Source: Acidobacteriota bacterium
GTDB lineage: Bacteria > Acidobacteriota > Terriglobia > Bryobacterales > UBA6623
DNA length: 64,000 nt
NCBI GenBank assembly: GCA_016125275.1
Contig: WGMB01000007.1
Coordinates: forward strand, 62,001-126,000
Direction of reading: 5' to 3'
Below are positions 1 through 64,000 of this stretch, in pieces. Numbering within the stretch: the stretch's first letter is position 1; each line of letters starts with the position of its first letter. The notes beneath the pieces were generated by a model. It saw only the letters and a program-made list of their open reading frames with translations, ran no database searches and was not told the DNA's origin. The position numbers were made by a program, and so were the translations under genes.

Positions 1-1114
1 CGGCTTCCTGGCAGCGGCCGTGGAGCATCACGTCCGCCAGGGCTTTGCCGGTAGCCGGGGCTAGGGAGACTCCTTTGCGGAAGTGGCCGGCGGCGACGAA
101 GAGATTCTGTTGATCCGGGGCGGGGCCGATGAGCGGGCGCAGGTCCGCGCAGAAGGGGCGGAAGCCGGACCAGGCGCAGGCTGTGGCTTCGCTCGCCAGG
201 GAAGGGAAGTGGGCGTTGAGCTCGCGGCGAATGGTCTCGACCGTGGCTGGGTCGACGCCGCGCTCGAAGCGCACGTCGTCTTCGGAGCCGCCGCCGGCCA
301 CCGGGCCGTCCTCGAGCTGCCAGTAGTAGTAGCGCCGGGCCATGACGGTGTGGCGCAGCCGGCGTGGGCCGGCGGGCAGGGCCAGCAGCGTTCCGCGCAT
401 GGGTCGAATCGGCGGCTCCCAGCCGAGCGCGGCCGTGAGCAGAGGCGTCCAGGCGCCGGCGGCCAGCACCGTCGCGCCGGCTGCGATGCGGGCTTTGTCG
501 GTGGCGACGGTCGCGCCGATCGTCCGCACGTCCTGGCCGCCGCACAGGCGCACGCCGCGCCGGCGCAGCTCCGCTGTGAGGCCGGCGGCGAGCTTGGCCG
601 GGTGGAGCTGGCCGTCGCCGGCGGTCCGCACGGCGGCGGCTTCCACGGCGAGCTCCGGCTCTTCCCGCCGAACCTCTTCGGGCGTCAACAGGTCGCCCTG
701 GTAGCCCGCGCGGACCATGGCTTCGACGGCGCTGCGGCCTCGCTCGAGGTCGGCGTCGTCGTAGAGCAGGTCGAGGACGCCGCGGCGCGTGAGGTCGCAG
801 GGAAAGCGCTCGGCCCAGTCCTGATACAAGCGGCTGGAGAGTTTCGCCAAGCCCTCCAAGGGGCCGGCGCCGGGGCTCTCGTGGCCGTACCAGAGGCCTC
901 CGGCGTTGGCGCCGCTGGCCTCGCCCAGGGGGCCTTTGCGATCGAGGATGACGATGTCGCGCAGGCCGGCTTCGGTCAGATAGAAGGCTGTGGAGAGGCC
1001 GATCAGTCCGGCTCCCACGATCACGACTTCGGCGCGGGCGGGCGGCTCGTCGGAGGCGGCCAGCGCCTGGGTTTGTTCCGCCGACAGGGTGCGGAACCAG
1101 ACCGAATCTTGCAC
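1..1114 (-). CDS. FAD-dependent amine/amino-acid oxidoreductase (DAO family), C-terminus cut by window edge
   Basis: The frame is open from a GTG at 1114 to the left edge, so the end of the protein is missing. About 30 residues in lies the dinucleotide-binding motif VIVGAGLIGLSTAFYL, followed by ILDRKGPLG and, near the truncated end, FRPFCADLRPLIGP. This is the layout of glycine/D-amino-acid oxidase-like flavoproteins (ThiO/DadA type), which oxidise amines at FAD. The start is the first possible one after an in-frame TGA. An AGAAGG sits almost directly against it, so a slightly downstream start cannot be excluded. The gene begins 36 nt after the argR stop in the same direction and may be read from the arginine operon. 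The substrate cannot be told from sequence. Confidence 0.85.
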   Translation of the reverse strand, partial: MQDSVWFRTLSAEQTQALAASDEPPARAEVVIVGAGLIGLSTAFYLTEAGLRDIVILDRKGPLGEASGANAGGLWYGHESPGAGPLEGLAKLSSRLYQDWAERFPCDLTRRGVLDLLYDDADLERGRSAVEAMVRAGYQGDLLTPEEVRREEPELAVEAAAVRTAGDGQLHPAKLAAGLTAELRRRGVRLCGGQDVRTIGATVATDKARIAAGATVLAAGAWTPLLTAALGWEPPIRPMRGTLLALPAGPRRLRHTVMARRYYYWQLEDGPVAGGGSEDDVRFERGVDPATVETIRRELNAHFPSLASEATACAWSGFRPFCADLRPLIGPAPDQQNLFVAAGHFRKGVSLAPATGKALADVMLHGRCQEA

Positions 1115-1150
1115 CTTCTTATCGTATCAACGGGGGCGCCGAGCGCTGGG

Positions 1151-1585
1151 TTAGAGCCAGCGGCGGAGGCGGTTGGCGGCTTCGAGGGCGAGGTCGGCGG
1201 AGGCGGTGGCGACGAAGATCGTGTCGTCGCCGGCCACGGTGCCCAGAATCTCGGGCCAGCCGGCGCGGTCGAGGGCGACGGCCACCGGGCCGGCCCCGCC
1301 GGGGTTGGTCTTGAGCACCACGAGGTTCTGCGCCGGCAGGGCGTCGACCAGGAACTCCCGCACCACGCGCTCCAAGTTCTCGAGCGGAGCCGGGCCGAGC
1401 GCGCCCGGTTCGCGGTAGCCCTCGCTGGTCTTGACCACGCCGAGCTCGCGGAGGTCCCGCGAGAGAGTGACCTGGCTGACTTCGACGCCGTGCGCCGCCA
1501 AGGCTTCCCCCAGCTCTTCCTGGGTGCGCAGGCCGCCGCGGCGGACGACGTTGCGCAACAGGGCTTGGCGGCGCGTCTTCGTCAT
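1151..1585 (-). CDS. argR: Arginine repressor ArgR
   Basis: This 144-residue protein has the usual ArgR length. An N-terminal winged helix (residues about 1-70) contains the recognition-helix motif SQVTLSRDLRELGVVK. A C-terminal oligomerisation/arginine-binding domain (about 75-144) contains the GTVAGDDTIFVA stretch that holds the co-repressor-binding aspartates. ArgR hexamers bind arginine and repress arginine synthesis genes at paired 18-bp ARG boxes. The ATG overlaps the argH stop by 4 nt (ATGA), so it is translationally coupled as the last arg gene of argF-argG-argH-argR. A palindrome in front of argF (5265-5286) is the likely operator, which would make the repressor autoregulated. Confidence 0.95.
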   Translation of the reverse strand: MTKTRRQALLRNVVRRGGLRTQEELGEALAAHGVEVSQVTLSRDLRELGVVKTSEGYREPGALGPAPLENLERVVREFLVDALPAQNLVVLKTNPGGAGPVAVALDRAGWPEILGTVAGDDTIFVATASADLALEAANRLRRWL

Positions 1586-2970
1586 GGCTCGCGCCGCATG
1601 GCGGCCAGGCGGTCGGCGGCGGCTTGGCAGGCCGCTTGGACCGTGGCCGGCGCGGTGCCTCCCGGCGGCGTGTGGTTCTCCAGGGCGCGGCGCACCTGCA
1701 ACAGCTCGGCGGCCTCGGCGTCGAACTCCGGGGCGATGGCCTGCAACTGCTCCAGGGTCCAGTCCTGGGGCTTCTTGCCCTCCTTCACGCTGGCCAGCAC
1801 GAGGCCGCCGGCGATCTGGTGGGCGCGGTGGAAGGGCACTCCGCGGCGAGCCAGGAACTCCGCCAGAGCGGTGGCCTGGGTCCAGCTATCCTGGGCGGCC
1901 TTCTCCATGACGGCCGGCCGGATCTGCGTGGTGCGAATGGCGAGCTCCAGCACTTCGAGCGCCCCGGCCAGGTGGTCGGCGGCGTTGAAGACCGGCGGCT
2001 TGTCCTCTTGCAGGTCCCGGTTGTAGGCCAGCGGCAGGCCCTTGATGGTGACCATCAGCGCGTGCAGCGAGCCGATCACCGGGCCCGTCTTGCCGCGAAT
2101 CAGCTCGAGGGCGTCCGGATTGCGCTTCTGCGGCATGAGGCTCGAGCCGGTGGTGACCTCGTCGCCGGGCTCCATGAAGCCGAACTCCTCGCTGGAGTAG
2201 AGAATCCAGTCCTCGGCCAGCCGCGAGATGTGCAGCATGGTCGTGGAGGCGGCGAACAGGAAGTCCAGGGCGAAGTCGCGGTCGGAAACCACGTCGAGGC
2301 TGTTGCGGGAGATCTTGGAAAAGCCCAGGTCCCGCGCGATCGCCTCGCGGTCATGCGGAAAGCCCGACCCGGCCAGCGCGCCCGAGCCGTAAGGCAGCAC
2401 GTCGGCGCGGTCGTGGGCCTGCTCCAGCCGCTCCCAGTCCCGGGCGAACATCTCGAAGTACGCCAGGCAGTAGTGCGACCACAGCACCGCCTGGGCCCGG
2501 CGCAGATGGGTGTAGCCCGGCAGCACGGCGTTGGGCTCGCGTTGGGCGAAGTCCAGCAGCGCCGCCATCACGCCGGTGAGGCGCTGCTGGCTGGCGCGGA
2601 TCTCCCCCTTGAGCCACCAGCGGAAGTCGGTGGCGACCTGCTCGTTGCGCGAGCGGCCGGTGTGGATCTTGCCGGCCACGGCGCCGGCTTCTTCCTCGAG
2701 CTTGCGGATGACGAAGGTGTGGATGTCTTCGTCGGTGGCGCCGTCGAGGTAGGAAGGGTCCCGCGAGGCCTCCAACATGCGGTCGAAGGCCTCGTGGATG
2801 CGCGAGCGCTCCTCGGCCGAGAGGATGCCGACGCGTTCGAGCGCCAGCGCCCAGGCCTTTGAGCCGACCAGATCGGCTTCGAGCAACCGCCGGTCGAAGC
2901 TGAGGGACTCGGAGAAGTCCTCGAACAGCTTCGCCGGCCCGGATTCGAAACGCCCGCCCCAGAGCTTCAT
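1582..2970 (-). CDS. argH: Argininosuccinate lyase
   Basis: This 462-residue cytoplasmic enzyme splits argininosuccinate into arginine and fumarate, the last step of arginine synthesis. It shows the fumarase/aspartase superfamily signature GSSLMPQKRNPD, the TGRSRNEQVATDFR substrate-binding region and the GYTHLRRAQ motif that carries a conserved histidine. Its length is normal for the family. It lies 3 nt downstream of argG and overlaps argR by 4 nt. The long open frames on the opposite strand here are compositional shadows of this gene. Confidence 0.97.
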   Translation of the reverse strand: MKLWGGRFESGPAKLFEDFSESLSFDRRLLEADLVGSKAWALALERVGILSAEERSRIHEAFDRMLEASRDPSYLDGATDEDIHTFVIRKLEEEAGAVAGKIHTGRSRNEQVATDFRWWLKGEIRASQQRLTGVMAALLDFAQREPNAVLPGYTHLRRAQAVLWSHYCLAYFEMFARDWERLEQAHDRADVLPYGSGALAGSGFPHDREAIARDLGFSKISRNSLDVVSDRDFALDFLFAASTTMLHISRLAEDWILYSSEEFGFMEPGDEVTTGSSLMPQKRNPDALELIRGKTGPVIGSLHALMVTIKGLPLAYNRDLQEDKPPVFNAADHLAGALEVLELAIRTTQIRPAVMEKAAQDSWTQATALAEFLARRGVPFHRAHQIAGGLVLASVKEGKKPQDWTLEQLQAIAPEFDAEAAELLQVRRALENHTPPGGTAPATVQAACQAAADRLAAMRREP

Positions 2971-2973
2971 CGT

Positions 2974-4188
<1,215 letters not shown>

Positions 4189-4205
4189 ATGGGTTCTCCG
4201 TAGGG

Positions 4206-4283
4206 CGTGGACCGTGGACCGTTGCTCCGTGGACTCACGCGGAGCCGCTTCGAGCGGTCCGCGGGCCCACGGTCAACCGTCCC
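4206..4283. other. Structured argF-argG intercistronic spacer
   Basis: A tandem GTGGACC GTGGACC followed by GTTGCTCC GTGGAC near 4206-4233 can pair, with two mismatches over 14 bases, with GGTCAACCGTCC near 4270-4281. An inner hairpin CCGCT-TCG-AGCGG sits at about 4251-4263. Such a structure between two cistrons could stabilise an mRNA end or set the argF/argG ratio. No poly-U tract follows, so I do not call it a terminator. Function is not established. Confidence 0.4.
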
Positions 4284-4286
4284 CGG

Positions 4287-5237
4287 TCAGCGGCTCAGCA
4301 ACATCAGCAGCAGCGCCTTTTGGGCGTGCAAACGGTTTTCGGCCTGATCGAAGACGACCGAGCGGCTCGATTCGATCACCGCGTCGGTGACCTCTTCGCC
4401 GCGCAGCGCCGGCAGGCAGTGCATGAAGACGGCGTCGGGCCGGGCGAGATCCATCAACTGGTCGTTGACCTGGTAGGGGAAGAAGGAGATGCGGCGTTCC
4501 TGCGTCTCTTCCTCCCAGCCCATGCTGGTCCAGACGTCGGTGTAGATGGCGTTGGCGTCCTTGACGCCCTCGCGAAAATCCTCGGTGAGCGCGATCGAGC
4601 CGCCGTGCTGGGAGGCCAACTGCTGGGCCCGGTCGACCACGTCCGGCTCGGGCTCATAGCCCGCCGGTCCGGTGACGGTCACGTGCACGCCCAGCAGGGC
4701 GCCGGCCAGCATGATCGAGTGGCAGACGTTGTTGCCGTCGCCCACGAAGGTCACCTTCAGCCCGCGAACCTCGCCGAAGCGCTCCTGCAGCGTGAGGTAG
4801 TCCGCCATGGCCTGGCAGGGGTGGTAGAGGCCGCTGAGGGCGTTGATAATCGGGATCGACGACCAGCGCGCCAAGTCCTCGAGCGTGTCGTGCGAGTAGG
4901 TCCGCGCGATGACGGCGTCGAACCAGCGGTCGAGATTGCGCGCCATGTCCCGCGCGGGCTCGCGCTCGCCGATCTTTTCGCCCTTGTGATCTTGGAAGAC
5001 GGCGTCGCCGCCGAGCTGCTTCATCGCCAGCTCGAAGGTCACGCGGGTGCGCAGCGACGGCTTCTCGAACAGCATCGAGGCATAGCGGCCGCGCAGGGTC
5101 TGGGAGTAGTCCAGCGGCGTGGCCTTCACTTCGCCGGCCAGGCGCAGCAGGGCGCGCCACTCCGGGCCGGTGAGGTCTGTGTCGCGCAGCACGTGCGACG
5201 CGGCGAGAGTTGCGATTTCAGGTGCGGCGGTCGTCAT
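4287..5237 (-). CDS. argF: Ornithine carbamoyltransferase
   Basis: This 316-residue protein transfers the carbamoyl group to ornithine, giving citrulline. The carbamoyl-phosphate site EKPSLRTRVTFE, the HPCQAMADYLT motif and the C-terminal FMHCLPALRGEEV (catalytic HCLP) are all present, which separates it from aspartate carbamoyltransferase. I start it at the ATG at 5237 (MTTAAPEI), matching family length. The frame stays open further upstream but only through promoter DNA. It is the first gene of the argFGHR operon and has its own promoter/operator directly upstream. Confidence 0.96.
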   Translation of the reverse strand: MTTAAPEIATLAASHVLRDTDLTGPEWRALLRLAGEVKATPLDYSQTLRGRYASMLFEKPSLRTRVTFELAMKQLGGDAVFQDHKGEKIGEREPARDMARNLDRWFDAVIARTYSHDTLEDLARWSSIPIINALSGLYHPCQAMADYLTLQERFGEVRGLKVTFVGDGNNVCHSIMLAGALLGVHVTVTGPAGYEPEPDVVDRAQQLASQHGGSIALTEDFREGVKDANAIYTDVWTSMGWEEETQERRISFFPYQVNDQLMDLARPDAVFMHCLPALRGEEVTDAVIESSRSVVFDQAENRLHAQKALLLMLLSR

Positions 5238-5264
5238 GGAACAAGCCCTCGGTCCGAACGAAAA

Positions 5265-5293
5265 ATTATTCAGACTCAAGAATAATCTCACAA
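5265..5293 (-). promoter_or_regulatory. argF promoter overlapped by an ArgR-type palindrome
   Basis: Read on the minus strand, TTGTGA (5293-5288) and AATAAT (5270-5265) are separated by exactly 17 nt, a good sigma70-like -35/-10 pair. The same bases form a perfect inverted repeat ATTATTC-N8-GAATAAT (5265-5286). TGAATAATTTTTC within and beside it resembles an ARG-box half pair (consensus TGAATWWWWATTCA). The AT-rich patch stands out in GC-rich surroundings. The predicted start point is near 5258, about 20 nt before argF. Promoter and dyad are directly visible; ArgR as the binding protein is inferred from the operon. Confidence 0.7.
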
Positions 5294-5335
5294 TCGGGCG
5301 GCGACGGCAAGGACCGCGGGGGAACCCCGACGGGC

Positions 5336-6001
5336 TTAGCGGAAGGCCGAGCTGGCGGCGTCCGCGGCGGCGGCCTGCGCTTCGCCGGCGGCGTCGGGGT
5401 TCAGCCATTCGATCAGCGCGGCGTAGCCCAGGCTGGCGGGGTCGTTGAGCAGGTAGGTCTGGATCACCGCGACGACGCGAAAGCCGCGGCGGAGTTGGAA
5501 GGTGAGGGTGCGGTCCACGAGCTCGCCCCGGACCACGCGCCGCACGTACTCCTTGGCGGTCATCCGGTCGGCGTAGCCGGAGTAGTCGCGCAGGCGCGCC
5601 CCGGCCCGGATGCGCCACAGCCCCAGCCGCCGCACCAAGTCCTCGCGCGCTTTGTAGATGGCCTTGCCCACGCCGCGGCCTTGGGCCGAGCGGCGCACAA
5701 TGATCTCGGCCCCGTAGAGGGTGTGGCCCTCGGGGTCGTGGTTGGTGAACATGCCGTGGTCGGTGATGTCGCGCCAGGAGTCCTGGATGTCGTAGTCGTC
5801 CCACAGCAGGATCAGGCTGGCCGCCATGCCGACGACCTTGCCGTCGAGCTCCGCCGCGAACTGCCCTTCGGGAAAGATGTCGAGGTGCGATTGGAGCTGT
5901 TTGGGCCCCCAGGGAGGCGTGTTGGGATACACGTCCCGGCAAATCTCGGTAATGGTCGAAAAGTCTTCAGGCCGTGTGTTGCGAACCAGTACGCCGCTCA
6001 C
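5336..6001 (-). CDS. GNAT-family N-acetyltransferase
   Basis: This 221-residue protein contains an acetyl-CoA binding segment of GNAT type (EIIVRRSAQGRGVGKAIY, with the Q/R-x-x-G-x-G/A motif) after an N-terminal VRNTRPEDFSTI strand-helix start. The substrate is unknown. The GTG start at 6001 overlaps the stop of the nitrilase gene by 4 nt (GTGA), so the two are translationally coupled. In a number of other bacteria a GNAT domain and a nitrilase domain of these types are fused in one polypeptide, which suggests the two products act together. The C-terminus is alanine-rich (AGEAQAAAADAASSAFR). Confidence 0.85.
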   Translation of the reverse strand: MSGVLVRNTRPEDFSTITEICRDVYPNTPPWGPKQLQSHLDIFPEGQFAAELDGKVVGMAASLILLWDDYDIQDSWRDITDHGMFTNHDPEGHTLYGAEIIVRRSAQGRGVGKAIYKAREDLVRRLGLWRIRAGARLRDYSGYADRMTAKEYVRRVVRGELVDRTLTFQLRRGFRVVAVIQTYLLNDPASLGYAALIEWLNPDAAGEAQAAAADAASSAFR

Positions 6002-6894
6002 AAATAGCAGACCTCCAGGGACTTGGCGAGCTCTTGAGAATGCACGCTGTCGGTGAGCGGCAGCACCGTGCCGCCCGAGCGCGAGTCCGCGATCGTCCGC
6101 AGGTTGAGGTCCCCGATCACCATCATCTCCTGGTTCGGCTGGCCCTCGGCGAGGATGCCGTCGCGCGAGAAGGCGAAATCGCTGGGCGTGAGGATGGAGG
6201 CCTGCCCGTAGTTGAGCGAGACCGCCGGGACCGTCGGCAGCGAGCCGACCGTGCAGGAGTGCACTACATACATCTGGTTCTCGATGGCCCGCGCTTGGGC
6301 GCAGTAGCGAACCCGCAGGAAACCTTGGCGGTCGTCGGTGCAACTAGGCACGATCAGCAGGTGCGAGCCGGCGCGGGCGGCCGCGCGAACGACCTCCGGG
6401 AACTCGCAGTCATAGCAAATGGCGATGGTGGTGAGGCCGAAGTCAGTGTCGAAGACGCGGAGCTGCGAGCGCGGCGAGATCTTCCACTCTTCTTTCTCGA
6501 AGCGGGTCATGTGCAGCTTGCCCTGCACGCCGTGCTCGCCGTCGGGGTTGAAGAAGAAGCACTCGTTGTAGACTCTGTCCTCATCTCCGTCATCCATCAT
6601 CGGCACGGTCCCGGCGGCGAGATAGACGCGATGCTTTTGGGCCAGGCCCCGCATGAGCTCGACGACGCGGGGCGCCTGGCGCGCCAGCGACCGGACCTGT
6701 TCTTCCATCGGCCGTTTGAGGTTGCCCAAGGTGAGCAGTTGGGCGGAAAAGTACTCGGGAAAGACGATCAGCCGGCAGTGGTAGTCGGCGGCGGTTTCCA
6801 CCAAGGCTTCCACTTGCTCGCGGAATTGCTCGAACGTTTGGACCGGCCGGATGAAGTATTGCAGCGAGGCGACGCGGACGTGATCAGAATTCAT
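5998..6894 (-). CDS. Carbon-nitrogen hydrolase (nitrilase superfamily)
   Basis: This 298-residue protein carries the nitrilase triad in order: Glu47 in LIVFPEYFS, Lys126 in GVQGKLHMTRFE and Cys160 in AICYDCEFPE. Members hydrolyse amides or nitriles through a cysteine thioester and are cytoplasmic. The specificity here is not evident. It overlaps the downstream GNAT gene by 4 nt and is the first gene of that pair. Divergent from it lies a small winged-helix gene, so the 6895-6989 gap should hold two promoters; I see only weak candidates there. Confidence 0.9.
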   Translation of the reverse strand: MNSDHVRVASLQYFIRPVQTFEQFREQVEALVETAADYHCRLIVFPEYFSAQLLTLGNLKRPMEEQVRSLARQAPRVVELMRGLAQKHRVYLAAGTVPMMDDGDEDRVYNECFFFNPDGEHGVQGKLHMTRFEKEEWKISPRSQLRVFDTDFGLTTIAICYDCEFPEVVRAAARAGSHLLIVPSCTDDRQGFLRVRYCAQARAIENQMYVVHSCTVGSLPTVPAVSLNYGQASILTPSDFAFSRDGILAEGQPNQEMMVIGDLNLRTIADSRSGGTVLPLTDSVHSQELAKSLEVCYL

Positions 6895-6989
6895 GCTGTG
6901 CTCTATTGTGACGGTCTGTTTCGCATAGGTGTTAACAAATGGGATGTTGCTCCTGTGCCGTCAGCCGCTGTAAGCTACCCGAGTCTCCG

Positions 6990-7235
6990 ATGCCCATCAC
7001 GAAAGAGGATCTGAAAATTTGGGTCGTTGAAGCCCTCCGCTCTTTGGGCGGTAGAGCTACCGTGTTCGAGGTCTCAAAGCACATTTGGACCCACCACGAA
7101 CCCGAACTCCGTGGTGCGGAACGGTTGTTGTACACCTGGCAGTACGACATTCGGTGGGCCGCGAAGAAACTCAGGGACGAGGGCGTAATGAAGGCAGTGG
7201 ATGGCAGCAGGTCACGTCCTTGGGAGCTGGCCTAG
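6990..7235 (+). CDS. Small winged-helix protein resembling the Mrr N-terminal domain
   Basis: From the ATG at 6990 this gives 81 residues: ITKEDLKIWVVEALRSLGG, then a helix-turn-helix-like RATVFEVSKHIW, then LYTWQYDIRWAAKKLRDEG and a short wing ending SRSRPWELA. The pattern of a two-helix start, paired aromatic/basic IRWAAKKLRDEG and a wing resembles the N-terminal domain of Mrr-type restriction proteins, but no nuclease domain follows. GC content is visibly lower than in its neighbours, which could indicate transfer. An upstream ATG at 6939 would add a Cys-rich leader but has no better ribosome site. Family assignment is tentative. Confidence 0.6.
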   Translation: MPITKEDLKIWVVEALRSLGGRATVFEVSKHIWTHHEPELRGAERLLYTWQYDIRWAAKKLRDEGVMKAVDGSRSRPWELA

Positions 7236-7264
7236 CTTCTTTGCGGATCTACGTTTGGTGTGGT

Positions 7265-7311
7265 GACGCCCTCGGGCGTTTGCACAACCTCCAGGCCGCC
7301 CTCAGGCCTGG
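7265..7311. terminator. Two hairpins between convergent winged-helix gene and dnaG
   Basis: ACGCC-CTCG-GGCGT (about 7267-7280) and CCAGGCC-GCCCTCA-GGCCTGG (about 7291-7311) are compact GC hairpins in the convergent junction. The second one includes the dnaG TGA stop. Neither is followed by a strong T tract, so they are termination or mRNA-end signals only by position and structure. Confidence 0.45.
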
Positions 7312-9068
7312 GGACGCAGCACGCCCAGCCGTCGCTCGAGCTCCACTTTGCGCTGGAGCAGGCGCAGCGATTCGCGACGGTCGCTGTTGCGCTCGGCCTC
7401 CACGATTTCTCGCCGCACGGCGCGATATTCCCTCTCCCAACCCTGGCGTTCGATAGCCGCCAGGGCGCTGCGGCCCTGCTCGATGGCGAACGGTTGCCGG
7501 TCGCGGTCGAAGACGATCTGCGACAGGATCTCGCGGTCGCGCGGCTGCAGGCGGCCTTCGATGGCGCTGAACTCGAACGGCTCGCCGCTCTCCTGGGCGG
7601 CCAGCATCGCCTGAAAGATCGCCGCTCCGGCCGACTGCTGCGCGCGGGTGGCTTCCGCCGTTTGCGGCAGCATCTCGGCGCGGGCCTCGGGCGAATCCAG
7701 GAACAGCTCCAGCAGCAGCCGCTCGCTGTGGCCTAGCGGGTGCTTGATGGAGGGCGGCGCGGCGCGGCGGCCGCGGTCGGCGGAGGAGCGGCGGAACTCC
7801 TCCAAAATGAGGCCCGGGTTGACGCCCAGGCGCTCGGCGATGTCGTTGGCGACGGCGGCGCGCTGGATCTTGTCCGGCAGCAGGTGAATGGAGGGCTTGA
7901 GGAACTCGAAGGCGTCCACGCGCCCCTCAGCCGTGGAAAGGTCGAACTTGGTGCGGGCGCGGTCAGCCAGCCAGACCGAGAAGTTGCGGGCGTGGTCGAG
8001 CTGGCGGCGATAGGCGTCGGCGCCGTGCTGGCGGCAATACTCGTCGGGGTCGAGGCCGCCGGGCAACTCCAGCACCTTGACGTGAAAATTCTCTTCGAGC
8101 AGCAGTTGCAGGGACTTCTCCACTGCGCTCTGGCCGGCGGAATCGGAGTCGAAGTTGACGACGACGGTGTCCACCAGGCGGCGCAGGGTGCGCACCTGCT
8201 GCTGCGTGAGGGCCGTGCCGCAGCTGGCCACGACCTCGCCCACGCCGGCGCCGGCCACGCCGATCACGTCCATGTAGCCCTCGGCCAGGATCACGCGGTT
8301 CTTCTGGTGCATCGGCTCGCGGGCGCGGTGCAGGTTATAGAGGACGGCGCTCTTCTTGTAGATGGCGGTTTCCGGCGAGTTGAGGTACTTGGGCTGCTGC
8401 TCGTCGCGCAGGGCGCGGGCGCCGAAGCCGATGATCTTGCCGGTCTGGTTGGCGATGGGGAAGGTGACGCGGTCGCGAAAGCGGTCGTAGTAGCCGGGAC
8501 GGTCCTCGGGCTTGCCGACCAACCCCGAGCCGACCAAGGCCTCCTCGCCGAATCCCTGGCGCTCGAGCAGACTCAGCAGGCGATTGCCGGCCGGGGCGTG
8601 CCCGATGCCGAAGGCCCGGATGGTGGCGTCGCCCAGCCCTCGGCGGCGCAGGTAGGCCAGAGCCTCCTCTCCCGCCGCCTCGAACAGTTGCCGCTCGAAG
8701 AACTGCTGCGCCAGCTCATGGGCGCGGTAGAGGGCCTCGCGGTGCTTGGCGTCGGCGTCGGCCTCGGCGCCTTCGCGGCGCTTGGGGATCGGGATGCCGT
8801 GCTGCTCGGCGAGCTGGTGCAGGGCTTCCACGAAGCTCAGCCCGGAATACTCCATCAGGAAGCTGAAAACATCGCCGCCCTTGCCGCAGCCGAAGCACTT
8901 GAAGATCTGCAGGCGGGCGTGGACCGAAAACGACGGCGATTTCTCGGAGTGGAACGGGCACAGGCCGGCAAAGCGCTCCGGGCCGGCCTTCTTGAGGCGC
9001 ACGTAGTCGCCGATGACGCGGACGATGTCGACCGAGCCCTTGACCTGCTGTGCGAAATCCGAAGCCAT
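7302..9068 (-). CDS. dnaG: DNA primase
   Basis: This 588-residue primase synthesises RNA primers at the replication fork. The N-terminal zinc-binding domain shows CPFH (in GLCPFHSEKSPSFSVH) and CFGCGKGGDVFSF. The catalytic TOPRIM region has VILAEGYMDVIGVA and the metal-binding VVNFDSDSAGQSAVEKS. The C-terminal part is helical, as expected for the helicase-binding domain. I start it at ATG 9068 (MASDFAQQVKG), which aligns with other DnaG N-termini; the upstream open frame has no primase features. It lies just after a doxX gene in the same direction, and no rpoD or rpsU is adjacent. Confidence 0.96.
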   Translation of the reverse strand: MASDFAQQVKGSVDIVRVIGDYVRLKKAGPERFAGLCPFHSEKSPSFSVHARLQIFKCFGCGKGGDVFSFLMEYSGLSFVEALHQLAEQHGIPIPKRREGAEADADAKHREALYRAHELAQQFFERQLFEAAGEEALAYLRRRGLGDATIRAFGIGHAPAGNRLLSLLERQGFGEEALVGSGLVGKPEDRPGYYDRFRDRVTFPIANQTGKIIGFGARALRDEQQPKYLNSPETAIYKKSAVLYNLHRAREPMHQKNRVILAEGYMDVIGVAGAGVGEVVASCGTALTQQQVRTLRRLVDTVVVNFDSDSAGQSAVEKSLQLLLEENFHVKVLELPGGLDPDEYCRQHGADAYRRQLDHARNFSVWLADRARTKFDLSTAEGRVDAFEFLKPSIHLLPDKIQRAAVANDIAERLGVNPGLILEEFRRSSADRGRRAAPPSIKHPLGHSERLLLELFLDSPEARAEMLPQTAEATRAQQSAGAAIFQAMLAAQESGEPFEFSAIEGRLQPRDREILSQIVFDRDRQPFAIEQGRSALAAIERQGWEREYRAVRREIVEAERNSDRRESLRLLQRKVELERRLGVLRPQA

Positions 9069-9076
9069 GGGCGGCC

Positions 9077-9484
9077 TCAGCGTTTGCCGCGGCGCGCCAG
9101 CCAAGCGTCCACGGAAAAGCTCCCGCCGCCGTTGCCCCAAAGGAACAGGAAGACGAAACAGAACAGCGCGGCGAGCTCCCCGCCGTTGAGCAGCGGATGC
9201 AATCCGTGGGGAAAGCCCAGCTTCCCGACGGCCTCGGGAACGTGCATCTGCCAGAAGGCGACGGCCATCGTCCCGGAGCACAGGAAAGCGGCCCAACGGG
9301 TCTTGAATCCGACCAGGATCATCAGCCCGCCGATGAGCTCGATCAGGCCGCCGAAGCCGATCTGCGACGCCAAGTTCACGGGGTCGCGCCCCCACAGGCC
9401 AAAAACCTTCTGGGCGCCGTGCGGAAAAAAGAACAGCCCCGCGGCGATCCGCAGGGCGCTGTGGGTGATCTCGGGCCAGTTCAT
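9077..9484 (-). CDS. DoxX-family membrane protein
   Basis: This 135-residue protein has about four hydrophobic segments (around residues 8-27, 45-63, 67-83 and 105-117). It carries the DoxX hallmarks ALRIAAGLFFFPHGAQKVFG near the start and GGLIELIGGLMILVGF in the second helix. DoxX proteins are small inner-membrane proteins related to quinone-linked oxidoreductase subunits; the exact role of this member is not known. It ends 8 nt before the dnaG start, so it probably shares a transcript with dnaG. Confidence 0.9.
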   Translation of the reverse strand: MNWPEITHSALRIAAGLFFFPHGAQKVFGLWGRDPVNLASQIGFGGLIELIGGLMILVGFKTRWAAFLCSGTMAVAFWQMHVPEAVGKLGFPHGLHPLLNGGELAALFCFVFLFLWGNGGGSFSVDAWLARRGKR

Positions 9485-9499
9485 TGTTAGGTTTTCAGT

Positions 9500-10369
9500 C
9501 TACGCGAGGTTCAGCAGCCGATCGACGCGCTTGCCCACGTCGTCGAGATAGGCCCGGTCGCCGCCCTTGAGCTCCACGGTGGCGTTGCCCTGGTAGCCGA
9601 CGGCGTCGAGGGCCTGGCGAATCTCAGGCCAGTTGACGTCGCCTTCGCCGAGGTTCACGAAGCCGTCCTTGCGGGTGTAGTCCTTGAGGTGCACCTTCGC
9701 CAAGCGGTCGCCGATCTGGCGGATCCAGTGCTGCGGCACGCCGTAGTGCACGACGTTGCCCACGTCGAAGTAGGCCTTCACCAAGGGATGCCGGAACTCG
9801 TCGATGTACTGGCAAAAGTCGCGGGCGGTGAGGAGGAACTTGTTCCAGACTTCCTCGACGGCCACCACGACCTCGTGTTTCTCCGCCACGGGCAGAATCC
9901 GCTCGCGGATGACGGCCTGCGAGCGCTCCCAGGCTTGCTCGTAGGCGGTGTCGTCGCGCACGACGGCCGGCACCAGCAGAACGGTGTCGGCGCCGTAGAG
10001 TTGGGCCTGCTCGAGCGAGGCCTCCATGCCGGCCACGGAGGCGTCGACCTCGGCGGGGTCGGGGCTGGAGAGCGGAAACTTCCAGTGCGCCTGGTTCATG
10101 ACCGAGTGGATGCGCAGGCCGGCTTTCTCCGCCGCGGCGCGAATCTTTTGAGCCTCATCCGAATCGGCCACGGTCTGCACTTCCATGGCGGGGAAGCCGA
10201 TCTCGACGCACATCCGGAAACGCTCCTCGTAGGGCAGCTCCGGCGGCAGCATCGAGATCAGCATCGAGCGCGTGATCGAGGCTCCCGTGGCGGCCGTTCC
10301 CGCCGTGTCGTGACAGGCCGCCGCGGTCAGCGCGGCGGCGCCGGCGAAGAGGTCTCGTCGAGAGAGCAT
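9500..10369 (-). CDS. Exported sugar-phosphate isomerase/epimerase-like TIM-barrel protein
   Basis: This 289-residue protein begins with a Tat-type signal (SRRDLFAGAAALTAAAC) whose cysteine may be a weak lipoprotein site. The mature part has the AP-endonuclease-2/xylose-isomerase-like TIM-barrel pattern: MCVEIGFPAMEVQTV, VVAVEEVWNKFL, VKAYFDVGNVVHYG (metal-ligand region) and KVHLKDYTRKDG. Such proteins isomerise or epimerise sugars with a divalent metal, here presumably outside the cytoplasm. It stands alone, divergent from mqnD. A second exported protein of the same type lies at 44429-45355. Confidence 0.85.
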   Translation of the reverse strand: MLSRRDLFAGAAALTAAACHDTAGTAATGASITRSMLISMLPPELPYEERFRMCVEIGFPAMEVQTVADSDEAQKIRAAAEKAGLRIHSVMNQAHWKFPLSSPDPAEVDASVAGMEASLEQAQLYGADTVLLVPAVVRDDTAYEQAWERSQAVIRERILPVAEKHEVVVAVEEVWNKFLLTARDFCQYIDEFRHPLVKAYFDVGNVVHYGVPQHWIRQIGDRLAKVHLKDYTRKDGFVNLGEGDVNWPEIRQALDAVGYQGNATVELKGGDRAYLDDVGKRVDRLLNLA

Positions 10370-10467
10370 GTCGAGGTCAATTCTAACGCCTGCTCAAACG
10401 CCCGCGGCGGCCGGCAGTTGGTAGAGTGGGATTTCGGCCCGACCGGCTCGGCCGCCTCCTAATCATC

Positions 10468-11307
10468 ATGTCCGACTCGAAGTTCCTCGTTGAAATCGCG
10501 CACAGCCCAGACTCTGACGACGCGTTCATGTTCTACGCCCTGGCGAAGGGCAAGGTCTCCTCGGAAGTCGTTGATTTCAAGCACATCCTCAGCGACATCC
10601 AGTCGCTGAACGTAGCCGCCCGCGAGGGCCGCTACACGATGACGGCGATCTCCTACCACGCCTATCCCTACGTCGCCGACAAGTACATCCTCACCTCGGC
10701 GGGCTCGAGCGTGGGCGACGGCTACGGACCGATCATCGTGGCGAGCGAGCAACTCGACCCCTCCGACCTGAAGGGCAAGCGGATCGCCGTGCCCGGTCTG
10801 CTGACGACCGCCTACCTGGCGCTGAAGCTCTACGAGATGGACTTCGAGCCGGTGGTGGTGGACTTCGACCGCGTGATGGAGACGGTCTCCGCCGGCGACG
10901 CCGACGCCGGACTGATCATTCACGAGGGCCAGCTCACTTGGGCCAGCAGTAAGTTGCACAATGTGCTGGACTTGGGCGTGTGGTGGAAGCAGACCCGCGG
11001 GCTGCCGCTGGCGCTGGGCGCCAACTGCATTCTGCGCGACCTGCCCGATGAGGTGAAGCGCGAATCGCGGCGCTGCCTGAGCGAGAGTATCCAGTACGCC
11101 CTCGATCATCGGCCGGAAGCGCTGGACTACGCGTTGCAGTTCGGGCGGGGTCTGGAGCGCGGCGACGCCGACAAGTTCGTGGGCATGTATGTGAACCACT
11201 TCACGACCGAAATGCGGCCGGAAGTCCTCGAATCGGCCCAGATCATGCTGGATCTGGGGCACGAGGCGGGACTGATCCCGCAGCGGGTGAAGCTCGAAGT
11301 GGTTTGA
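10468..11307 (+). CDS. mqnD: 1,4-dihydroxy-6-naphthoate synthase (MqnD family)
   Basis: This 279-residue protein has the periplasmic-binding-protein-like fold of MqnD: IAHSPDSDDAFMFYALAKG at the start, EGRYTMTAISYHAYPYVADKY, GPIIVAS, and AGLIIHEGQLTWASSKL. MqnD acts in the futalosine route to menaquinone, converting cyclic de-hypoxanthinyl futalosine to 1,4-dihydroxy-6-naphthoate. The start is the ATG at 10468, where the protein begins to match the family. No other mqn gene is nearby. A strong -10-like TACAAT (11313-11318) just past its end probably serves the next gene. Confidence 0.85.
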   Translation: MSDSKFLVEIAHSPDSDDAFMFYALAKGKVSSEVVDFKHILSDIQSLNVAAREGRYTMTAISYHAYPYVADKYILTSAGSSVGDGYGPIIVASEQLDPSDLKGKRIAVPGLLTTAYLALKLYEMDFEPVVVDFDRVMETVSAGDADAGLIIHEGQLTWASSKLHNVLDLGVWWKQTRGLPLALGANCILRDLPDEVKRESRRCLSESIQYALDHRPEALDYALQFGRGLERGDADKFVGMYVNHFTTEMRPEVLESAQIMLDLGHEAGLIPQRVKLEVV

Positions 11308-11356
11308 GGCTGTACAATCAGGACGAATCCAACTTTCCAAACAAGGAGGCCATTGA

Positions 11357-12676
11357 ATGTTCCGGAATTTGAGAGTGCTGGCATCCGCCCTGGTGCTGAT
11401 CCCCTTGCTGGCGACCGTCGTGGCGGCGCAGGTCGAGGATCTGTCGAGCAGCGACCCGAAGATTCGCCGCAAGGCCGTCAAGAGCCTGGGCGAGAAGGGC
11501 GCGAAGAAGCAGGCCGACGCCGGGGTCCTGTGCAAGTCGCTGGGCGAGGTCGTGAAAGACCCCGACCCGGAAGTGCGCATGGAGACCGTGGTGGCGCTCA
11601 CGAAGACCGCCAACCCCGCCTGCCTCCAGCCGCTGATGGAAGCGACCAAGGACGCCAGCCCGGAAATCCAGGCGCAGGCCGTGGACGGCTTGGTCGATTT
11701 CTATGTGCCCGGCTACGTGAAGTTCGGCCTCCTGAACTCGGTGAAGTCGGTGACCTCCAGCCTGAAGGACCGCTTCCGTGATCCGGAGCCGGTGATGGTG
11801 GAGCGGCACATCAACGTCAGCCCCGAGGTGATTCGCGCCATCGCTCCGCTGGTGACCGGCGGCAGCAGCATCGAGTCGCGTGCCAACGCGGCCCGCGCCG
11901 AAGGCATTCTGCGCGGCAAGCAGGCGATTCCGGAGCTCAAGGAAGGCCTCAAGTCCAAGAAGGACACGGTGATCATCGAGTCCTTGCGGGCGTTCGAGAA
12001 GATCGGCGACGTCAGCGTCGGTCCCGACTTGGTGTTCCTGCTGCGGGACCCGAGCAAGGACGTGCAGATCGCCGCCGCCGATACGACCGGCCAGTTGCGC
12101 GTGCGCGAAGCCATCCCGGACCTCGTCAATCTGGTGAAGGCCAGCGACAAGAATGTGACCCGGGCCGCGCTGACGGCGCTGGCGAAGATTCCCAACAGCG
12201 GCGAGGACAAGCTGTTTCTGCTGTATCTGCGCGACAAGGACGAGCAGATGCGGGCCGCCGCCGCCGAGGGGCTGGGCCGTTCGGGACAGAAGAGCGATCT
12301 GAAGGTGGTGCAGGACGCTTTCGCGGAAGAGAAGAAGGAGTCGGCGCGGCTGTCGATGGCCTTCGCGGCCGTCCACCTGGGCGACATGAAGATGGTGCAG
12401 TACTTGGTGGACGGGCTGGACTCGACCTTCCACCGGCTGGAGGCGCGGCCGTTCCTGGTGGAGTTGGCGCGCGACCCGCAGGTGCTGGCCGAGCTCTATA
12501 CGCCGCTGACGACCGGCACCCGCGACCAGAAGATCCACCTGGCCACTGTGATCGCCCAGAGCGGCACCCGCGAGAGCGAGCCGCATCTGAAGCGGCTGAC
12601 GATGGACCCGGATCCGAAGGTGGCCGAGGCGGCCATCCTCGAGCTCAAGAACTTGCAGGCGCGGCTGGGAGGCTGA
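11357..12676 (+). CDS. Secreted HEAT-repeat protein
   Basis: This 439-residue protein starts with a clear Sec signal peptide (VLASALVLIPLLATVVAAQ, cleavage after about residue 25). It then consists almost entirely of HEAT/armadillo-like repeats of about 30 residues, for example DSKIR-type turns such as SSDPKIRRKAVKSLGEKG, DPDPEVRMETVVALTKTA and DEQMRAAAAEGLGRSG. Such superhelices bind other proteins, so a periplasmic scaffolding role is plausible but the partner is unknown. AAGGAGG lies about 8 nt upstream of the ATG. A TACAAT -10-like box at 11313-11318 fits a promoter. Confidence 0.85.
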   Translation: MFRNLRVLASALVLIPLLATVVAAQVEDLSSSDPKIRRKAVKSLGEKGAKKQADAGVLCKSLGEVVKDPDPEVRMETVVALTKTANPACLQPLMEATKDASPEIQAQAVDGLVDFYVPGYVKFGLLNSVKSVTSSLKDRFRDPEPVMVERHINVSPEVIRAIAPLVTGGSSIESRANAARAEGILRGKQAIPELKEGLKSKKDTVIIESLRAFEKIGDVSVGPDLVFLLRDPSKDVQIAAADTTGQLRVREAIPDLVNLVKASDKNVTRAALTALAKIPNSGEDKLFLLYLRDKDEQMRAAAAEGLGRSGQKSDLKVVQDAFAEEKKESARLSMAFAAVHLGDMKMVQYLVDGLDSTFHRLEARPFLVELARDPQVLAELYTPLTTGTRDQKIHLATVIAQSGTRESEPHLKRLTMDPDPKVAEAAILELKNLQARLGG

Positions 12677-12682
12677 TCGACA

Positions 12683-12853
12683 TTGGATTCCCCAGCGCCG
12701 AACCCGCGGCTTCAGGACCAGCCCGAACCGCTCCCGCAGGCCGAAGACCATAGCGTGCACTGCCCGAACTGTTCGAGCCGGCTGACGCCGCTCAAGTGCA
12801 AGATGCTGTGCGCCAAGTGCGGCTACTACCTGAGCTGTTCCGATTTCTACTAG
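12683..12853 (+). CDS. 56-residue zinc-ribbon protein
   Basis: Starting at TTG 12683 with a good GGGAGG ribosome site (12667-12672), the frame gives a proline-rich leader (about 24 residues) and then a Cys-rich module: CPNC, CKMLC, CAKCG and a final YYLSCSDFY. The CPxC...CxxC spacing is that of a zinc ribbon or treble-clef knuckle. The TTG is the first possible start after the stop of the HEAT-repeat gene, which is in the same frame 6 nt upstream, so the two are probably co-transcribed. I do not recognise a named family. Confidence 0.65.
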   Translation: MDSPAPNPRLQDQPEPLPQAEDHSVHCPNCSSRLTPLKCKMLCAKCGYYLSCSDFY

Positions 12854-12908
12854 CCGAAAGCGGGCGCCAGACGGGGCGGGGGGCGTATACTTTCGACTTC
12901 CGTTCTTG

Positions 12909-14255
12909 ATGGCGCCCCGACCGGCATTCCTCCGCCTCGGCTTTCTCCTGTTTGCGATGTCGCTTGCGGCGGCCGGGGCGCAGCCCGCCGCTGCGCCGGA
13001 GCCCGACGCGCAGTCTAACCCGCCGCGCAACCTGCTCAGCCGCGAGCTGCCTGCTTGGCTGGATCTCGGCGTGAATGTGAGGACGCGGGTGGAGCGCCGC
13101 GACGGACTGTCGTTTCAGGCGCCCTTCACCGACGGGTTGCTGCTGAACCGGGCGCGGTTCGAAGCGGCGGTCAAGCCCTCCCAGCGCTGGCGCGTGCGGC
13201 TGCAACTGCAGGATTCCCGCAGCGCCTGGCTCGACCCCTCCCGCTCGCGAACCGGTACCGACAATCCGCTCGACATCCGGCAACTGCACCTGGAGGTCGG
13301 CGCCGAGGACGGCGACGGCTGGCAGGCGCGGATGGGCCGGCAACTCCTGATCTTCGGCAAGGAGCGGGTCCTGGCCGAGCGCAACTGGAACAACGTGAGC
13401 CCGTCGTGGGACGCCGTGCGGGTGGGCTACGGCCGAGGCGGCGACCGCATTGACGCCTTCGCGGCCAGCCAGGTGCAGAACGACCCCGGCGATGTGGATG
13501 CGGCGCTGTCGGGGGCCGACATCGCGGGCTTCTACGCCGCGGTGGGCTCGCTGCTGCCGCACGGCCGCATCGAGCCGTACTGGTTCTACAACGACCGGCC
13601 CCGGATGCAGGGCGTGCTGGTTGCGCACGACGCCGGGGTGCATACCTTCGGGGCGCGCGCCGGCGGCACAGTGGGCGCGCATTGGGACTACGACGCCGAG
13701 CTGACCTGCCAGCGCGGCCACGCTCCGCAGGTTTCGCAGCGCGGCTGGCTGGGCTACGCCGAGGTGGGCTTCCAGCCGACGGAGAAGCATTGGGGCCCGC
13801 GGCTGTTCACCGTGTACGAGGAGGCTTCCGGCGACAAGGACCCCAACGACGGCCGGGTGGGGACCTATGACGCCGGCTTCGGCAAGCGCCACAGCCATCT
13901 GGGCGAGGCCGACGCTGTGGGACGCAGCAACCTGCGGACGCTCGAGTCGGGCGTGGAGACGACGCCGGCGCAGGCGCTGCAACTGCGGGTCGTCTACCAC
14001 CACTTCCGCACGGCGCGGCGGCGGGACGGTCTGTACAGCACCAACGGCCTGCTGGCCGTGGCGGCGCCGGTCGGAAGGGTCTCGTCGTCGCGCATCGGAG
14101 ACGAGGTGGACCTGCTGATGGAGTGGTCGCCCAACCGGGTCTGGCTTCTCGAAGGGGGCGTGGGACGATTTTTTCCGGGGGCCTGGCTGCAACAGGCCCT
14201 GGGCAGCGCACCGCAGCGCGGCATCGTTTATGTCAGCCTGGAGTGGACTCTGTGA
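12909..14255 (+). CDS. Alginate-export-type outer-membrane beta-barrel protein
   Basis: This 448-residue protein has a signal peptide (FLRLGFLLFAMSLAAAGAQP). It continues with many alternating amphipathic strands typical of an outer-membrane barrel, including GVNVRTRVERRDG, WRVRLQLQDSRSAW, RQLHLEVGAE, MGRQLLIFGKERVLAERNW and the C-terminal IVYVSLEWTL ending in an aromatic/hydrophobic strand. The RQLL-GKERV-WNN region recalls the AlgE-like alginate-export family (PF13372), but the substrate need not be alginate. The start is the ATG at 12909. A TATACT box occurs about 20 nt upstream (12886-12891) without a good -35. Confidence 0.75.
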   Translation: MAPRPAFLRLGFLLFAMSLAAAGAQPAAAPEPDAQSNPPRNLLSRELPAWLDLGVNVRTRVERRDGLSFQAPFTDGLLLNRARFEAAVKPSQRWRVRLQLQDSRSAWLDPSRSRTGTDNPLDIRQLHLEVGAEDGDGWQARMGRQLLIFGKERVLAERNWNNVSPSWDAVRVGYGRGGDRIDAFAASQVQNDPGDVDAALSGADIAGFYAAVGSLLPHGRIEPYWFYNDRPRMQGVLVAHDAGVHTFGARAGGTVGAHWDYDAELTCQRGHAPQVSQRGWLGYAEVGFQPTEKHWGPRLFTVYEEASGDKDPNDGRVGTYDAGFGKRHSHLGEADAVGRSNLRTLESGVETTPAQALQLRVVYHHFRTARRRDGLYSTNGLLAVAAPVGRVSSSRIGDEVDLLMEWSPNRVWLLEGGVGRFFPGAWLQQALGSAPQRGIVYVSLEWTL

Positions 14256-14311
14256 GCCCGTCCGGCGCGGCGCTCCGCGTCACAAAACCTTTAAGAAAAC
14301 GAGCTTGCGAC

Positions 14312-14340
14312 GGAAAGAGCCCCGCTCCCGTAACCAAGCG
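14312..14340 (-). repeat. Possible single REP-like palindrome
   Basis: On the minus strand this reads CGCTTGGTTACGGGAGCGG followed by GGCTCTTTCC. The order (stem, TTACGG loop region, stem, GGCTC, T-rich tail) resembles the arms of the better element at 57985-58073, where TCACGG and GGCTCCTTT occupy the same places. It is degenerate and lies in the 222-nt gap before the efflux adaptor gene, which otherwise holds only a CCTTCCC/GGGAAGG hairpin (about 14358-14378) and a short CTCTC/GAGAG dyad (about 14448-14458). Confidence 0.4.
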
Positions 14341-14477
14341 AAAATTGCGGACGCCCTTCCCCATGGCGGGAAGGTTGCGACCTCGCGCGCTGCATCGGGG
14401 GCTGCTCAAGAGGCCCGTTCTCGAAGCAATCCAATAGAACTGCACGCTCTCAGAGAGAGTAGAAGAGGCCGAAAAAC

Positions 14478-15752
14478 GTGTCGAAGTGGATTTCTCGTTT
14501 GCTAGCCATCCTGATTGGCGGCGGGCTCATTTACATGGTGGGCAGCAAGGTCTACGAGCTCAAGCAGGGCGACGCGACCCCGAAGACCGCCAAGAAGAAG
14601 GGCGGCGCGCGGACCGTGAGCGTCGACTTGGCTTCGGCCGAGATCGGGCAGGTGCGCGAGACTCTGGTGCTGACCGGCGCCTTGAAGCCGAAGGAGATGG
14701 TCGACGTGACGCCGAAAGCGGCGGGCCGGTTGACCAAGACCTACTTTCGGATCGGCGACCAGGTCAAGCAAGGCGATCTGGTGGCTGAGCTGGAAGACTC
14801 CGAGCTGCAGCAGCGGGTGCGGCGCGCCGAGGCGGCCATCGCCGTCAACGCCGCCAGCGTCTCGCAGCGCGACGCCGAACTCAGCAACGTGCGGGCCAAC
14901 CTGCAGCGCAGCCAGCAGCTCTTCGAGGAAGGCCTGCTGTCGCCGCAGGAGTTTGAGCAGCAGAAGACCAGCCAGGCGATGATCGAGGCGCAGGTGGAGC
15001 TGGCGCGGGCGCAGAAAGAGCAGTCCGAAGCCGAGCTGCGGGAGCTGAAGATCCAGCTCGCGCAGATGAAGATCTACGCGCCGCTGGGCGGCATCGTGGC
15101 CCTTCGCTACGTGGACGAAGGCGCGGTCGTCAGCCCGACCTCGCCGATTGTGCGAATCGTCAACCTGTCGACGCTGGTAACTCAGGGCAACGTGCCCGAG
15201 CGCAGCATCGGCAAGCTGCGGGTGGGCAATGTGGCCGAGGTGCGGGTGGACGCCATTCCCGATGAAGTCTTCCACGGCCGGATCTCGCGCATCTCGCCGG
15301 TGCTCGACGCGGCCACGCGTAGCGCGCTGATCGAGATCGACATCCAGAACCCGGCCAACGTGCTCAAGGCCGAAATGTTCGCCCGCATCAACCTGGACTT
15401 GGGGACGACGCGGCAGGCCACGCTGATTCCGCGCGACGGTCTGGTCTATCGCGGCCAACAGCCGGGCGTATACGTGCTCGAGGACGAGAACAAGCCGGTG
15501 TTTCGGCCCATCGAGACCGGCATGACGCGTGAAAACCAAGTGGAAGTGCTGGCGAATCTCGACCCCGGCACGAAGATCGTGGGGCGCGGCGCGACGATGC
15601 TGCGCGACGGAGACCGCATCGCGGTCGCCGGCGCGGGCGGCGGCGGCGGAGCGGCCTCCAAGAAGGGCGGTTCCAGCGACAACGGCGCCGAAGCCGAAGC
15701 TCCGGCGCAGGGAGCCGGCAAGAAGGGGGCGGCCAAGAAGGCGGCGACCTGA
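14478..15752 (+). CDS. RND efflux periplasmic adaptor (membrane fusion protein)
   Basis: This 424-residue protein has one N-terminal membrane anchor (LLAILIGGGLIYMVGS). A lipoyl/biotinyl-type half (GRLTKTYFRIGDQVKQGDLV) follows, then a long coiled-coil hairpin (about residues 105-190, rich in AEAAIAVNAASVSQRDAEL-type heptads), the second half MKIYAPLGGIVALRYVDEGAVV, and beta-barrel/membrane-proximal domains. The tail is Gly/Ala/Lys-rich and probably disordered. MFPs link an RND pump to an outer-membrane channel; no channel gene is present here. The start is GTG 14478, preceded by AGAAGAGG. It leads the adaptor-RND1-RND2 operon. Confidence 0.92.
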   Translation: MSKWISRLLAILIGGGLIYMVGSKVYELKQGDATPKTAKKKGGARTVSVDLASAEIGQVRETLVLTGALKPKEMVDVTPKAAGRLTKTYFRIGDQVKQGDLVAELEDSELQQRVRRAEAAIAVNAASVSQRDAELSNVRANLQRSQQLFEEGLLSPQEFEQQKTSQAMIEAQVELARAQKEQSEAELRELKIQLAQMKIYAPLGGIVALRYVDEGAVVSPTSPIVRIVNLSTLVTQGNVPERSIGKLRVGNVAEVRVDAIPDEVFHGRISRISPVLDAATRSALIEIDIQNPANVLKAEMFARINLDLGTTRQATLIPRDGLVYRGQQPGVYVLEDENKPVFRPIETGMTRENQVEVLANLDPGTKIVGRGATMLRDGDRIAVAGAGGGGGAASKKGGSSDNGAEAEAPAQGAGKKGAAKKAAT

Positions 15753-15810
15753 GTCGCCGCGGTTCAACACAGCCGCCCTGCCGTGCGGCGGCTGTCAGCG
15801 TGAGGTTGGA

Positions 15811-18800
15811 ATGAGTTTGCCTGAGTTTTCGATTGAACGACCTGTCACTGTCCTCATGGCCTGTTTGATGGCCATCTTGTTGGGTGCGATAGCGTTCGTC
15901 GAAATCCCAATCGACCTCATGCCGGAGACGGACTACCCGACCCTCTCCATCAACGTCAGCTACCCGGGCGTGGCGCCCCAAGAGATGGAAACCCTGGTGG
16001 CGAGGCCTCTGGAACAGGCCCTCGCCGGCACGCCGGGCGCCGAGAAGATCACCTCCTCCACCTCCGAAGGCCGCGCCAGCGTGCGGCTGGAGTTCGCCTA
16101 CGGCACCGACCTGGACGAATCCGCCGCCGAGATGCGCTCGCGGCTGGAGCGCCGTCGCGACGCCCTGCCCGAAGACATCGAGCCGCCGACGCTGTACAAG
16201 TACGACGTCTCGCAGTATCCGATCATGTACCTGACCATCGCGTCGCCGGACATGGACGCGAAGGAACTGCGCTTCTTCTCGGAAAAGTTCATCCAGCACC
16301 GCCTGGAGCGCATCGGAGGCGTGGCCGCCTCGCGCATCAGCGGCGGACTGCGGCGCCAGATTCACGTCAACCTCTCGCTCAAGAAGCTGCGGGCGCTGAA
16401 CCTGTCGGTGGCGCAGGTGGTGCAGACGCTCCGCAATGAGAACCTGAACCGGCCGGTCGGCCCGGTGCAAGAGGGCCGCTACGAGGTTCTGGTGCGCACC
16501 GAGGGCGAGTTCGACGCCATCGATGACATCCTCAACGTCGCCGTCACCAAGCGCAACGGCGTGAACATCTACGTCCGCGACATCGCCACGGTGGAGGACT
16601 CCCACGAGGACGTCCGCTACATGGTCAGCGTGGACGGCGAGCCGGCCGTGCGGGTGTTCGTCTACAAGCAATCGGGCGGCAACACGGTGGAAGTGTCCGA
16701 CGCGGTGCGCGAAGAGGTCGTAAAGATCAACCGCGACTACCCACAGATCTCGGTCACGGTGCCGTGGGACACCGCCGAGTTCATCCAGGCGGCCATCGAC
16801 AACGTGAAGACCGCCACCATCGTCGGCGCCGGTCTGGCCGTGATCGTGCTGCTGTTCTTCCTGCGCAGCCTCTCGTCGACGCTGATCATCGGCGTGGCGA
16901 TCCCGATTTCGGTGATCTCGACGTTCGCGCTGATGTACTTCAACGGCTTTACGCTCAACACGGTCAGCTTCGGCGGGCTGGCGCTGGGCGTGGGCATGCT
17001 GGTCGACAACGCCATCGTGGTGCTGGAGAACATCTTCCGGCACCGTGAGGAAGGGCTCAGCGGCAAGGAAGCCGCGCTGCTGGGGTCGAGCGAGGTCGCC
17101 GTGGCGATTACGGCCTCGACGCTGACGACGATTGCGGTGTTCGTGCCGGTGCTGTTCATCCAAGGCATCGCGGGGCAGACCTTCAAGCAGTTGGCCTGGG
17201 TGGTGTCGTTCGCGCTGTTCTGCTCGCTGGTGGTGGCCGTCACGATCGTGCCGATGCTGTGCTCGCGGTTCCTGCGCAAGCAAGGCGGGAGGCAGGAACG
17301 CGGTTTGGCGCGTTGGATCGGCAAGAGCCTCGACGGCTTGTCGTCGGGTTATGAGGGCGTGCTGAGCTGGGCGCTCGACAATCGCCTGCTGGTGACCACC
17401 ACGGCCGTGGCGCTATTCGCCGGCGCGGTCTACATTTGGCCGCTGATCGGCGTGGAGCTCGAGCCGGAGCTCGACGAGGGCATGATCTGGATCAGCGCCA
17501 CGCTCGAACCGGGCACGCGCGTCGAGGTCACCGACCAGGTTTCCAAGCAGATCGAGCAGGTGGTTCGCCAGAACGTGCCCGAGATCCGCACGATCATGTC
17601 CGAGGCCGGCTCCAACTCCAGTTGGCGGGCCGAGGGCACCAACGAGGCCGACATACGGGTCTACTTGGTCGACCAGGATCAGCGCACCCGTTCGGCGGCG
17701 GCGATCGCGCAGGAACTGCGGCCGCTGGTGCAGATCCAGCCCGGCATGATCGTCCAGACGAGGGTGCGCGGAGCGATCCACAGCCGGGGCGGCGACTTCG
17801 GCGAAGGCCGCCTGTCGGTGGAGATTCGCGGCCATGACTTCGATGTGGCCAAGGACCTGGCCGACCAAGTGCTGAAGATGATGCTTGCGACCGACGGGGT
17901 CGCCAGCGCGGAGCTGAGCCGCCAGCCGGGCATGCCGGAGCTGGTGGTTTCGGTGGACCGCGAGAAGGCCAACGCCATGGGCCTGTCGGTGGCAGAGGTC
18001 GCCGATACGATGGAGACGGCCATCGGCGGCACCCGGGCCTCGATGTTCCGCGAGGAAGGCGACGAGTTCGACATTCTGGTGCGGCTGGCCAAGGAAGACC
18101 GCATCGACGTCAGCCAGCTCGACCGGATCGCGATTCAGCTTCCGGACGGCTCGACGATTCCGGCCGGCGACATCGTCCATCTCGAACGCAGGGAAGGCCC
18201 GGTGGAGATCACTCGCTCGGACCAGCAACGCATCATCGTGGTCAGCGGCGTGATCGAAGACCGCGACCTGGGCAGCGTGGTGGACGAGCTGCGGGAGAAG
18301 CTGGCGACGATTCCGCGGCCCGGCGACTTCGAGTTCGTCTTCGGCGGCGAGTACGAGGACCAGCAGGAGGCCTTCCGCGAGATGACCTTCGCGGCCCTGC
18401 TGGCGCTGGCGCTGGTGTACATGGTGATGGCGGCGCAGTTCGAGTCGGTGCGCGACCCGTTCATCATCCTGTTCTCGATCCCGCTGGCGTTCATCGGCGT
18501 CGCAGTGATCCTGCTGTTGACTGAGACCACCTTCAACATGCAGGGCTTTCTCGGGGTCATCATCCTGGTCGGCATCGTGGTGAACAACGCCATCGTGCTG
18601 GTGGACTACACCAACCTGCTGCGCCGCGAGCACGGCTACAAGATCCGCGACGCGGTGGTGACGGCGGGCAGCCGACGGCTGCGGCCGATCTTGATGACGA
18701 CCGTGACGACGGTTCTGGGTTTGCTTCCGATGTCGTTGGGATGGGGCGAGGGCGGCGAGCTGCAGGTTCCGATGGCGCGCGTCGTCATCGGGGGGCTCAC

Positions 18801-18933
18801 CACGTCCACGTTGATCACCCTGGTCTTCATCCCGGTCGTTTACTACACGTTGGAGTCTTGGGGCGAGCGTTCTCGGGAGGTCGAGGACGCGGCGTCGGGC
18901 GATTTCCAGCCCGCACAATCGTCCGGCGACTAG
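15811..18933 (+). CDS. RND efflux pump subunit 1 (HAE1/AcrB-like)
   Basis: This 1040-residue inner-membrane pump starts [19 protein letters not shown]. Its twelve helices are split as 1+5 and 1+5 around two large periplasmic domains, as in AcrB. Signatures are ETDYPTLSINVSYPGVAPQEME, the TM4 motif [15 protein letters not shown] and the TM10-12 region [20 protein letters not shown] plus [19 protein letters not shown]. The AcrB relay pair D407-D408 appears here as Asp-Asn, and the K940 site as Asn. The start is ATG 15811 (upstream residues in the open frame are spurious), 58 nt after the adaptor gene. Confidence 0.93.
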   Translation: MSLPEFSIERPVTVLMACLMAILLGAIAFVEIPIDLMPETDYPTLSINVSYPGVAPQEMETLVARPLEQALAGTPGAEKITSSTSEGRASVRLEFAYGTDLDESAAEMRSRLERRRDALPEDIEPPTLYKYDVSQYPIMYLTIASPDMDAKELRFFSEKFIQHRLERIGGVAASRISGGLRRQIHVNLSLKKLRALNLSVAQVVQTLRNENLNRPVGPVQEGRYEVLVRTEGEFDAIDDILNVAVTKRNGVNIYVRDIATVEDSHEDVRYMVSVDGEPAVRVFVYKQSGGNTVEVSDAVREEVVKINRDYPQISVTVPWDTAEFIQAAIDNVKTATIVGAGLAVIVLLFFLRSLSSTLIIGVAIPISVISTFALMYFNGFTLNTVSFGGLALGVGMLVDNAIVVLENIFRHREEGLSGKEAALLGSSEVAVAITASTLTTIAVFVPVLFIQGIAGQTFKQLAWVVSFALFCSLVVAVTIVPMLCSRFLRKQGGRQERGLARWIGKSLDGLSSGYEGVLSWALDNRLLVTTTAVALFAGAVYIWPLIGVELEPELDEGMIWISATLEPGTRVEVTDQVSKQIEQVVRQNVPEIRTIMSEAGSNSSWRAEGTNEADIRVYLVDQDQRTRSAAAIAQELRPLVQIQPGMIVQTRVRGAIHSRGGDFGEGRLSVEIRGHDFDVAKDLADQVLKMMLATDGVASAELSRQPGMPELVVSVDREKANAMGLSVAEVADTMETAIGGTRASMFREEGDEFDILVRLAKEDRIDVSQLDRIAIQLPDGSTIPAGDIVHLERREGPVEITRSDQQRIIVVSGVIEDRDLGSVVDELREKLATIPRPGDFEFVFGGEYEDQQEAFREMTFAALLALALVYMVMAAQFESVRDPFIILFSIPLAFIGVAVILLLTETTFNMQGFLGVIILVGIVVNNAIVLVDYTNLLRREHGYKIRDAVVTAGSRRLRPILMTTVTTVLGLLPMSLGWGEGGELQVPMARVVIGGLTTSTLITLVFIPVVYYTLESWGERSREVEDAASGDFQPAQSSGD

Positions 18934-18949
18934 AGGGCGCCTTTGTACG

Positions 18950-21900
18950 ATGAGTCTTCCTGAGTTTTCGATCCGACGGCCCGTCACCGTCTTGATGGGC
19001 TGCGTGGTTGCGATCCTGCTCGGTGCGATCGCGTTCGTGGAGATTCCGGTCGATTTGATGCCGGAAACCGAGTACCCCACCATTACAGTCAGCGCGCAGT
19101 ACCCCGGCGTGGCTCCGGCCGAAATGGAGACGCTGGTGGCGCGACCGCTCGAAGAGGCGATGGCCTCGGCTCCGAACGTCGAGGAGCTGACGTCGACCGC
19201 CAACGAAGGCCAGGCGTCGGTGCGCGTCCGCTTCGAGTACGGCATGGATCTGGACGAGGCCGCCAACGAGCTGCGCGCCCGCATCGACCGCAATCGCGGC
19301 CGGCTCCCCGACGACATGGAGCCGCCGATGATGTACAAGTTCGACACCTCGCAGTTCCCGATCATGTTCATCACGGTCCGGGCCAACGAGATGGACGGCA
19401 AGGCGCTGCGGCACTTCGCCGAGAAGAGCGTGCAGTACCGCCTGGAGCGTGCGCCCGGCGTGGCGCAGGCGCGGGTGAGCGGCGGCTTCCGCCGGCAGAT
19501 CCACGTCGACCTCGACCTGGACAAGCTGCGGGCGCTGAATCTCTCGGTGGCCGACGTCGTCAGCCGGCTGCGCGAGGAGAACCGCAACATCCCGGTCGGG
19601 CCGGTCAACGAAGGCCGCTACGAGGTGCTGCTGCGCTCCCAGGGCGAGTTCACCAGCCTCGAAGACATTCTCAATGTGGGCGTGGCGACGCGCGGGGCCG
19701 TGCCGGTCTATCTGCGCGACATCGCGACCGTGGAGGACTCCTTCGAGGAGGTCCGCTACATCGTCTCGGTGAACTTCGAGCCCGCCGTGCGCATGTACAT
19801 CTACAAGCAGTCCGGCGCGAACACCGTGAAGGTCTCCGACGCGATGTGGCAGGAGGCCCGTGAGATCGAGCGCGACAACCCCGGCGTGACGCTGGAGGCG
19901 ACCTGGGATTCGGCGGACTTCATCCGCTCGTCGATCCGCAACGTGGAGAGTGCCACGGTGGTCGGCGGCGGCCTGGCGGTGTTCGTGCTGCTGTTCTTCC
20001 TACGCAGCTTCTCGTCGACGCTGATCATCGGCGTGGCGATCCCTGTGTCGGTGATCGCGACCTTCGCGCTGATGTACTTCAACGGCTTCACGCTCAACAC
20101 GGTCAGCTTCGGCGGCCTTGCGCTGGGCGTGGGCATGCTGGTGGACAACTCGATCGTGGTGCTCGAGAACATCTTCCGGCATCGCGAGGAAGGCCAGACG
20201 CCGCTCAACGCCGCCATCGACGGCTCGGACGAGGTCGCCATGGCGATCACCGCCTCGACGCTGACGACGGTGGCGGTGTTCGTGCCGGTGGTCTTCATCG
20301 GCGGCATGTCGGCGGAGACCTTCAAGCAGCTCGCCTATGTGGTCTCGTTCGCGCTGCTGTGCTCGTTGATCATTTCGATCACGGTGGTGCCGTCGCTTTC
20401 GGCGAGGGTGCTGCGGGCCGGCGCGGCGACCAGCCGCAAGGGCCTCTCCGGTTGGATGGGAAGGGTGCAGGACGACATGGCCGAGTCCTACGGCAACCTG
20501 GTCGGCTGGGCGCTCAACCATCGGCTGCTGGTGGTGACGACGGCCGTCGCGCTGTTCGCCGGCTCGATGTACGTGATTCCGCTGATCGGCGTGGAGCTCC
20601 AGCCCGAAGTCGACGAGGGCATGATCATGGTCGACGTCGAGCTCGAGCCCGGCACGCGGGTGGAAGTCACCGACAAGGTGATGATGGATTTGGCCCACAT
20701 CGTGGACGACAACGTGCCCGAGGCCAAGTACATCATGACCGAGGCCGGGTCGAACTCGAGCTTCTACTACCGAGGCACCAACTCGGGCCGGCTGCGCATC
20801 GACCTGGTTTCGGCGGCGGAGCGCGACCGCACCGCCCGCGACGTGGTGAATCAGCTCCGGCCCTTGCTCGCCGCCGAACCCGGCATGGTGGTCCAGACGC
20901 GGGTCTCGAGCGGCACCTTCCGGCGCGGCGACGGCGAAGGCGAGCGGCTCTCGGTGGAGATCCGCGGCTTCGACCCCGACGTGACGCAGGATCTGGCCGA
21001 GCAGGTGCGCGAGGCGATGCTGACGACCGAAGGCGTGGCCTCGGCGCAGGTCAGCCGGCGGCCGGGCACGCCGGAAATGCTGGTGCGGGTGGACCGCGCC
21101 AAGGCGACCAGCATGGGCTTGCAGGTCTCCGACGTGTCGCAGACCCTGGAGACGGCCATCGGCGGCTCGCGGGCGTCCATGTTCCGCGAGGACGGCGACG
21201 AGTACGACATTCTGGTGCGCCTCAAGGAAGAGGACCGCTTGAGCATCGGGCAGGTGGGCGAAGTGCCGATCACCTTGCGCGACGGCACTACGGTTCCGGC
21301 CCAGAGCCTGATTCGCATGGACCGCCAGGAAGGGCCGGTGGAGATTCGGCGCAAGGACCAGCAGCGCATCATCGTGGTCAACGGCACGCTCGGCGACCGC
21401 GACTTGGGATCGATCGTGGCGGACCTGCAGGAGAAGATCCGGGCCATCCCCAAGCCGCGCGGATATGAGGTGATCGTGGGCGGCGAGTACGAGGAGCAGG
21501 AGGAGGCCTTCCAGGCGATGACCTTCGCGGCGGTGCTGGCGCTGCTGCTGGTCTACATGGTGATGGCCTCGCAGTTCGAATCGCTGCGCGACCCCTTCAT
21601 CATCCTGTTCTCGATTCCGCTGGCGGCCGTCGGCGTGACGACGATCCTGGTGCTCACGGACACGACCTTCAACATGCAGGCGTTTCTGGGGGTGATCGTG
21701 CTGGTGGGCATCGTGGTCAACAACGCCATCGTGCTGATCGACTACACCAACCTGCTGATCCGCGACCACGGCATGCCGTTGCGTGAGGCCGTGATGACGG
21801 CGGGCAAGCGGCGGCTGCGGCCGATTCTGATGACGACCTCGACGACCGTGCTCGGGCTGCTGCCGATGTCTCTGGGCATCGGCGAGGGCTCGGAGCTGCA

Positions 21901-22069
21901 GGCGCCGATGGCGCGCGTGGTGATCGGGGGGCTGACGACCTCCACGCTCATCACGCTCGTGTTCATCCCGGTCGTCTTCTATACGCTCGAGCAGCGGGCC
22001 GAGCGCAGTCGGCAGCGGCGGATGCTGCCCGACGAGGCGGAGCTGCAACCGGCGCCTTCCGGCGACTAG
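18950..22069 (+). CDS. RND efflux pump subunit 2 (HAE1/AcrB-like)
   Basis: This 1039-residue paralogue of the preceding pump is collinear with it over its full length: [19 protein letters not shown] start, [15 protein letters not shown] in TM4, [20 protein letters not shown] in TM10. It begins 16 nt after the first RND stop, so both are read from one mRNA. A strong intrinsic terminator directly after it ends that mRNA. It is the most divergent of the three at the silent level across the TM4 region. It could form homotrimers or, as in MdtBC, mixed trimers with its neighbours. Confidence 0.93.
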   Translation: MSLPEFSIRRPVTVLMGCVVAILLGAIAFVEIPVDLMPETEYPTITVSAQYPGVAPAEMETLVARPLEEAMASAPNVEELTSTANEGQASVRVRFEYGMDLDEAANELRARIDRNRGRLPDDMEPPMMYKFDTSQFPIMFITVRANEMDGKALRHFAEKSVQYRLERAPGVAQARVSGGFRRQIHVDLDLDKLRALNLSVADVVSRLREENRNIPVGPVNEGRYEVLLRSQGEFTSLEDILNVGVATRGAVPVYLRDIATVEDSFEEVRYIVSVNFEPAVRMYIYKQSGANTVKVSDAMWQEAREIERDNPGVTLEATWDSADFIRSSIRNVESATVVGGGLAVFVLLFFLRSFSSTLIIGVAIPVSVIATFALMYFNGFTLNTVSFGGLALGVGMLVDNSIVVLENIFRHREEGQTPLNAAIDGSDEVAMAITASTLTTVAVFVPVVFIGGMSAETFKQLAYVVSFALLCSLIISITVVPSLSARVLRAGAATSRKGLSGWMGRVQDDMAESYGNLVGWALNHRLLVVTTAVALFAGSMYVIPLIGVELQPEVDEGMIMVDVELEPGTRVEVTDKVMMDLAHIVDDNVPEAKYIMTEAGSNSSFYYRGTNSGRLRIDLVSAAERDRTARDVVNQLRPLLAAEPGMVVQTRVSSGTFRRGDGEGERLSVEIRGFDPDVTQDLAEQVREAMLTTEGVASAQVSRRPGTPEMLVRVDRAKATSMGLQVSDVSQTLETAIGGSRASMFREDGDEYDILVRLKEEDRLSIGQVGEVPITLRDGTTVPAQSLIRMDRQEGPVEIRRKDQQRIIVVNGTLGDRDLGSIVADLQEKIRAIPKPRGYEVIVGGEYEEQEEAFQAMTFAAVLALLLVYMVMASQFESLRDPFIILFSIPLAAVGVTTILVLTDTTFNMQAFLGVIVLVGIVVNNAIVLIDYTNLLIRDHGMPLREAVMTAGKRRLRPILMTTSTTVLGLLPMSLGIGEGSELQAPMARVVIGGLTTSTLITLVFIPVVFYTLEQRAERSRQRRMLPDEAELQPAPSGD

Positions 22070-22091
22070 GCGGCGGCTCGGCGAAGAGCCC

Positions 22092-22128
22092 GCAGGGGGC
22101 CGGACAAATGTCCGGCCCCCTGCTTTTT
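22092..22128 (+). terminator. Intrinsic terminator of the adaptor-RND1-RND2 operon
   Basis: A perfect 14-15 bp stem (GCAGGGGGCCGGACA pairing with TGTCCGGCCCCCTGC around an AA/AAAT loop) is followed immediately by five T residues. It lies 22 nt past the RND2 stop. This is the strongest rho-independent terminator in the window, and it means RND3 needs its own promoter in 22129-22263. Confidence 0.92.
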
Positions 22129-22263
22129 GAGGCCTCGACGGCGCGCCTGGCGCCCCTGCCGGCGCCGCCCGCAGCATTTTGCGGTAACTTCCCACGCGCT
22201 CGCATAGACTAAATACGCGGCGCCGTTGCGTCCGTAGTCTCGTCCGTCTTTGGGAACAACCCG

Positions 22264-25200
22264 ATGAGTCTGCCTGAATTCTCGATTCGCCGTCCGGTGA
22301 CGATCCTGATGGCCTGCCTGGTCTGCATGCTGCTGGGGGCGATCTCGTTCTTCGAGATCCCCGTGGACCTGATGCCGCAGATCGATCAGCCCACGCTGAG
22401 CATCAACATCGACTACCCCGGCGTGGCGCCCGAAGAGATCGAGACCTTGGTGAGCCGGCCGATGGAGCAGATCGTCAGCTCCGCGCCGGGCGTCGAGCGT
22501 GTCCGCTCCACCTCGACCGAAGGCCGCTCATCGGTGCAGATCGAGTTCGTCTACGGCACCGACATCGACGTGGCGACCGACGAGGTCCGCTCCAGGATGG
22601 ACCGCGGCCGGCGCTCGCTGCCCGACGACATCGACCCGCCCTTCATCTTCAAGTTCGACGTGACGCAGTTCCCGATCATGTTCTTGACCGTGGCCGCCGA
22701 CGACATGGACGCCAAGGAGCTGCGCAGCTTCGTGGACCACGATCTGGTCTACCGCATGGAGCGCATCCCGGGCGTCGGCCAGGTGGGCGTGAACGGCGGT
22801 CTTCGGCGGCAGATCAACGTCGATCTCAACCTGCCCAAGCTGCGGGCGCTCGACCTCTCGGTGGCGCAGGTGGTGCAGCGCATCCGCAGCGAGAACCTCA
22901 ACCGCCCGGTCGGGCCGGTGAAGGAAGGTCGCTTCGAGGTGCTGCTCCGGACCACGGGCGAGTACGAGAATCTCGAGCAGATCCTCAACGTAGCGCTGAC
23001 CTCCCGTGACGGCGTGCCGGTCTACGTGCGCGACGTGGCCACGGTGGAGGACGGGCACGAGGACATCCGCTACTACGTCGGCGTCAACGGCAAAGAGGCG
23101 CTGCGCGTGATCGTGTTCAAGCAGTCCGGCGCGAACACGGTGCAGGTCTCCGAGGGCGTCTGGAAGGAGGTGGAGCAGATCCACCGCGACCATCCGAACC
23201 TGCACATCGACAAGACGATGGATACGGCCGACTTCATCATCGCGGCCATCGACAACGTCAAGTCCGCCGCGCTGGCGGGCTCGGTGCTGGCCATCGCGGT
23301 GCTGCTGTTCTTCTTGCGCAGCTTCTCGTCGACGCTGATCATCGGCGTGGCGATCCCGATTTCGGTGATCTCGACGTTTGCGCTGATGTACTTCAACGGC
23401 TTTACGCTCAACACGGTCAGCTTCGGCGGGCTGGCGCTGGGCGTGGGCATGCTGGTGGACAACGCCATCGTGGTGCTGGAGAACATCTATCGCCACCGCG
23501 AAGAAGGCCTGTCGGTGCGCGAGGCCTCGATTCTGGGCAGCAACGAGGTGGCTACGGCCATCACGGCTTCGACGATGACGACGATCGCCGTATTCGTGCC
23601 GGTGGTCTTCATGGGCGGCTACTCGGCGCAGACCTTCACGCAGTTGGCCTACGTGGTGTCGTTCTCGCTGCTTTGCTCGCTGGCGGTCGGTCTGACGGTG
23701 GTGCCGGTGCTGTGCTCCAAGATGCTGCGCGGCTCCAGGGCGAAGATGCCGGGGACGGGCGGCGGCATCGTGGACCGTCTGGCGTCGGCGTACGCGGGCT
23801 CGGTGAGCTGGGCTCTGGACCATCGGCTGGTGGTGTCGGCGGCGGCGGTCGGATCGTTCGCGCTGGCGATGTGGATGATGCCGCTGATCGGCGTGGAGCT
23901 CGAGCCGCAGGTGGACGAAGGCCAGATTCGCGTGAACGTGGAGCTGGAGGCAGGCACGCACGCCGAGATCACCAAGCAGGTGATCGATCAGATGTACCAA
24001 ATCGTCCGCAACGAGGTGCCCGAAGCCGAGTATGTGATGACCGAGGCGGGGCAGAACAGCCCCTTCCGCGGCATCGCCACGCACCTGGGCGAGCTGCGCA
24101 TTACGCTGGGCGACGCCGACACCCGCGACCGGACGGCGGCCGACGTCGCCAACCTGCTGCGGCCCATGCTGATGAGCGTGGTGCCCGGCAGCCAGGTCCG
24201 CACGCGCGTGGACAGCGGAAACTTCGGCCGGCGCGGCGGCTCCTCCGGCAGCGACCGCCTCTCGGTCGAGGTCCGCGGCTATGACCAGGACATGACCCAG
24301 GAGCTGGCGCTGACGGTACGCAACGCCATGCTGGCGACGCCGGGCGTGGTGGAAGCGCAGCTCAGCCGTCAGCCGGGCATGCCCGAGATGGTGGTGAAGG
24401 TCGATCGCCTCAAGGCCGCCAGCATGGGCATGACGGTGGAAGACGTGGCCGACACGCTCGAAACCGCGGTGGGCGGCCGCCGCACGTCGTTCTTCCGCGA
24501 GGCCGGCGACGAGTACGACATCATCGTGCGGCTGCGCGAGGAGGACCGCCTGGGCGTCGACCAGGTGGGCGACATTCCGCTGCGCACTCCGAACGGACGG
24601 CTGATCACGGCCGACCAAGTCGTGCAGTTGTCGCGCATGGAGGGCCCGGTCCAGATCGACCGCTTGGACCAGCAGCGCATCATCATCGTTTCGGGAACGA
24701 TCGCGGACCGCGACCTGGGGTCCATCGTGTCGGACCTGGAGCCGACCCTGGAGTCGATCCCGCGGCCGGCCGGCTACGAGATTCGGCTGGGCGGCGAGTA
24801 CGAGGACCAGGTGGAGGCCTTCCACGACCTGCTGTTCGCGTCCATCCTGGCCTTCATCCTGGTCTACATGGTGATGGCGGCGCAGTTCGAGTCGTTGCGC
24901 GACCCGTTCATCATCATCTTCTCGATCCCGCTGGCGGCGATCGGCGTGGTGACGACGCTGATCCTCACCGACACGACGTTCAACATGCAGGGCTTCCTGG
25001 GCATCATCGTGCTGGTGGGCATCGTGGTGAACAACGCCATCGTGCTGGTGGACTACGCCAACCAGTTGCGCCGCGAGCACGGCTACAACGTGCGGGACGC
25101 GGTGGTGACGGCCGGGGGCCGGCGCCTGCGCCCGATCTTGATGACGACGGCGACGACGGTGCTGGGCCTGGTTCCGATGGCCCTGGGGCTGGGCCAAGGC

Positions 25201-25383
25201 GGAGAGCTGCAGGCCCCGCTGGCGCGCGTGGTGGTGGGCGGTCTGCTGACCTCCACGCTCATCACGCTGGTCTTCATCCCGGTGGTCTACGCGACGCTCG
25301 AAGAGTTCTCCGAAAAAGCCGAGGAGCGCCGCCGCGTGGCCGAAGCCGGTGACGCCGAGCCGCAGCCGGTCTCCGGCGACTAG
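22264..25383 (+). CDS. RND efflux pump subunit 3 (HAE1/AcrB-like)
   Basis: This 1039-residue third paralogue starts [19 protein letters not shown] and has [15 protein letters not shown] in TM4 and [20 protein letters not shown] in TM10. It has no adaptor of its own and sits behind the terminator of the first two pumps, so it is separately transcribed. Its TM3-TM4 coding region is almost identical in DNA to RND1 (163 of 165 bases, 23324-23488 against 16871-17035), although flanking regions differ clearly. Substrate unknown. Confidence 0.93.
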
Positions 25384-25428
25384 CCCGTTCCCGGGCCGTT
25401 TCCGCTAGCCTCAAAAGAGGCTCGCGGA

Positions 25429-26217
25429 ATGTTGATCGACTCCCATTGCCACCTCGACGGCAAGCTGTTCGCCGACGACCGCGACGCGGTGCTCGACGCC
25501 GCCCGGGCGGCCGGCGTGGGGGGCTTTCTGACGATCGGCACCGGCGACGGCCCGCCGGACCTGGAGCCGGCGATCCGCGTCGCCGAGCGCTACGACGACG
25601 TCTGGGCGACGGTCGGCGTACACCCGCATGACGCCGCCAAGTCCGAGCCGGGCACGCTGCAAGAGCTGGCGGCGCTGTGCTCGCACCCCAAGGTCCTCGC
25701 CGTCGGCGAGATCGGGCTGGACTATCACTACGACCACTCTCCGCGCGGCGAGCAGAAGCGGGTCTTCATCGAGCAGATGGGCGTGGCGGCGACGGCCGGC
25801 AAGCCCATCATCATCCACACGCGCGAAGCCTGGGACGATACGCTCGACCTGCTGCGCGAGCACTGGGCGCCGACGGGCCTGGGCGGCGTGATGCACTGCT
25901 TCAGCGGCGACCTGGAGCAGGCCCGGGCTTCGCTCGAGATGGGCTTCTACGTCTCCTTTGCCGGGATGCTGACCTTCGGCCGCTCTGAAGAGCTGCGCGC
26001 CACCGCCGCCGCGCTGCCGCTGGAGCGTCTGCTGGTGGAAACCGATTCGCCGTACCTGACGCCGGTTCCTCATCGCAAGATCCGCCGCAACGAGCCGCGA
26101 TTCGTCGTCGAGACGGCCCGCTGCCTGGCCGGTCTCCACGGAGTGGATTTCGAGCAGGTGAGCGCGGCCACGACGGCGAATTTCCACACGGCGTTCAAAT
26201 TGCGACGCCCCCTGTAA
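25429..26217 (+). CDS. tatD: TatD-family metal-dependent hydrolase
   Basis: This 262-residue TIM-barrel hydrolase has the family landmarks in order: the metal-binding LIDSHCHLDGK at the N-terminus, AVGEIGLDYHYDHS, IIIHTREAWDDT, VMHCFSGDLEQA and the late LVETDSPYLTPVPHRK. TatD proteins are cytoplasmic metal-dependent deoxyribonucleases with proposed roles in DNA quality control. It begins 45 nt after RND3 with AAAGAGG upstream and is followed by the polyprenyl synthase gene after 24 nt. Confidence 0.93.
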   Translation: MLIDSHCHLDGKLFADDRDAVLDAARAAGVGGFLTIGTGDGPPDLEPAIRVAERYDDVWATVGVHPHDAAKSEPGTLQELAALCSHPKVLAVGEIGLDYHYDHSPRGEQKRVFIEQMGVAATAGKPIIIHTREAWDDTLDLLREHWAPTGLGGVMHCFSGDLEQARASLEMGFYVSFAGMLTFGRSEELRATAAALPLERLLVETDSPYLTPVPHRKIRRNEPRFVVETARCLAGLHGVDFEQVSAATTANFHTAFKLRRPL

Positions 26218-26241
26218 AGGGCTACACTGAGGGATCTTCTT

Positions 26242-27252
26242 GTGTCCGCCTCTGCTTCCATAGCTTCTCCCAAGCCGATGAGCCAGGCCGAGATCGCCTC
26301 GCTGGTCGCCGCGGATCTGTTGCGCGTGGAGCGGTTCATCAAGCTCGATGCGGTCTGCTCGGTGGACGCCGTGACGGAGATTTCGCGGCACCTGCAGTCG
26401 AGCGGCGGCAAGCGCTTGCGGCCCACGCTGCTGCTGCTCAGCGCCGGCGCCTGCGGGGCCAAGGACGACTCTCCGATTCGGCTCGGCGCCGCGGTCGAGA
26501 TGATCCACGCCGCCACGCTGGTGCATGACGACGTGATCGACGACGCGGAGGTCCGCCGCGGGGCGCCTTCCACCAATCGCACCTGGGGCAACCAGACCAG
26601 TGTGCTGGCCGGCGACTGGCTCTACATGCAGGCCTTTCGCATCGCGATCCGGCAGCGCAACTTCCGCCTGCTCGACCTGCTGATCGAGCTGACCCAGACG
26701 ATGGTCGAAGGCGAGCTGTTGCAGACCCAGATGGTGGCCCGGCTGGACGTCTCCGAGAAGGAGCACCTGGAGCTGATCGAGCGTAAGACGGCCAGCCTGT
26801 TCTCGGTCTGCATGCGGTTCGGCGCGATGGTCGGCGAAGTGGATCGGCCCACCGAGGACGCCTTGGCCTCCTACGGACGCAACCTGGGCGTCGCCTTCCA
26901 GCTCATTGACGACGTGCTGGACTTCTCCTCGACCGAGGAGCGGCTGGGCAAGCCGGTGGGCAACGACCTGCGCGAGGGCAAGATCACGCTGCCGCTGATC
27001 CGCGCGCTGCGGCAGTGCACCCCCGAGGAGCGCCGGGCGATCGAGACCGTGGTGCGCGAGGGCGGTTACGAGACGACGCCGCAATCGCAGATTCTTGCGA
27101 CGCTGCAGCGCTACGGCACGATCGAGTCGACCCTGCAGACGGCGCGGGAGTACGTGGACGCCGCCGCCGACGACCTGATGCAGGCGCCGGAGTCCCGCTA
27201 CCGCCACGCGCTGGCGTCGATCCTGCAGATGGTCGTCGACCGCGACCGATGA
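26242..27252 (+). CDS. Polyprenyl (hepta/octaprenyl-type) diphosphate synthase
   Basis: This 336-residue trans-prenyltransferase condenses isopentenyl diphosphate onto an allylic primer to make the quinone side chain. The first Asp-rich motif is LVHDDVIDDAEVRRG and the second is QLIDDVLDFSSTEERLGKP. GGKRLRPTLLLL is the diphosphate-binding region. The residues before the first motif are small (AATLVHDD), consistent with a long-chain product, but chain length cannot be fixed by eye. The start is GTG 26242. The stop overlaps the next gene by 4 nt (ATGA). Confidence 0.92.
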   Translation: MSASASIASPKPMSQAEIASLVAADLLRVERFIKLDAVCSVDAVTEISRHLQSSGGKRLRPTLLLLSAGACGAKDDSPIRLGAAVEMIHAATLVHDDVIDDAEVRRGAPSTNRTWGNQTSVLAGDWLYMQAFRIAIRQRNFRLLDLLIELTQTMVEGELLQTQMVARLDVSEKEHLELIERKTASLFSVCMRFGAMVGEVDRPTEDALASYGRNLGVAFQLIDDVLDFSSTEERLGKPVGNDLREGKITLPLIRALRQCTPEERRAIETVVREGGYETTPQSQILATLQRYGTIESTLQTAREYVDAAADDLMQAPESRYRHALASILQMVVDRDR

Positions 27253-27791
27253 TCGAGCGCGAGGTCAAGCTCCCCATCCAAGACGTGACGGCGATCCGCG
27301 CGGCGCTCGAAGCAGCCGGGTGGGCGTGCACGCGTCCGCCGTACCCGGAATCGAATACGCTCTACGACACCCCGGGCCAGGACCTGCTGCGCGCCGGCAA
27401 GATGCTGCGCGTACGCGAGGTTCCGGGCCGGGTGGTGCTGACGGTCAAGCTGGCGCCGCTGGAGGCCGGGCCGCACAAGGCGCGCGAGGAGCACGAGGCC
27501 GAGCTGGCCGAGATGGGCGGCCTGCAAGCCATTCTGCAGGCGCTGGACTTGCAGCCGGCGTGGCGCTACGAGAAACGCCGCTCGCGCTATGAGCGGGAGG
27601 GCGAGGCCGGTGTGATCGAACTCGACGAGACGCCGGTGGGCGACTTTCTGGAGCTTGAGGGTGAAGCCGACTGGATCGACCGCACCGCCGCCGCCTTGGG
27701 CTTCTCTCCGGCCGACTACATCACCGCCAGCTACCGCCGGCTTTTCGTGGATGCGCGGGGCGAGGATGGCGGCGACATGGTGTTCGCCTGA
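27249..27791 (+). CDS. CYTH-domain protein (class IV adenylate cyclase/CyaB-like)
   Basis: This 180-residue protein starts with the ExExK motif of the CYTH superfamily (MIEREVKLPI). It continues with charged strands of the triphosphate tunnel: KMLRVREVPGRVVLTVKLAP, REEHEAEL, YEKRRSRYE, IELDETPVGDFLELEGE and ITASYRRLF. CYTH enzymes bind triphosphates with Mg2+ (class IV cyclases, thiamine triphosphatases). The CyaB-like spacing fits, but actual cyclase activity is not shown by sequence. It is translationally coupled to the prenyl synthase gene. Confidence 0.88.
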   Translation: MIEREVKLPIQDVTAIRAALEAAGWACTRPPYPESNTLYDTPGQDLLRAGKMLRVREVPGRVVLTVKLAPLEAGPHKAREEHEAELAEMGGLQAILQALDLQPAWRYEKRRSRYEREGEAGVIELDETPVGDFLELEGEADWIDRTAAALGFSPADYITASYRRLFVDARGEDGGDMVFA

Positions 27792-27880
27792 GGGTTTGCG
27801 GGCGGCGCTGCTAGAATCAGCGGCAGCGGCGTCGCAACCTTCCCGCCACGGAGCCCGTCGATCGCTGCAGTGGTTGTGCG

Positions 27881-28879
27881 ATGCGCTCGAAACTCCTAGT
27901 CCCGCTGTTGGCCGCCTTGCCGGCCGTCGCTCTGTTGGCTCAATCGTCGGCGCCCCCTCCCCCGGCGGACGAGAAGCCGGAAGACTTCGTCATCCGTGTG
28001 GAAACGGACGTCGTCAACGTGCTGGCGACCGTGCGCGACAAGAAGGGCAACCTGGTCACGAGCCTGACCAAGGACGATTTCGAGATCTATGAGGACGGCG
28101 AGCCGCAGGAGGTTCGCTACTTCACCACCAACACTGACCTGCCGCTGACCATCGGGCTGCTGGTGGACACCTCGGTCAGTCAGGAGCGGCTGCTCTACGA
28201 GGAGCGCAGCGCCGGTTTCGCCTTCTACGACGCGGTGATCCGCAAGGCCAAGGACCTGGCGTTTCTGATGAGCTTCGATGTCGACATCGAGCTGCTACAG
28301 GATCTGACGAGCTCCAAGAACTTACTCCACGACGGCCTGGAACAGCTCCGCATCCAGGGCGGCGGAGGCGGCATCACGCCCGGCCCGGTGCCCCAGAGCG
28401 GCAAGCCGGTGGGCACGGCCATGTACGACGCGATCTACCTGGCCGCCGACGAGGTGCTCAAGCCGCAAGTCGGGCGCAAGGCCATCGTGCTGATCACCGA
28501 CGGCAACGACTACGGCAGCCACTACTCGCTCGACGAAGCGCTGGCGGCCTCGCACAAGTCCGACGTGGTCATCTACTCGGTGCGCTACTTCGACCGCGAG
28601 TTCTACTTCCGCAGCGGCGGTTTCGGCACGGGTGGCGGCGGATCGCTCAAGAAGCTGGCGCAGGAGACCGGCGGCAGCGTGCACGAGGTCTCCCGCAAGC
28701 ACACGCTCAAGGAGATCCTCGACGAGATCAACGCCGAGCTGCGCAGCCAGTACTCGATCGGATACTCGCCCAAGCGCGATCTATCGCAGGAGGGCTTCCG
28801 AAAGCTGCAGGTGCGCGTCAAACCGAAAGGGTATGACGTACAGGCGCGCGAGGGCTACTATCCTTCGGCCGTGCGCTGA
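27881..28879 (+). CDS. Secreted VWFA-domain protein (Acidobacterial VWFA family)
   Basis: This 332-residue protein has a signal peptide (LLVPLLAALPAVALLAQ). A short beta domain (IRVETDVVNVLATVRDKKGN...LTKDDFEIYEDGEPQ) precedes a von Willebrand A domain with the MIDAS-like LPLTIGLLVDTSVSQERL, VGTAMYDAIYLAADEVL and KAIVLITDGNDYGS. It ends with the family's SQYSIGYSPKRDLSQEGFR and YDVQAREGYYPS. This architecture matches the TIGR03436 family expanded in Acidobacteria; function is unknown. A TAGAAT box at 27812-27817 suggests its promoter. A second, diverged copy lies at 62039-63169. Confidence 0.9.
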   Translation: MRSKLLVPLLAALPAVALLAQSSAPPPPADEKPEDFVIRVETDVVNVLATVRDKKGNLVTSLTKDDFEIYEDGEPQEVRYFTTNTDLPLTIGLLVDTSVSQERLLYEERSAGFAFYDAVIRKAKDLAFLMSFDVDIELLQDLTSSKNLLHDGLEQLRIQGGGGGITPGPVPQSGKPVGTAMYDAIYLAADEVLKPQVGRKAIVLITDGNDYGSHYSLDEALAASHKSDVVIYSVRYFDREFYFRSGGFGTGGGGSLKKLAQETGGSVHEVSRKHTLKEILDEINAELRSQYSIGYSPKRDLSQEGFRKLQVRVKPKGYDVQAREGYYPSAVR

Positions 28880-28903
28880 TGCTAGAATCATCTCTGTAAC
28901 CTG

Positions 28904-29782
28904 ATGAAAATACGACACTTTCTGACAATCGGCACGGTCTTGGCCGCGTCCGCCGGGGCCGCCTTCGCCCAGGAGTCGGCTGCGGCCGACGACCGCGTGG
29001 TCGTTACGATCAACGGCGAGGACTACACGGCCAACGAGCTGGACCTGCTGCGGCGCAATCTGCCGGACCAATACCGTCGCCAGACCCAGAACATGAACAA
29101 CGAGACGTTCGTGAAGACGCTGGGCTATCTGCTGACGCTGTCCCAGCGGGCCGAGGACGAAGAGCTGATGGAGAAGGAGCCCTGGAAGACGCAGTTGTGG
29201 TTCAACCAGCTCAACTTCCAGGCGCAAGCCTACCTGGCGACCATCAACTCCACGCTCAAGATCACCGAAGAGGACAAGACCCGCTACTACGAGGAGCACA
29301 AGGACGAGTACTCCGAGGCGCGGGTCTCGGCGATCTATCTGGACTATTCGCCGATTCCGGAGCTGGCCGAGAAGCAGGGCAAAGAGGTGGTGACCGAGCG
29401 CGACGCCTGGGAGAAGGCCGAGAACTTGCTGGTGGAGCTGCGCAACGGCGCCGACTTCGCCGAGCTGGCCAAGGAGAACTCCCAAGACGCCGGGTCGGCG
29501 GCCAAGGGCGGCGACCTGGGCTTCTTCTCGCCGGACGACACCGGACTGTCCCAGGCCATCAAGGACGCCATCTTCAAGCTCGACGCCGGGCAGGTATCGG
29601 CGCCGGTCAAGGACGGCGGCCGCTACTACATCTTCAAGGTCACCGCGCGCCGGCCGCGCGCCTATGACGAGGTCGCCGTCGATGTTCTGCGGCGTCTGCA
29701 GAACCAGATGATGCAGACCAAGCTCGAAGAGCTGCGCCAGTCCGTCGAGATCGAGTTCAAGGACCCGAGCTGGGTGCAGTAG
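28904..29782 (+). CDS. Periplasmic parvulin-type peptidyl-prolyl isomerase
   Basis: This 292-residue protein has a signal peptide (FLTIGTVLAASAGAAFAQ) and a SurA-like N-terminal helical part (VVVTINGEDYTANELDLL). A parvulin domain (about residues 140-250) has ADFAELAKENSQDAGSAAKGG, DLGFFSPDD, FKLDAGQVSAPVKDGGRYYIFKV. Such proteins assist folding of envelope proteins. The gene starts 24 nt after the VWFA gene. A TAGAAT box lies at 28883-28888, so it could have a promoter with a very short leader. Confidence 0.92.
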   Translation: MKIRHFLTIGTVLAASAGAAFAQESAAADDRVVVTINGEDYTANELDLLRRNLPDQYRRQTQNMNNETFVKTLGYLLTLSQRAEDEELMEKEPWKTQLWFNQLNFQAQAYLATINSTLKITEEDKTRYYEEHKDEYSEARVSAIYLDYSPIPELAEKQGKEVVTERDAWEKAENLLVELRNGADFAELAKENSQDAGSAAKGGDLGFFSPDDTGLSQAIKDAIFKLDAGQVSAPVKDGGRYYIFKVTARRPRAYDEVAVDVLRRLQNQMMQTKLEELRQSVEIEFKDPSWVQ

Positions 29783-29800
29783 GCGGCCCCGCCCGAGGGC

Positions 29801-31645
29801 TTAGCGGGACTTGACGCGGGCTTCGAGCTTGCGTCGCAGCTCGGCCGCCTGATCGGGGCGGCCGGCGGCTTCCAGGGCCTGCACGGCTTGCTGGAAGACC
29901 GGCACGACGCGCTCGTCGCCGGCGTCGAGCAACTGCTCCTGGAGCTTGCGGCTGAGCCCGTAGGCCTCGTCGGCTTCGGCCTCGCGCCCTTGCAGCTTGT
30001 GCGCCGTCCCCAGCCGCTCGAGCAGAGCGGACTGCAACAGGCGGTCCTCGCCCACCCGCGCCAGGCCGGTCATGGCGTCGCGTTCGGCTTCTTCATTGCG
30101 TCGCAGATCCAGCAGGACGCCGGAGCGAATCGCGAAAAAGGCCGGGGGAAGCGAGGCCGGGTCGGTGACCGCCGCCAGCGCGTCGAGCACGGCCAGCGTA
30201 CGGTAGGGCGGCCAGCGCAGTTGGCCGGCGTTGAGCGCCGTCCAGACGGCCGCCGGGGCGCGCTGCCCGCTGCGGATCTCCCCCGCCAGCAGGTCGCGAA
30301 AGGCTTCCAGGTCCGGCGGGCCCACCCGCCAGCTCATCTCCAGCTCGAGCTCCCGGCGATTCTGGTCGGCGCCGGCGTAGCGGCACACTTCCGCCAGCAG
30401 CCTGGCGCCGGCTTGGGTGGAGATCGTGACCCGCTGCACCAGAAAGCGCAGCAACTCCAGCGCCAGCCGCTGCCGGGTGGCCTCGCTCAGGCTCTCCCGC
30501 AGGCCGTAGGCCACGGCGGCGTCCTGAAAGCCGTAGACGATCTCGCCGGGCAGGGAGGGATGCTGGAAGCGCTCGGCGAAGTAGTGCGCCTCCGAGTCCG
30601 CGCCCAACGATTCGTCGAGCTCGTCGATCACCTCGTCCATCCGCTCGTCGTCGACGCCCAGAAAGGACAGCAGCGTCTTGACCGGGATGTTGTCGCCGCA
30701 CAGAGTCGCCAGGTGGACGAAGCTCGCCAGCAGCTTGCCGCTCTCCGCGTCACACTCCGCCAGAGCCGTTTCGAGCGAAGCGGCGGCGGAGGTCTCCGCG
30801 CCCCCTTGCCAGCTCCAGCCGCCGGTCGGCCGGGCCGCCAGCAGGCCCTCGTCGGCCAGCCGCGTGATCGCCCGCGCCGCCGCGCCCGCGCCGCCTTGGC
30901 TCTCCCGGTGGATGCGGTCATAGACGGCCGGCGGGATTCCTGGGCGCTCCAGCCGAGACTCGCTGAGCGCTTCGAGCTCGCCGCGGTCGAGCGGCATGAC
31001 GTCGAAGCGGACGTTCGCCCGCCCGCGCACCACCTTGCCCACGCCTTCGCGGCGGTGCGAGGAGATCAGCAGCTTCACGTGCGGCGCGTCCATCGCCAGC
31101 GACAGCAGCGCCTCGCGCAGAGGCATCGGCAGCGACGAGGTGTCCGCCACGTGCAGCGCCAGCCGCTCGTCGTCTCCGAGCCCGGCGGCCAAGGCGGTCC
31201 ACGGCGCGGCGTCGGCCAGGGCGGCCGGCAGCCGCTCCACCAGGGCTTCCGACTCCGGGTCCAGGCCGGCCAGGGCCGCCGCCAGCGAGAGCTCGGTCAA
31301 CCCCGGGCGCGGCGAACGGCCCGCCAGCCGCTCGAAGGCTTGCTGCACGGCCGGCGCGACCGGCCGACCGCGCTTGGCCTGCTGAAACTCCCAGTAGGCG
31401 TGCAGGTTCAGGCTCTCCGGTTCGGCGCCGTCGAGGTCGAGCTCCGCGGCGAAGACCCGCAGGCCCCTGCGGCGCAGCGCGGCTACGCTCTGCCGTTGCA
31501 GGTAGCGACGGCCGCCGCCGGGGAAGCCGGCGAGCACGACCACCGTGGCGCGCTCGGCGTCGGCGTCCTGGAGCTGATCGGCGAGAGCGGCGATCTCGCC
31601 CTCGTGATGCAAGTTGATGGCGAAACCCTGGGAGTCCCTGTCCAC
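29801..31645 (-). CDS. Large protein with degenerate P-loop and C-terminal helical repeats (STAND-like)
   Basis: This 614-residue protein starts at GTG 31645, 6 nt from the formimidoyltransferase stop, so it is in that operon. Residues 33-50 (ATVVVLAGFPGGGRRYLQ) have the place and shape of a Walker A loop, but the invariant Lys-Ser/Thr is replaced by Arg-Arg. A later LALHVADTSSLP and VKLLISSHRREG resemble Walker B and sensor strands of AAA+/STAND ATPases. From about residue 400 on it is helical, ending in TPR-like repeats (LERLGTAHKLQGREAEADEAYGL). The resemblance is structural guesswork; no named family is recognised. Confidence 0.7.
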   Translation of the reverse strand: MDRDSQGFAINLHHEGEIAALADQLQDADAERATVVVLAGFPGGGRRYLQRQSVAALRRRGLRVFAAELDLDGAEPESLNLHAYWEFQQAKRGRPVAPAVQQAFERLAGRSPRPGLTELSLAAALAGLDPESEALVERLPAALADAAPWTALAAGLGDDERLALHVADTSSLPMPLREALLSLAMDAPHVKLLISSHRREGVGKVVRGRANVRFDVMPLDRGELEALSESRLERPGIPPAVYDRIHRESQGGAGAAARAITRLADEGLLAARPTGGWSWQGGAETSAAASLETALAECDAESGKLLASFVHLATLCGDNIPVKTLLSFLGVDDERMDEVIDELDESLGADSEAHYFAERFQHPSLPGEIVYGFQDAAVAYGLRESLSEATRQRLALELLRFLVQRVTISTQAGARLLAEVCRYAGADQNRRELELEMSWRVGPPDLEAFRDLLAGEIRSGQRAPAAVWTALNAGQLRWPPYRTLAVLDALAAVTDPASLPPAFFAIRSGVLLDLRRNEEAERDAMTGLARVGEDRLLQSALLERLGTAHKLQGREAEADEAYGLSRKLQEQLLDAGDERVVPVFQQAVQALEAAGRPDQAAELRRKLEARVKSR

Positions 31646-31650
31646 AAGCT

Positions 31651-32565
31651 TCAGTCTAGCGAGCCCGCCGGGGCCCCCGCCGCTTCGAGGCGCCGCTCGA
31701 GGATTCGTTCCGCCGTGGAAGGCGGCAGCAGCAGCTCCTCGAACGAGGCTCCCTCGAAGGCCGCTCGCGGCGCCAGGCCGATGAGCTCGCTGCCGGCGCA
31801 CTCCACGCCGTCGAGGGCCGCCTCGCGCCGAATGCGCTCGACCACCACGGCCAGGCCGGTCCGCCGGAAGTCGGTGAGGTTCATCGAGACCTGCGTCAGC
31901 CCCTGCCCGGGCAGCTCCAAGCCGAGCGCCTTGACGGCCGGGTAGCCTCCGGAGGATTCGCGGATCAGCCGCGCGATGCGGCGGGCCGGCGCCGGCTCGG
32001 CGGTGCGCAGGTTGACGTTGAAGGCAATCAGGAAGTCCCTGACGCCGACGGCGGTCGCTCCGGCGCTGGGGTGCAGCCGGGGGCCGCCCACGTCGGGCCG
32101 GCGGGCCGGGTCCCGGGGTGCGGCTTCGAGCAATCCTTCGAAGCCGCCTTGGCGAACCGCCTCCAGACGGCGCCGCTCCTCGCGCCGCGCCGCGCGGCCG
32201 TAGAAGTACGACGGCACGCCCAGCCGCGCCCAGAGCTCGTCGGCAAAGGCCTCGGCGGCGGCGAGGCAGTCCGCCCACGCGCCGCCTCGCAGCGGGATGA
32301 ACGGCGCCACGTCGAGCGCCCCGATCCGCGGATGAGCGCCCCGGTGGCGGCGCAGGTCGATCGACTCGACCGCCACGGCCGCCGCCGACAGCAGCGCTTC
32401 CACAAGCGGCTCGGGAGCGCCGGCCAGCGTGAAGACCGAGCGGTTGTGATCGGCGTCCGCGGAATGGTCGAGCAGGAACACGCCCGGAACCTCGGACAGG
32501 GCGGCTCGCAAGCGCTCGAGGACGGCTGCGTCCCGTCCCTCGGAGAAGTTCGGGACGGTCTCCAT
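31651..32565 (-). CDS. Glutamate formimidoyltransferase
   Basis: This 304-residue enzyme transfers the formimino group of formimidoyl-glutamate to tetrahydrofolate at the end of histidine breakdown. It matches the transferase half of FTCD: METVPNFSEGRDAAVL at the start, the VFTLAGAPE region, RRHRGAHPRIGALDVAPFIPLRG with the catalytic-type histidine, and FNVNLRT plus QVSMNLTDF in the C-terminal subdomain. There is no cyclodeaminase domain. The start is ATG 32565, 11 nt after the upstream gene. All key motifs look intact, unlike its partner upstream. Confidence 0.9.
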   Translation of the reverse strand: METVPNFSEGRDAAVLERLRAALSEVPGVFLLDHSADADHNRSVFTLAGAPEPLVEALLSAAAVAVESIDLRRHRGAHPRIGALDVAPFIPLRGGAWADCLAAAEAFADELWARLGVPSYFYGRAARREERRRLEAVRQGGFEGLLEAAPRDPARRPDVGGPRLHPSAGATAVGVRDFLIAFNVNLRTAEPAPARRIARLIRESSGGYPAVKALGLELPGQGLTQVSMNLTDFRRTGLAVVVERIRREAALDGVECAGSELIGLAPRAAFEGASFEELLLPPSTAERILERRLEAAGAPAGSLD

Positions 32566-32576
32566 GAAGCGCGCGC

Positions 32577-33869
32577 TCAACGCCGGGACTCCAGAGGGGC
32601 GCGAGAGCGGTCGGACGATCCTTCTAGCGGCGGCGGCGCTCCGGCGCGGTAGATCACCCGGCCGGCCTGAATCGTCAGGGCGCATAGGTTCACGCCGAAG
32701 AAGTAGGGGATTTCGCGATAGTCCGCCACGTCAAAGACCGTCATGTCGGCCTGCTTGTCCGGCTCGATGGACCCGATTCGGTCGCCCTGTCCGATGGCGA
32801 CGGCGGCGTTCAGGGTCGCGGCCGCGATCGCTTCCTCGGGCATCAAGCGCATCTCCCGGCAGGCCAACGAGATCGCCATCGGCAGGCTGAATCCGGGCGA
32901 CAGCGTCGGCCCAAAGCCGCTGGCCAGCGCCACGGCCGCCCCCCGGTCGACCAACCGGCGCGCCGGCGGATACGGACTCTCTTGATGATAGGCGACCCCG
33001 GGCAGCAGCATCGCGACAGTCTGGGAGTCGGCTAGCAGGTCGATGGCCGCCTCGGAGATCTTTCCCAGCCGCTCGACGCTCGACGCCCCCAGCTCGAGCG
33101 CCAGGCGGACGCAACTGTCGGTCTCGTCGCCGTGATCGAGCAGCTTGAGCGCGAAGCCCCGTTGCCGGGCGCTGACCAGGATGCGCCGGGCGGCGGCGAC
33201 GTCGAACGCGGCGCGACCGAGCTCGACCTCCACGGCGTAGCACAGGCTCTTGCGGCTCCCGAGCTTGTCGAGCACTTCCAGGGCCCTCTCCTCCGCCCGT
33301 GGACGGTCCAAGCCGGGCGGCACGCCGACGCCGAAGACGGCGGCCACGTTCACCGGATCGCCCGCCAAGGCCTGCGCCACGCGCAGCCCCTTGATCTCGG
33401 CCTCCATCTCCAGGTTCTGCCGCGAATGCAGCCCGACCGTCGTGGCGCCGGCGGCGGCGGCCAGGTAGGTCCAGCGGCGGGCGCGGGCGCGCAGCTCTCG
33501 GGCCGGGATCGCACGAATCGAGCTCGGCGTGCGCTCGCCTTGCTCGTTCCACGCCACGGGGGCGCCGGCGATACGCTCTTCGAACCGCCGCAAGGGCGGC
33601 CCGGCGAAAGCCAAGCGCATGTGCGCGTCGACGAAGCCCGGCAGCACGACTTTGCCGGACACGTCGATCACGCGGGCTTCCTTGGCGCGCGAGAGATTCT
33701 CGATCCGGCGCGTCGATCCGACCTCGACGATGCGCTGCCCGTCGATGAGGACCGAGCCGTCCCGGATCAAGCTCAAGTCGGAGAGTTGCAGCCCGCGCCG
33801 AGGGCGAGGACCTCGTAGCGTGATCAATTGCCGAGCCCCGCGCAGAAAGATGAGCTGCTTTCTCGGCAC
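32577..33869 (-). CDS. Imidazolonepropionase-like amidohydrolase lacking its metal ligands
   Basis: This 430-residue protein aligns by eye end to end with HutI, which hydrolyses imidazolonepropionate to formimidoyl-glutamate. The framework motifs are there: GKVVLPGFVDAH, AMLLPGVAYH, MPEEAIAAATLNAAVAIG and REIPYFFGVN. The ligands are not. HxH is H83-M-R85, the strand-5 KxH is KLL (242-244), SADHL is SVERL with Arg267, and ATD is ASG with Gly318. The SGYG substrate loop is absent too. The frame is intact with normal codon use, so this is probably a maintained non-zinc pseudoenzyme or an enzyme with new chemistry. It heads the operon with the formimidoyltransferase. Confidence 0.85.
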   Translation of the reverse strand: MPRKQLIFLRGARQLITLRGPRPRRGLQLSDLSLIRDGSVLIDGQRIVEVGSTRRIENLSRAKEARVIDVSGKVVLPGFVDAHMRLAFAGPPLRRFEERIAGAPVAWNEQGERTPSSIRAIPARELRARARRWTYLAAAAGATTVGLHSRQNLEMEAEIKGLRVAQALAGDPVNVAAVFGVGVPPGLDRPRAEERALEVLDKLGSRKSLCYAVEVELGRAAFDVAAARRILVSARQRGFALKLLDHGDETDSCVRLALELGASSVERLGKISEAAIDLLADSQTVAMLLPGVAYHQESPYPPARRLVDRGAAVALASGFGPTLSPGFSLPMAISLACREMRLMPEEAIAAATLNAAVAIGQGDRIGSIEPDKQADMTVFDVADYREIPYFFGVNLCALTIQAGRVIYRAGAPPPLEGSSDRSRAPLESRR

Positions 33870-34138
33870 GGTCGCCGCATCAGGGATACGCCGAGCTTAG
33901 CAAATAGTACTAGGAAAGGACCTAGAGGTTCTAGTGCAAATAGCCGATGCCTTCTGGCGCAACCCACACGGTTGCTCCGAAGCGAGGCTGAGGCCAATGC
34001 CTTGCCAATCTGCGGGCTTCGACTGAAGGCCCCGACGTTTGCATCCAGCTTAGACTGCTTGGCAGCGGGAAGGAGTTCCCGCAAAAAAGACGGTAAGGCT
34101 CTGCTGCTTTGCCGCCGATAGCGAAACGAGGACCCTTC
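33870..34138. other. Divergent intergenic region with CTAG-rich dyad
   Basis: This 269-nt gap separates the HutI-like operon (minus) from a membrane-protein gene (plus) and is AT-richer than its surroundings. At about 33908-33934 it holds ACTAGG-AAAGGA-CCTAG-AGGTT-CTAGT: an outer ACTAG/CTAGT dyad with a CTAGG/CCTAG hairpin inside, three CTAG tetranucleotides in 27 bases. This is the best operator candidate. I see no good -35/-10 pair and no convincing gene; small open frames here lack ribosome sites. Confidence 0.45.
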
Positions 34139-35695
34139 GTGAGCTCCACGGGAAATTCATCGATCCGCATCGGCTCCCGGGTCGTCTCCGGTGCGTTGCT
34201 GGCGCTGGCCTACGGCTTCAGCGCCTACGCCGCGCCGATCGTCTTCGGCGGCGCGGAGCACAATGCGGGCTACCGTTACTTGCTGTTGCTGACGGCGACG
34301 CTGTTGCTGCTGGCGGCGCACGGCTTTCAGGTCATCCGCAAGAGCCAGATTCAACGGCTGGACTCCTACGGCGGCGGCGTTCGAGACGTCTCCACGGACG
34401 TGACGATGTCGGTCTGGGAGATCTTCTTCGGGTGGCTGGGCTTGGCCTCGGCGCTGATGTTCCTCTACTATGCGGCGCCGGCGACCTTGCTGTCGGAGTG
34501 GCACCCTCGAATCTTCCTGTGCATCGTGGTCTTCCTGGGGGCGACCTACCATCGGGCGCTGGTCTTCGTATATTCCACGCTGCCGTTCGTGCTGACCATC
34601 ACATTGCTGGACGCCTGGTCGGCCTGGAGCGAGGCGGGTCTGCTGGAGACGGCCGCGAAGCTCGGGTTCGTCGCTCTGGACCTGGGCTTGCTGGGCTGGG
34701 CGGTTCACCTGACCCGCAGCCACGGCGTGTTCACCGTCAGCGAGCTGGAGCTGCCGGTCGGCCCGGGCCGGATCGGCGGAAGGCTCTGCGCCGTCATCCG
34801 CAGCCGGCAGAGCGCCGTGCCGGAGGCGGGCTATCAGCTCGACCTGAGCTGCATCCGGCAGTTCCGCGAAGGGGCCGGACGCTCGAGCGGCGAGGTGCTG
34901 TTCCACTTCCGCAAGCTGGTGCGCGGCGACTTGCCGGGCGCGCGCTTCAGCGGCAGCTCGGTGCCGGTGGAGTTCGACCTGCCCGAGGCGGCGCTGGCGA
35001 GCGCGGCGGCCGGCGGCGCCAGGATCTCTTGGACGCTGCGGGCGACGGCGCAGTTGCCGGAGGCGGACTTTGGGTGCGCCTTCGAGACGCCCGTGCGCGA
35101 CAGCGACGACGGCTGGGCTTCGCCGGCCGGCTGGACCCTGTCGGACCTCTCCGGCGCGCAGCGCCCGGTGGCGCCGCGCGGCGCGCAGCGGGTGGGCAAC
35201 GCCCTGGTCTTTCGCGACGAAGTGCACCCGAACGCCTCGAGCGAGCTCATCACGCTGGCCTGCCTGCTGTTCTGGTTCCAGCTCATGTGGCTGACCACGG
35301 CGAGCGGCATCGACTGGTCGACCTGGGCGATGTTCGCGGCCGGCATCGGCTTCTTGGGCGTGTTGCTGGCGCCGTGGATCGTCGGTCACGAGACGCGGAT
35401 CGAGAACGGGCAGGCCGTCATCACGCGGCGCACGCCCTGGGGCAAGAAGCAGGAGTCGCTGCCCCTCGACGAGATCGAGACGATCGAGGCCGCGCCGGAC
35501 GGCTGGCGCACCGGTCTGGTGGACGCCACGCGCTACTACCGGGTGCAAATGACCACCAGCCGCGGGAAGCGGGCGATCGCTCTGTCGCACTTCCGGGAGA
35601 AACGGCTGGCCGAAGCCGTGGCCGAGCAGGTGGGCGAAGCGATCGGCCAAGCCGTCGCTAGGAACCAAGCCCAGCCGCTGAGCCGGGTCGGCTGA
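34139..35695 (+). CDS. Multi-spanning membrane protein of unknown function
   Basis: This 518-residue protein starts at GTG 34139 with GAGGA 8 nt upstream; a TTG 30 nt earlier is less likely. It has four to five N-terminal hydrophobic helices (for example VVSGALLALAYGFSAYAAPI, YRYLLLLTATLLLLAAH, ASALMFLYYAAPATLL, ALVFVYSTLPFVLTITLL). A soluble beta-rich middle (about residues 210-370) follows, then two helices (ITLACLLFWFQLMWLTT and AMFAAGIGFLGVLLAPWIV) and a C-terminal PH-like strand region (VITRRTPWGKKQESLPLDEI). The fold of middle plus tail recalls DUF3592-like membrane proteins, but I cannot name the family. It overlaps the convergent kinase gene by 38 nt. Confidence 0.8.
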   Translation: MSSTGNSSIRIGSRVVSGALLALAYGFSAYAAPIVFGGAEHNAGYRYLLLLTATLLLLAAHGFQVIRKSQIQRLDSYGGGVRDVSTDVTMSVWEIFFGWLGLASALMFLYYAAPATLLSEWHPRIFLCIVVFLGATYHRALVFVYSTLPFVLTITLLDAWSAWSEAGLLETAAKLGFVALDLGLLGWAVHLTRSHGVFTVSELELPVGPGRIGGRLCAVIRSRQSAVPEAGYQLDLSCIRQFREGAGRSSGEVLFHFRKLVRGDLPGARFSGSSVPVEFDLPEAALASAAAGGARISWTLRATAQLPEADFGCAFETPVRDSDDGWASPAGWTLSDLSGAQRPVAPRGAQRVGNALVFRDEVHPNASSELITLACLLFWFQLMWLTTASGIDWSTWAMFAAGIGFLGVLLAPWIVGHETRIENGQAVITRRTPWGKKQESLPLDEIETIEAAPDGWRTGLVDATRYYRVQMTTSRGKRAIALSHFREKRLAEAVAEQVGEAIGQAVARNQAQPLSRVG

Positions 35696-37136
35696 CCGAA
35701 TCGAGCCGCCGCAGAGCGGTCGTCGCGCGAGCGGTCGCCAAGTCCGGCCAGACGCCCGTGGCCGAACCCGCCAGCAAGGCAGCCCCTCGCGCCGCGGCTT
35801 CAGGCTGCTCGGGCGTCCATAAGGAGCAACCGAAGCGCTGCTCGATGATCCGGCTCAGCAGCGGGTTGCGCTCGAAGGCGTTGCCGGAGCCGATGATCCG
35901 CTCGATCCGGGCTGGCTTTTCCTCCCCGGCGCCCTCGTAGAAGTCGTGCAAGCCTTCCACGATGCCTTCGAGCACCGAGCGCGCCACCGTTCCCAGGTGA
36001 AAGTTGTCGTTGGAGACGCCCTCGAAGCGTCCGCGGGCCTGCGGCCGTTGGCGCGTGCCACGGAAGGAGGGCTCGCACCGCAAGCCGTCCGCTCCGGACG
36101 GTGCGGCGGCGGCCAAGCGGTTCAGCGCGCCGTAGATCTCGTCTGACTCGCGCTCCACGCCGAAGCTCCGCAGCCAGCCGGAGACCGTGCGCTGCAGCCA
36201 GGCGTAGGCGTCGCCGCCGGAAACTCCCGCGCCCACGGCCAGAAACACGTCCGGCGGCAGGGGCCGGACCTCCATGCCGGGCACGGGACGAAACCCGTCG
36301 AGCTCCCAACTGATCTGGCCGCCGGTGCCGAGGTTGATCTGCAGGACCCCTGCGCCGGGCGGAACCGAGCCGAGGAAGGCGGCCTGCTGGTCGCCGACCG
36401 CGCCGCAAACCGGCAGGCCCGCGGGCAGTCCGCAGGCGGCCGCAACCGTCGGGCTCAAGCCGCCCAAGGGCGCTCCGCTGGGGCGCACGGCGGGGAAGAG
36501 CGCGGACGAGAGCCCGGCGGCGGACAGGATCGGCTCGCTCCAGCGCTGCCGCGCCAGATCGAAGGCGCCCAGCGAAGCGGCCAAGGTGCGGTCGGTGGCG
36601 CGCTCACCGTCGCAGAGGTCCGCAGCCAGCCAGTCCGCGATCGTCAGAGCCTTGCCGTCGCCGGCGGGCAACTCGCCGCCCTCGCGCAGGCAGAACAAGG
36701 TGACCGCGCCGTAGCCGGGCGCCAGGCGGCAGCCGCTCTCGGCCAAGGCGGCGCCGTCGCAGCGCGCGGCCAACGCTTCCAGCCAGGTCCCTTGGCCGTT
36801 CAGCTCGTTGGCGGCGGGCTCGTTGGCGCGGCGATCCTGCCAGGAGATCAGGCGGGTGAGCGGGCGGCGGTCCGGTCCGGCCAGCAGCACGCCGTGCATC
36901 TGCCCGGTCAGCCCCAGGCAGGCCGGCTCGGCGTCGAGCGAATTCGCCAGCTCGGCCAGCAACTCCAGGGCGACGGCGCGCAGGCGGCTCGGCTCCTGCT
37001 CGGCCCGGCCGGACGGCAAACCGGCGACGGCGGAGTCGTTGGGGCGCGTGGCGAGGGCGCGAATCGTCCCACGCTCATCCACCGCGACGGCGGCGAGGGA
37101 GGTCGTCCCCAGATCCAGGCCAAGGGCGAGGGGCAT
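35658..37136 (-). CDS. FGGY-family carbohydrate kinase, sedoheptulokinase-like
   Basis: This 492-residue kinase has the FGGY ATPase fold: LALGLDLGTTSLAAVAVDE (phosphate 1), LGLTGQMHGVLL and ISWQDRRANE in the N-terminal half. The C-terminal half has GAVGDQQAAFLGSV, VLQINLGTGGQISWEL and IIGSGNAFERNPLL with the late catalytic/adenosine regions. The SWQDRR, GYGAVTLFCL and SGGDAYAWL stretches fit sedoheptulokinase better than xylulokinase or glycerol kinase; the exact sugar is inferred. It is the last gene of glycosidase-DinB-kinase, 4 nt after DinB, and overlaps the convergent membrane-protein gene. Confidence 0.85.
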   Translation of the reverse strand: MPLALGLDLGTTSLAAVAVDERGTIRALATRPNDSAVAGLPSGRAEQEPSRLRAVALELLAELANSLDAEPACLGLTGQMHGVLLAGPDRRPLTRLISWQDRRANEPAANELNGQGTWLEALAARCDGAALAESGCRLAPGYGAVTLFCLREGGELPAGDGKALTIADWLAADLCDGERATDRTLAASLGAFDLARQRWSEPILSAAGLSSALFPAVRPSGAPLGGLSPTVAAACGLPAGLPVCGAVGDQQAAFLGSVPPGAGVLQINLGTGGQISWELDGFRPVPGMEVRPLPPDVFLAVGAGVSGGDAYAWLQRTVSGWLRSFGVERESDEIYGALNRLAAAAPSGADGLRCEPSFRGTRQRPQARGRFEGVSNDNFHLGTVARSVLEGIVEGLHDFYEGAGEEKPARIERIIGSGNAFERNPLLSRIIEQRFGCSLWTPEQPEAAARGAALLAGSATGVWPDLATARATTALRRLDSVSRPGSAAGLGS

Positions 37137-37140
37137 TCGC

Positions 37141-37677
37141 TTACGGCTCGCGGCGTTCCGGCGGCGCCGTCCCTCCGCCCTGCAAGTAGCGATAGAAGCC
37201 CAGGTCTTCGCCGGTGGCGTGCTTGACCGCCCACAGAATCTGGCCGGTATGCCCGCCGAAGTGCTCCACGCAGTGGTAGATCGCCCGCAGGCCGGTCACC
37301 TCGTAGCCCTGGATGCGGTGCGTCGCCAGCAGCGCGGCGGGCTCGACGCCTTCGAGCGCTCGGTCCGCGTCATCGAGCGTCGCCCGCAGCTTCTCCAGTA
37401 GCTCGGCGGCGGGGATGGCGTCCCGTTGCGCGAACTCGGCGTCGCGGTCGCGATGGTCCTTGCCGCCGCCGACGCCGGCCACGATCCACTGCCTCACGTT
37501 GCCGGAAAGGTGCAGCAGCAGGTTGCCGATGGAGTTCTCGGTCTCGCGCCCACGGGCCCAGATCTGCTCGTCGCTCAGCTTGGCCAGGGCCTTTTCGATC
37601 TTCGCGAGGCTGCTGCGCAGCTCCCGCCGCGAGACTCTTAGAAACTCGCGGCCGATCTCTTGCTCTTGCGGCATCAT
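37141..37677 (-). CDS. DinB-family protein
   Basis: This 178-residue four-helix-bundle protein has the DinB/YfiT pattern: GREFLRVSRRELRSSLAKIE in helix 1, SIGNLLLHLSGNVRQWIV with the first metal-type His, and ATHRIQGYEVTGLRAIYHCVEHFGGHTGQI with the HxxxH-type pair. DinB-like proteins include metal-dependent thiol transferases (for example bacillithiol transferases), and most remain uncharacterised. The first ATG (37677) overlaps the stop of the upstream gene in an ATGA, so translation is coupled. Confidence 0.85.
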   Translation of the reverse strand: MMPQEQEIGREFLRVSRRELRSSLAKIEKALAKLSDEQIWARGRETENSIGNLLLHLSGNVRQWIVAGVGGGKDHRDRDAEFAQRDAIPAAELLEKLRATLDDADRALEGVEPAALLATHRIQGYEVTGLRAIYHCVEHFGGHTGQILWAVKHATGEDLGFYRYLQGGGTAPPERREP

Positions 37678-39374
37678 TCCGAGTCTACCCGCGCGTCGTC
37701 GGCATAGAAGCGCCGCACGACCTCCATGGCCGGTTTGCCCCAAATCTGGTGCGAATCGTCGCGCGGATCGACCAGCCCGGCGCTGCCGACCTTCCACCAG
37801 AAGATGCCGTGCAGCCAAGGCTTGCCGTAGAAGCCGCGCAACAGGGCTTCCACGCAGCGCGCCTGCGCCTCGGGCGAGTAGGCTCCGCCGGGACGGTCCT
37901 CCCAGGGCTTCTGGTGCGTCAGCTCATAGGTGGAGAAGCCGGCCTCGGTGAACAGCACGGGCTTGCCGTAGCGGCGGTGGACCGCTTCGATGCGCGCCTC
38001 GATCGCGGCGGTCGAGAGATCCGGGGGCAGGGGGTAGTAGTTGTCCAGGCCGATGTAGTCGAGAGCGTCCCAAAAGCGCACCGACTCGAACTCCTCGCCG
38101 AAGTTGGCGGCGTAGACCAGAGGTCCGTCGTAGCTGGTGCGGACGGCGGCGATGATCTCCCGCCACTCCTGCTCGTAGCGGCTGAGCTGGGCGAACTCCA
38201 CGCCGACGGAGAAGACGTCCGCGTGGATCTTCTGCGCCAGCGCCGCCTGGCGCTCGATGTAGCCGCCGTAGGAGGCGAACCAGCGGCGGCGCTCCTCGTC
38301 GCCGTCGAAATGCAGATCGCCGGGGTAGAGGCCGCCCCCGCGCACCCAGACCTGCGGCTTGAGCAGGACGCGCATGCCCAGGGAGCGGGCCTTGGCCGCC
38401 GAGGCCTCGATCAGCTCGTCGCGTTCCATGCGGAGCGACGAGCGCAGCTCGGGCTCGTCGGGCCGCTGCGAGGCGTAGGGCACCAGGGCGACCGCGTTGA
38501 CGCCGTAGGCGGCTAGGTCCTCGAGCGTGCGGGCGGCCGTGGCCGAGCCGTAGGGGTCGGGCCACTCGGCGGTAAAGTTGACGCCCTTGAAGAAGAAGTC
38601 CGGCGGCGCCTGGGGCAGCGGCGGGGCCTCCACGGCGTCGGCCTTGGGCGGATCGACCCGGAAGGCCTGCGCGGCGCGGTCGGCGTGCGGAGCGCCGGTC
38701 GCCAACAGCAACGTGGCCAGAGCGGCGGCCACGGTCGCCGGAGAGGCCCAGGGCGCCTCTTCCGGCTCGGTCTCCCAGGCGGCCCGGCGGGCGGCGAGTA
38801 ATGTGGCGACGGCGGCGGCGGGCAGGGCCCAGGCGTCGGGCCGGGCGAAGTCCCGCAGGCCCTGGGCGAGCGTCGCCAGGGTCAGCGGCGCCAGAAAGCT
38901 CACGGTCAGGCCGCCCAGCCGCCGGCCGTAGTCCTGGCGCAGCAGCCCCACGGGCAGGCGGTTGAGGCTGCCGGTCAAGGCGATGAAGGAGCCCAGCAGG
39001 ACGGCGCCGGTCTCCCAAACGAGCCGCTGCTCGGCGAGCCCGCGCGCCACCCCCCACGCCACGCCCGCCCAGGCGACCAGAGCGGTGGCGTAGAGCAGCG
39101 GCGGCCGCCAGCGGCGCCACGCCACCGCCAGCGCGATCAGCGACACGGTGCAGCCCAGCGTCGCCCAGGCCGTCCACAGGTCGGCGTCGGGAACCTCGCC
39201 CGCCGCGGCGCGCCCGGCGCGGGCGAAGGCTCCGGCCCAATCAATGCGGACGCGGCTGGGCCGTGCGCCCAGAAACAGCCAGGCCAGCAGCGCCGGCGCC
39301 GCCCCGACCACGGCTTGGCCCAGCCACCAGCAAGGGTAGAACAGCGCCAGGTAGACGGGCCGCAGTCCGCGCAT
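37674..39374 (-). CDS. Membrane-anchored glycoside-hydrolase-like protein (GH113-like TIM barrel)
   Basis: This 566-residue protein fuses two parts. Residues 1-230 hold about six hydrophobic helices (for example LALFYPCWWLGQAVVGAAPA, LGCTVSLIALAVAW, WASPATVAAALATLLLATG). Residues 260-560 form a glycosidase TIM barrel: FFKGVNFTAEW, GVNAVALVPYASQ, FSVGVEFAQLS with candidate acid/base Glu393, YIGLDNYYPL and VLFTEAGFSTYE with candidate nucleophile Glu477. The barrel resembles GH113 beta-mannanase-type and related glycosidase-like proteins. The membrane part suggests action at the cell surface or periplasmic face. It is the first gene of the glycosidase-DinB-kinase operon. Confidence 0.8.
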   Translation of the reverse strand: MRGLRPVYLALFYPCWWLGQAVVGAAPALLAWLFLGARPSRVRIDWAGAFARAGRAAAGEVPDADLWTAWATLGCTVSLIALAVAWRRWRPPLLYATALVAWAGVAWGVARGLAEQRLVWETGAVLLGSFIALTGSLNRLPVGLLRQDYGRRLGGLTVSFLAPLTLATLAQGLRDFARPDAWALPAAAVATLLAARRAAWETEPEEAPWASPATVAAALATLLLATGAPHADRAAQAFRVDPPKADAVEAPPLPQAPPDFFFKGVNFTAEWPDPYGSATAARTLEDLAAYGVNAVALVPYASQRPDEPELRSSLRMERDELIEASAAKARSLGMRVLLKPQVWVRGGGLYPGDLHFDGDEERRRWFASYGGYIERQAALAQKIHADVFSVGVEFAQLSRYEQEWREIIAAVRTSYDGPLVYAANFGEEFESVRFWDALDYIGLDNYYPLPPDLSTAAIEARIEAVHRRYGKPVLFTEAGFSTYELTHQKPWEDRPGGAYSPEAQARCVEALLRGFYGKPWLHGIFWWKVGSAGLVDPRDDSHQIWGKPAMEVVRRFYADDARVDSE

Positions 39375-39462
39375 CGCCGCGTTCAGCCTACCAGAGCGCG
39401 GGGAGGCCGCGGGCGAAGCGCGCCGGCGCGGGTTGCTAAGATCAGGCGGAGACCCCTACGCC

Positions 39463-39984
39463 ATGAATCTCCAAGGAAAGAAAGTCGCCGTCCTGGTCGA
39501 GCAGAAGTACGAAGACCTCGAGCTCTGGTACCCCGCCGTCCGCCTGCAGGAAGCCGGGGCCGAGGTCGTCCTGGTCGGTCCCAAGGCCGGCGAGACCTAC
39601 CCCAGCAAGCACGGCTACCCGGCCAAGACCGACAAGTCCGTTCTCGACGTGACGGCCGCCGATTTCGACGGCGTGGTCGTGCCCGGAGGCTTTTCGCCCG
39701 ACCACATGCGCCGCGAGCCGAAGTTTCGCGAGCTCGTCAGGGAGTCGGTGGAAGCCGGCAAGCCGGTGGCGGCCATCTGCCACGGTCCCTGGATGCTGTG
39801 CTCGGCCAAGGTCCTGCAGGGTCGCCGCGCCACCTCGTTCTTCTCGATTCGGGAGGACATGGAGAACGCCGGGGCGGAGTGGGTGGACGAAGCCGTGGTG
39901 GTCGACGGGCCGGTGATCACGTCGCGCACGCCGGCCGATCTGGTCCCCTTCACGGTGGCCTTCATGAAGGCGCTGGCGGGCTGA
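39463..39984 (+). CDS. DJ-1/PfpI-family protein (YhbO/PfpI type)
   Basis: This 173-residue protein has the glutamine-amidotransferase-like fold: GKKVAVLVEQKYEDLELWYP (conserved Glu near residue 17), FDGVVVPGGFSPDHMR and the nucleophile elbow VAAICHGPWML with the reactive Cys before His. Close relatives are PfpI/YhbO-type stress proteins reported as intracellular proteases or glyoxalase/deglycase-like enzymes. I start it at ATG 39463 (MNLQGKK), since the extension upstream is not conserved in type. It is monocistronic. Confidence 0.9.
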   Translation: MNLQGKKVAVLVEQKYEDLELWYPAVRLQEAGAEVVLVGPKAGETYPSKHGYPAKTDKSVLDVTAADFDGVVVPGGFSPDHMRREPKFRELVRESVEAGKPVAAICHGPWMLCSAKVLQGRRATSFFSIREDMENAGAEWVDEAVVVDGPVITSRTPADLVPFTVAFMKALAG

Positions 39985-40410
39985 TTTCGCTCCTTTTCGT
40001 CGACGCGTCCAATAGGCTGGATCGAGGGCGGGGAGCGCCCTGCTTTTCCGCTTGACAGTGCGGCGACGCCACTGCTACTTTCCGTCCAATATCCCCTTTT
40101 AGGGGCTTTTTCGCACCTCGCTGTGGCGCTGTTCCACGCATGAATTGCCGGTAGGTCCAGCGGGCCTGCCGTCCTTCGGAATCCTTGCCGATTCGCGACT
40201 CGTTTGGAGAGATTGCTGGTCGAGTAGTCTTCCGGGTACGGCCCTCGGGACGCTTCTAACAAGCGCCCCACCGGTCTCGGAGCGGGTCCCCCTAGCCGTG
40301 GACGGTCCTAAGTTTTTCCGGGGCGCCCGAGGCGTAAGGGTCCTATCGATCGAACGTGTCTCAGGGCTTCTCGGCAGCCGTGTTTTTCGCGGCTGACAGG
40401 AGCGATTCCC
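39985..40410 (+). promoter_or_regulatory. Long structured leader and promoter of the TonB receptor gene
   Basis: This is a 426-nt gap without a convincing gene. TTGACA (40052-40057) and TACTTT (40076-40081) with an 18-nt spacer form the best promoter, placing the start near 40088 and giving a leader of about 320 nt. Just inside it, CCCCTTTTAGGGGC followed by TTTTT (about 40093-40112) is a short attenuator-like hairpin. At the 3' end, CAGCCG-N9-CGGCTG (about 40376-40396) stands directly before the ACAGGAGC ribosome site. I do not recognise a known riboswitch; regulation through the leader is a suggestion only. Confidence 0.5.
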
Positions 40411-43400
40411 ATGAGTATGCCTTGCGCGCGGACTTGGTTCCGCGCAGCCGTTGCGACCGCTTGGCTCCTAGCCGCGGTCGCCGCCAACGCGCAGTCGTTC
40501 ACCTCCCGTTTGGACGGCACCGTGACAGACCCTTCCGGTGCGGCCGTTCCGGGCGTGCAGGTCACCTTGCAGAACGCCAATACCGGCCAGGTTCGCACCG
40601 AAGAGACCAACGAGAACGGCTTCTACCGGTTCTCGGCCCTCGGCCCGGGTACGTATGACGTCACCGTCGAATCGCCCGGCTTTCAGCAGAAGCGCACCTC
40701 CGGCATCGTCGTGCAGGTCAACCAGACCGTGCAGATCGACATTCAGCTCGTTCTCGGCGACGTGACGGAGACGGTGGAGGTGACGGGATCGGCGCCGCTG
40801 GTCAACACCTCCGACCCGTCGGTGGCGCAGGTCATCGGCACCAAGAGCATTGAGGACCTGCCCCTCAACGGCCGCGACTTCCTCTCACTCGCCATGCTCA
40901 CCGCCGGCGTCGAGCAGCGCAAGACCAGCCGCGGCAAGCTCAGCGTGAACGGAACCCGCGGCAACGGCCTGGGCTACCTGTTCGACGGCGTGGACGCCAA
41001 TGACGCCAACGCGATCTTCCAGTCGCTGACGCCCTCGCTGGAAGCCATCCAGGAGTTCAGCATCCAGACCAGCAACTACAGCGCGGAGTTCGGCCGCAAC
41101 GCCGGCGGACAGATCAACCTGGTCACCAAGTCCGGCACGAACGAGCTGCACGGCACGCTCTTCCACTTTCTGCGCAACGCCAAGCTCGACGCCAAGAACT
41201 ACTTCGTGCCGCACGGCGACCCCAATCCGCCGTTCAAGCGCAACCAGTTCGGCGGCGTGCTGAGCGGGCCGATCATCAAGAACAAACTGTTCTATCTGGG
41301 CAACTACGAGGGCTTCCGGATTCGGCAAGGCATCACGGCGCTGGCCACCGTGCCGACCGCGGCCGAGCGCGTGGGCGACTTCTCGCAGACGTTCAACGCC
41401 AATACGGGCGCGCTGATCGTGGTGAAGGACCCCGCCACCGGGCAGGCGTTTGCCAACAACATGATTCCGACCCAGCGGCTGGACCCGACCGGGCTCAAGA
41501 TCCTGGAGCTGTACCCATTGCCGAACCGCTCCGGCGCCCAGAACTTCGTCTCCAGCCCCAGCTCTTCGTTCGACCAGGACGCCTACACCGGCCGAGTGGA
41601 CTATCAGGCGACCGAGAAGGATTCGCTGTTCGGCCGCTACTTCGCGACCAAATCGAACGAAACCAACCCCTTCGGCCGCGTGAACGGAGCGGGCGGCACC
41701 AACGTGCCCGGCTTCCCGGTCATCATCCCGGTGCTGGCGCAGAACGTGTCGTTGAACTGGACGCGGATCTTGAGCCCGTCGACGGTGATGGAGCTGCGCT
41801 CGGGCTACCACCGCTACTACACCGGCCGAACCCAGGACACCAGCCGCAACCTGCTCGAGTCGCTGGGCATCGAGGGCCCGTTCGAGCCGGCCGAGATCAA
41901 CGACGGCTCGCCGCTGATCTCCATCACCGGGCTGACGACGTTGGGCGACCGCGGCGAGCTGCCGCAGATCCGCCCGCAGAACACCTACCACTTCTGGGGC
42001 TCGGTCTCGCACACGGTCGGCCGGCACAGCCTGAAGATGGGCGCCGAGCTGCGCGCCTTGCAGGAGAACCTGATCCTGGCCTCGACGGTGCGCGGCAACT
42101 TCGTCTTCAACAACACCTACACGGGCTACGCGCCCGCGGACGTGCTGACCGGCTTGCCCACGCGCGTCTCCTACACCAGCAACTCCTACATCACCGGCAT
42201 GCGCGACAAGCAGATCGGCGGCTACTTCCAGGACGACTGGAAGGTGTCACAGAAGCTGACGGTCAACCTGGGGCTGCGCTACGACTTCTTCCACCCGGTG
42301 TATGACCGCTACGACCACCGCGCCAACATCGACTTCACGACCGCCGAGCTGGTGCGGGTGGGCGAGAACGGCCTGAGCCGCGCCGGGTACAACAAGGACC
42401 TCAACAACTTCGCGCCGCGCCTGGGCTTCGCCTACACGCCCTTCGGCGACGCCCACACCGTGGTCCGCGGCGGCTACGGAGTGTTCTACGACAAAGAGAA
42501 CTTCAATACCCACATCAACCTGTTCCAGCAGCCGCTGTTCGCCACTTCGCTGACGTTCAACAACCCCGGCTCGATCAGCCGGGCCGTGCTGACCACGCCG
42601 CAGACCAGCACCGGCAGCGCCAACGCGCAGGAGCCGGACTTCAAGGACGCCTACTACCAGCACTGGAACCTGATGGTGGAGAAGGACATCGCCAAGGACA
42701 CGATGATCAGCGTGGGCTACGTGGGCTCCAAGGGCGCGCGTCTGCCCGGCCGCATCGACCTCAACGCCGCCTACCCCGGCACGACCGGTTCGGTGCAATC
42801 GCGCCGCCCGCTGAGCCAGTACACCGGGCTCAACTACACCTACAGCGGCATGGCGTCGATCTACCACTCGCTGCAGGTCCGGGCGGAGAAGCGCTTCACC
42901 GAGCGGTTCTCGTTCCTGGGCAACTACACCTGGTCGCGCGCCATCGACGACGGTCCGCTCTACGGTAACGCGGTGCAGAACGACCGCAACACGCGTGCCG
43001 AGCGGGGCCTGTCGAGCACGCACTCGCCGCACCGCCTGGTGGGCAGCTTCATCTATGAGCTGCCGCTGCTGACCAACTCCTCCACGCCGCTGCGGATGGC
43101 GCTGGGCGGCTGGCAGGTCAACGGCATCCTCTCCGCGCTTTCTGGGACGCCCTACAACCCAACCGTCACTGCCGACATCGCCGGCATCGGCCGGGCCGGA
43201 CAGCGTCCGGACCGCCTCGGCGACGGCAAGATCGACAATTGGGACCCGGAGCGCTACTTCGACGCTTCCGCGTTCACTCCGGCGGCCCGGGGAACCTTCG
43301 GCAACAGCGGCCGGAACATCCTGCTCGGTCCGGGTCTGCGCAACGTGGACTTCTCCCTGTTCAAGAACTTCCTGTTCAAGGAGAGCCACCAGATCCAGTT

Positions 43401-43545
43401 CCGCGCCGAGTTCTTCAACCTGACGAACACGCCCAACTTCGACCTGCCGGCGACGGCCGTGGACGCCGCCAACACGGTGGGCCGGATCAGCTCCACGCTG
43501 GCGGCCAACCGTCAGATTCAGTTCGGCCTGAAGTACATCTTCTGA
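40411..43545 (+). CDS. Oar-like TonB-dependent receptor with carboxypeptidase-regulatory N-domain
   Basis: This 1044-residue outer-membrane protein has a signal peptide (VATAWLLAAVAANAQS). A CarboxypepD_reg-type beta-sandwich (about residues 30-120: LDGTVTDPSGAAVPGVQVTL, TNENGFYRFSALGPGTYDV) precedes a plug domain (EDLPLNGRDFLSLAMLTAGV, FDGVDANDANAIFQSLTP, EFGRNAGGQINLVTKSGTNE). A long barrel follows, ending in NRQIQFGLKYIF with a terminal Phe. This architecture is hugely expanded in Acidobacteria and is thought to take up large or carbohydrate-derived substrates. The substrate is unknown. It has an own promoter and terminator, so it is monocistronic. Confidence 0.93.
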   Translation: MSMPCARTWFRAAVATAWLLAAVAANAQSFTSRLDGTVTDPSGAAVPGVQVTLQNANTGQVRTEETNENGFYRFSALGPGTYDVTVESPGFQQKRTSGIVVQVNQTVQIDIQLVLGDVTETVEVTGSAPLVNTSDPSVAQVIGTKSIEDLPLNGRDFLSLAMLTAGVEQRKTSRGKLSVNGTRGNGLGYLFDGVDANDANAIFQSLTPSLEAIQEFSIQTSNYSAEFGRNAGGQINLVTKSGTNELHGTLFHFLRNAKLDAKNYFVPHGDPNPPFKRNQFGGVLSGPIIKNKLFYLGNYEGFRIRQGITALATVPTAAERVGDFSQTFNANTGALIVVKDPATGQAFANNMIPTQRLDPTGLKILELYPLPNRSGAQNFVSSPSSSFDQDAYTGRVDYQATEKDSLFGRYFATKSNETNPFGRVNGAGGTNVPGFPVIIPVLAQNVSLNWTRILSPSTVMELRSGYHRYYTGRTQDTSRNLLESLGIEGPFEPAEINDGSPLISITGLTTLGDRGELPQIRPQNTYHFWGSVSHTVGRHSLKMGAELRALQENLILASTVRGNFVFNNTYTGYAPADVLTGLPTRVSYTSNSYITGMRDKQIGGYFQDDWKVSQKLTVNLGLRYDFFHPVYDRYDHRANIDFTTAELVRVGENGLSRAGYNKDLNNFAPRLGFAYTPFGDAHTVVRGGYGVFYDKENFNTHINLFQQPLFATSLTFNNPGSISRAVLTTPQTSTGSANAQEPDFKDAYYQHWNLMVEKDIAKDTMISVGYVGSKGARLPGRIDLNAAYPGTTGSVQSRRPLSQYTGLNYTYSGMASIYHSLQVRAEKRFTERFSFLGNYTWSRAIDDGPLYGNAVQNDRNTRAERGLSSTHSPHRLVGSFIYELPLLTNSSTPLRMALGGWQVNGILSALSGTPYNPTVTADIAGIGRAGQRPDRLGDGKIDNWDPERYFDASAFTPAARGTFGNSGRNILLGPGLRNVDFSLFKNFLFKESHQIQFRAEFFNLTNTPNFDLPATAVDAANTVGRISSTLAANRQIQFGLKYIF

Positions 43546-43558
43546 ATCGCCGAAGGGC

Positions 43559-43587
43559 AGCGGACGCCGTACAAGGCGGCGTCCGCT
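43559..43587. terminator. Bidirectional terminator between TonB receptor and SDR gene
   Basis: An 11-bp perfect stem AGCGGACGCCG/CGGCGTCCGCT with loop TACAAGG lies 14 nt after the TonB stop and 3 nt from the SDR stop on the other strand, followed on the plus strand by CTCTATT. Position between convergent genes fits a shared terminator. The outer stem AGCGGACGC/GCGTCCGC recurs at 48260-48281. Confidence 0.75.
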
Positions 43588-43589
43588 CT

Positions 43590-44432
43590 CTATTCCAGGC
43601 AGGCCGGCACGCCGACCCGGTAGCTGGGGTAGCGCAACCGGACGCCGAGCCTTTCGCGGATCGCGCGGCCGTCCACCCGGCGGTTGGCCCGACGGGTCTC
43701 ATCGACCTGCTCGGGCCCGACCGATTCGGGCAGGGGAATCCCGAGCAGTTCGCAGACGAGCTCCGCGATGGCGCGCGAGGTGGAGGGCTCGTCGTCGGCC
43801 ACCGGCCAGGCCCGGCTGAGATCGCTGAGCAGCGCGGCGGCGGCGAGGGCCGCCAAGTCGTCCACGTGGACGCGGGAGGTGTAGGTCTCGCCGTCCCCCA
43901 CCAGCTTGTATTTTCCGGCCGGAATCGCCACCTGGACGCCGCGTCCCGGGCCGTAGATGGCCGCCGGCCGCAACACCAGCCACGACCAGGGCCCCTCCGC
44001 CACGGCTTGCTCGGCGGCGACGCGCAGGCGCTGACGCTCGGTGCTCGGCCGGACCGGCGTGGTCTCGTCCACGAAGTGCGCCGGCCCGTAAACGCCGGTG
44101 GTGGAGAGATACACGACCCGTGCGGCCAGCCCGTGGAGCGCCGGCAACAGCCGCGGCGCGGGCTCTTCGAGCCGCTCGCCCAACCGCAGCGTCGGCAAAG
44201 AGTACAGCACAGCCGCTCCGGGGGGAGTGGCCGCGGCCAGCCGCTCGCCGGCGTCGGGCGCGGCGGCGTCCCAGGGGATGACCCTGGCGCCGAGCGCGGC
44301 CAACTCCGCCAGAGACGCGGGGTCCCTGGCGGTGGCCGTGACGCGGTGGCCCTGTCCGAGCAGCGCTCGGGCGACCCGGCCGCCGGTGAAGCCGCAGCCA
44401 ACGATCAGGATTTCGGCCACCGGATCGCTCAA
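43590..44432 (-). CDS. NAD(P)-dependent short-chain epimerase/dehydratase-like protein
   Basis: This 280-residue Rossmann protein starts with the nucleotide-binding motif EILIVGCGFTGGRVARALL. It has the extended-SDR features VVYLSTTGVYGPA (catalytic Tyr region), WLVLRPAAIYGPGRG and SRVHVDDLAALAAAAL. The unusual Cys-Gly-Phe-Thr in the glycine loop is typical of YeeZ-like family members. The substrate is unknown, presumably a sugar nucleotide or similar. Its ATG overlaps the stop of the TIM-barrel gene by 4 nt, so the two form an operon. Confidence 0.85.
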   Translation of the reverse strand: MSDPVAEILIVGCGFTGGRVARALLGQGHRVTATARDPASLAELAALGARVIPWDAAAPDAGERLAAATPPGAAVLYSLPTLRLGERLEEPAPRLLPALHGLAARVVYLSTTGVYGPAHFVDETTPVRPSTERQRLRVAAEQAVAEGPWSWLVLRPAAIYGPGRGVQVAIPAGKYKLVGDGETYTSRVHVDDLAALAAAALLSDLSRAWPVADDEPSTSRAIAELVCELLGIPLPESVGPEQVDETRRANRRVDGRAIRERLGVRLRYPSYRVGVPACLE

Positions 44433-45355
44433 CCGACCAGCGCGAAGGCCTTCTTCATGGCCGTGGCGGCGGTCTGGGCGGCGGCCGCGTCGTCCATGGC
44501 GTTGAGGGCCTTGTTGAAGGGCTCCGGCCGCACCGGGCCGTCATAGCCGATGGCGGCCAGGGCGGAGAGGAACTCCTGCACGGGGATCACGCCGGTCGCC
44601 AGCGGCAGCTCGCGCGAGCCGTCCTGCTGCTCGATCAGGCTTAGCCCGGCGGGAGCGTCGTTGAGGTCGCAGGAAACCACGTCGGCGTTGGTGAGCGAGA
44701 GGATGTCCGCACGGTTGTCGCCGGCGGTCCACCAGTGCCAGGAGTCGAGCACGAAGCCCAGGTTGGGCTGTGCGGCCGCGGCGATCAGCTCCTTGGTCTC
44801 GGCCATCGAGTGCACGAACTGATACTTGCCGGTGATGCGCAGGCTGGGCGTGCCCACGTACTCCAGGCCGAAGCGCTGCCCGTGGTCGCGGCACACGGCG
44901 GCGATCTCGCGCAGCCGCCGGGCGGTCTGCTTGAAGTTTTCCAGGTACGTCAGCTCGTCATGGCGCGGCATCAGCCAAGTGCCGAAACGCGTCACCCCGG
45001 CCTTCTCGAAGACCTTGGCCTGCTCGGGCAGCGTCGCCATGCCCTCGCGATACTTGGCCTCGTCCTGCCGAAAGTCGACCGGCATGCCGGCGGCGGCCCA
45101 CTGCAGGTTCTTCTGCTTCATCTCCGCCCGCAGCTCCTCGAGCTGCGCGTCCGACAGCTTTGCCAGATCCTCGAAGAACGGCTGTACCGACTCGTAGCCG
45201 TAGCGCGCGGCCATCTCGATCGCCTGGCGCTGGTCGGCTTTGACGCCGATGCTGCCGGGCGTGAGCGCCAGGGTGAACTTGCGGGAGGCGGCCGTGGCGG
45301 GAGCGGCGGCGAGGGCGGCTCCGGCTGCGGCCAGAAAAGCGCGGCGGGTCGGCAT
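44429..45355 (-). CDS. Exported sugar-phosphate isomerase/epimerase-like TIM-barrel protein
   Basis: This 308-residue protein has a Tat-like signal (PTRRAFLAAAGAALAAAPATAAS) and a xylose-isomerase-like barrel: AARYGYESVQPFFEDLAKL, RFGLEYVGTPSLRI (metal Glu), NLGFVLDSWHWWTAG and DVVSCDLNDAPAG, ending GYDGPVRPEPFNKALN. This set resembles inosose isomerase/dehydratase-type or 2-keto-sugar epimerase-like enzymes acting outside the cytoplasm. It is the upstream partner of the SDR gene (4-nt overlap). Similar architecture is seen at 9500-10369. Confidence 0.85.
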   Translation of the reverse strand: MPTRRAFLAAAGAALAAAPATAASRKFTLALTPGSIGVKADQRQAIEMAARYGYESVQPFFEDLAKLSDAQLEELRAEMKQKNLQWAAAGMPVDFRQDEAKYREGMATLPEQAKVFEKAGVTRFGTWLMPRHDELTYLENFKQTARRLREIAAVCRDHGQRFGLEYVGTPSLRITGKYQFVHSMAETKELIAAAAQPNLGFVLDSWHWWTAGDNRADILSLTNADVVSCDLNDAPAGLSLIEQQDGSRELPLATGVIPVQEFLSALAAIGYDGPVRPEPFNKALNAMDDAAAAQTAATAMKKAFALVG

Positions 45356-45365
45356 GGCAGGCAGT

Positions 45366-45635
45366 TTAGCGCGGAGACAAGGTGAGCTGCTCGGCGCGCG
45401 CCCGCTCGATCAGGCGGCTCCGCTCGATCATCTCGTCCAGGGTGAGCTGCCGCGCCTGGGCCTCGGGAACGCCGGCCTCGCGGGCGCGGCGCTTCTCCTG
45501 CATCCGGCGGCGCCGCTCCTCACGGGCTCGCTGCCGAAACCACAGCCCCTCCAACCGCTTCCGGATCAGCGCCAAACGCTGCTCAGCGGTCCGCGGCTGG
45601 GCGGGAAAAAACTCGAGCTGACGTTCCACGGCCAT
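45366..45635 (-). CDS. Small basic, helical protein of unknown function
   Basis: This 89-residue frame is very rich in Arg, Glu and Gln (LIRKRLEGLWFRQRAREERR, then RQLTLDEMIERSRLIERARA) and predicted to be almost entirely helical or coiled coil. It has no signal peptide or membrane segment. It lies 10 nt upstream of the TIM-barrel gene in the same direction. No homologous family is recognised. Arg-rich frames arise by chance in GC-rich DNA, so it is only a probable gene. Confidence 0.5.
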   Translation of the reverse strand: MAVERQLEFFPAQPRTAEQRLALIRKRLEGLWFRQRAREERRRRMQEKRRAREAGVPEAQARQLTLDEMIERSRLIERARAEQLTLSPR

Positions 45636-45685
45636 CGCAGAAACGCATCCATACTGCCACAGGCGGGAGGCGAACGCTCCGAACC

Positions 45686-46717
45686 CTACAGGCCCGCTTT
45701 CTGCAGCTCGCGGTCGATGACCTCCTCGAAGGCCTCGAGCGGCTGCGCGCCCGACAGCAGCACGCCGTTGATCAGAAACGCCGGCGTGCCGCTGATGCCC
45801 ATCGCAGCCGCCTCGTCGCTGTCCGCCTGGACCTCGTCAGCGTACTCGCCGGAGGCCACGCAGCTCTCGAACTTGGGAACGTCGAGGCCCAGCTCCTCGG
45901 CCGTCCGTTGGTGCAGCCCGGCGGAGATGTTGCTGGTGGCGAACATCTTGGCGCGGTACTCCCAGAACTTGCCCTGGTCGCCGGCGCAGCGGGCCGCTTC
46001 GGCGGCCTTCATGGCCTCGGGGTGGATGCTCACCAGCGGCAGGTCCTTGAATGACCAGCGCAGCTTGTCGCCGTACTTGGTCTGCAGCTCGGACAGCGTC
46101 GGCTGGACCCGGCGGCAGAAGGGGCACTGGAAGTCCGAGAACTCCACGATCAGCACCGGCGCCTTGTCCGACCCGCGCATCGGCGCCGAATCCAGGTTGA
46201 CCGGCAGCCGGGGAGGATCGAGCATCACCTTCACATCCGCGCCGGCGCGCAAGGAATCCACCAGAACCTTGCGGGCGTCCCGCTCCTGGATGTTCGTGAG
46301 CAACTGCTTGACCTGATCGCGGACGTTCTCGAGCGGCTGCCGGATGCGCGCCTTCTGCTGCTCGTAGAAGGCTTCGACGGCGAGGTCCGACGGCTCCTGC
46401 ACCTTGCTCCGGACCTCTTTGGCTTCGAGCTCCTCGACGGTCACGCCGCGGCGCTTGGCCTCCTGCTCGATCAGCTTGGCGGCGATGGCCTCTTCGAGGG
46501 CGGCGTTCTTGACCTGGTAGATCTCCTGCTCCAGGCGAAGCAGCTCGCCCTGGATGTCGAGGTCCGCCTCGGTGATCTCCACCCCGCCCACCACGGCCAG
46601 CGGCTGCTTGGAACCCGCGGCGGCCGGCGCGGCGGAGCCCTGCGGCGCTCCCTGCGTGGAGCAGGCCAGGGCAAACACGATCGAGGCGACGCCGAGGCCG
46701 CGGAGAGCAAGCTGCAT
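45686..46717 (-). CDS. SurA-N/DsbA fusion: periplasmic thiol-disulfide protein
   Basis: This 343-residue exported protein (signal LRGLGVASIVFALACSTQG, Cys19 a possible but imperfect lipobox) has a SurA-like N-terminal helical region (AVVGGVEITEADLD, about residues 40-160). A DsbA-type thioredoxin domain follows, with VLIVEFSDFQCPFCRRVQ (CPFC at 198-201), KDLPLVSIHPEAMKAAEAA and the cis-Pro loop GISGTPAFLINGVLL. It likely oxidises or isomerises disulfides or acts as a chaperone-reductase. The start is ATG 46717. A TACAAT box (minus strand, 46732-46727) only about 10 nt before it implies an almost leaderless mRNA. Confidence 0.88.
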   Translation of the reverse strand: MQLALRGLGVASIVFALACSTQGAPQGSAAPAAAGSKQPLAVVGGVEITEADLDIQGELLRLEQEIYQVKNAALEEAIAAKLIEQEAKRRGVTVEELEAKEVRSKVQEPSDLAVEAFYEQQKARIRQPLENVRDQVKQLLTNIQERDARKVLVDSLRAGADVKVMLDPPRLPVNLDSAPMRGSDKAPVLIVEFSDFQCPFCRRVQPTLSELQTKYGDKLRWSFKDLPLVSIHPEAMKAAEAARCAGDQGKFWEYRAKMFATSNISAGLHQRTAEELGLDVPKFESCVASGEYADEVQADSDEAAAMGISGTPAFLINGVLLSGAQPLEAFEEVIDRELQKAGL

Positions 46718-46760
46718 GATGCCCTTATTGTACGCTGCCGGCCCCAAACCCTTGAGAACT

Positions 46761-46789
46761 TTGCGGCTTGGCGGATGCGGATGTACAAT
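46761..46789 (+). promoter_or_regulatory. Sigma70-like promoter of the DUF1501 gene
   Basis: TTGCGG (46761-46766) and TACAAT (46784-46789) are spaced by exactly 17 nt, giving a start near 46796 and a 27-nt leader before ATG 46823. It is the best-spaced vegetative-type promoter in this part of the window. Confidence 0.65.
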
Positions 46790-46822
46790 CAGACCGGCTG
46801 ACTTTGACGACGGTGCAACTCA

Positions 46823-48253
46823 ATGTCTGAACACTTTCGCTGGACGCGCAACCGCAGGGAATTCCTGCGCGACTCCTTCGCCGGTTTCGGCTCGCTGGCC
46901 TTTTCGCACCTGGCCTGGAGCGAGGCGATGCGGGCGGCGCCGTCAGCGATGCAGGACCCTCTGGCGCCGAAGAAGCCGCACAAGCCCGCCACAGCCAAGT
47001 CCGTCATCTTCCTGTTCATGGCCGGCGGCCCGTCGCACCTGGAAACCTTCGATCCCAAGCCGCTGCTCAACGAGTTGCACGGACAGCCGCGGCCCAAGGA
47101 GTTCGGCGAGGCCAAGTACCAGTTCGTCAAGGGCGACGCCAAGATCCTGGGGACCAAGCGGACCTTCCAGAAGTACGGCCAGGCCGGCATCGAGGTCTCG
47201 GATCTGTTCCCGGAGACGGCCAAGATGGTCGACGATCTGGCGATCATCCGCTCCTGCCACGGCGACATGGTCGTCCATTCGGCGGCGCAGTACGAGCTGT
47301 TCTCGGGCCGCATCATCCCGGGCTTCCCGTCGATGGGCTCGTGGGTGGTCTACGGGCTGGGTTCGGAAGCCGAGTCGATGCCGTCGTACGTGGTGATGCC
47401 CGATCCCGACGGCGCGCTCGAAGCCGGCCAGCCGATGTACATGAACGGCTTTCTGCCGGCCGTGTACCAGCCGACGACGTTTCGGCCGGGCGACCAGCCG
47501 GTGCTCAACCTGAACCTGCCCAAGGACGTCTCGTTCAACGACCGCAAGAGCACCGTGGACCTGATCAAGGCGCTCAACGAAGCGACCATGGACCCGCAGG
47601 ACTACGAGTTCGACGCGCGGGTGCGGGCCTACGACCTGGCGTTCAAGATGCAGACCGAAGCGCCCGAGGTGCTCGACATCTCCACCGAGCCGCAGGAGAC
47701 GCTGGACCTCTACGGCGTGGGCGCGGAGCCGACCGACGATTACGGCCGCCGCTGCTTGCTGGCGCGGCGGTTGGTGGAGGCCGGCACGCGCTTCGTGTGC
47801 GTGGTGTCCGGCGGCGGCCCCGGCAACTTGCAGTGGGACGCCCACAGCGACATCGAAGAGAACCACCTGCGCATGGCCGCCCAGACCGACCGGCCCGTGG
47901 CGGGCCTGCTGCAGGATCTGAAGCGCCGCGGCATGCTCGACGACACGCTGGTGCTGTGGGGCGGCGAGTTCGGCCGCTCCCCCGAAGCGCAAGGCGGCGA
48001 GGGCCGCGACCATCACAACCTCGGCTTTACCATGTGGATGGCCGGCGGCGGCGTGAAGGGCGGCCAAGTGGTCGGCGCGACCGACGCCATCGGTCTGCGG
48101 GCCGTCGAGAAGCCGTACCACTTCCGCGACATCCACACCACGATGCTGCACTTCTTGGGGCTCGACCAGGACGGGCTGAGCTACCTGCACCTGGGGCGCA
48201 ACGAGCGCCTGACGCAGGTGCACGGCCGGGTGATCGAAGAGATCGTGGCTTAG
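46823..48253 (+). CDS. DUF1501 sulfatase-like exported protein
   Basis: This 476-residue protein has a Tat-type N-terminus (TRNRREFLRDSFAGFGSLAF). It carries the alkaline-phosphatase/sulfatase-like DUF1501 fold: VIFLFMAGGPSHLETFDPKP, IIRSCHGDMVVHSAAQYELF, LWGGEFGRSPEAQ, GRDHHNLGFTMWMAGGGVKGG and FRDIHTTMLHFLGLD. These hold the metal-binding Asp/His residues expected of the superfamily. DUF1501 proteins almost always occur beside PSCyt1/PSD1 proteins in Planctomycetes and Acidobacteria, and their substrate is unknown. Here the partner (48745-51576) lies nearby but convergent rather than in the same operon. Confidence 0.9.
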   Translation: MSEHFRWTRNRREFLRDSFAGFGSLAFSHLAWSEAMRAAPSAMQDPLAPKKPHKPATAKSVIFLFMAGGPSHLETFDPKPLLNELHGQPRPKEFGEAKYQFVKGDAKILGTKRTFQKYGQAGIEVSDLFPETAKMVDDLAIIRSCHGDMVVHSAAQYELFSGRIIPGFPSMGSWVVYGLGSEAESMPSYVVMPDPDGALEAGQPMYMNGFLPAVYQPTTFRPGDQPVLNLNLPKDVSFNDRKSTVDLIKALNEATMDPQDYEFDARVRAYDLAFKMQTEAPEVLDISTEPQETLDLYGVGAEPTDDYGRRCLLARRLVEAGTRFVCVVSGGGPGNLQWDAHSDIEENHLRMAAQTDRPVAGLLQDLKRRGMLDDTLVLWGGEFGRSPEAQGGEGRDHHNLGFTMWMAGGGVKGGQVVGATDAIGLRAVEKPYHFRDIHTTMLHFLGLDQDGLSYLHLGRNERLTQVHGRVIEEIVA

Positions 48254-48259
48254 ATCGGT

Positions 48260-48281
48260 GCGGACGCTTACTTGCGTCCGC
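48260..48281. terminator. Hairpin at the convergent DUF1501/secreted-protein junction
   Basis: GCGGACGC-TTACTT-GCGTCCGC is a perfect 8-bp stem that starts 6 nt after the DUF1501 stop and overlaps the stop codon of the opposing gene. No T tract follows on either side, so it may act as an mRNA-end structure. Its stem core equals that of the hairpin at 43559-43587. Confidence 0.55.
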
Positions 48282-48684
48282 TGATCAGGTCGTTCGGCTC
48301 CAGGCCGCAAGCGCCGATCGCGCCAGCGAACTCGCCGGGGTTCAGGAAGTCCATCTCCACTCGGCCCCAGGCGTTCGAGCCCCGATTCTTGCTCTCACAC
48401 TTCACTTGGTCGTTCTGGGACTCGACCCAGTAGCCCGCCAGTCGACCGTCTTCCACTTGGCCGAAGATCTGACCGAAACGTTGATTTCGGAAGTAATAGC
48501 CCTCGGCTCGGCCGGTATCATCGACGGCAAAGACGAGATAGCCGCCCCCGGCGAGATGGTACTTGCCGCTCAGGGAAGCCCCGGCGTCCAATCCGGGTCC
48601 GATGGCCTTCTTCGCCACGCCCAGCGGGGCGAGCAGCAAGACTGCGGCAAGCGCGCCCAGGATCGACAGCTTTCGAATCCGCAT
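48268..48684 (-). CDS. Small secreted protein of unknown function
   Basis: This 138-residue protein has a signal peptide (LSILGALAAVLLLAPLGVAK). A short beta-rich mature part follows: LSGKYHLAGGGYLVFAVDD, EGYYFRNQRFGQIFGQVEDG, YWVESQNDQVKCESKNRGSN, AWGRVEMDFLNPGEFAG. Two cysteines (in VKCESK and GACGLE) could form a disulfide. The repeated Gly-Tyr strands resemble small lipocalin-like or beta-sheet proteins of the envelope, but no family is recognised. It follows the PSCyt/PSD1 gene direction but lies downstream of that gene's stop, so it may be co-transcribed. Confidence 0.7.
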   Translation of the reverse strand: MRIRKLSILGALAAVLLLAPLGVAKKAIGPGLDAGASLSGKYHLAGGGYLVFAVDDTGRAEGYYFRNQRFGQIFGQVEDGRLAGYWVESQNDQVKCESKNRGSNAWGRVEMDFLNPGEFAGAIGACGLEPNDLISGRK

Positions 48685-48744
48685 TCAGTCACCCCCTGGT
48701 GGTGAATACGATCCGGTCTCGGAACGGGTTTCGAATTTCGACGA

Positions 48745-51576
48745 TTAGGGGACGAAAATGAACTCGGTGGTGTTGAACAGCACGTGCGCCAAGTCCGCCC
48801 AGGGGCGCTGATCGGACGCCGTGGCGGCGCCGTGCCGGTCGGCCTGCTGGGCCAGGAAGGCGCGGATCTGCCGCAGCTCGCGCGCGCTCGGCGGACGGCC
48901 CAGCGCCCGCAGATACATGTCGGCGATCCGCCGGTCCGGGTCAGAGACGACCTCCAGCTCCCGCTGCGCCCACTTCCCGGCTTGGTCCTGGATCAACTCG
49001 TTGTTCAGCAGCATCAGCGCCTGCGAAGGGACCGCGGAGACCCCGCGGCGGCCGATGGTGGTGAACGGCTGGGGGTAGTCGAAGGCCAGGAACAGCGGCG
49101 TCAGAAAGTTGCGCCGCGGCTGGATGTAGATCGAGCGCCGGCCGTCGCCGTCGAGCGGCCCGGATTCCGGCTTGCCGCGCCCGTCCTGGTAGGCGCTGAT
49201 GTGCGGCGGCACGCTCGGCCCGCCCAGCTCCAGCCGCAGCGTCCCCGCCACGGCCAGCACGGCGTCGCGGATGGCCTCGGCCTCCAGCCGGCGGACGGGC
49301 ATGTGAGACAGCAGCTTGTTGGCCGGGTCGACTTCGCGGGCGCGGTCCGAGGCCGCGCTCTGCCGGCGGTAGGCGCTCGACAGCAGGATCCGCCGGTGCA
49401 GGTGCTTGACCGACCAGCCATGCTCCATGAAGTCGGCGGCCAGCCAGTCCAGTAGCTCCGGGTGTGTGGGGCGGTCGCCGGTTTGGCCGAAATTGTCGGG
49501 GCTGCGCACCAAACCCTCGCCGAAATGGTGTTGCCAAACGCGATTCACCAGCACGCGGGCCGTCAAAGGATTCTGGGGGCTCGCCGCCCAGGCCGCCAGC
49601 TCCAGGCGCCCGGAGCCGTCGGCGACCGGCGGCTGATCCGGCCCGGCGACGATCTGCAAGAAGCGCCGCGGAACCTCTTCGCCCAGGTTCTTGTGGTTGC
49701 CCCGCTGGTGGATGCGTACGTCGTGCGGGTGATGATCTCGGCTCGACATGGCGTACTCCGACGGCGGCAGGGTCCGCGCCACCGCATCTCGCCGCGCCAG
49801 CAGCTCCGGCGCGGGCGGGGCGCCGGCCGCGGGCGCCGGGGGATCGGCGGGCGGCTCGGCGTGCTCGGAGAACACGATGCGGTCCACGGCGATCCAGCCT
49901 TCGCGGCTGCGGTCGACGATCTGGAAGTAGCCGACGCGCCCCTTCTCCTTCACCAGCCGCACGGTCACCCATTCGAACCCTTCTTCGCCCGGCGCCGCCA
50001 TGTTCTGCGACGGGTGGTCGTCGGCCCACAGGGTCACCCGGATCGGCTCGCTCTCCTTGCGGCGTTTGTCGCCCTTGGTCCCCGCCATGCGGATGTGCAC
50101 GAACGTCGAGGGGATCTGGAATTTCTCGGTGGTGAGGATGCCGGTGAGCTCCGCCGCGCCGGCCGGCGCCGAGTGCGCCAGGGGGCCGCCGAGATCGCCC
50201 GCCAGCGGCGCCAGCGCGGGAGAGCCCTGCGAGGGCTCCGCGCCGAAGGCGGCCCCGGCGATGTCCCAGCGGCCGTAGCCTTGGGAGAAGTCCTCGAAGA
50301 CGGTCTCGTTGTCGCGAGCCGGCGCAGGGGGCAAGGCCTCGGGCCGGGGAGCGGTTCGCGCTTCGCGGTCGAGCGCGACGAGCCGGTCCCGCACCGCCTG
50401 GATCGCCGCGCGGCGCTCGGGGCTGTCGATCCACTTCTCGCTGATGTGCGTGGAGTGCATCACGCCGGCCAAGGCGTAGTAGTCCGCCGTGGGGATGGGG
50501 TCGAACTTGTGGTCGTGGCAGCGTGCACAGGCCACCGTCAGCCCAAAGAAGGCCTTCCCGAAGACGTCGATCTGGTTGTCCACCTGATCGGCGCGGGCCT
50601 TTTCGGAGTCGGTGGGGGAGTTGAGCACCTCCCACAGCCAGTAGAACCCCGCGGCGACCGGCGTGTCATAGGCCTTGCCGTCGGGCCGCAGCCGCGGATC
50701 GGGCAGCAGGTCGCCGGCGATGTGCTCCTTCACGAAGCGGTCGTAGGGCAGGTCCTCGTTGAAGGCGTGGACCACGTAGTCGCGGTAGCGCCAGGCGTCC
50801 AGCTTGGTGTTGTCGAACTCGTGGCCGTTCGTCTCGGCAAAGCGCATCAGGTCCAGCCAGTGGCGCGCCCAACGCTCGCCGTAGTGGGGCGAGGCCAGCA
50901 GCCGCTCCACCAGCTTCTCGTAGGCGTCCGGGGCGGGATCGGCCAGAAAGCTCTCGAGCTCCTCGGGCGTGGGAGGCAGGCCGGTGAGATCGTAGGAGAC
51001 CCGCCGGATGAGGGTGCGCTTGTCGGCCAACGGCGCCGGCTCCAGCCCTTCGCGCTCCAGGCGGGCCAGCAGAAAGGCGTCGACCGGCGTGGCGACCTGC
51101 TCGGCGTAGCGCCCGGCCGAGGGTTCCGCGGGGCGGCGGACGGGCTGGAACGACCAGAACTCGCGGGCGGCCTCCCAGTCGATGCCGGCGGGGGCGGCTG
51201 GGGCCTTGGCGACCGCTTCGGCGCGCGGGTCGGGCGCCCCGATCTCGATCCACTGCCGGAAGGCCGCGATCTCTTCCTCGGGGAGCTTGCCGGTCGGCGG
51301 CATTTTCAGGTCGAGATCCCCGTAGGAGATCGCCTTGAGCAGCACGGAGTTTTCAGGATCGCCGGGCGCCACGGCCGGCCCGCGCGTGCCGCCGCGGCGG
51401 ATCGCCTCGCGGGCGTCCACCCGCAGCTCGCCCAGCGCCATGGTCTCCGCGCTATGGCAGGCGTAGCACTTCTCGGCCAAGACCGGGCGGATGCGCTTCT
51501 CGAAGAACTCCAGCTCCTGGGGCGTCGCCGCCGAGAGCGCGCAGGCGAGAAGCAGGCTGAGACCGAGCAGACGCAT
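48745..51576 (-). CDS. PSCyt1/PSCyt2/PSD1 (DUF1549-DUF1553) cytochrome-type protein
   Basis: This 943-residue protein has a signal peptide (LLGLSLLLACALSAATPQ). A PSCyt1 cytochrome c-like domain follows with CYACHSAE and the axial-type LKMPPTG. Next come PSCyt2/DUF1549 (LIRRVSYDLTGLPPTPEELE, HWLDLMRFAETNG, and CARCHDHKFDPI), an inserted jelly-roll-like segment (about residues 440-570, ETVFEDFSQGYGRWD to IAVDRIVFSEH) and PSD1/DUF1553 (LTARVLVNRVWQHHFGEGL, MPVRRLEAEAIRDAVLAV). The family is typical of Planctomycetes and Acidobacteria and is presumed to pair with DUF1501 proteins. The start is ATG 51576; the frame remains open upstream only by composition. Confidence 0.9.
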   Translation of the reverse strand: MRLLGLSLLLACALSAATPQELEFFEKRIRPVLAEKCYACHSAETMALGELRVDAREAIRRGGTRGPAVAPGDPENSVLLKAISYGDLDLKMPPTGKLPEEEIAAFRQWIEIGAPDPRAEAVAKAPAAPAGIDWEAAREFWSFQPVRRPAEPSAGRYAEQVATPVDAFLLARLEREGLEPAPLADKRTLIRRVSYDLTGLPPTPEELESFLADPAPDAYEKLVERLLASPHYGERWARHWLDLMRFAETNGHEFDNTKLDAWRYRDYVVHAFNEDLPYDRFVKEHIAGDLLPDPRLRPDGKAYDTPVAAGFYWLWEVLNSPTDSEKARADQVDNQIDVFGKAFFGLTVACARCHDHKFDPIPTADYYALAGVMHSTHISEKWIDSPERRAAIQAVRDRLVALDREARTAPRPEALPPAPARDNETVFEDFSQGYGRWDIAGAAFGAEPSQGSPALAPLAGDLGGPLAHSAPAGAAELTGILTTEKFQIPSTFVHIRMAGTKGDKRRKESEPIRVTLWADDHPSQNMAAPGEEGFEWVTVRLVKEKGRVGYFQIVDRSREGWIAVDRIVFSEHAEPPADPPAPAAGAPPAPELLARRDAVARTLPPSEYAMSSRDHHPHDVRIHQRGNHKNLGEEVPRRFLQIVAGPDQPPVADGSGRLELAAWAASPQNPLTARVLVNRVWQHHFGEGLVRSPDNFGQTGDRPTHPELLDWLAADFMEHGWSVKHLHRRILLSSAYRRQSAASDRAREVDPANKLLSHMPVRRLEAEAIRDAVLAVAGTLRLELGGPSVPPHISAYQDGRGKPESGPLDGDGRRSIYIQPRRNFLTPLFLAFDYPQPFTTIGRRGVSAVPSQALMLLNNELIQDQAGKWAQRELEVVSDPDRRIADMYLRALGRPPSARELRQIRAFLAQQADRHGAATASDQRPWADLAHVLFNTTEFIFVP

Positions 51577-51669
51577 GGACGACCGCTCACATGATAAGGC
51601 GCCGGGCCGGGTGCGTCGACACGCCGCCCGGAACCCAAACGGCCTCAAACGGGCTATCGTGGTCGGGAG

Positions 51670-52842
51670 ATGCGCTCCCCGGCGATGATCGCGTTCCTGC
51701 TGACGGCCGGCCTGCTGCCCGCCGCGGACGTCGAGCTGGGCTCGCGCCCGCTGGAGTTGGCGGCGAAGCTCGAAGACGGCCCGCTCAAACAGACGTTGCA
51801 GGCCTGCGCCGACGGCCCCTTTCACAAGAGCGAGTTTGTGATCGGCCACCGCGGCGCTCCCCTGCGCTACCCCGAGCACACCAGGGAATCCTACCTGGCG
51901 GCGGCCAAGCAGGGCGCCGGCACTGTCGAGTGCGACGTCACCTTCACCAAAGACCTGGAGCTGGTCTGCCGGCACTCGCAATGCGACCTGGCGACCACGA
52001 CCAACATCCTCACGACGCCCTTGGCCGCCAAGTGCTCCCAGGGCTTCTCACCCTACGACGCCGCCACGGGCAAGGCCGCCTCGGCGCGCTGCTGCACCAG
52101 CGACCTCACGCTGGCGGAGTTCCAGTCGCTGTGCGGCCGCATGGACTCCTCTAACGCCAAGGCCTCGACCGTGGAGGAGTTTCTGGCCGACGCGCCCGTC
52201 TGCTCCGGCAAGCTCATGACGCACGCCGAGAGCATCGCGCTGTTCCAGGAGCTGGACGTCCACATGACGCCGGAGATCAAGAACCCGCAGGCGCCGATGC
52301 CCTTCCACGGCTTCAGCCAACAGGACCTGATCCGCAAGATCCTAGCCGAGTATCGCGCGGCCGGCGTGGGCCCGGAAGACGTGCGCGTGCAGTCGTTCCA
52401 ACTCGACGACATTTACTGGCTGCTGGAGCACGAACCGGCCTTCGGCGGCCGCGCGGTCTATCTGGACGGCGTGCGGACGGCGGACGATCTGCCCGCCTCG
52501 ATGGCCCGCTTCCCGGAGTTGGCCGCGCGCGGCGTGAAGACGCTGGCGCCGCCGCTGTGGGCGCTGCTGACCGTCGACGCGAGCGGCCAGCGCGTCGCCT
52601 CCGACTACGCCAAGGCGGCCAAGGCGGCGGGGTTCGACCTCATCGCCTGGACGTTGGAACGGTCGGGCGATCTCTCCGACGGCGGCGGGTTTTACTTCCA
52701 GTCGACCGCGAGCGTCACCCACGACGAGAGCGACTACCTGGAGGCGCTGGACGCGCTGGCGCAGCAAGTGGGCGTGCTGGCGGTGTTTTCCGATTGGCCG
52801 GCGACAGCGACGTTTTACGCCAACTGCATGGGGCTAAAATGA
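51670..52842 (+). CDS. Glycerophosphodiester phosphodiesterase family protein
   Basis: This 390-residue exported protein (signal MIAFLLTAGLLPAAD) has the GDPD TIM-barrel motifs: FVIGHRGAPLRYPEHT with the catalytic His-Arg and acidic residue, GTVECDVTFTKDLELVCRHS with the second catalytic His, and MTPEIKNP. It ends VFSDWPATATFYANCMGLK, as other long bacterial members do. These enzymes release glycerol-3-phosphate from phospholipid head groups. The ATG at 51670 is almost in contact with a CGGGAG, so ATG 51685 is an alternative start. The TGA stop is also the first three bases of a repeat element. Confidence 0.88.
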   Translation: MRSPAMIAFLLTAGLLPAADVELGSRPLELAAKLEDGPLKQTLQACADGPFHKSEFVIGHRGAPLRYPEHTRESYLAAAKQGAGTVECDVTFTKDLELVCRHSQCDLATTTNILTTPLAAKCSQGFSPYDAATGKAASARCCTSDLTLAEFQSLCGRMDSSNAKASTVEEFLADAPVCSGKLMTHAESIALFQELDVHMTPEIKNPQAPMPFHGFSQQDLIRKILAEYRAAGVGPEDVRVQSFQLDDIYWLLEHEPAFGGRAVYLDGVRTADDLPASMARFPELAARGVKTLAPPLWALLTVDASGQRVASDYAKAAKAAGFDLIAWTLERSGDLSDGGGFYFQSTASVTHDESDYLEALDALAQQVGVLAVFSDWPATATFYANCMGLK

Positions 52843-52961
52843 GCGCCCGGCTTCAGCCGGGTGTTCGATGCCGAGCCAGGGGCGACCGCCAGGGCCCCGC
52901 CCTCAACGTCGCCGAAGAACGCGCCCAAGCCGCCCAGCACCCAGCTAAAGCCGGGCGCTCA
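52840..52961. repeat. REPIN-like element with 24-bp imperfect terminal inverted repeats
   Basis: The left end TGAGCGCCCGGCTTCAGCCG plus GGTG and the reverse complement of the right end (TGAGCGCCCGGCTTTAGCTG plus GGTG) match at 22 of 24 positions. Each end is itself a hairpin (CCCGGCT/AGCCGGG). The 122-bp unit fills the gap between the phosphodiesterase and cysK genes, and its first three bases are the TGA stop of the former. Two inverted REP palindromes around a short core is the form of a REPIN. No transposase is in the window. Confidence 0.8.
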
Positions 52962-52981
52962 CTTGGTTTGTTCCAGGTAAC

Positions 52982-53938
52982 TCAGGCCACCCCATCAAAC
53001 AGCGCGCTCGACAGGTAGCGCTCGCCGGCGTCGGGCAGGATCACCACGATCGTCTTGCCTTCCATCTCCGGCTCCTTGGCGATGCGGCAGGCCACCGCCG
53101 CCGCCGCCCCGCAGGAGATGCCCGAGAGGATGCCTTCTTCCCGCGCCAGACGATGGGCGTACTCGATCGCCTCCTCGTCCTCCACCGGCTCGATGCGGTC
53201 CACCAGCGACAGGTCCAACACGTCGGGCACGAAGCCCGCGCCGATGCCCTGAATGCCGCTGTAGCCCGGCTTGATCTCCTTGCCCGCGCGATGCTGCTGC
53301 AGCACGGGGCTGCGCGCCGGCTCCACCGCGATCGAGGTGATCGCCTTCTTGCGGTGCTCCTTTAGGTAGCGCGAGACGCCCGTGATCGTGCCGCCGGTCC
53401 CTACGCCCGCTACGAAGACGTCCACGGCGCCGTCGGTGTCGTCCCAGATCTCCGGCCCGGTCGTCTCCACGTGGATGCGCGGGTTGGCCGGGTTCTTGAA
53501 CTGCTGCGGCATGATGTAGCGCTCGGGGTCCGAGGCCACGATCTGCTCGGCCCGCTCGATGGCGCCGTACATGCCCTCTTCACCGGGCGTCAGCTCCAGT
53601 TGGGCGCCCAGCATCTTGAGCACCCGGCGGCGCTCGATGCTCATCGTCACCGGCATCGTCAGCGTCACCTTGTAGCCGCGGGCGGCGCCGACGAAGGCCA
53701 GCGCGATGCCGGTGTTGCCCGAGGTGGGCTCCACGATCTCCATGCCCGGCTTGAGCGCGCCCCGCTTCTCGGCGTCCCACACCATCGACGCGCCGATGCG
53801 GCACTTCACCGAATAGGCCGGGTTGCGGCCTTCGATCTTGGCCAGCACCGTGGCCTTGGCTCCGTCGGTGATGCGGTTGAGCTTGACGAGCGGCGTCCGG
53901 CCGATCGCCAGGGAGTTGTCCTCGTAGATGCGCGCCAT
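52982..53938 (-). CDS. cysK: Cysteine synthase A (O-acetylserine sulfhydrylase)
   Basis: This 318-residue PLP enzyme makes cysteine from O-acetylserine and sulfide. The PLP lysine is Lys45 in [15 protein letters not shown]. The substrate loop [14 protein letters not shown] and the phosphate-binding [15 protein letters not shown] are intact, as is the late [12 protein letters not shown]. It reads in the same direction as the Rrf2 regulator 34 nt upstream, so the pair is likely co-transcribed. In Firmicutes CysK binds the Rrf2-type regulator CymR; the arrangement here invites the same model. Confidence 0.95.
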
Positions 53939-53972
53939 GGGGATCTACGACAAAGTGTCTCAGATCGAGGGG

Positions 53973-54407
53973 TTAGATCTGCCAGTTCACCACGCGCTTG
54001 GCGCGGTTTTCTTTCCACCGCACCACCAGATCCGCAAAGCTCATGCGGTCCAGCACGCTCGACAGAGCCCGCTCCACCTTCTCCCACAACTCCGGAAACG
54101 GCGAGTCCTCGGGCAGATCGTCCTGCTGCAGCCGCCGCGCCGGGGCGATCGGGCCGTCGATGTGCCGCAGGATGTCTCCGATGGTGATGCTCTCGGCCGG
54201 CCGCGCCAAGAAGTAGCCGCCCTCGGCGCCACGCCGCGAGCTCAAAAAGCCGCCCTGCTTGAGCTGCGACAGGATCAGCTCCAGAAACTTCTGCGGAATC
54301 TGTTGGCGCTCGGCGATCTTGGCGATCTTGATGGGCTGCTCCTGCTGGTGGCAGGCCAGATCAAACACGGCGCGCAAAGCGTATTCGCCTTTGACAGAGA
54401 CTTCCAT
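53973..54407 (-). CDS. Rrf2-family regulator without cluster cysteines (CymR-like)
   Basis: This 144-residue winged-helix regulator has the Rrf2 signature: VSVKGEYALRAVFDLACHQQ, IPQKFLELILSQLKQGGFL, SSRRGAEGGYFLARPAESI and TIGDILRHIDGPIAP. The three cysteines that bind the Fe-S cluster in IscR/NsrR are absent; only Cys19 in the first helix remains. That, and the RGAEGGYFL wing, make it CymR-like rather than IscR-like. Immediately upstream cysK follows in the operon. A palindrome covers its own promoter region (54415-54435), suggesting autoregulation. The regulon is inferred. Confidence 0.9.
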   Translation of the reverse strand: MEVSVKGEYALRAVFDLACHQQEQPIKIAKIAERQQIPQKFLELILSQLKQGGFLSSRRGAEGGYFLARPAESITIGDILRHIDGPIAPARRLQQDDLPEDSPFPELWEKVERALSSVLDRMSFADLVVRWKENRAKRVVNWQI

Positions 54408-54414
54408 GGTCGAT

Positions 54415-54435
54415 TCTCTACTAATCTACTAGAGA
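54415..54435. promoter_or_regulatory. Palindromic operator in front of the CymR-like gene
   Basis: TCTCTA-N9-TAGAGA is a perfect 6+6 dyad of 21 bp, AT-rich against the local background and ending 8 nt from the regulator's ATG. Its size fits a dimeric Rrf2 protein. It also lies about 70 nt upstream of the divergent PQQ-dehydrogenase gene. Binding by this regulator is inferred from position. Confidence 0.6.
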
Positions 54436-54465
54436 TTGGGGTGATGCGCGAGCCCTCTCGCATTC

Positions 54466-54495
54466 TTGACACCGTGCGCGCCGTGCTGATATCCC
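54466..54495 (+). promoter_or_regulatory. Candidate promoter of the PQQ-dehydrogenase operon, nearly leaderless
   Basis: A perfect TTGACA (54466-54471) is followed after 18 nt by TATCCC (54490-54495). Transcription would begin near 54502, three nt before the ATG at 54505, and no ribosome site precedes that ATG. The -35 is excellent, the -10 weak. Confidence 0.5.
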
Positions 54496-54504
54496 CTTAG
54501 GCGC

Positions 54505-56370
54505 ATGCTCCGCCTCGCCGTCGTCGGCCTCCTCGTCTCCGCTTTGTTGCTGGCCCAGCAGTGGCCCTCCTACGGCGGCGACCCCGGCGGACGCAAGTAT
54601 TCGCCGCTCGACCAGATCAGCCGCCGCAACGTCGACCGGCTCGAGCTGGCTTGGCAGTTCGACACCGGCGACTTCGCCGACGGCAAGCCGCCCTATCCGT
54701 ACCAATCGGCCTTCGAGACGACGCCGCTGGTCGTCGACGGCGTGATGTATCTGACCACGCCGTTCCACCGGCTGATCGCGCTCGAGCCCGAAACCGGCAA
54801 GCAACTGTGGGCCTATGACTCCGGCTTCGACCGCGCCCGTCGCATCGGCCTCTACATCAACCGCGGCGCCACCTACTGGGCTTCCGGCGCGAAGAAGCGG
54901 CTCTTCCTGGGCAACCAGGACGGCTACCTCCACTCGGTGGACGCCTTGACCGGCAAGGCCGACCCGGAGTTCGGCGACAACGGCCGCGTCTACATCGAAG
55001 AGCTGGCGCTCGAGGGCGAGGAGCGCGAAGGCCGCTATGGGCTGACCTCGCCGACCGCCGTCTGCCGCGACGTGGTGATCGCCGGCGGCTGGGTCACCGA
55101 CTCGCGGCCCAAGGGCCCCGCCGGAGACATCCGCGGCTTCGACGCCCACACCGGCAAGCTGCTGTGGACCTTCCACACCGTGCCGCGGCCCGGCGAGTAC
55201 GGCCACGACACTTGGGAGGGCGACAGTTGGAAGGAGCGCAGCGGAACCAACGCCTGGTCGATCCTCTCCGCCGACCCGGACAACGGCCTGGCCTTCGTGC
55301 CGCTGACCTCGTCGTCCACGGACTTCTACGGCGGCGACCGCAAGGGCATGAACCTGTTCTCGGACTCCGTCGTCGCGCTCGACTGCAAGACCGGCGAGCG
55401 CCGCTGGCACTTCCAGACGATCCACCACGACCTGTGGGACTGGGACCTGCCCTCCCAGCCGGTGCTGGCCGAGGTCGTCCGCGACGGCAAGACCGTGCCC
55501 GCCGTGGTGCAGGTGGCCAAGACCGGCTTCATCTTCGTGCTGGACCGGTTGACCGGCGAGCCGTTGTTCCCGGTGGAGGAGCGGCCCGTGCCCCCCAGCC
55601 CCGTGCCCGGCGAGGAGTCCTGGCCCACGCAGCCGCACCCGGTCAAGCCGCCGCCGGTGGCCCGCCAGTCCATCACCCGCGCCGACATCACCAACGTCAC
55701 CCCGGAGTCGCGCGCCGAGTGCCTGCAGATGATCGAGGACGCGGTGGTCGAGGGGACGGTGTTTCGGCCGATCCAAGAGAAGCTGACCGTGATGTTCCCC
55801 GGCACCAACGGAGGCCCCAACTGGGGCGGCGGCTCGTTCGACCCCGAGACGCACACGCTCTACGTGAACTCCATGGACGTGGGCGCCTTCGTGCGGATGG
55901 TCGACACCGAAGGCGGCGACCCGGCCTATCGCAGCCGCGGAACCCAGTGGGGCCGCTTCTGGGATTCCAACCAATACCCTTGTCAGAAGCCGCCGTGGGG
56001 CCACCTGACGGCGGTCGACCTGAACTCCGGCGAGTTCCGCTGGCGCGTCGTGCTGGGAGAGTATGATGAGCTGACGGCCAAGGGCGTGGCCAAGACCGGC
56101 GCCTCGAACCTGGGCGGCTCGGTGGTCACACGGGGCGGGCTGGTCTTCATCGGCGCGACCAATGACAAGCGTTTTCGAGCCTTTGACAAGGATTCCGGCG
56201 AGCAACTGTGGGAGTACCGCATGCCGGGCAGCGGGCACGCCACGCCGATGACCTACCTGGGCAAGGACGGCCGCCAGTACGTCGCCATCGCCTCCGGCGG
56301 CGGCAACAAGTACAACGACAACTACCTGGCGACGCTGCTGGTGTTCGCGCTGCCGGAGGGCGGCCGGTGA
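54505..56370 (+). CDS. PQQ-dependent (quinoprotein) dehydrogenase
   Basis: This 621-residue exported protein has signal RLAVVGLLVSALLLAQQ and then an eight-bladed propeller of W-motifs: WPSYGGDPGGRKYSPLDQI, LAWQFDTGD, LEPETGKQLWAYDSG, GSFDPETHTLYVNS, LGGSVVTRGGLVFIGATND and the late DSGEQLWEYRMPG. The blade repeats and the NGGPNWGGGSFDP segment match membrane/soluble quinoprotein glucose or alcohol dehydrogenases, which pass electrons to a cytochrome. It overlaps the pentaheme cytochrome gene by 4 nt, which presumably encodes that acceptor. The substrate cannot be fixed by eye. Confidence 0.9.
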   Translation: MLRLAVVGLLVSALLLAQQWPSYGGDPGGRKYSPLDQISRRNVDRLELAWQFDTGDFADGKPPYPYQSAFETTPLVVDGVMYLTTPFHRLIALEPETGKQLWAYDSGFDRARRIGLYINRGATYWASGAKKRLFLGNQDGYLHSVDALTGKADPEFGDNGRVYIEELALEGEEREGRYGLTSPTAVCRDVVIAGGWVTDSRPKGPAGDIRGFDAHTGKLLWTFHTVPRPGEYGHDTWEGDSWKERSGTNAWSILSADPDNGLAFVPLTSSSTDFYGGDRKGMNLFSDSVVALDCKTGERRWHFQTIHHDLWDWDLPSQPVLAEVVRDGKTVPAVVQVAKTGFIFVLDRLTGEPLFPVEERPVPPSPVPGEESWPTQPHPVKPPPVARQSITRADITNVTPESRAECLQMIEDAVVEGTVFRPIQEKLTVMFPGTNGGPNWGGGSFDPETHTLYVNSMDVGAFVRMVDTEGGDPAYRSRGTQWGRFWDSNQYPCQKPPWGHLTAVDLNSGEFRWRVVLGEYDELTAKGVAKTGASNLGGSVVTRGGLVFIGATNDKRFRAFDKDSGEQLWEYRMPGSGHATPMTYLGKDGRQYVAIASGGGNKYNDNYLATLLVFALPEGGR

Positions 56371-56894
56371 GGCTGGCGAAAGCCGCCCTGGCGCTGCTGG
56401 CGTTGGCCGCCGGGCTGTGGGCCCAGCGCGGCGTGACCGAGTACGTCAGCCCGCCTGAAAACCTGCCGCGAGCCGTTCCGACGCAGCCCATCGCCTTCAG
56501 TCACAAGGTTCACGTCGCCGCCGGCGCCCAGTGCCTGGACTGCCACCCGACAGCGACGAAGAAGGCTCGCGCCGGGCTGCCGAAGTTCGAGGACTGCATG
56601 CTCTGCCACCAGACCATCGCGACCGACCGGCCGGAGGTCCAGAAGCTGGCGCTGCTGGCCGGGCAGAAGATCCGCGTGGACTGGAACCGGGTCTACCAGG
56701 TCCCCGAGTTCGTCTTCTTCAACCACCGCAAGCACCTGGCCGCTGAGCTCGAGTGCGGCCAGTGCCACGGCCCGGTGGAGAGCCGGGACGTGCTGGCGCA
56801 GGAGCTGTCGACCTCGATGACGACCTGCATGAACTGCCACGCCGAACGCAACGTCTCCAACCACTGCTACTTCTGCCATGACCTCGGACAATAA
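56367..56894 (+). CDS. Periplasmic pentaheme c-type cytochrome
   Basis: This 175-residue exported protein (signal AKAALALLALAAGLWAQ) has five heme-attachment sites in about 125 residues: CLDCH, CMLCH, CGQCH, CMNCH and CYFCH. FSHKVH and FNHRKH segments are likely to supply distal histidines, as in cytochrome c3/c7-like families. The GTG start at 56367 overlaps the stop of the PQQ-dehydrogenase gene (GTGA), and the end overlaps the next gene by 17 nt, so all three are tightly coupled. Most likely role: electron acceptor for the dehydrogenase. Confidence 0.88.
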   Translation: MRLAKAALALLALAAGLWAQRGVTEYVSPPENLPRAVPTQPIAFSHKVHVAAGAQCLDCHPTATKKARAGLPKFEDCMLCHQTIATDRPEVQKLALLAGQKIRVDWNRVYQVPEFVFFNHRKHLAAELECGQCHGPVESRDVLAQELSTSMTTCMNCHAERNVSNHCYFCHDLGQ

Positions 56895-57978
56895 ACGCCT
56901 CACCCGCCGCTCCCTGCTGGCGGCCGCCGCGGCCGCGACCGCCGCTCCGGCCGCCGTCAAGACGATGCACCAGGGCCGTCCCGCGCTGGTCCTGAAGGGC
57001 GACCGCGCCGGCTTGGTCGTTGACCTGCTGGGCGGCTCGTTCGTGGACTTCCGGCTGGCCTCCAAGGACCTCAACCCGCTGGTCTGGGCCAACGAGGGTC
57101 CGACCGGCGAGGCCCGCTCGATGAGCCACTTCCTGTGCCTCGACCGCTGGGGTTTGCCGTCGGAGGCCGAAAAGGCCAACGGCATGCCGGGGCACGGCGA
57201 GGCGACCAAGGTCCCCTGGACGACGCTGCGCGAGCCGGCCCGCCAGGGCCGCTTCATCGAAGCCGCTCTGTCCGCGCGGCTGCCGATGGCCGGCCTGCGC
57301 GTCGAGCGCACCGTACGGCTCTCGGCCGAGGGGACGGCCTTTCACGTCGAAGAGACCGTGACGAACGAGAACAAGCTGGGCCGCATCTACAACATGGTCC
57401 AGCACCCCACCGTGGGCCCGCCGTTCCTGGACGAAGACACTGTGGTCGACTCCAACGCCCGCCAGGGCTTCATGCAGTCCAGCCCGATGCCGAACCCCGA
57501 GCATCCGACCGTCGTTTGGCCGCAGGCGCTGCAGGGCGCCCAGCCGGTGGACCTGCGGCGGCTGCACGACGACCCCTTGCCGAACGTGGTCTCCTACGTC
57601 CTCGACGAAGAGATGGGCTGGGTGACGGCGGCGAGCCCCTCCAAGGGGCTGCTGGTGGGCTACGTCTGGAAGACGGCCGAATACCCCTGGCTGAGCATGT
57701 GGCGGCACGTGGCCGACAGCAAGCCGCTGGCGCGCGGACTGGAGTTCGGCACCACGGGTCTGCATCAGCCCTACGGCATTTTGGTGGAGAAGGGCCGCAT
57801 CTTCGGCCGCAAGCTGTTCGACCACCTCGACACGGGCGAGAGCAAGACGCGCTCGTTCACGGGATTCCTGGCCGAGATTCCCAGCGATTTTCAAGGCGTG
57901 CAGAAGGTGACCGCGGACGACCGCAAGGCCACGATCCTGCCGCTGGGCGCAGGCCCCGCCATCGAAGTGACGCTGTAG
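56878..57978 (+). CDS. Exported mutarotase-like carbohydrate-binding protein
   Basis: This 366-residue protein has a Tat-type signal (RLTRRSLLAAAAAATAAPA). It then follows the beta-sandwich pattern of galactose-mutarotase-like proteins: LVLKGDRAGLVVDLLGGSF, LNPLVWAN, RVERTVRLSAEGTAFHVEE, GRIYNMVQHPTVGPPFLDED, HVADSKPLARGLEFGTTGLH and FGRKLFDHLDTG. It may bind or epimerise a sugar derivative, perhaps related to the dehydrogenase substrate. It overlaps the cytochrome gene by 17 nt in another frame and is the last gene of the operon, followed by a REP-type element. Confidence 0.75.
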   Translation: MTSDNKRLTRRSLLAAAAAATAAPAAVKTMHQGRPALVLKGDRAGLVVDLLGGSFVDFRLASKDLNPLVWANEGPTGEARSMSHFLCLDRWGLPSEAEKANGMPGHGEATKVPWTTLREPARQGRFIEAALSARLPMAGLRVERTVRLSAEGTAFHVEETVTNENKLGRIYNMVQHPTVGPPFLDEDTVVDSNARQGFMQSSPMPNPEHPTVVWPQALQGAQPVDLRRLHDDPLPNVVSYVLDEEMGWVTAASPSKGLLVGYVWKTAEYPWLSMWRHVADSKPLARGLEFGTTGLHQPYGILVEKGRIFGRKLFDHLDTGESKTRSFTGFLAEIPSDFQGVQKVTADDRKATILPLGAGPAIEVTL

Positions 57979-57984
57979 GGTCGA

Positions 57985-58073
57985 GCGCAAAAAGAGCCGC
58001 AACCGTGAGGTTGCGACCACGGAGGCCTTGAAACAGCCGTGATCGCGGCCTCACGGCCGCGGCTCCTTTGCGC
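57985..58073. repeat. REPIN-like element with covarying stems
   Basis: Two inverted REP arms face each other over 89 bp. The left arm GCGCAAAAAGAGCCGCAACC plus GTGAGGTTGCGACCACGG matches the reverse complement of the right arm except for a few bases. The stem in the left is GCAACC/GGTTGC and in the right GCGGCC/GGCCGC around the same GTGA loop. Two base pairs have changed together (A-T to G-C twice), so structure is conserved. It separates two genes that converge here. Confidence 0.8.
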
Positions 58074-58090
58074 GAATCGATGCTGTCTGG

Positions 58091-58936
58091 TTAGTCGCTC
58101 ACGCAGGGGTTGCGCAGCTCGCCCAGGCCTTCGATCTTCACCACCACGTCGTCGCCGGGCTTCAAGAAGATCGGCGGCTTGCGCGCAAAGCCCACTCCCG
58201 GAGGCGTGCCGGTCGAGATGATGTCGCCCGGCTCGAGCGTCATCACGGTCGACAGGTAGTTCACCAGGTAGGGGATGTCGAACACGAACTGGCTGGTGTT
58301 CGAGTCCTGCAAGGTCTGGCCGTTGAGGTCGAGCGAGATGCGCAGGTTGTGCGGGTCCTCGATCTCGTCCTTGGAGACCAGCGTCGGCCCCATCGGTCCA
58401 AAGGTGTCGAACGTCTTGCCGATCGTCCACTGGCTGGTGGCGAGCTGGTAGTCGCGGGCCGAGACGTCGTGCACGATCGTGTAGCCGAAGATCACGTCCT
58501 TCCAGTTCTCCTTGGGGACGTTCTTGCAGGTCTTGCCGATGACGAAGGCGAACTCCGCCTCGTAGTCGACCTGCTTGGAGACCGACGGCAGCACGATCTC
58601 ATCGCCGTTGCCGCAGATCGCGTTGGGGTACTTGGTGAAGACCGTCGGCAGGTCCGGGATGGCCATGCCGGACTCGATGGCGTGGTCGCGGTAGTTGAGC
58701 CCGATGCAGATGAACTTGTCGGGCTTGGGCACGGGGGCGTGGAGCTTGACCTCCTCCAGCTTCGGCGCGCCGGGGTCGGAGAAGAGACCCTGGGCGGCGG
58801 CGATGGCTTTTTCGCCGTCCCGCAGGAAGCTGATCACGTCCGCATAGCCGATCCGGCCGAGCGAAACAACGCGTCCGTCGAGGACGATTCCGGCCGCGGG
58901 CGCGGCGCCGGCGTGGGAGTAGGTCACCAGTCGCAT
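58091..58936 (-). CDS. Fumarylacetoacetate hydrolase (FAH) family protein
   Basis: This 281-residue protein has the FAH C-C bond hydrolase core: FICIGLNYRDHAIESGM, KYPNAICGNGDEIVLP, VDYEAEFAFVIGKTCKNV (metal-ligand Glu pair), IFGYTIVHDVSARDYQ, KTFDTFGPMGP and DIISTGTPPGVGFARKPP. Such enzymes hydrolyse diketo or oxo-acid products of aromatic or sugar-acid breakdown, or decarboxylate oxaloacetate; the substrate is open. The start is ATG 58936; the upstream open stretch has no FAH features. It converges with the mutarotase-like gene and diverges from the sigma54-driven lipoprotein gene. Confidence 0.88.
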   Translation of the reverse strand: MRLVTYSHAGAAPAAGIVLDGRVVSLGRIGYADVISFLRDGEKAIAAAQGLFSDPGAPKLEEVKLHAPVPKPDKFICIGLNYRDHAIESGMAIPDLPTVFTKYPNAICGNGDEIVLPSVSKQVDYEAEFAFVIGKTCKNVPKENWKDVIFGYTIVHDVSARDYQLATSQWTIGKTFDTFGPMGPTLVSKDEIEDPHNLRISLDLNGQTLQDSNTSQFVFDIPYLVNYLSTVMTLEPGDIISTGTPPGVGFARKPPIFLKPGDDVVVKIEGLGELRNPCVSD

Positions 58937-59110
58937 AGACGGACCAGGATAGCAGGAGAAGCCCCCGGTTCGAGGCCGCCGCGGGCCGATTCCAATCGCA
59001 TCGCGGCGGCAAAGACGCTGGAGATTCCCTCGCCGCAATGCGCCGGAAAAATTCTTCCAGTCCCTCGTATTTTCTACCTGGTGGAAACGGCTGTAGGGGC
59101 GTTTGGTATC

Positions 59111-59160
59111 TTCTAAGTTTATAGAAATCAATGTTCTGTGCGTTTGGCACGGGAGTTGCT
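59111..59160 (+). promoter_or_regulatory. Sigma54 (RpoN) promoter with upstream palindrome
   Basis: TTGGCACGGGAGTTGCT at 59144-59160 matches the -24/-12 consensus (TGGCACG-N4-TTGCW) at every fixed position, with the required 10 nt between GG and GC. It predicts a start near 59171, just before AAGGAG (59176-59181) and ATG 59189. A TTCTA-N6-TAGAA dyad (59111-59126), centred near -52, could be a site for the enhancer-binding activator, which is not encoded in this window. Confidence 0.9.
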
Positions 59161-59188
59161 TTAGATCCAGCGACCAAGGAGAAGCGCC

Positions 59189-59869
59189 ATGAATACCTTC
59201 CAAAAACCCTGGCTTGCCGCCACTGTCGCCCTGGGCCTGTTGGCCGCTTGCAACCAAGGAACTGAATCGACGGAGATCGAAAGCCCCGAGCCGCCGGCTT
59301 CCCAAGCGGCCGACTCAGGCGCCGGATTCCACCCGCTGCAGGCCATCGGCCTGTCTAAGCCGGAGGTTCCGCCGGCCACGCTCGCAGCCGGCCAGCGCGT
59401 TCAGGTCCGCACCACCTCCACCCTGTCGACCAAGTCGAACTCTTCCGGCGAGACCTTCACCGGAACTTTGGCCGAGCCGGTGATGGACGGCGACCGCGTC
59501 GTGTTTTCCGCCGGCGCTCCGGTGACCGGCCGGATCGCCTTCGCCGATAAGGGCGGACGCGTCAAGGGCGTCGCGAAGATCGGGCTGGAGGTCACTGAGA
59601 TCGACGGCGTGAACGTCAGCACGAAGTCTTACGTCGCTCAGGCCAAGAAGACCCACACCAAGGACGCCCAGAAGATCGGCATCGGCGCCGGCGCGGGCGC
59701 CATCATCGGAGCGATCACGGGCGGCGGCAGCGGAGCGGCGAAGGGCGCCGGAGTCGGCGCCGGCGCGGGCACGGGCGTCGTCCTGGCCACCCACGGCGAT
59801 CCCGCCGTCATCCCGGCCGAGTCCACTGTGTGGTTCGAACTGTCCCAGCCGGTCACCGTCAACCTGTAA
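59189..59869 (+). CDS. Glycine-zipper lipoprotein under sigma54 control
   Basis: This 226-residue lipoprotein has signal PWLAATVALGLLAAC with a proper lipobox LLAAC. A Pro/Ser-rich linker (about residues 25-60) precedes a beta-strand region (QRVQVRTTSTLSTKSNSSGE, GTLAEPVMDGDRVVFSAGAP). A long glycine zipper (about residues 163-195, IGIGAGAGAIIGAITGGGSG and on) is followed by a final VWFELSQPVTVNL strand. The zipper could insert in or lie on a membrane, as in SlyB/YMGG-like envelope lipoproteins. The perfect sigma54 promoter directly upstream suggests induction by a specific stress or signal. No specific family is named. Confidence 0.85.
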   Translation: MNTFQKPWLAATVALGLLAACNQGTESTEIESPEPPASQAADSGAGFHPLQAIGLSKPEVPPATLAAGQRVQVRTTSTLSTKSNSSGETFTGTLAEPVMDGDRVVFSAGAPVTGRIAFADKGGRVKGVAKIGLEVTEIDGVNVSTKSYVAQAKKTHTKDAQKIGIGAGAGAIIGAITGGGSGAAKGAGVGAGAGTGVVLATHGDPAVIPAESTVWFELSQPVTVNL

Positions 59870-59969
59870 TCCGCTCAACCCCCGTCCCATCCCTCTGCGA
59901 CAGCCCGGGTCGATGCAACCAATCGATCCGGGCTACGCTGAGTGCAAGCGGCCCGCCGCCCTTCCCGCC

Positions 59970-60335
59970 ATGTATTCGCCCCGCCTGCTCGATCACTTCG
60001 AGAATCCCCGCAATCCCGGCAAGCTCGATCCTCCCGCCGTCTCGGTGCGCGTGGAGAATCCGATCTGCGGCGACATTCTGGAGCTCTCGGCGCTTTGGGA
60101 AGGCGGTTGCATCGCCGAGGCCCGCTTTCAGGCCAAGGGCTGCACCGCGTCGATCGCGACCGGGTCGGCGCTGACTGAGTTGCTGCTGGGCAAGTCGCCG
60201 GCCGAGCTCGAACGGCTCGACAAGGCCGGCATCGAAGAGGCTGTCGGCGGCTTGTCGAACGAATCCAAGCACGCCGCCGTGTTGGCCCTCGACGGCGTCA
60301 AGGCCTTGGCGCGGGCGGCCAAGTCGGCGAGCTGA
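59970..60335 (+). CDS. IscU/NifU-type iron-sulfur scaffold lacking the third cysteine
   Basis: This 121-residue protein has the NifU-N/IscU fold: YSPRLLDHFENPRNPGKLD, VENPICGDILELS with Cys33 and Asp35, and ARFQAKGCTASIATGSALTE with Cys58. The third cluster ligand, which follows a His in IscU (about residue 101), is Ala102 (SKHAAVLALDG). Cys47 is extra. Canonical IscU uses three cysteines plus Asp. So either another residue supplies the ligand, or this is a carrier or inhibitor of assembly rather than a classic scaffold. The start is ATG 59970. Its 3' end overlaps the convergent folK gene by 38 nt. Confidence 0.82.
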   Translation: MYSPRLLDHFENPRNPGKLDPPAVSVRVENPICGDILELSALWEGGCIAEARFQAKGCTASIATGSALTELLLGKSPAELERLDKAGIEEAVGGLSNESKHAAVLALDGVKALARAAKSAS

Positions 60336-60816
60336 TCGCGCGCACGGCCTCGGCCGTCGGCAACTCCGCCAGGATCTCGCCGACGGTCTTGTCGAGCGTG
60401 GGGTGCCGCCAATCTGCTGCAATTTCCGCCAACGGCTCCAGCACGAACCGGCGCAGATGCATTCGCGGATGCGGCAGCAAGGGCGCGTCGTCGCGCAGCA
60501 GAGGGCCTGAGGCGTCGCGCCACAGCAGCAGGTCCACGTCCATCGTCCGGGGGCCGTTGCGGATGGAGCGGGTGCGCTCGAGGGCTTGCTCGATCGCCTG
60601 GGCCCAGGTCAGCAGAGATTCGGGCGAGAGCTCGGTTTCGAGCCGCAGGCAGGCGTTGAGAAAGTCTCCCTGCTCGGCGTAGCCCACCGGCTCGGTCTCA
60701 TACAGCGAGGAGATCGGCCCCACCCGGCCACACTCCCGCAGCCGCCGGATCGCCGTGCGCAGTTGCGCCTCGCGGTCGCCCAGGTTCGAGCCCAATCCGA
60801 TCAGGACTTCAGCCAT
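60298..60816 (-). CDS. folK: 6-hydroxymethyl-7,8-dihydropterin pyrophosphokinase
   Basis: This 172-residue enzyme transfers pyrophosphate from ATP to the pterin in folate synthesis. EVLIGLGSNLGDREAQL is the N-terminal signature, SLYETEPVGY follows, and ERTRSIRNGPRTMDVDLLLW contains the catalytic/ATP motif. Length is normal. It overlaps folB by 8 nt and is the last of folP-folB-folK. The C-terminus extends 38 nt into the opposing Fe-S scaffold gene. Confidence 0.93.
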   Translation of the reverse strand: MAEVLIGLGSNLGDREAQLRTAIRRLRECGRVGPISSLYETEPVGYAEQGDFLNACLRLETELSPESLLTWAQAIEQALERTRSIRNGPRTMDVDLLLWRDASGPLLRDDAPLLPHPRMHLRRFVLEPLAEIAADWRHPTLDKTVGEILAELPTAEAVRAISSPTWPPAPRP

Positions 60817-61171
60817 GGCGCGAGCGATAGACCTCCACCGCCGCCGCCGCCGCGCCGAAGCTGCGCAGCGCGGACGGCTTGCGCACCAGCAGCCGCACCG
60901 CCTCGGCTGGGAACTCAGCCAGGATCTCAGCCGCCATCTCCTCGGCCAGCGTTTCCACCAGACGCCGCTCCCGCTTCATGCCGACCGCCAGGATCAGCTT
61001 GCAGACCGCCGCGTAGTCGATGGTCTTCGAGAAGTCGTCGCCGGCCGCCGCGGCCCGGATGTCGAACGACAGCTCGGCGTCCACGCGCAGCTCCTGCAAA
61101 AAGTCCCGCTCGGCTTCGGGCACGCCGATGTGGGCGCGTACGGGGAGGTCGAGGATGCGGATCGAGTCCAT
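60809..61171 (-). CDS. folB: Dihydroneopterin aldolase
   Basis: This 120-residue enzyme forms hydroxymethyl-dihydropterin from dihydroneopterin. It matches the family in IRILDLPVRAHIGVPEAERD (conserved Glu), FSKTIDYAAVCKLI and the short helix LVETLAEEMAAEILAEFPAE, with the late AVRLLVRKPSALR. The start is ATG 61171 (MDSIRILDL), since residues upstream in the frame are not typical. It begins 20 nt after folP and overlaps folK by 8 nt. Confidence 0.9.
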   Translation of the reverse strand: MDSIRILDLPVRAHIGVPEAERDFLQELRVDAELSFDIRAAAAGDDFSKTIDYAAVCKLILAVGMKRERRLVETLAEEMAAEILAEFPAEAVRLLVRKPSALRSFGAAAAAVEVYRSRHG

Positions 61172-61191
61172 CACGGGTGGGGTTGGCTTGG

Positions 61192-62010
<819 letters not shown>

Positions 62011-62038
62011 CGCTGCCGAATATTGTGGCAGACGCCGC

Positions 62039-63169
62039 CTAGGGCGCGTCCTCGCCGTCGGCCACCGGACGGGGTCCGTAGAAGTAGCCGGGCCGCGTCC
62101 GCACCTTGGCGTTCGTGTAGGGCACCTGAACCTCCACGCGATGGTAGATGCCCTGCGAGTTGAGGTTGTTCGGCTGATAGGAGAGCAGGTACTGGCTGCG
62201 CAGGTCCTCGCCGATCTTCACGATCGCATCCTCGATGCCCTCATCGGTCATCGGCTTGTAGTGCTCGCCGCCGGTGGCGGTGGAGAGCGCGGCCAGAGCG
62301 TCCTTGAACACCAGATTCTTCACGCCGATGATCAGGTCGGTCACCAGCGGAATCATGTTCGGCGTAGCGTTGTTGTGGCTCTGCTGATAGGTGGTCGGCG
62401 TGGAGACCGTGCCCGGGGTGGTCGGCAGCGGGTTGATCCCGGGAGGGAAGGGGCCGCCCGGCACCGGCGGCGGATTCTTCAGCCGCGCCTTCAGCGTGCT
62501 CAGGTAGATCGGGTAGACCATGATGTTGTAGAGCTGCGCGGTGCGCATGGTCTCTCCCAAGCTGATCTTGCTGCCGTTGTCCTGGCCTTCGGCGATCACC
62601 ACGATCACGCGCTTGTGGTTCTCCGGCCGGCGATTGAGCATGCGGATGGCTTCATAGACGGCGTCGCTCACGCGGATGCCGCCCGCCCCGATGCGAAAGC
62701 TGTTGAGGGCTTTCTCGACTTCCTTGGTGTCGCCGGTGAACTCGCTGAGCAGCTTCAAGCGCGAGTCGAAGCTGATCAGGGCCGTCTCGCCGAACTCGCC
62801 GAGCACCGCGTCGGTAAACAGCACAGCCATCCCCTTCACGCGGTCGACCATGCCCTCCACCCGGTCGCTGGTCTGGATGCAGATGACCATCGAGATGGGC
62901 TGAAAGCTCACGTCGAAGTTGTCGATCTTCTGCTGGACCTCGTTGTCCCAGATGGTGAAGTCGCTCTTTTCCAGGCCGTTGACGTACTCGCCCTTCGGTC
63001 CCCGCACCACGACCGGCAGGCTGACCATGTTGATCTCCGTCCGAAAGTTGATCAGATCGGGATCGTCGGAGATCGTCAGCGCTTCATCGACGTTCGGCTC
63101 CTGGAGGTTCTGCTCCTGGCCCGGCAGGAGGACGGCGGAGAGCAGCAGCAAGGCCAGAATTTGACGCAT
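62039..63169 (-). CDS. Secreted VWFA-domain protein (Acidobacterial VWFA family), second copy
   Basis: This 376-residue protein has a signal peptide (QILALLLLSAVLLPGQE). It shares the family plan with 27881-28879: a beta preface (EINMVSLPVVVRGPKGEYVN, LEKSDFTIWDNEVQQKIDNF), then a VWFA domain (ISMVICIQTSDRVEGMV, VSDAVYEAIRMLNRRPEN, RVIVVIAEGQDNGSKISL) with a Gly/Pro-rich insertion. The shared C-terminal SQYLLSYQPNNLNSQGIYHR and KVRTRPGYFYGP follow. The MIDAS Asp-x-Ser-x-Ser is replaced by QTSDR, so metal-dependent ligand binding may be lost. It lies between moaC and folP on the minus strand. Confidence 0.9.
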   Translation of the reverse strand: MRQILALLLLSAVLLPGQEQNLQEPNVDEALTISDDPDLINFRTEINMVSLPVVVRGPKGEYVNGLEKSDFTIWDNEVQQKIDNFDVSFQPISMVICIQTSDRVEGMVDRVKGMAVLFTDAVLGEFGETALISFDSRLKLLSEFTGDTKEVEKALNSFRIGAGGIRVSDAVYEAIRMLNRRPENHKRVIVVIAEGQDNGSKISLGETMRTAQLYNIMVYPIYLSTLKARLKNPPPVPGGPFPPGINPLPTTPGTVSTPTTYQQSHNNATPNMIPLVTDLIIGVKNLVFKDALAALSTATGGEHYKPMTDEGIEDAIVKIGEDLRSQYLLSYQPNNLNSQGIYHRVEVQVPYTNAKVRTRPGYFYGPRPVADGEDAP

Positions 63170-63192
63170 GATCTTTAAGTCTCTCAGATGTT

Positions 63193-63669
63193 TCAGGCGG
63201 TCTCGGCGTTACGGCGAAAGTCGCCGCTCTTGCCGCCGGTCTTCTCGAGCAGGCGGATCGGTCCGATCTCGATGGCCTTGTCCAACGCCTTGCACATGTC
63301 GTAGATCGTGAGGGCTGCGACCGAGGCGGCCGTCATGGCCTCCATCTCCACGCCCGTGGGTCCCATCGTGCGCGCGCTGGCGGTGATCCGCACCCCGCCG
63401 TCCGTCAGATCGCACTGCACGTCGGCGTGCGTCAGCGGCAGCGGATGGCACAGCGGAATCAGCTCGGCGGTCCGCTTGGCCGCCTGGATGCCGGCGATGC
63501 GCGCAATTTCGAGCGGATTGCCCTTGGGGTTGTGCGGCAGGGCCGCGATCGTCTCCTCGGAGAGAGATACGAACGCGCCGGCGATTGCGGTTCGGCGCGT
63601 CGGCGTTTTGTCGCCGACATCCACCATGCGGATGGCGCCGTCGTCGTCGAAGTGGGATAGCTTGCTCAC
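63193..63669 (-). CDS. moaC: Cyclic pyranopterin monophosphate synthase MoaC
   Basis: This 158-residue enzyme acts in molybdopterin synthesis, converting the 3',8-cyclo-GTP product to cyclic pyranopterin. It has the MoaC landmarks [71 protein letters not shown] and [10 protein letters not shown]. The GTG at 63669 overlaps the moeA stop in a GTGA, so it is coupled to moeA. The adjacent upstream extension of the frame is spurious. Confidence 0.94.
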
Positions 63670-64000
63670 AGCGGCAACACCGGGATGGCTTCCCCGGCGC
63701 TCCAGCCTTCCCGCTCGGCGGAGGCGACCAGATAACAGTTCGCTTGCGCCACGGCGGCCAGATCGCCGGACCCCTGCCATTGTATCGGCTCGACTCGCGC
63801 GTCGTGGTAGTCGCCGCTCAGCCGCGCCGGCAGGAAGCGCGTCAGTACGGGCTTGTGCCGGAAGTCCTTCGTCAAGCGGGCTTCGACGAACGGCAGCGGA
63901 GACTCCGGTCTTCCCGCCAGCCGGTCGAGGGCGAGCCGCGCGAACAGCTCGAAGGTGACCATCGTCGAAATCGGGTTGCCCGGCAGCCCGCAAACCGGCT
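63666..64000 (-). CDS. moeA: Molybdopterin molybdenumtransferase MoeA, N-terminal part beyond window
   Basis: The frame is open to the right edge and reads [20 protein letters not shown] at the first full residues, the conserved FGLPGNPVS segment near the C-terminus of MoeA's domain III. The C-terminal domain IV follows ([29 protein letters not shown]). MoeA inserts molybdate into adenylated molybdopterin. Only about the last 111 residues lie here. It is translationally coupled to moaC. Confidence 0.88.

Follow-up and report, generated by a model that had tools for sequence, protein, structure and literature searches.

The hutI-like gene and its neighbours

The window, the whole 64,000-nucleotide stretch of an Acidobacteriota genome (order Bryobacterales) analysed here, carries on its minus strand a hutI-like reading frame without an internal stop, followed by ftcD and by a possible third gene of the same transcription unit:

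32577–33869, minus strand: putative HutI-derived pseudoenzyme, GTG start, 430 aa (TIGR01224, 235 bits; Z 54.3 to Bacillus subtilis HutI, 2bb0)
31651–32565, minus strand: ftcD, glutamate formimidoyltransferase, 304 aa, transferase domain only (TIGR02024, 296 bits)
29801–31645, minus strand: possible third gene of the transcription unit, judged from spacing, about 614 aa, no known domain

The earlier note had the coordinates and strand of the HutI-like gene right, and set it 12 nt before ftcD; the gap is 11 nt, the pseudo-hutI stop ending at 32577 and the ftcD ATG lying at 32565. The third frame starts 5 nt after ftcD; it had no Pfam match, a longer version of the frame had no NCBIfam match, and its conservation in relatives was not seen. 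A promoter and terminator scan at the locus gave nothing above chance. Elsewhere in the window, two neighbouring plus-strand frames of equal length (18950–22069 and 22264–25383, 1039 aa each) possibly represent a tandem duplication.

The best family for the window protein was TIGR01224 (hutI), though the score did not reach the equivalog cut-off of 298 bits. The homology to HutI was claimed to run over the full length, and phmmer indeed aligned the whole protein with B. subtilis HutI, covering all of 2bb0. The AlphaFold model (pLDDT 92, pTM 0.92) matched 2bb0 at 1.9 Å over 399 residues, and the best-matching amidohydrolase other than a HutI reached only Z 38.5. The HutI fold, with barrel and beta-sandwich, is thus present in the predicted structure, and the window gene is HutI by homology and modelled fold. 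The neighbouring formimidoyltransferase is intact, as had been noted: its score exceeds the TIGR02024 cut-off of 221 bits, and the conserved FtcD motifs are kept, GAHPRIG among them.

The metal site, the Hut pathway and the function of FtcD

Alignments to HutI placed the following substitutions at metal-binding and catalytic positions:

33615–33623, minus strand: H83-M84-R85 in place of the HTH metal motif
33138–33146, minus strand: K242-L-L in place of KIH, followed by H246, whose placement depends on the alignment
33069–33071, minus strand: Arg267 in place of the His of SADH (reads SVER)
32916–32918, minus strand: Gly318 in place of the catalytic Asp (ATD to ASG)

The ligand losses that had been read by eye at HxH (H83-M84-R85), SADH (S-V-E-R267) and ATD (A-S-G318) were all borne out by the alignments. 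The reading of KxH as K242-L-L held in the gapless alignment but not with phmmer or the HutI profile, built from 95 intact HutIs, both of which insert two residues and bring H246 into the slot. Because the closest relative found, the copy of genome G002 (46% identical), aligns without a gap at KxH and likewise reads KLL, the KLL reading is preferred. On the preferred reading, four of the five ligands are lost in the window protein, three of them beyond dispute. The SGYG loop, earlier described as missing, is instead substituted by SRQN (HSRQN in the alignment). In a named set from about 20 phyla, every HutI from outside Acidobacteriota kept five of five ligands, which excludes chance.

The genome of the window (7.55 Mb, 97.6% complete) yielded no hutH, no hutU, no cyclodeaminase and no second hutI, for which the next best match scored only 34 bits; the canonical hutI with hutH and hutU that the earlier note proposed to look for elsewhere in the genome was therefore not found. 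Judged by its gene content, the genome is unable to run the Hut pathway. The 5-formyl-THF cycloligase (PF01812) was absent from the window genome and from all 100 genomes of the order searched, in a search that was positive in 11 of 14 control genomes. FtcD was present in 98 of the 100 genomes; one of the remaining two is 74% complete and the other heavily fragmented. As none of the genomes searched encodes the cycloligase, FtcD may be nearly essential to Bryobacterales. SHMT, which forms 5-formyl-THF as a side product, is encoded in the window genome, as is an FGase-family protein.

In relatives with the Hut pathway, FtcD is mostly fused to the cyclodeaminase (about 470 aa). Beside HutIs that have lost ligands (hereafter degenerate), or where the genome has no HutI, FtcD almost always consists of the bare transferase, about 300 aa long, with two ftcD-linked exceptions (452 and 460 aa). 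Shedding of the cyclodeaminase would be expected if FtcD moves formyl rather than formimino groups. A comparative-genomics paper reports that ygfA is generally missing from bacteria whose Hut pathway is of the FtcD type, that FtcD (COG3643) can take its place (PMC3223725, citing Jeanguenin 2010), and that an E. coli ygfA deletion was complemented by an Acidobacterium FtcD. Considering that the window FtcD scores above its family cut-off (296 versus 221 bits) in a genome without the cycloligase, we think it quite probable that this FtcD disposes of 5-formyl-THF, standing in for the missing cycloligase. On that reading a source of formimidoyl-glutamate is not needed, contrary to the previous suggestion that something else must make it. 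The idea of a sensor or scaffold for formimidoyl-glutamate likewise finds no support, as such a protein would have nothing to bind where hutH, hutU and cyclodeaminase are absent and FtcD likely acts on 5-formyl-THF.

The lipoyl synthase gene lipA recurs directly after ftcD in many Bryobacterales loci and is missing from the window locus:

L055:7129–8052 and L137:7159–8031: lipA after ftcD
L049, L053, L057, L062, L072, L079–L081, L084, L085, L090 and L124: further loci with lipA after ftcD

Lipoyl synthase (LipA) is required for glycine cleavage, and the recurrence of lipA after ftcD links FtcD to that process.

Degenerate HutIs in Bryobacterales and the location of constraint

Among the 100 genomes of the order, 28 HutI-like copies kept all five ligands and 46 were short of one to five. 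The locus contained hutU for 26 of the 28 intact copies versus none of the 46 degenerate ones; the two exceptions with intact ligands are in G037 and G027. The G027 copy (L074:4161–5306) keeps five ligands by alignment in a genome without a hutH or hutU match, and its ftcD lies elsewhere. Directly upstream of ftcD lie 28 of the 46 degenerate copies, across many genera, and the other 18, including all of genus g17, lie away from it. In ten genomes a degenerate copy coexists with an intact one from another HutI lineage, the latter mostly linked to hutU. FtcD occurs without an operon-lineage HutI in roughly 30 genomes, and this lineage is also missing from most genomes of the window's own family. 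In a named collection of 80 copies, 14 were degenerate, all from Acidobacteriota and several from Bryobacterales, Bryobacteraceae or Solibacteraceae; all the others were intact.

Further stages of degeneration were found beside ftcD. The G002 copy (L042:3941–5162), from the window's family, runs in two separate frames. Each half is about 46% identical to the window protein, and the motifs, which read HSR, KLL and ATA, have likewise lost their ligands; recent decay and assembly error are indistinguishable as causes of the frame break. In two other genomes most of the barrel is gone, while the two ends stay in a single open frame next to ftcD:

L058:4857–5648: barrel-deleted HutI remnant of G041, 260 aa
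L061:5578–6414: barrel-deleted HutI remnant of G043, 275 aa

Genus g17 (L076, L077 and L106–L112) carries highly degenerate HutIs of a DVRxG type, away from ftcD; in several of these loci, HutI follows a recurrent pair of genes, judged by eye to encode a small secreted protein and a larger, secretin-like one (about 750 aa).

On the full tree of 87 rows, the loss of ligands needed four changes. The window copy and the G007 copy formed a clade whose sister group, with 97/91 support, consisted of intact copies from family f2; this clade stood apart from the other degenerate groups. The well-supported branches alone force two to three changes, and a single loss was marginally rejected by an AU test run on 28 rows (p 0.04). 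On this phylogeny, the ligands were lost at least two to four times within the order.

Purifying selection on degenerate copies was seen in the best-sampled genus, g16, in which all copies read H-M(or L)-H-H-G. Their dN/dS of 0.03–0.07, the range that answers the earlier call for such a comparison across relatives and is far from 1, was lower than that of the adjacent ftcD (0.06–0.11) and no higher than that of pairs of intact HutIs (0.07–0.21). A scan of genome contigs with the window protein alone found no relative, and the window gene was compared with the same-family copies of G002 and G007 in place of congeners. Between the window and G002, codon positions 1, 2 and 3 differed at 0.41, 0.13 and 0.63 in the N-terminal domain, at 0.44–0.49, 0.43–0.49 and 0.63 in the barrel, and at 0.29, 0.23 and 0.55 in the C-terminal part, which shows selection on the window gene itself at the protein level, in the sandwich and C-terminal parts. 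Between the window and G007 copies, almost half of the nonsynonymous sites in the barrel are different. A DNA element was considered as the reason for the conserved 5′ end and rejected, synonymous differences there being as high as elsewhere.

The same pattern appeared across the order. For degenerate copies (roughly one per genus), mean column conservation came to 0.70 over the sandwich, 0.34 over the barrel and 0.56 over the C-terminal part. The corresponding values were 0.72, 0.71 and 0.71 for intact members of the operon lineage and 0.49, 0.59 and 0.58 for other HutIs. Constraint in the degenerate copies has moved out of the catalytic barrel and into the sandwich. The conserved region is as follows:

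33642–33854, minus strand: N-terminal beta-sandwich, residues 6–76, with an Arg-rich motif; best-conserved part of degenerate copies, codon position 2 differing from G002 at only 13% of sites

The motif comprises R10-G-A-R13-Q, R19, R24-R25 and R54-R55-x-E57-N58-L59-x-x-A62. Within the ftcD-linked lineage, the conserved sandwich residues (R10, A12, R13, R19, R25, R55, E57, N58, L59, A62 and R63) occur in degenerate and intact copies alike, and they are for the most part missing in the second HutI lineage of the order and in HutIs elsewhere.

Catalytic residues have thus been lost under purifying selection, as seen for the window gene from codon-position differences and for g16 from dN/dS. The proposal that the gene is a maintained pseudoenzyme whose product is selected is well served by these results (dN/dS 0.03–0.07 in g16; codon position 2 at 13% versus 43–49% in the window gene), and judging from sequence comparison we consider the window product very probably a maintained non-catalytic protein. 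The second role for which it would be kept is most likely older than the loss of catalysis and seated in the sandwich. Pseudoenzymes of the amidohydrolase superfamily are already known as such. A HutI-derived one was not found in the papers searched for imidazolonepropionase together with pseudoenzyme or Acidobacteria.

A possible partnership with FtcD and comparison with known systems

Considering these results, the scenario that we propose is as follows. HutI of the hutU-hutI-ftcD operon lineage, in which lipA often comes next, may already have had a second, non-catalytic role, exerted through the Arg-rich surface of its sandwich domain and most simply consisting in binding to FtcD, the simplest target because it is the recurrent neighbour. 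Binding would stabilise FtcD, assemble it or guide its folate substrate. Loss of the Hut pathway would have removed the catalytic constraint; the metal site would then have decayed in several lineages independently of one another, and the protein itself would have been kept for its second role. FtcD would meanwhile transfer the formyl group of 5-formyl-THF to glutamate, outside histidine degradation, and HutI would act in the mode of the inactive pseudo-dihydroorotase that Pseudomonas aspartate transcarbamoylase requires. A partnership with FtcD is probable on our analysis; for the whole chain, a maintained HutI-derived pseudoenzyme acting through its sandwich on a folate-repair FtcD, we would put the chances at about even. 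More tentatively, and with somewhat greater doubt than belief, the window protein may represent an unrecognised HutI-derived family in which the sandwich is the functional part and serves as a stabilising or obligate FtcD subunit in 5-formyl-THF repair, with repeated, independent loss of the catalytic site and, in some lineages, deletion of most of the barrel.

Several observations count against the partnership. The 18 degenerate copies not beside ftcD, and the roughly 30 genomes that have FtcD without a HutI of the operon lineage, indicate that FtcD does not always depend on a pseudo-HutI; moreover, the gene is on its way out in the window's family, and the reading frame of the G002 copy is broken. 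Co-variation between FtcD and HutI was considered as support and set aside as weak and post hoc. All 44 FtcDs from genomes whose copy is classed as degenerate or unlinked carry D236, against 48% of FtcDs from genomes without one, but this residue is phylogenetically clustered, with only about one concordant independent pair. FtcD F237 (numbered in the aligned stretch; F233 from the ATG) co-varied best with the presence of pseudo-HutI, agreeing in about five of seven independent pairs and ranking first of 167 columns, although it was picked post hoc and is underpowered.

The strongest rival, which we regard as unlikely though deserving real weight, is that the maintained pseudoenzyme has a role unrelated to FtcD, for example as a ligand- or nucleic-acid-binding regulator acting through its basic sandwich, the adjacency to ftcD being inherited. 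An Arg-rich sandwich with a mean net charge of about +3 would suit such a regulator, as would the unlinked copies (all of g17 included) and the frequent presence of FtcD without pseudo-HutI; however, 28 of 46 copies still lie directly upstream of ftcD in many genera, with the rest of the hut operon gone. It is less probable still that the gene is a relic drifting towards loss after the Hut pathway was lost, its open frame in the window being a stage of slow decay. The absence of operon-lineage HutI from most genomes of the window's family, the frame shift in G002 and the divergence of the barrel from G007 are what a relic would give, but 430 codons remain open after about one amino-acid change per site, and the g16 dN/dS, the strong region-specific constraint in the window gene itself and the confident model (pLDDT 92) argue against it. 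A new metal-free or differently metallated enzyme, acting for instance on N-formylglutamate, is quite improbable: although the fold is intact and N-formylglutamate is the expected product of FtcD on 5-formyl-THF, the barrel, which would house the active site, has the lowest conservation of all parts (0.34) and is mostly gone from two relatives, a new invariant motif did not come to light in it, and the window genome already has its FGase-family gene. A working HutI with rearranged ligands is scarcely credible, since H246 can fill the KxH slot in the profile alignment but the loss of three other ligands is unambiguous, the genome has neither hutH nor hutU, and the protein scores below the HutI cut-off (235 versus 298 bits).

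In one order, an active site has been lost at least two to four times, each time in copies that have no hutU linked to them, while another part of the protein stays selected. The intact, half-dead, dead and truncated stages can be compared as natural replicates of the evolution from enzyme to pseudoenzyme. The results also suggest that many histidine-degradation annotations in Bryobacterales are wrong, many proteins called HutI not being enzymes and those called FtcD probably serving folate repair.

Compared with HutI (TIGR01224; B. subtilis 2bb0), the window protein shares homology over its whole length, the fold (Z 54.3) and an ftcD neighbour, as in related hut operons, but it lacks the metal ligands, the catalytic Asp and the SGYG loop, its genome lacks the Hut pathway, and conservation among degenerate copies lies in the sandwich rather than in the barrel. 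The use of FtcD as a replacement for the cycloligase (PMC3223725) resembles the present case in the FtcD family and in the absence of ygfA, an Acidobacterium gene having been tested there; HutI goes unmentioned in the available part of that source, and the degenerate HutI companion is new here. In Pseudomonas, the activity of aspartate transcarbamoylase needs an inactive pseudo-dihydroorotase (PMC7053772). That protein derives from dihydroorotase and the window protein from HutI, and the need for the partner's activity was demonstrated there, whereas here it is proposed. In both cases, a chain of the amidohydrolase superfamily, apparently catalytically dead in the window, is paired with an active enzyme of a neighbouring pathway step, here encoded 11 nt further downstream.
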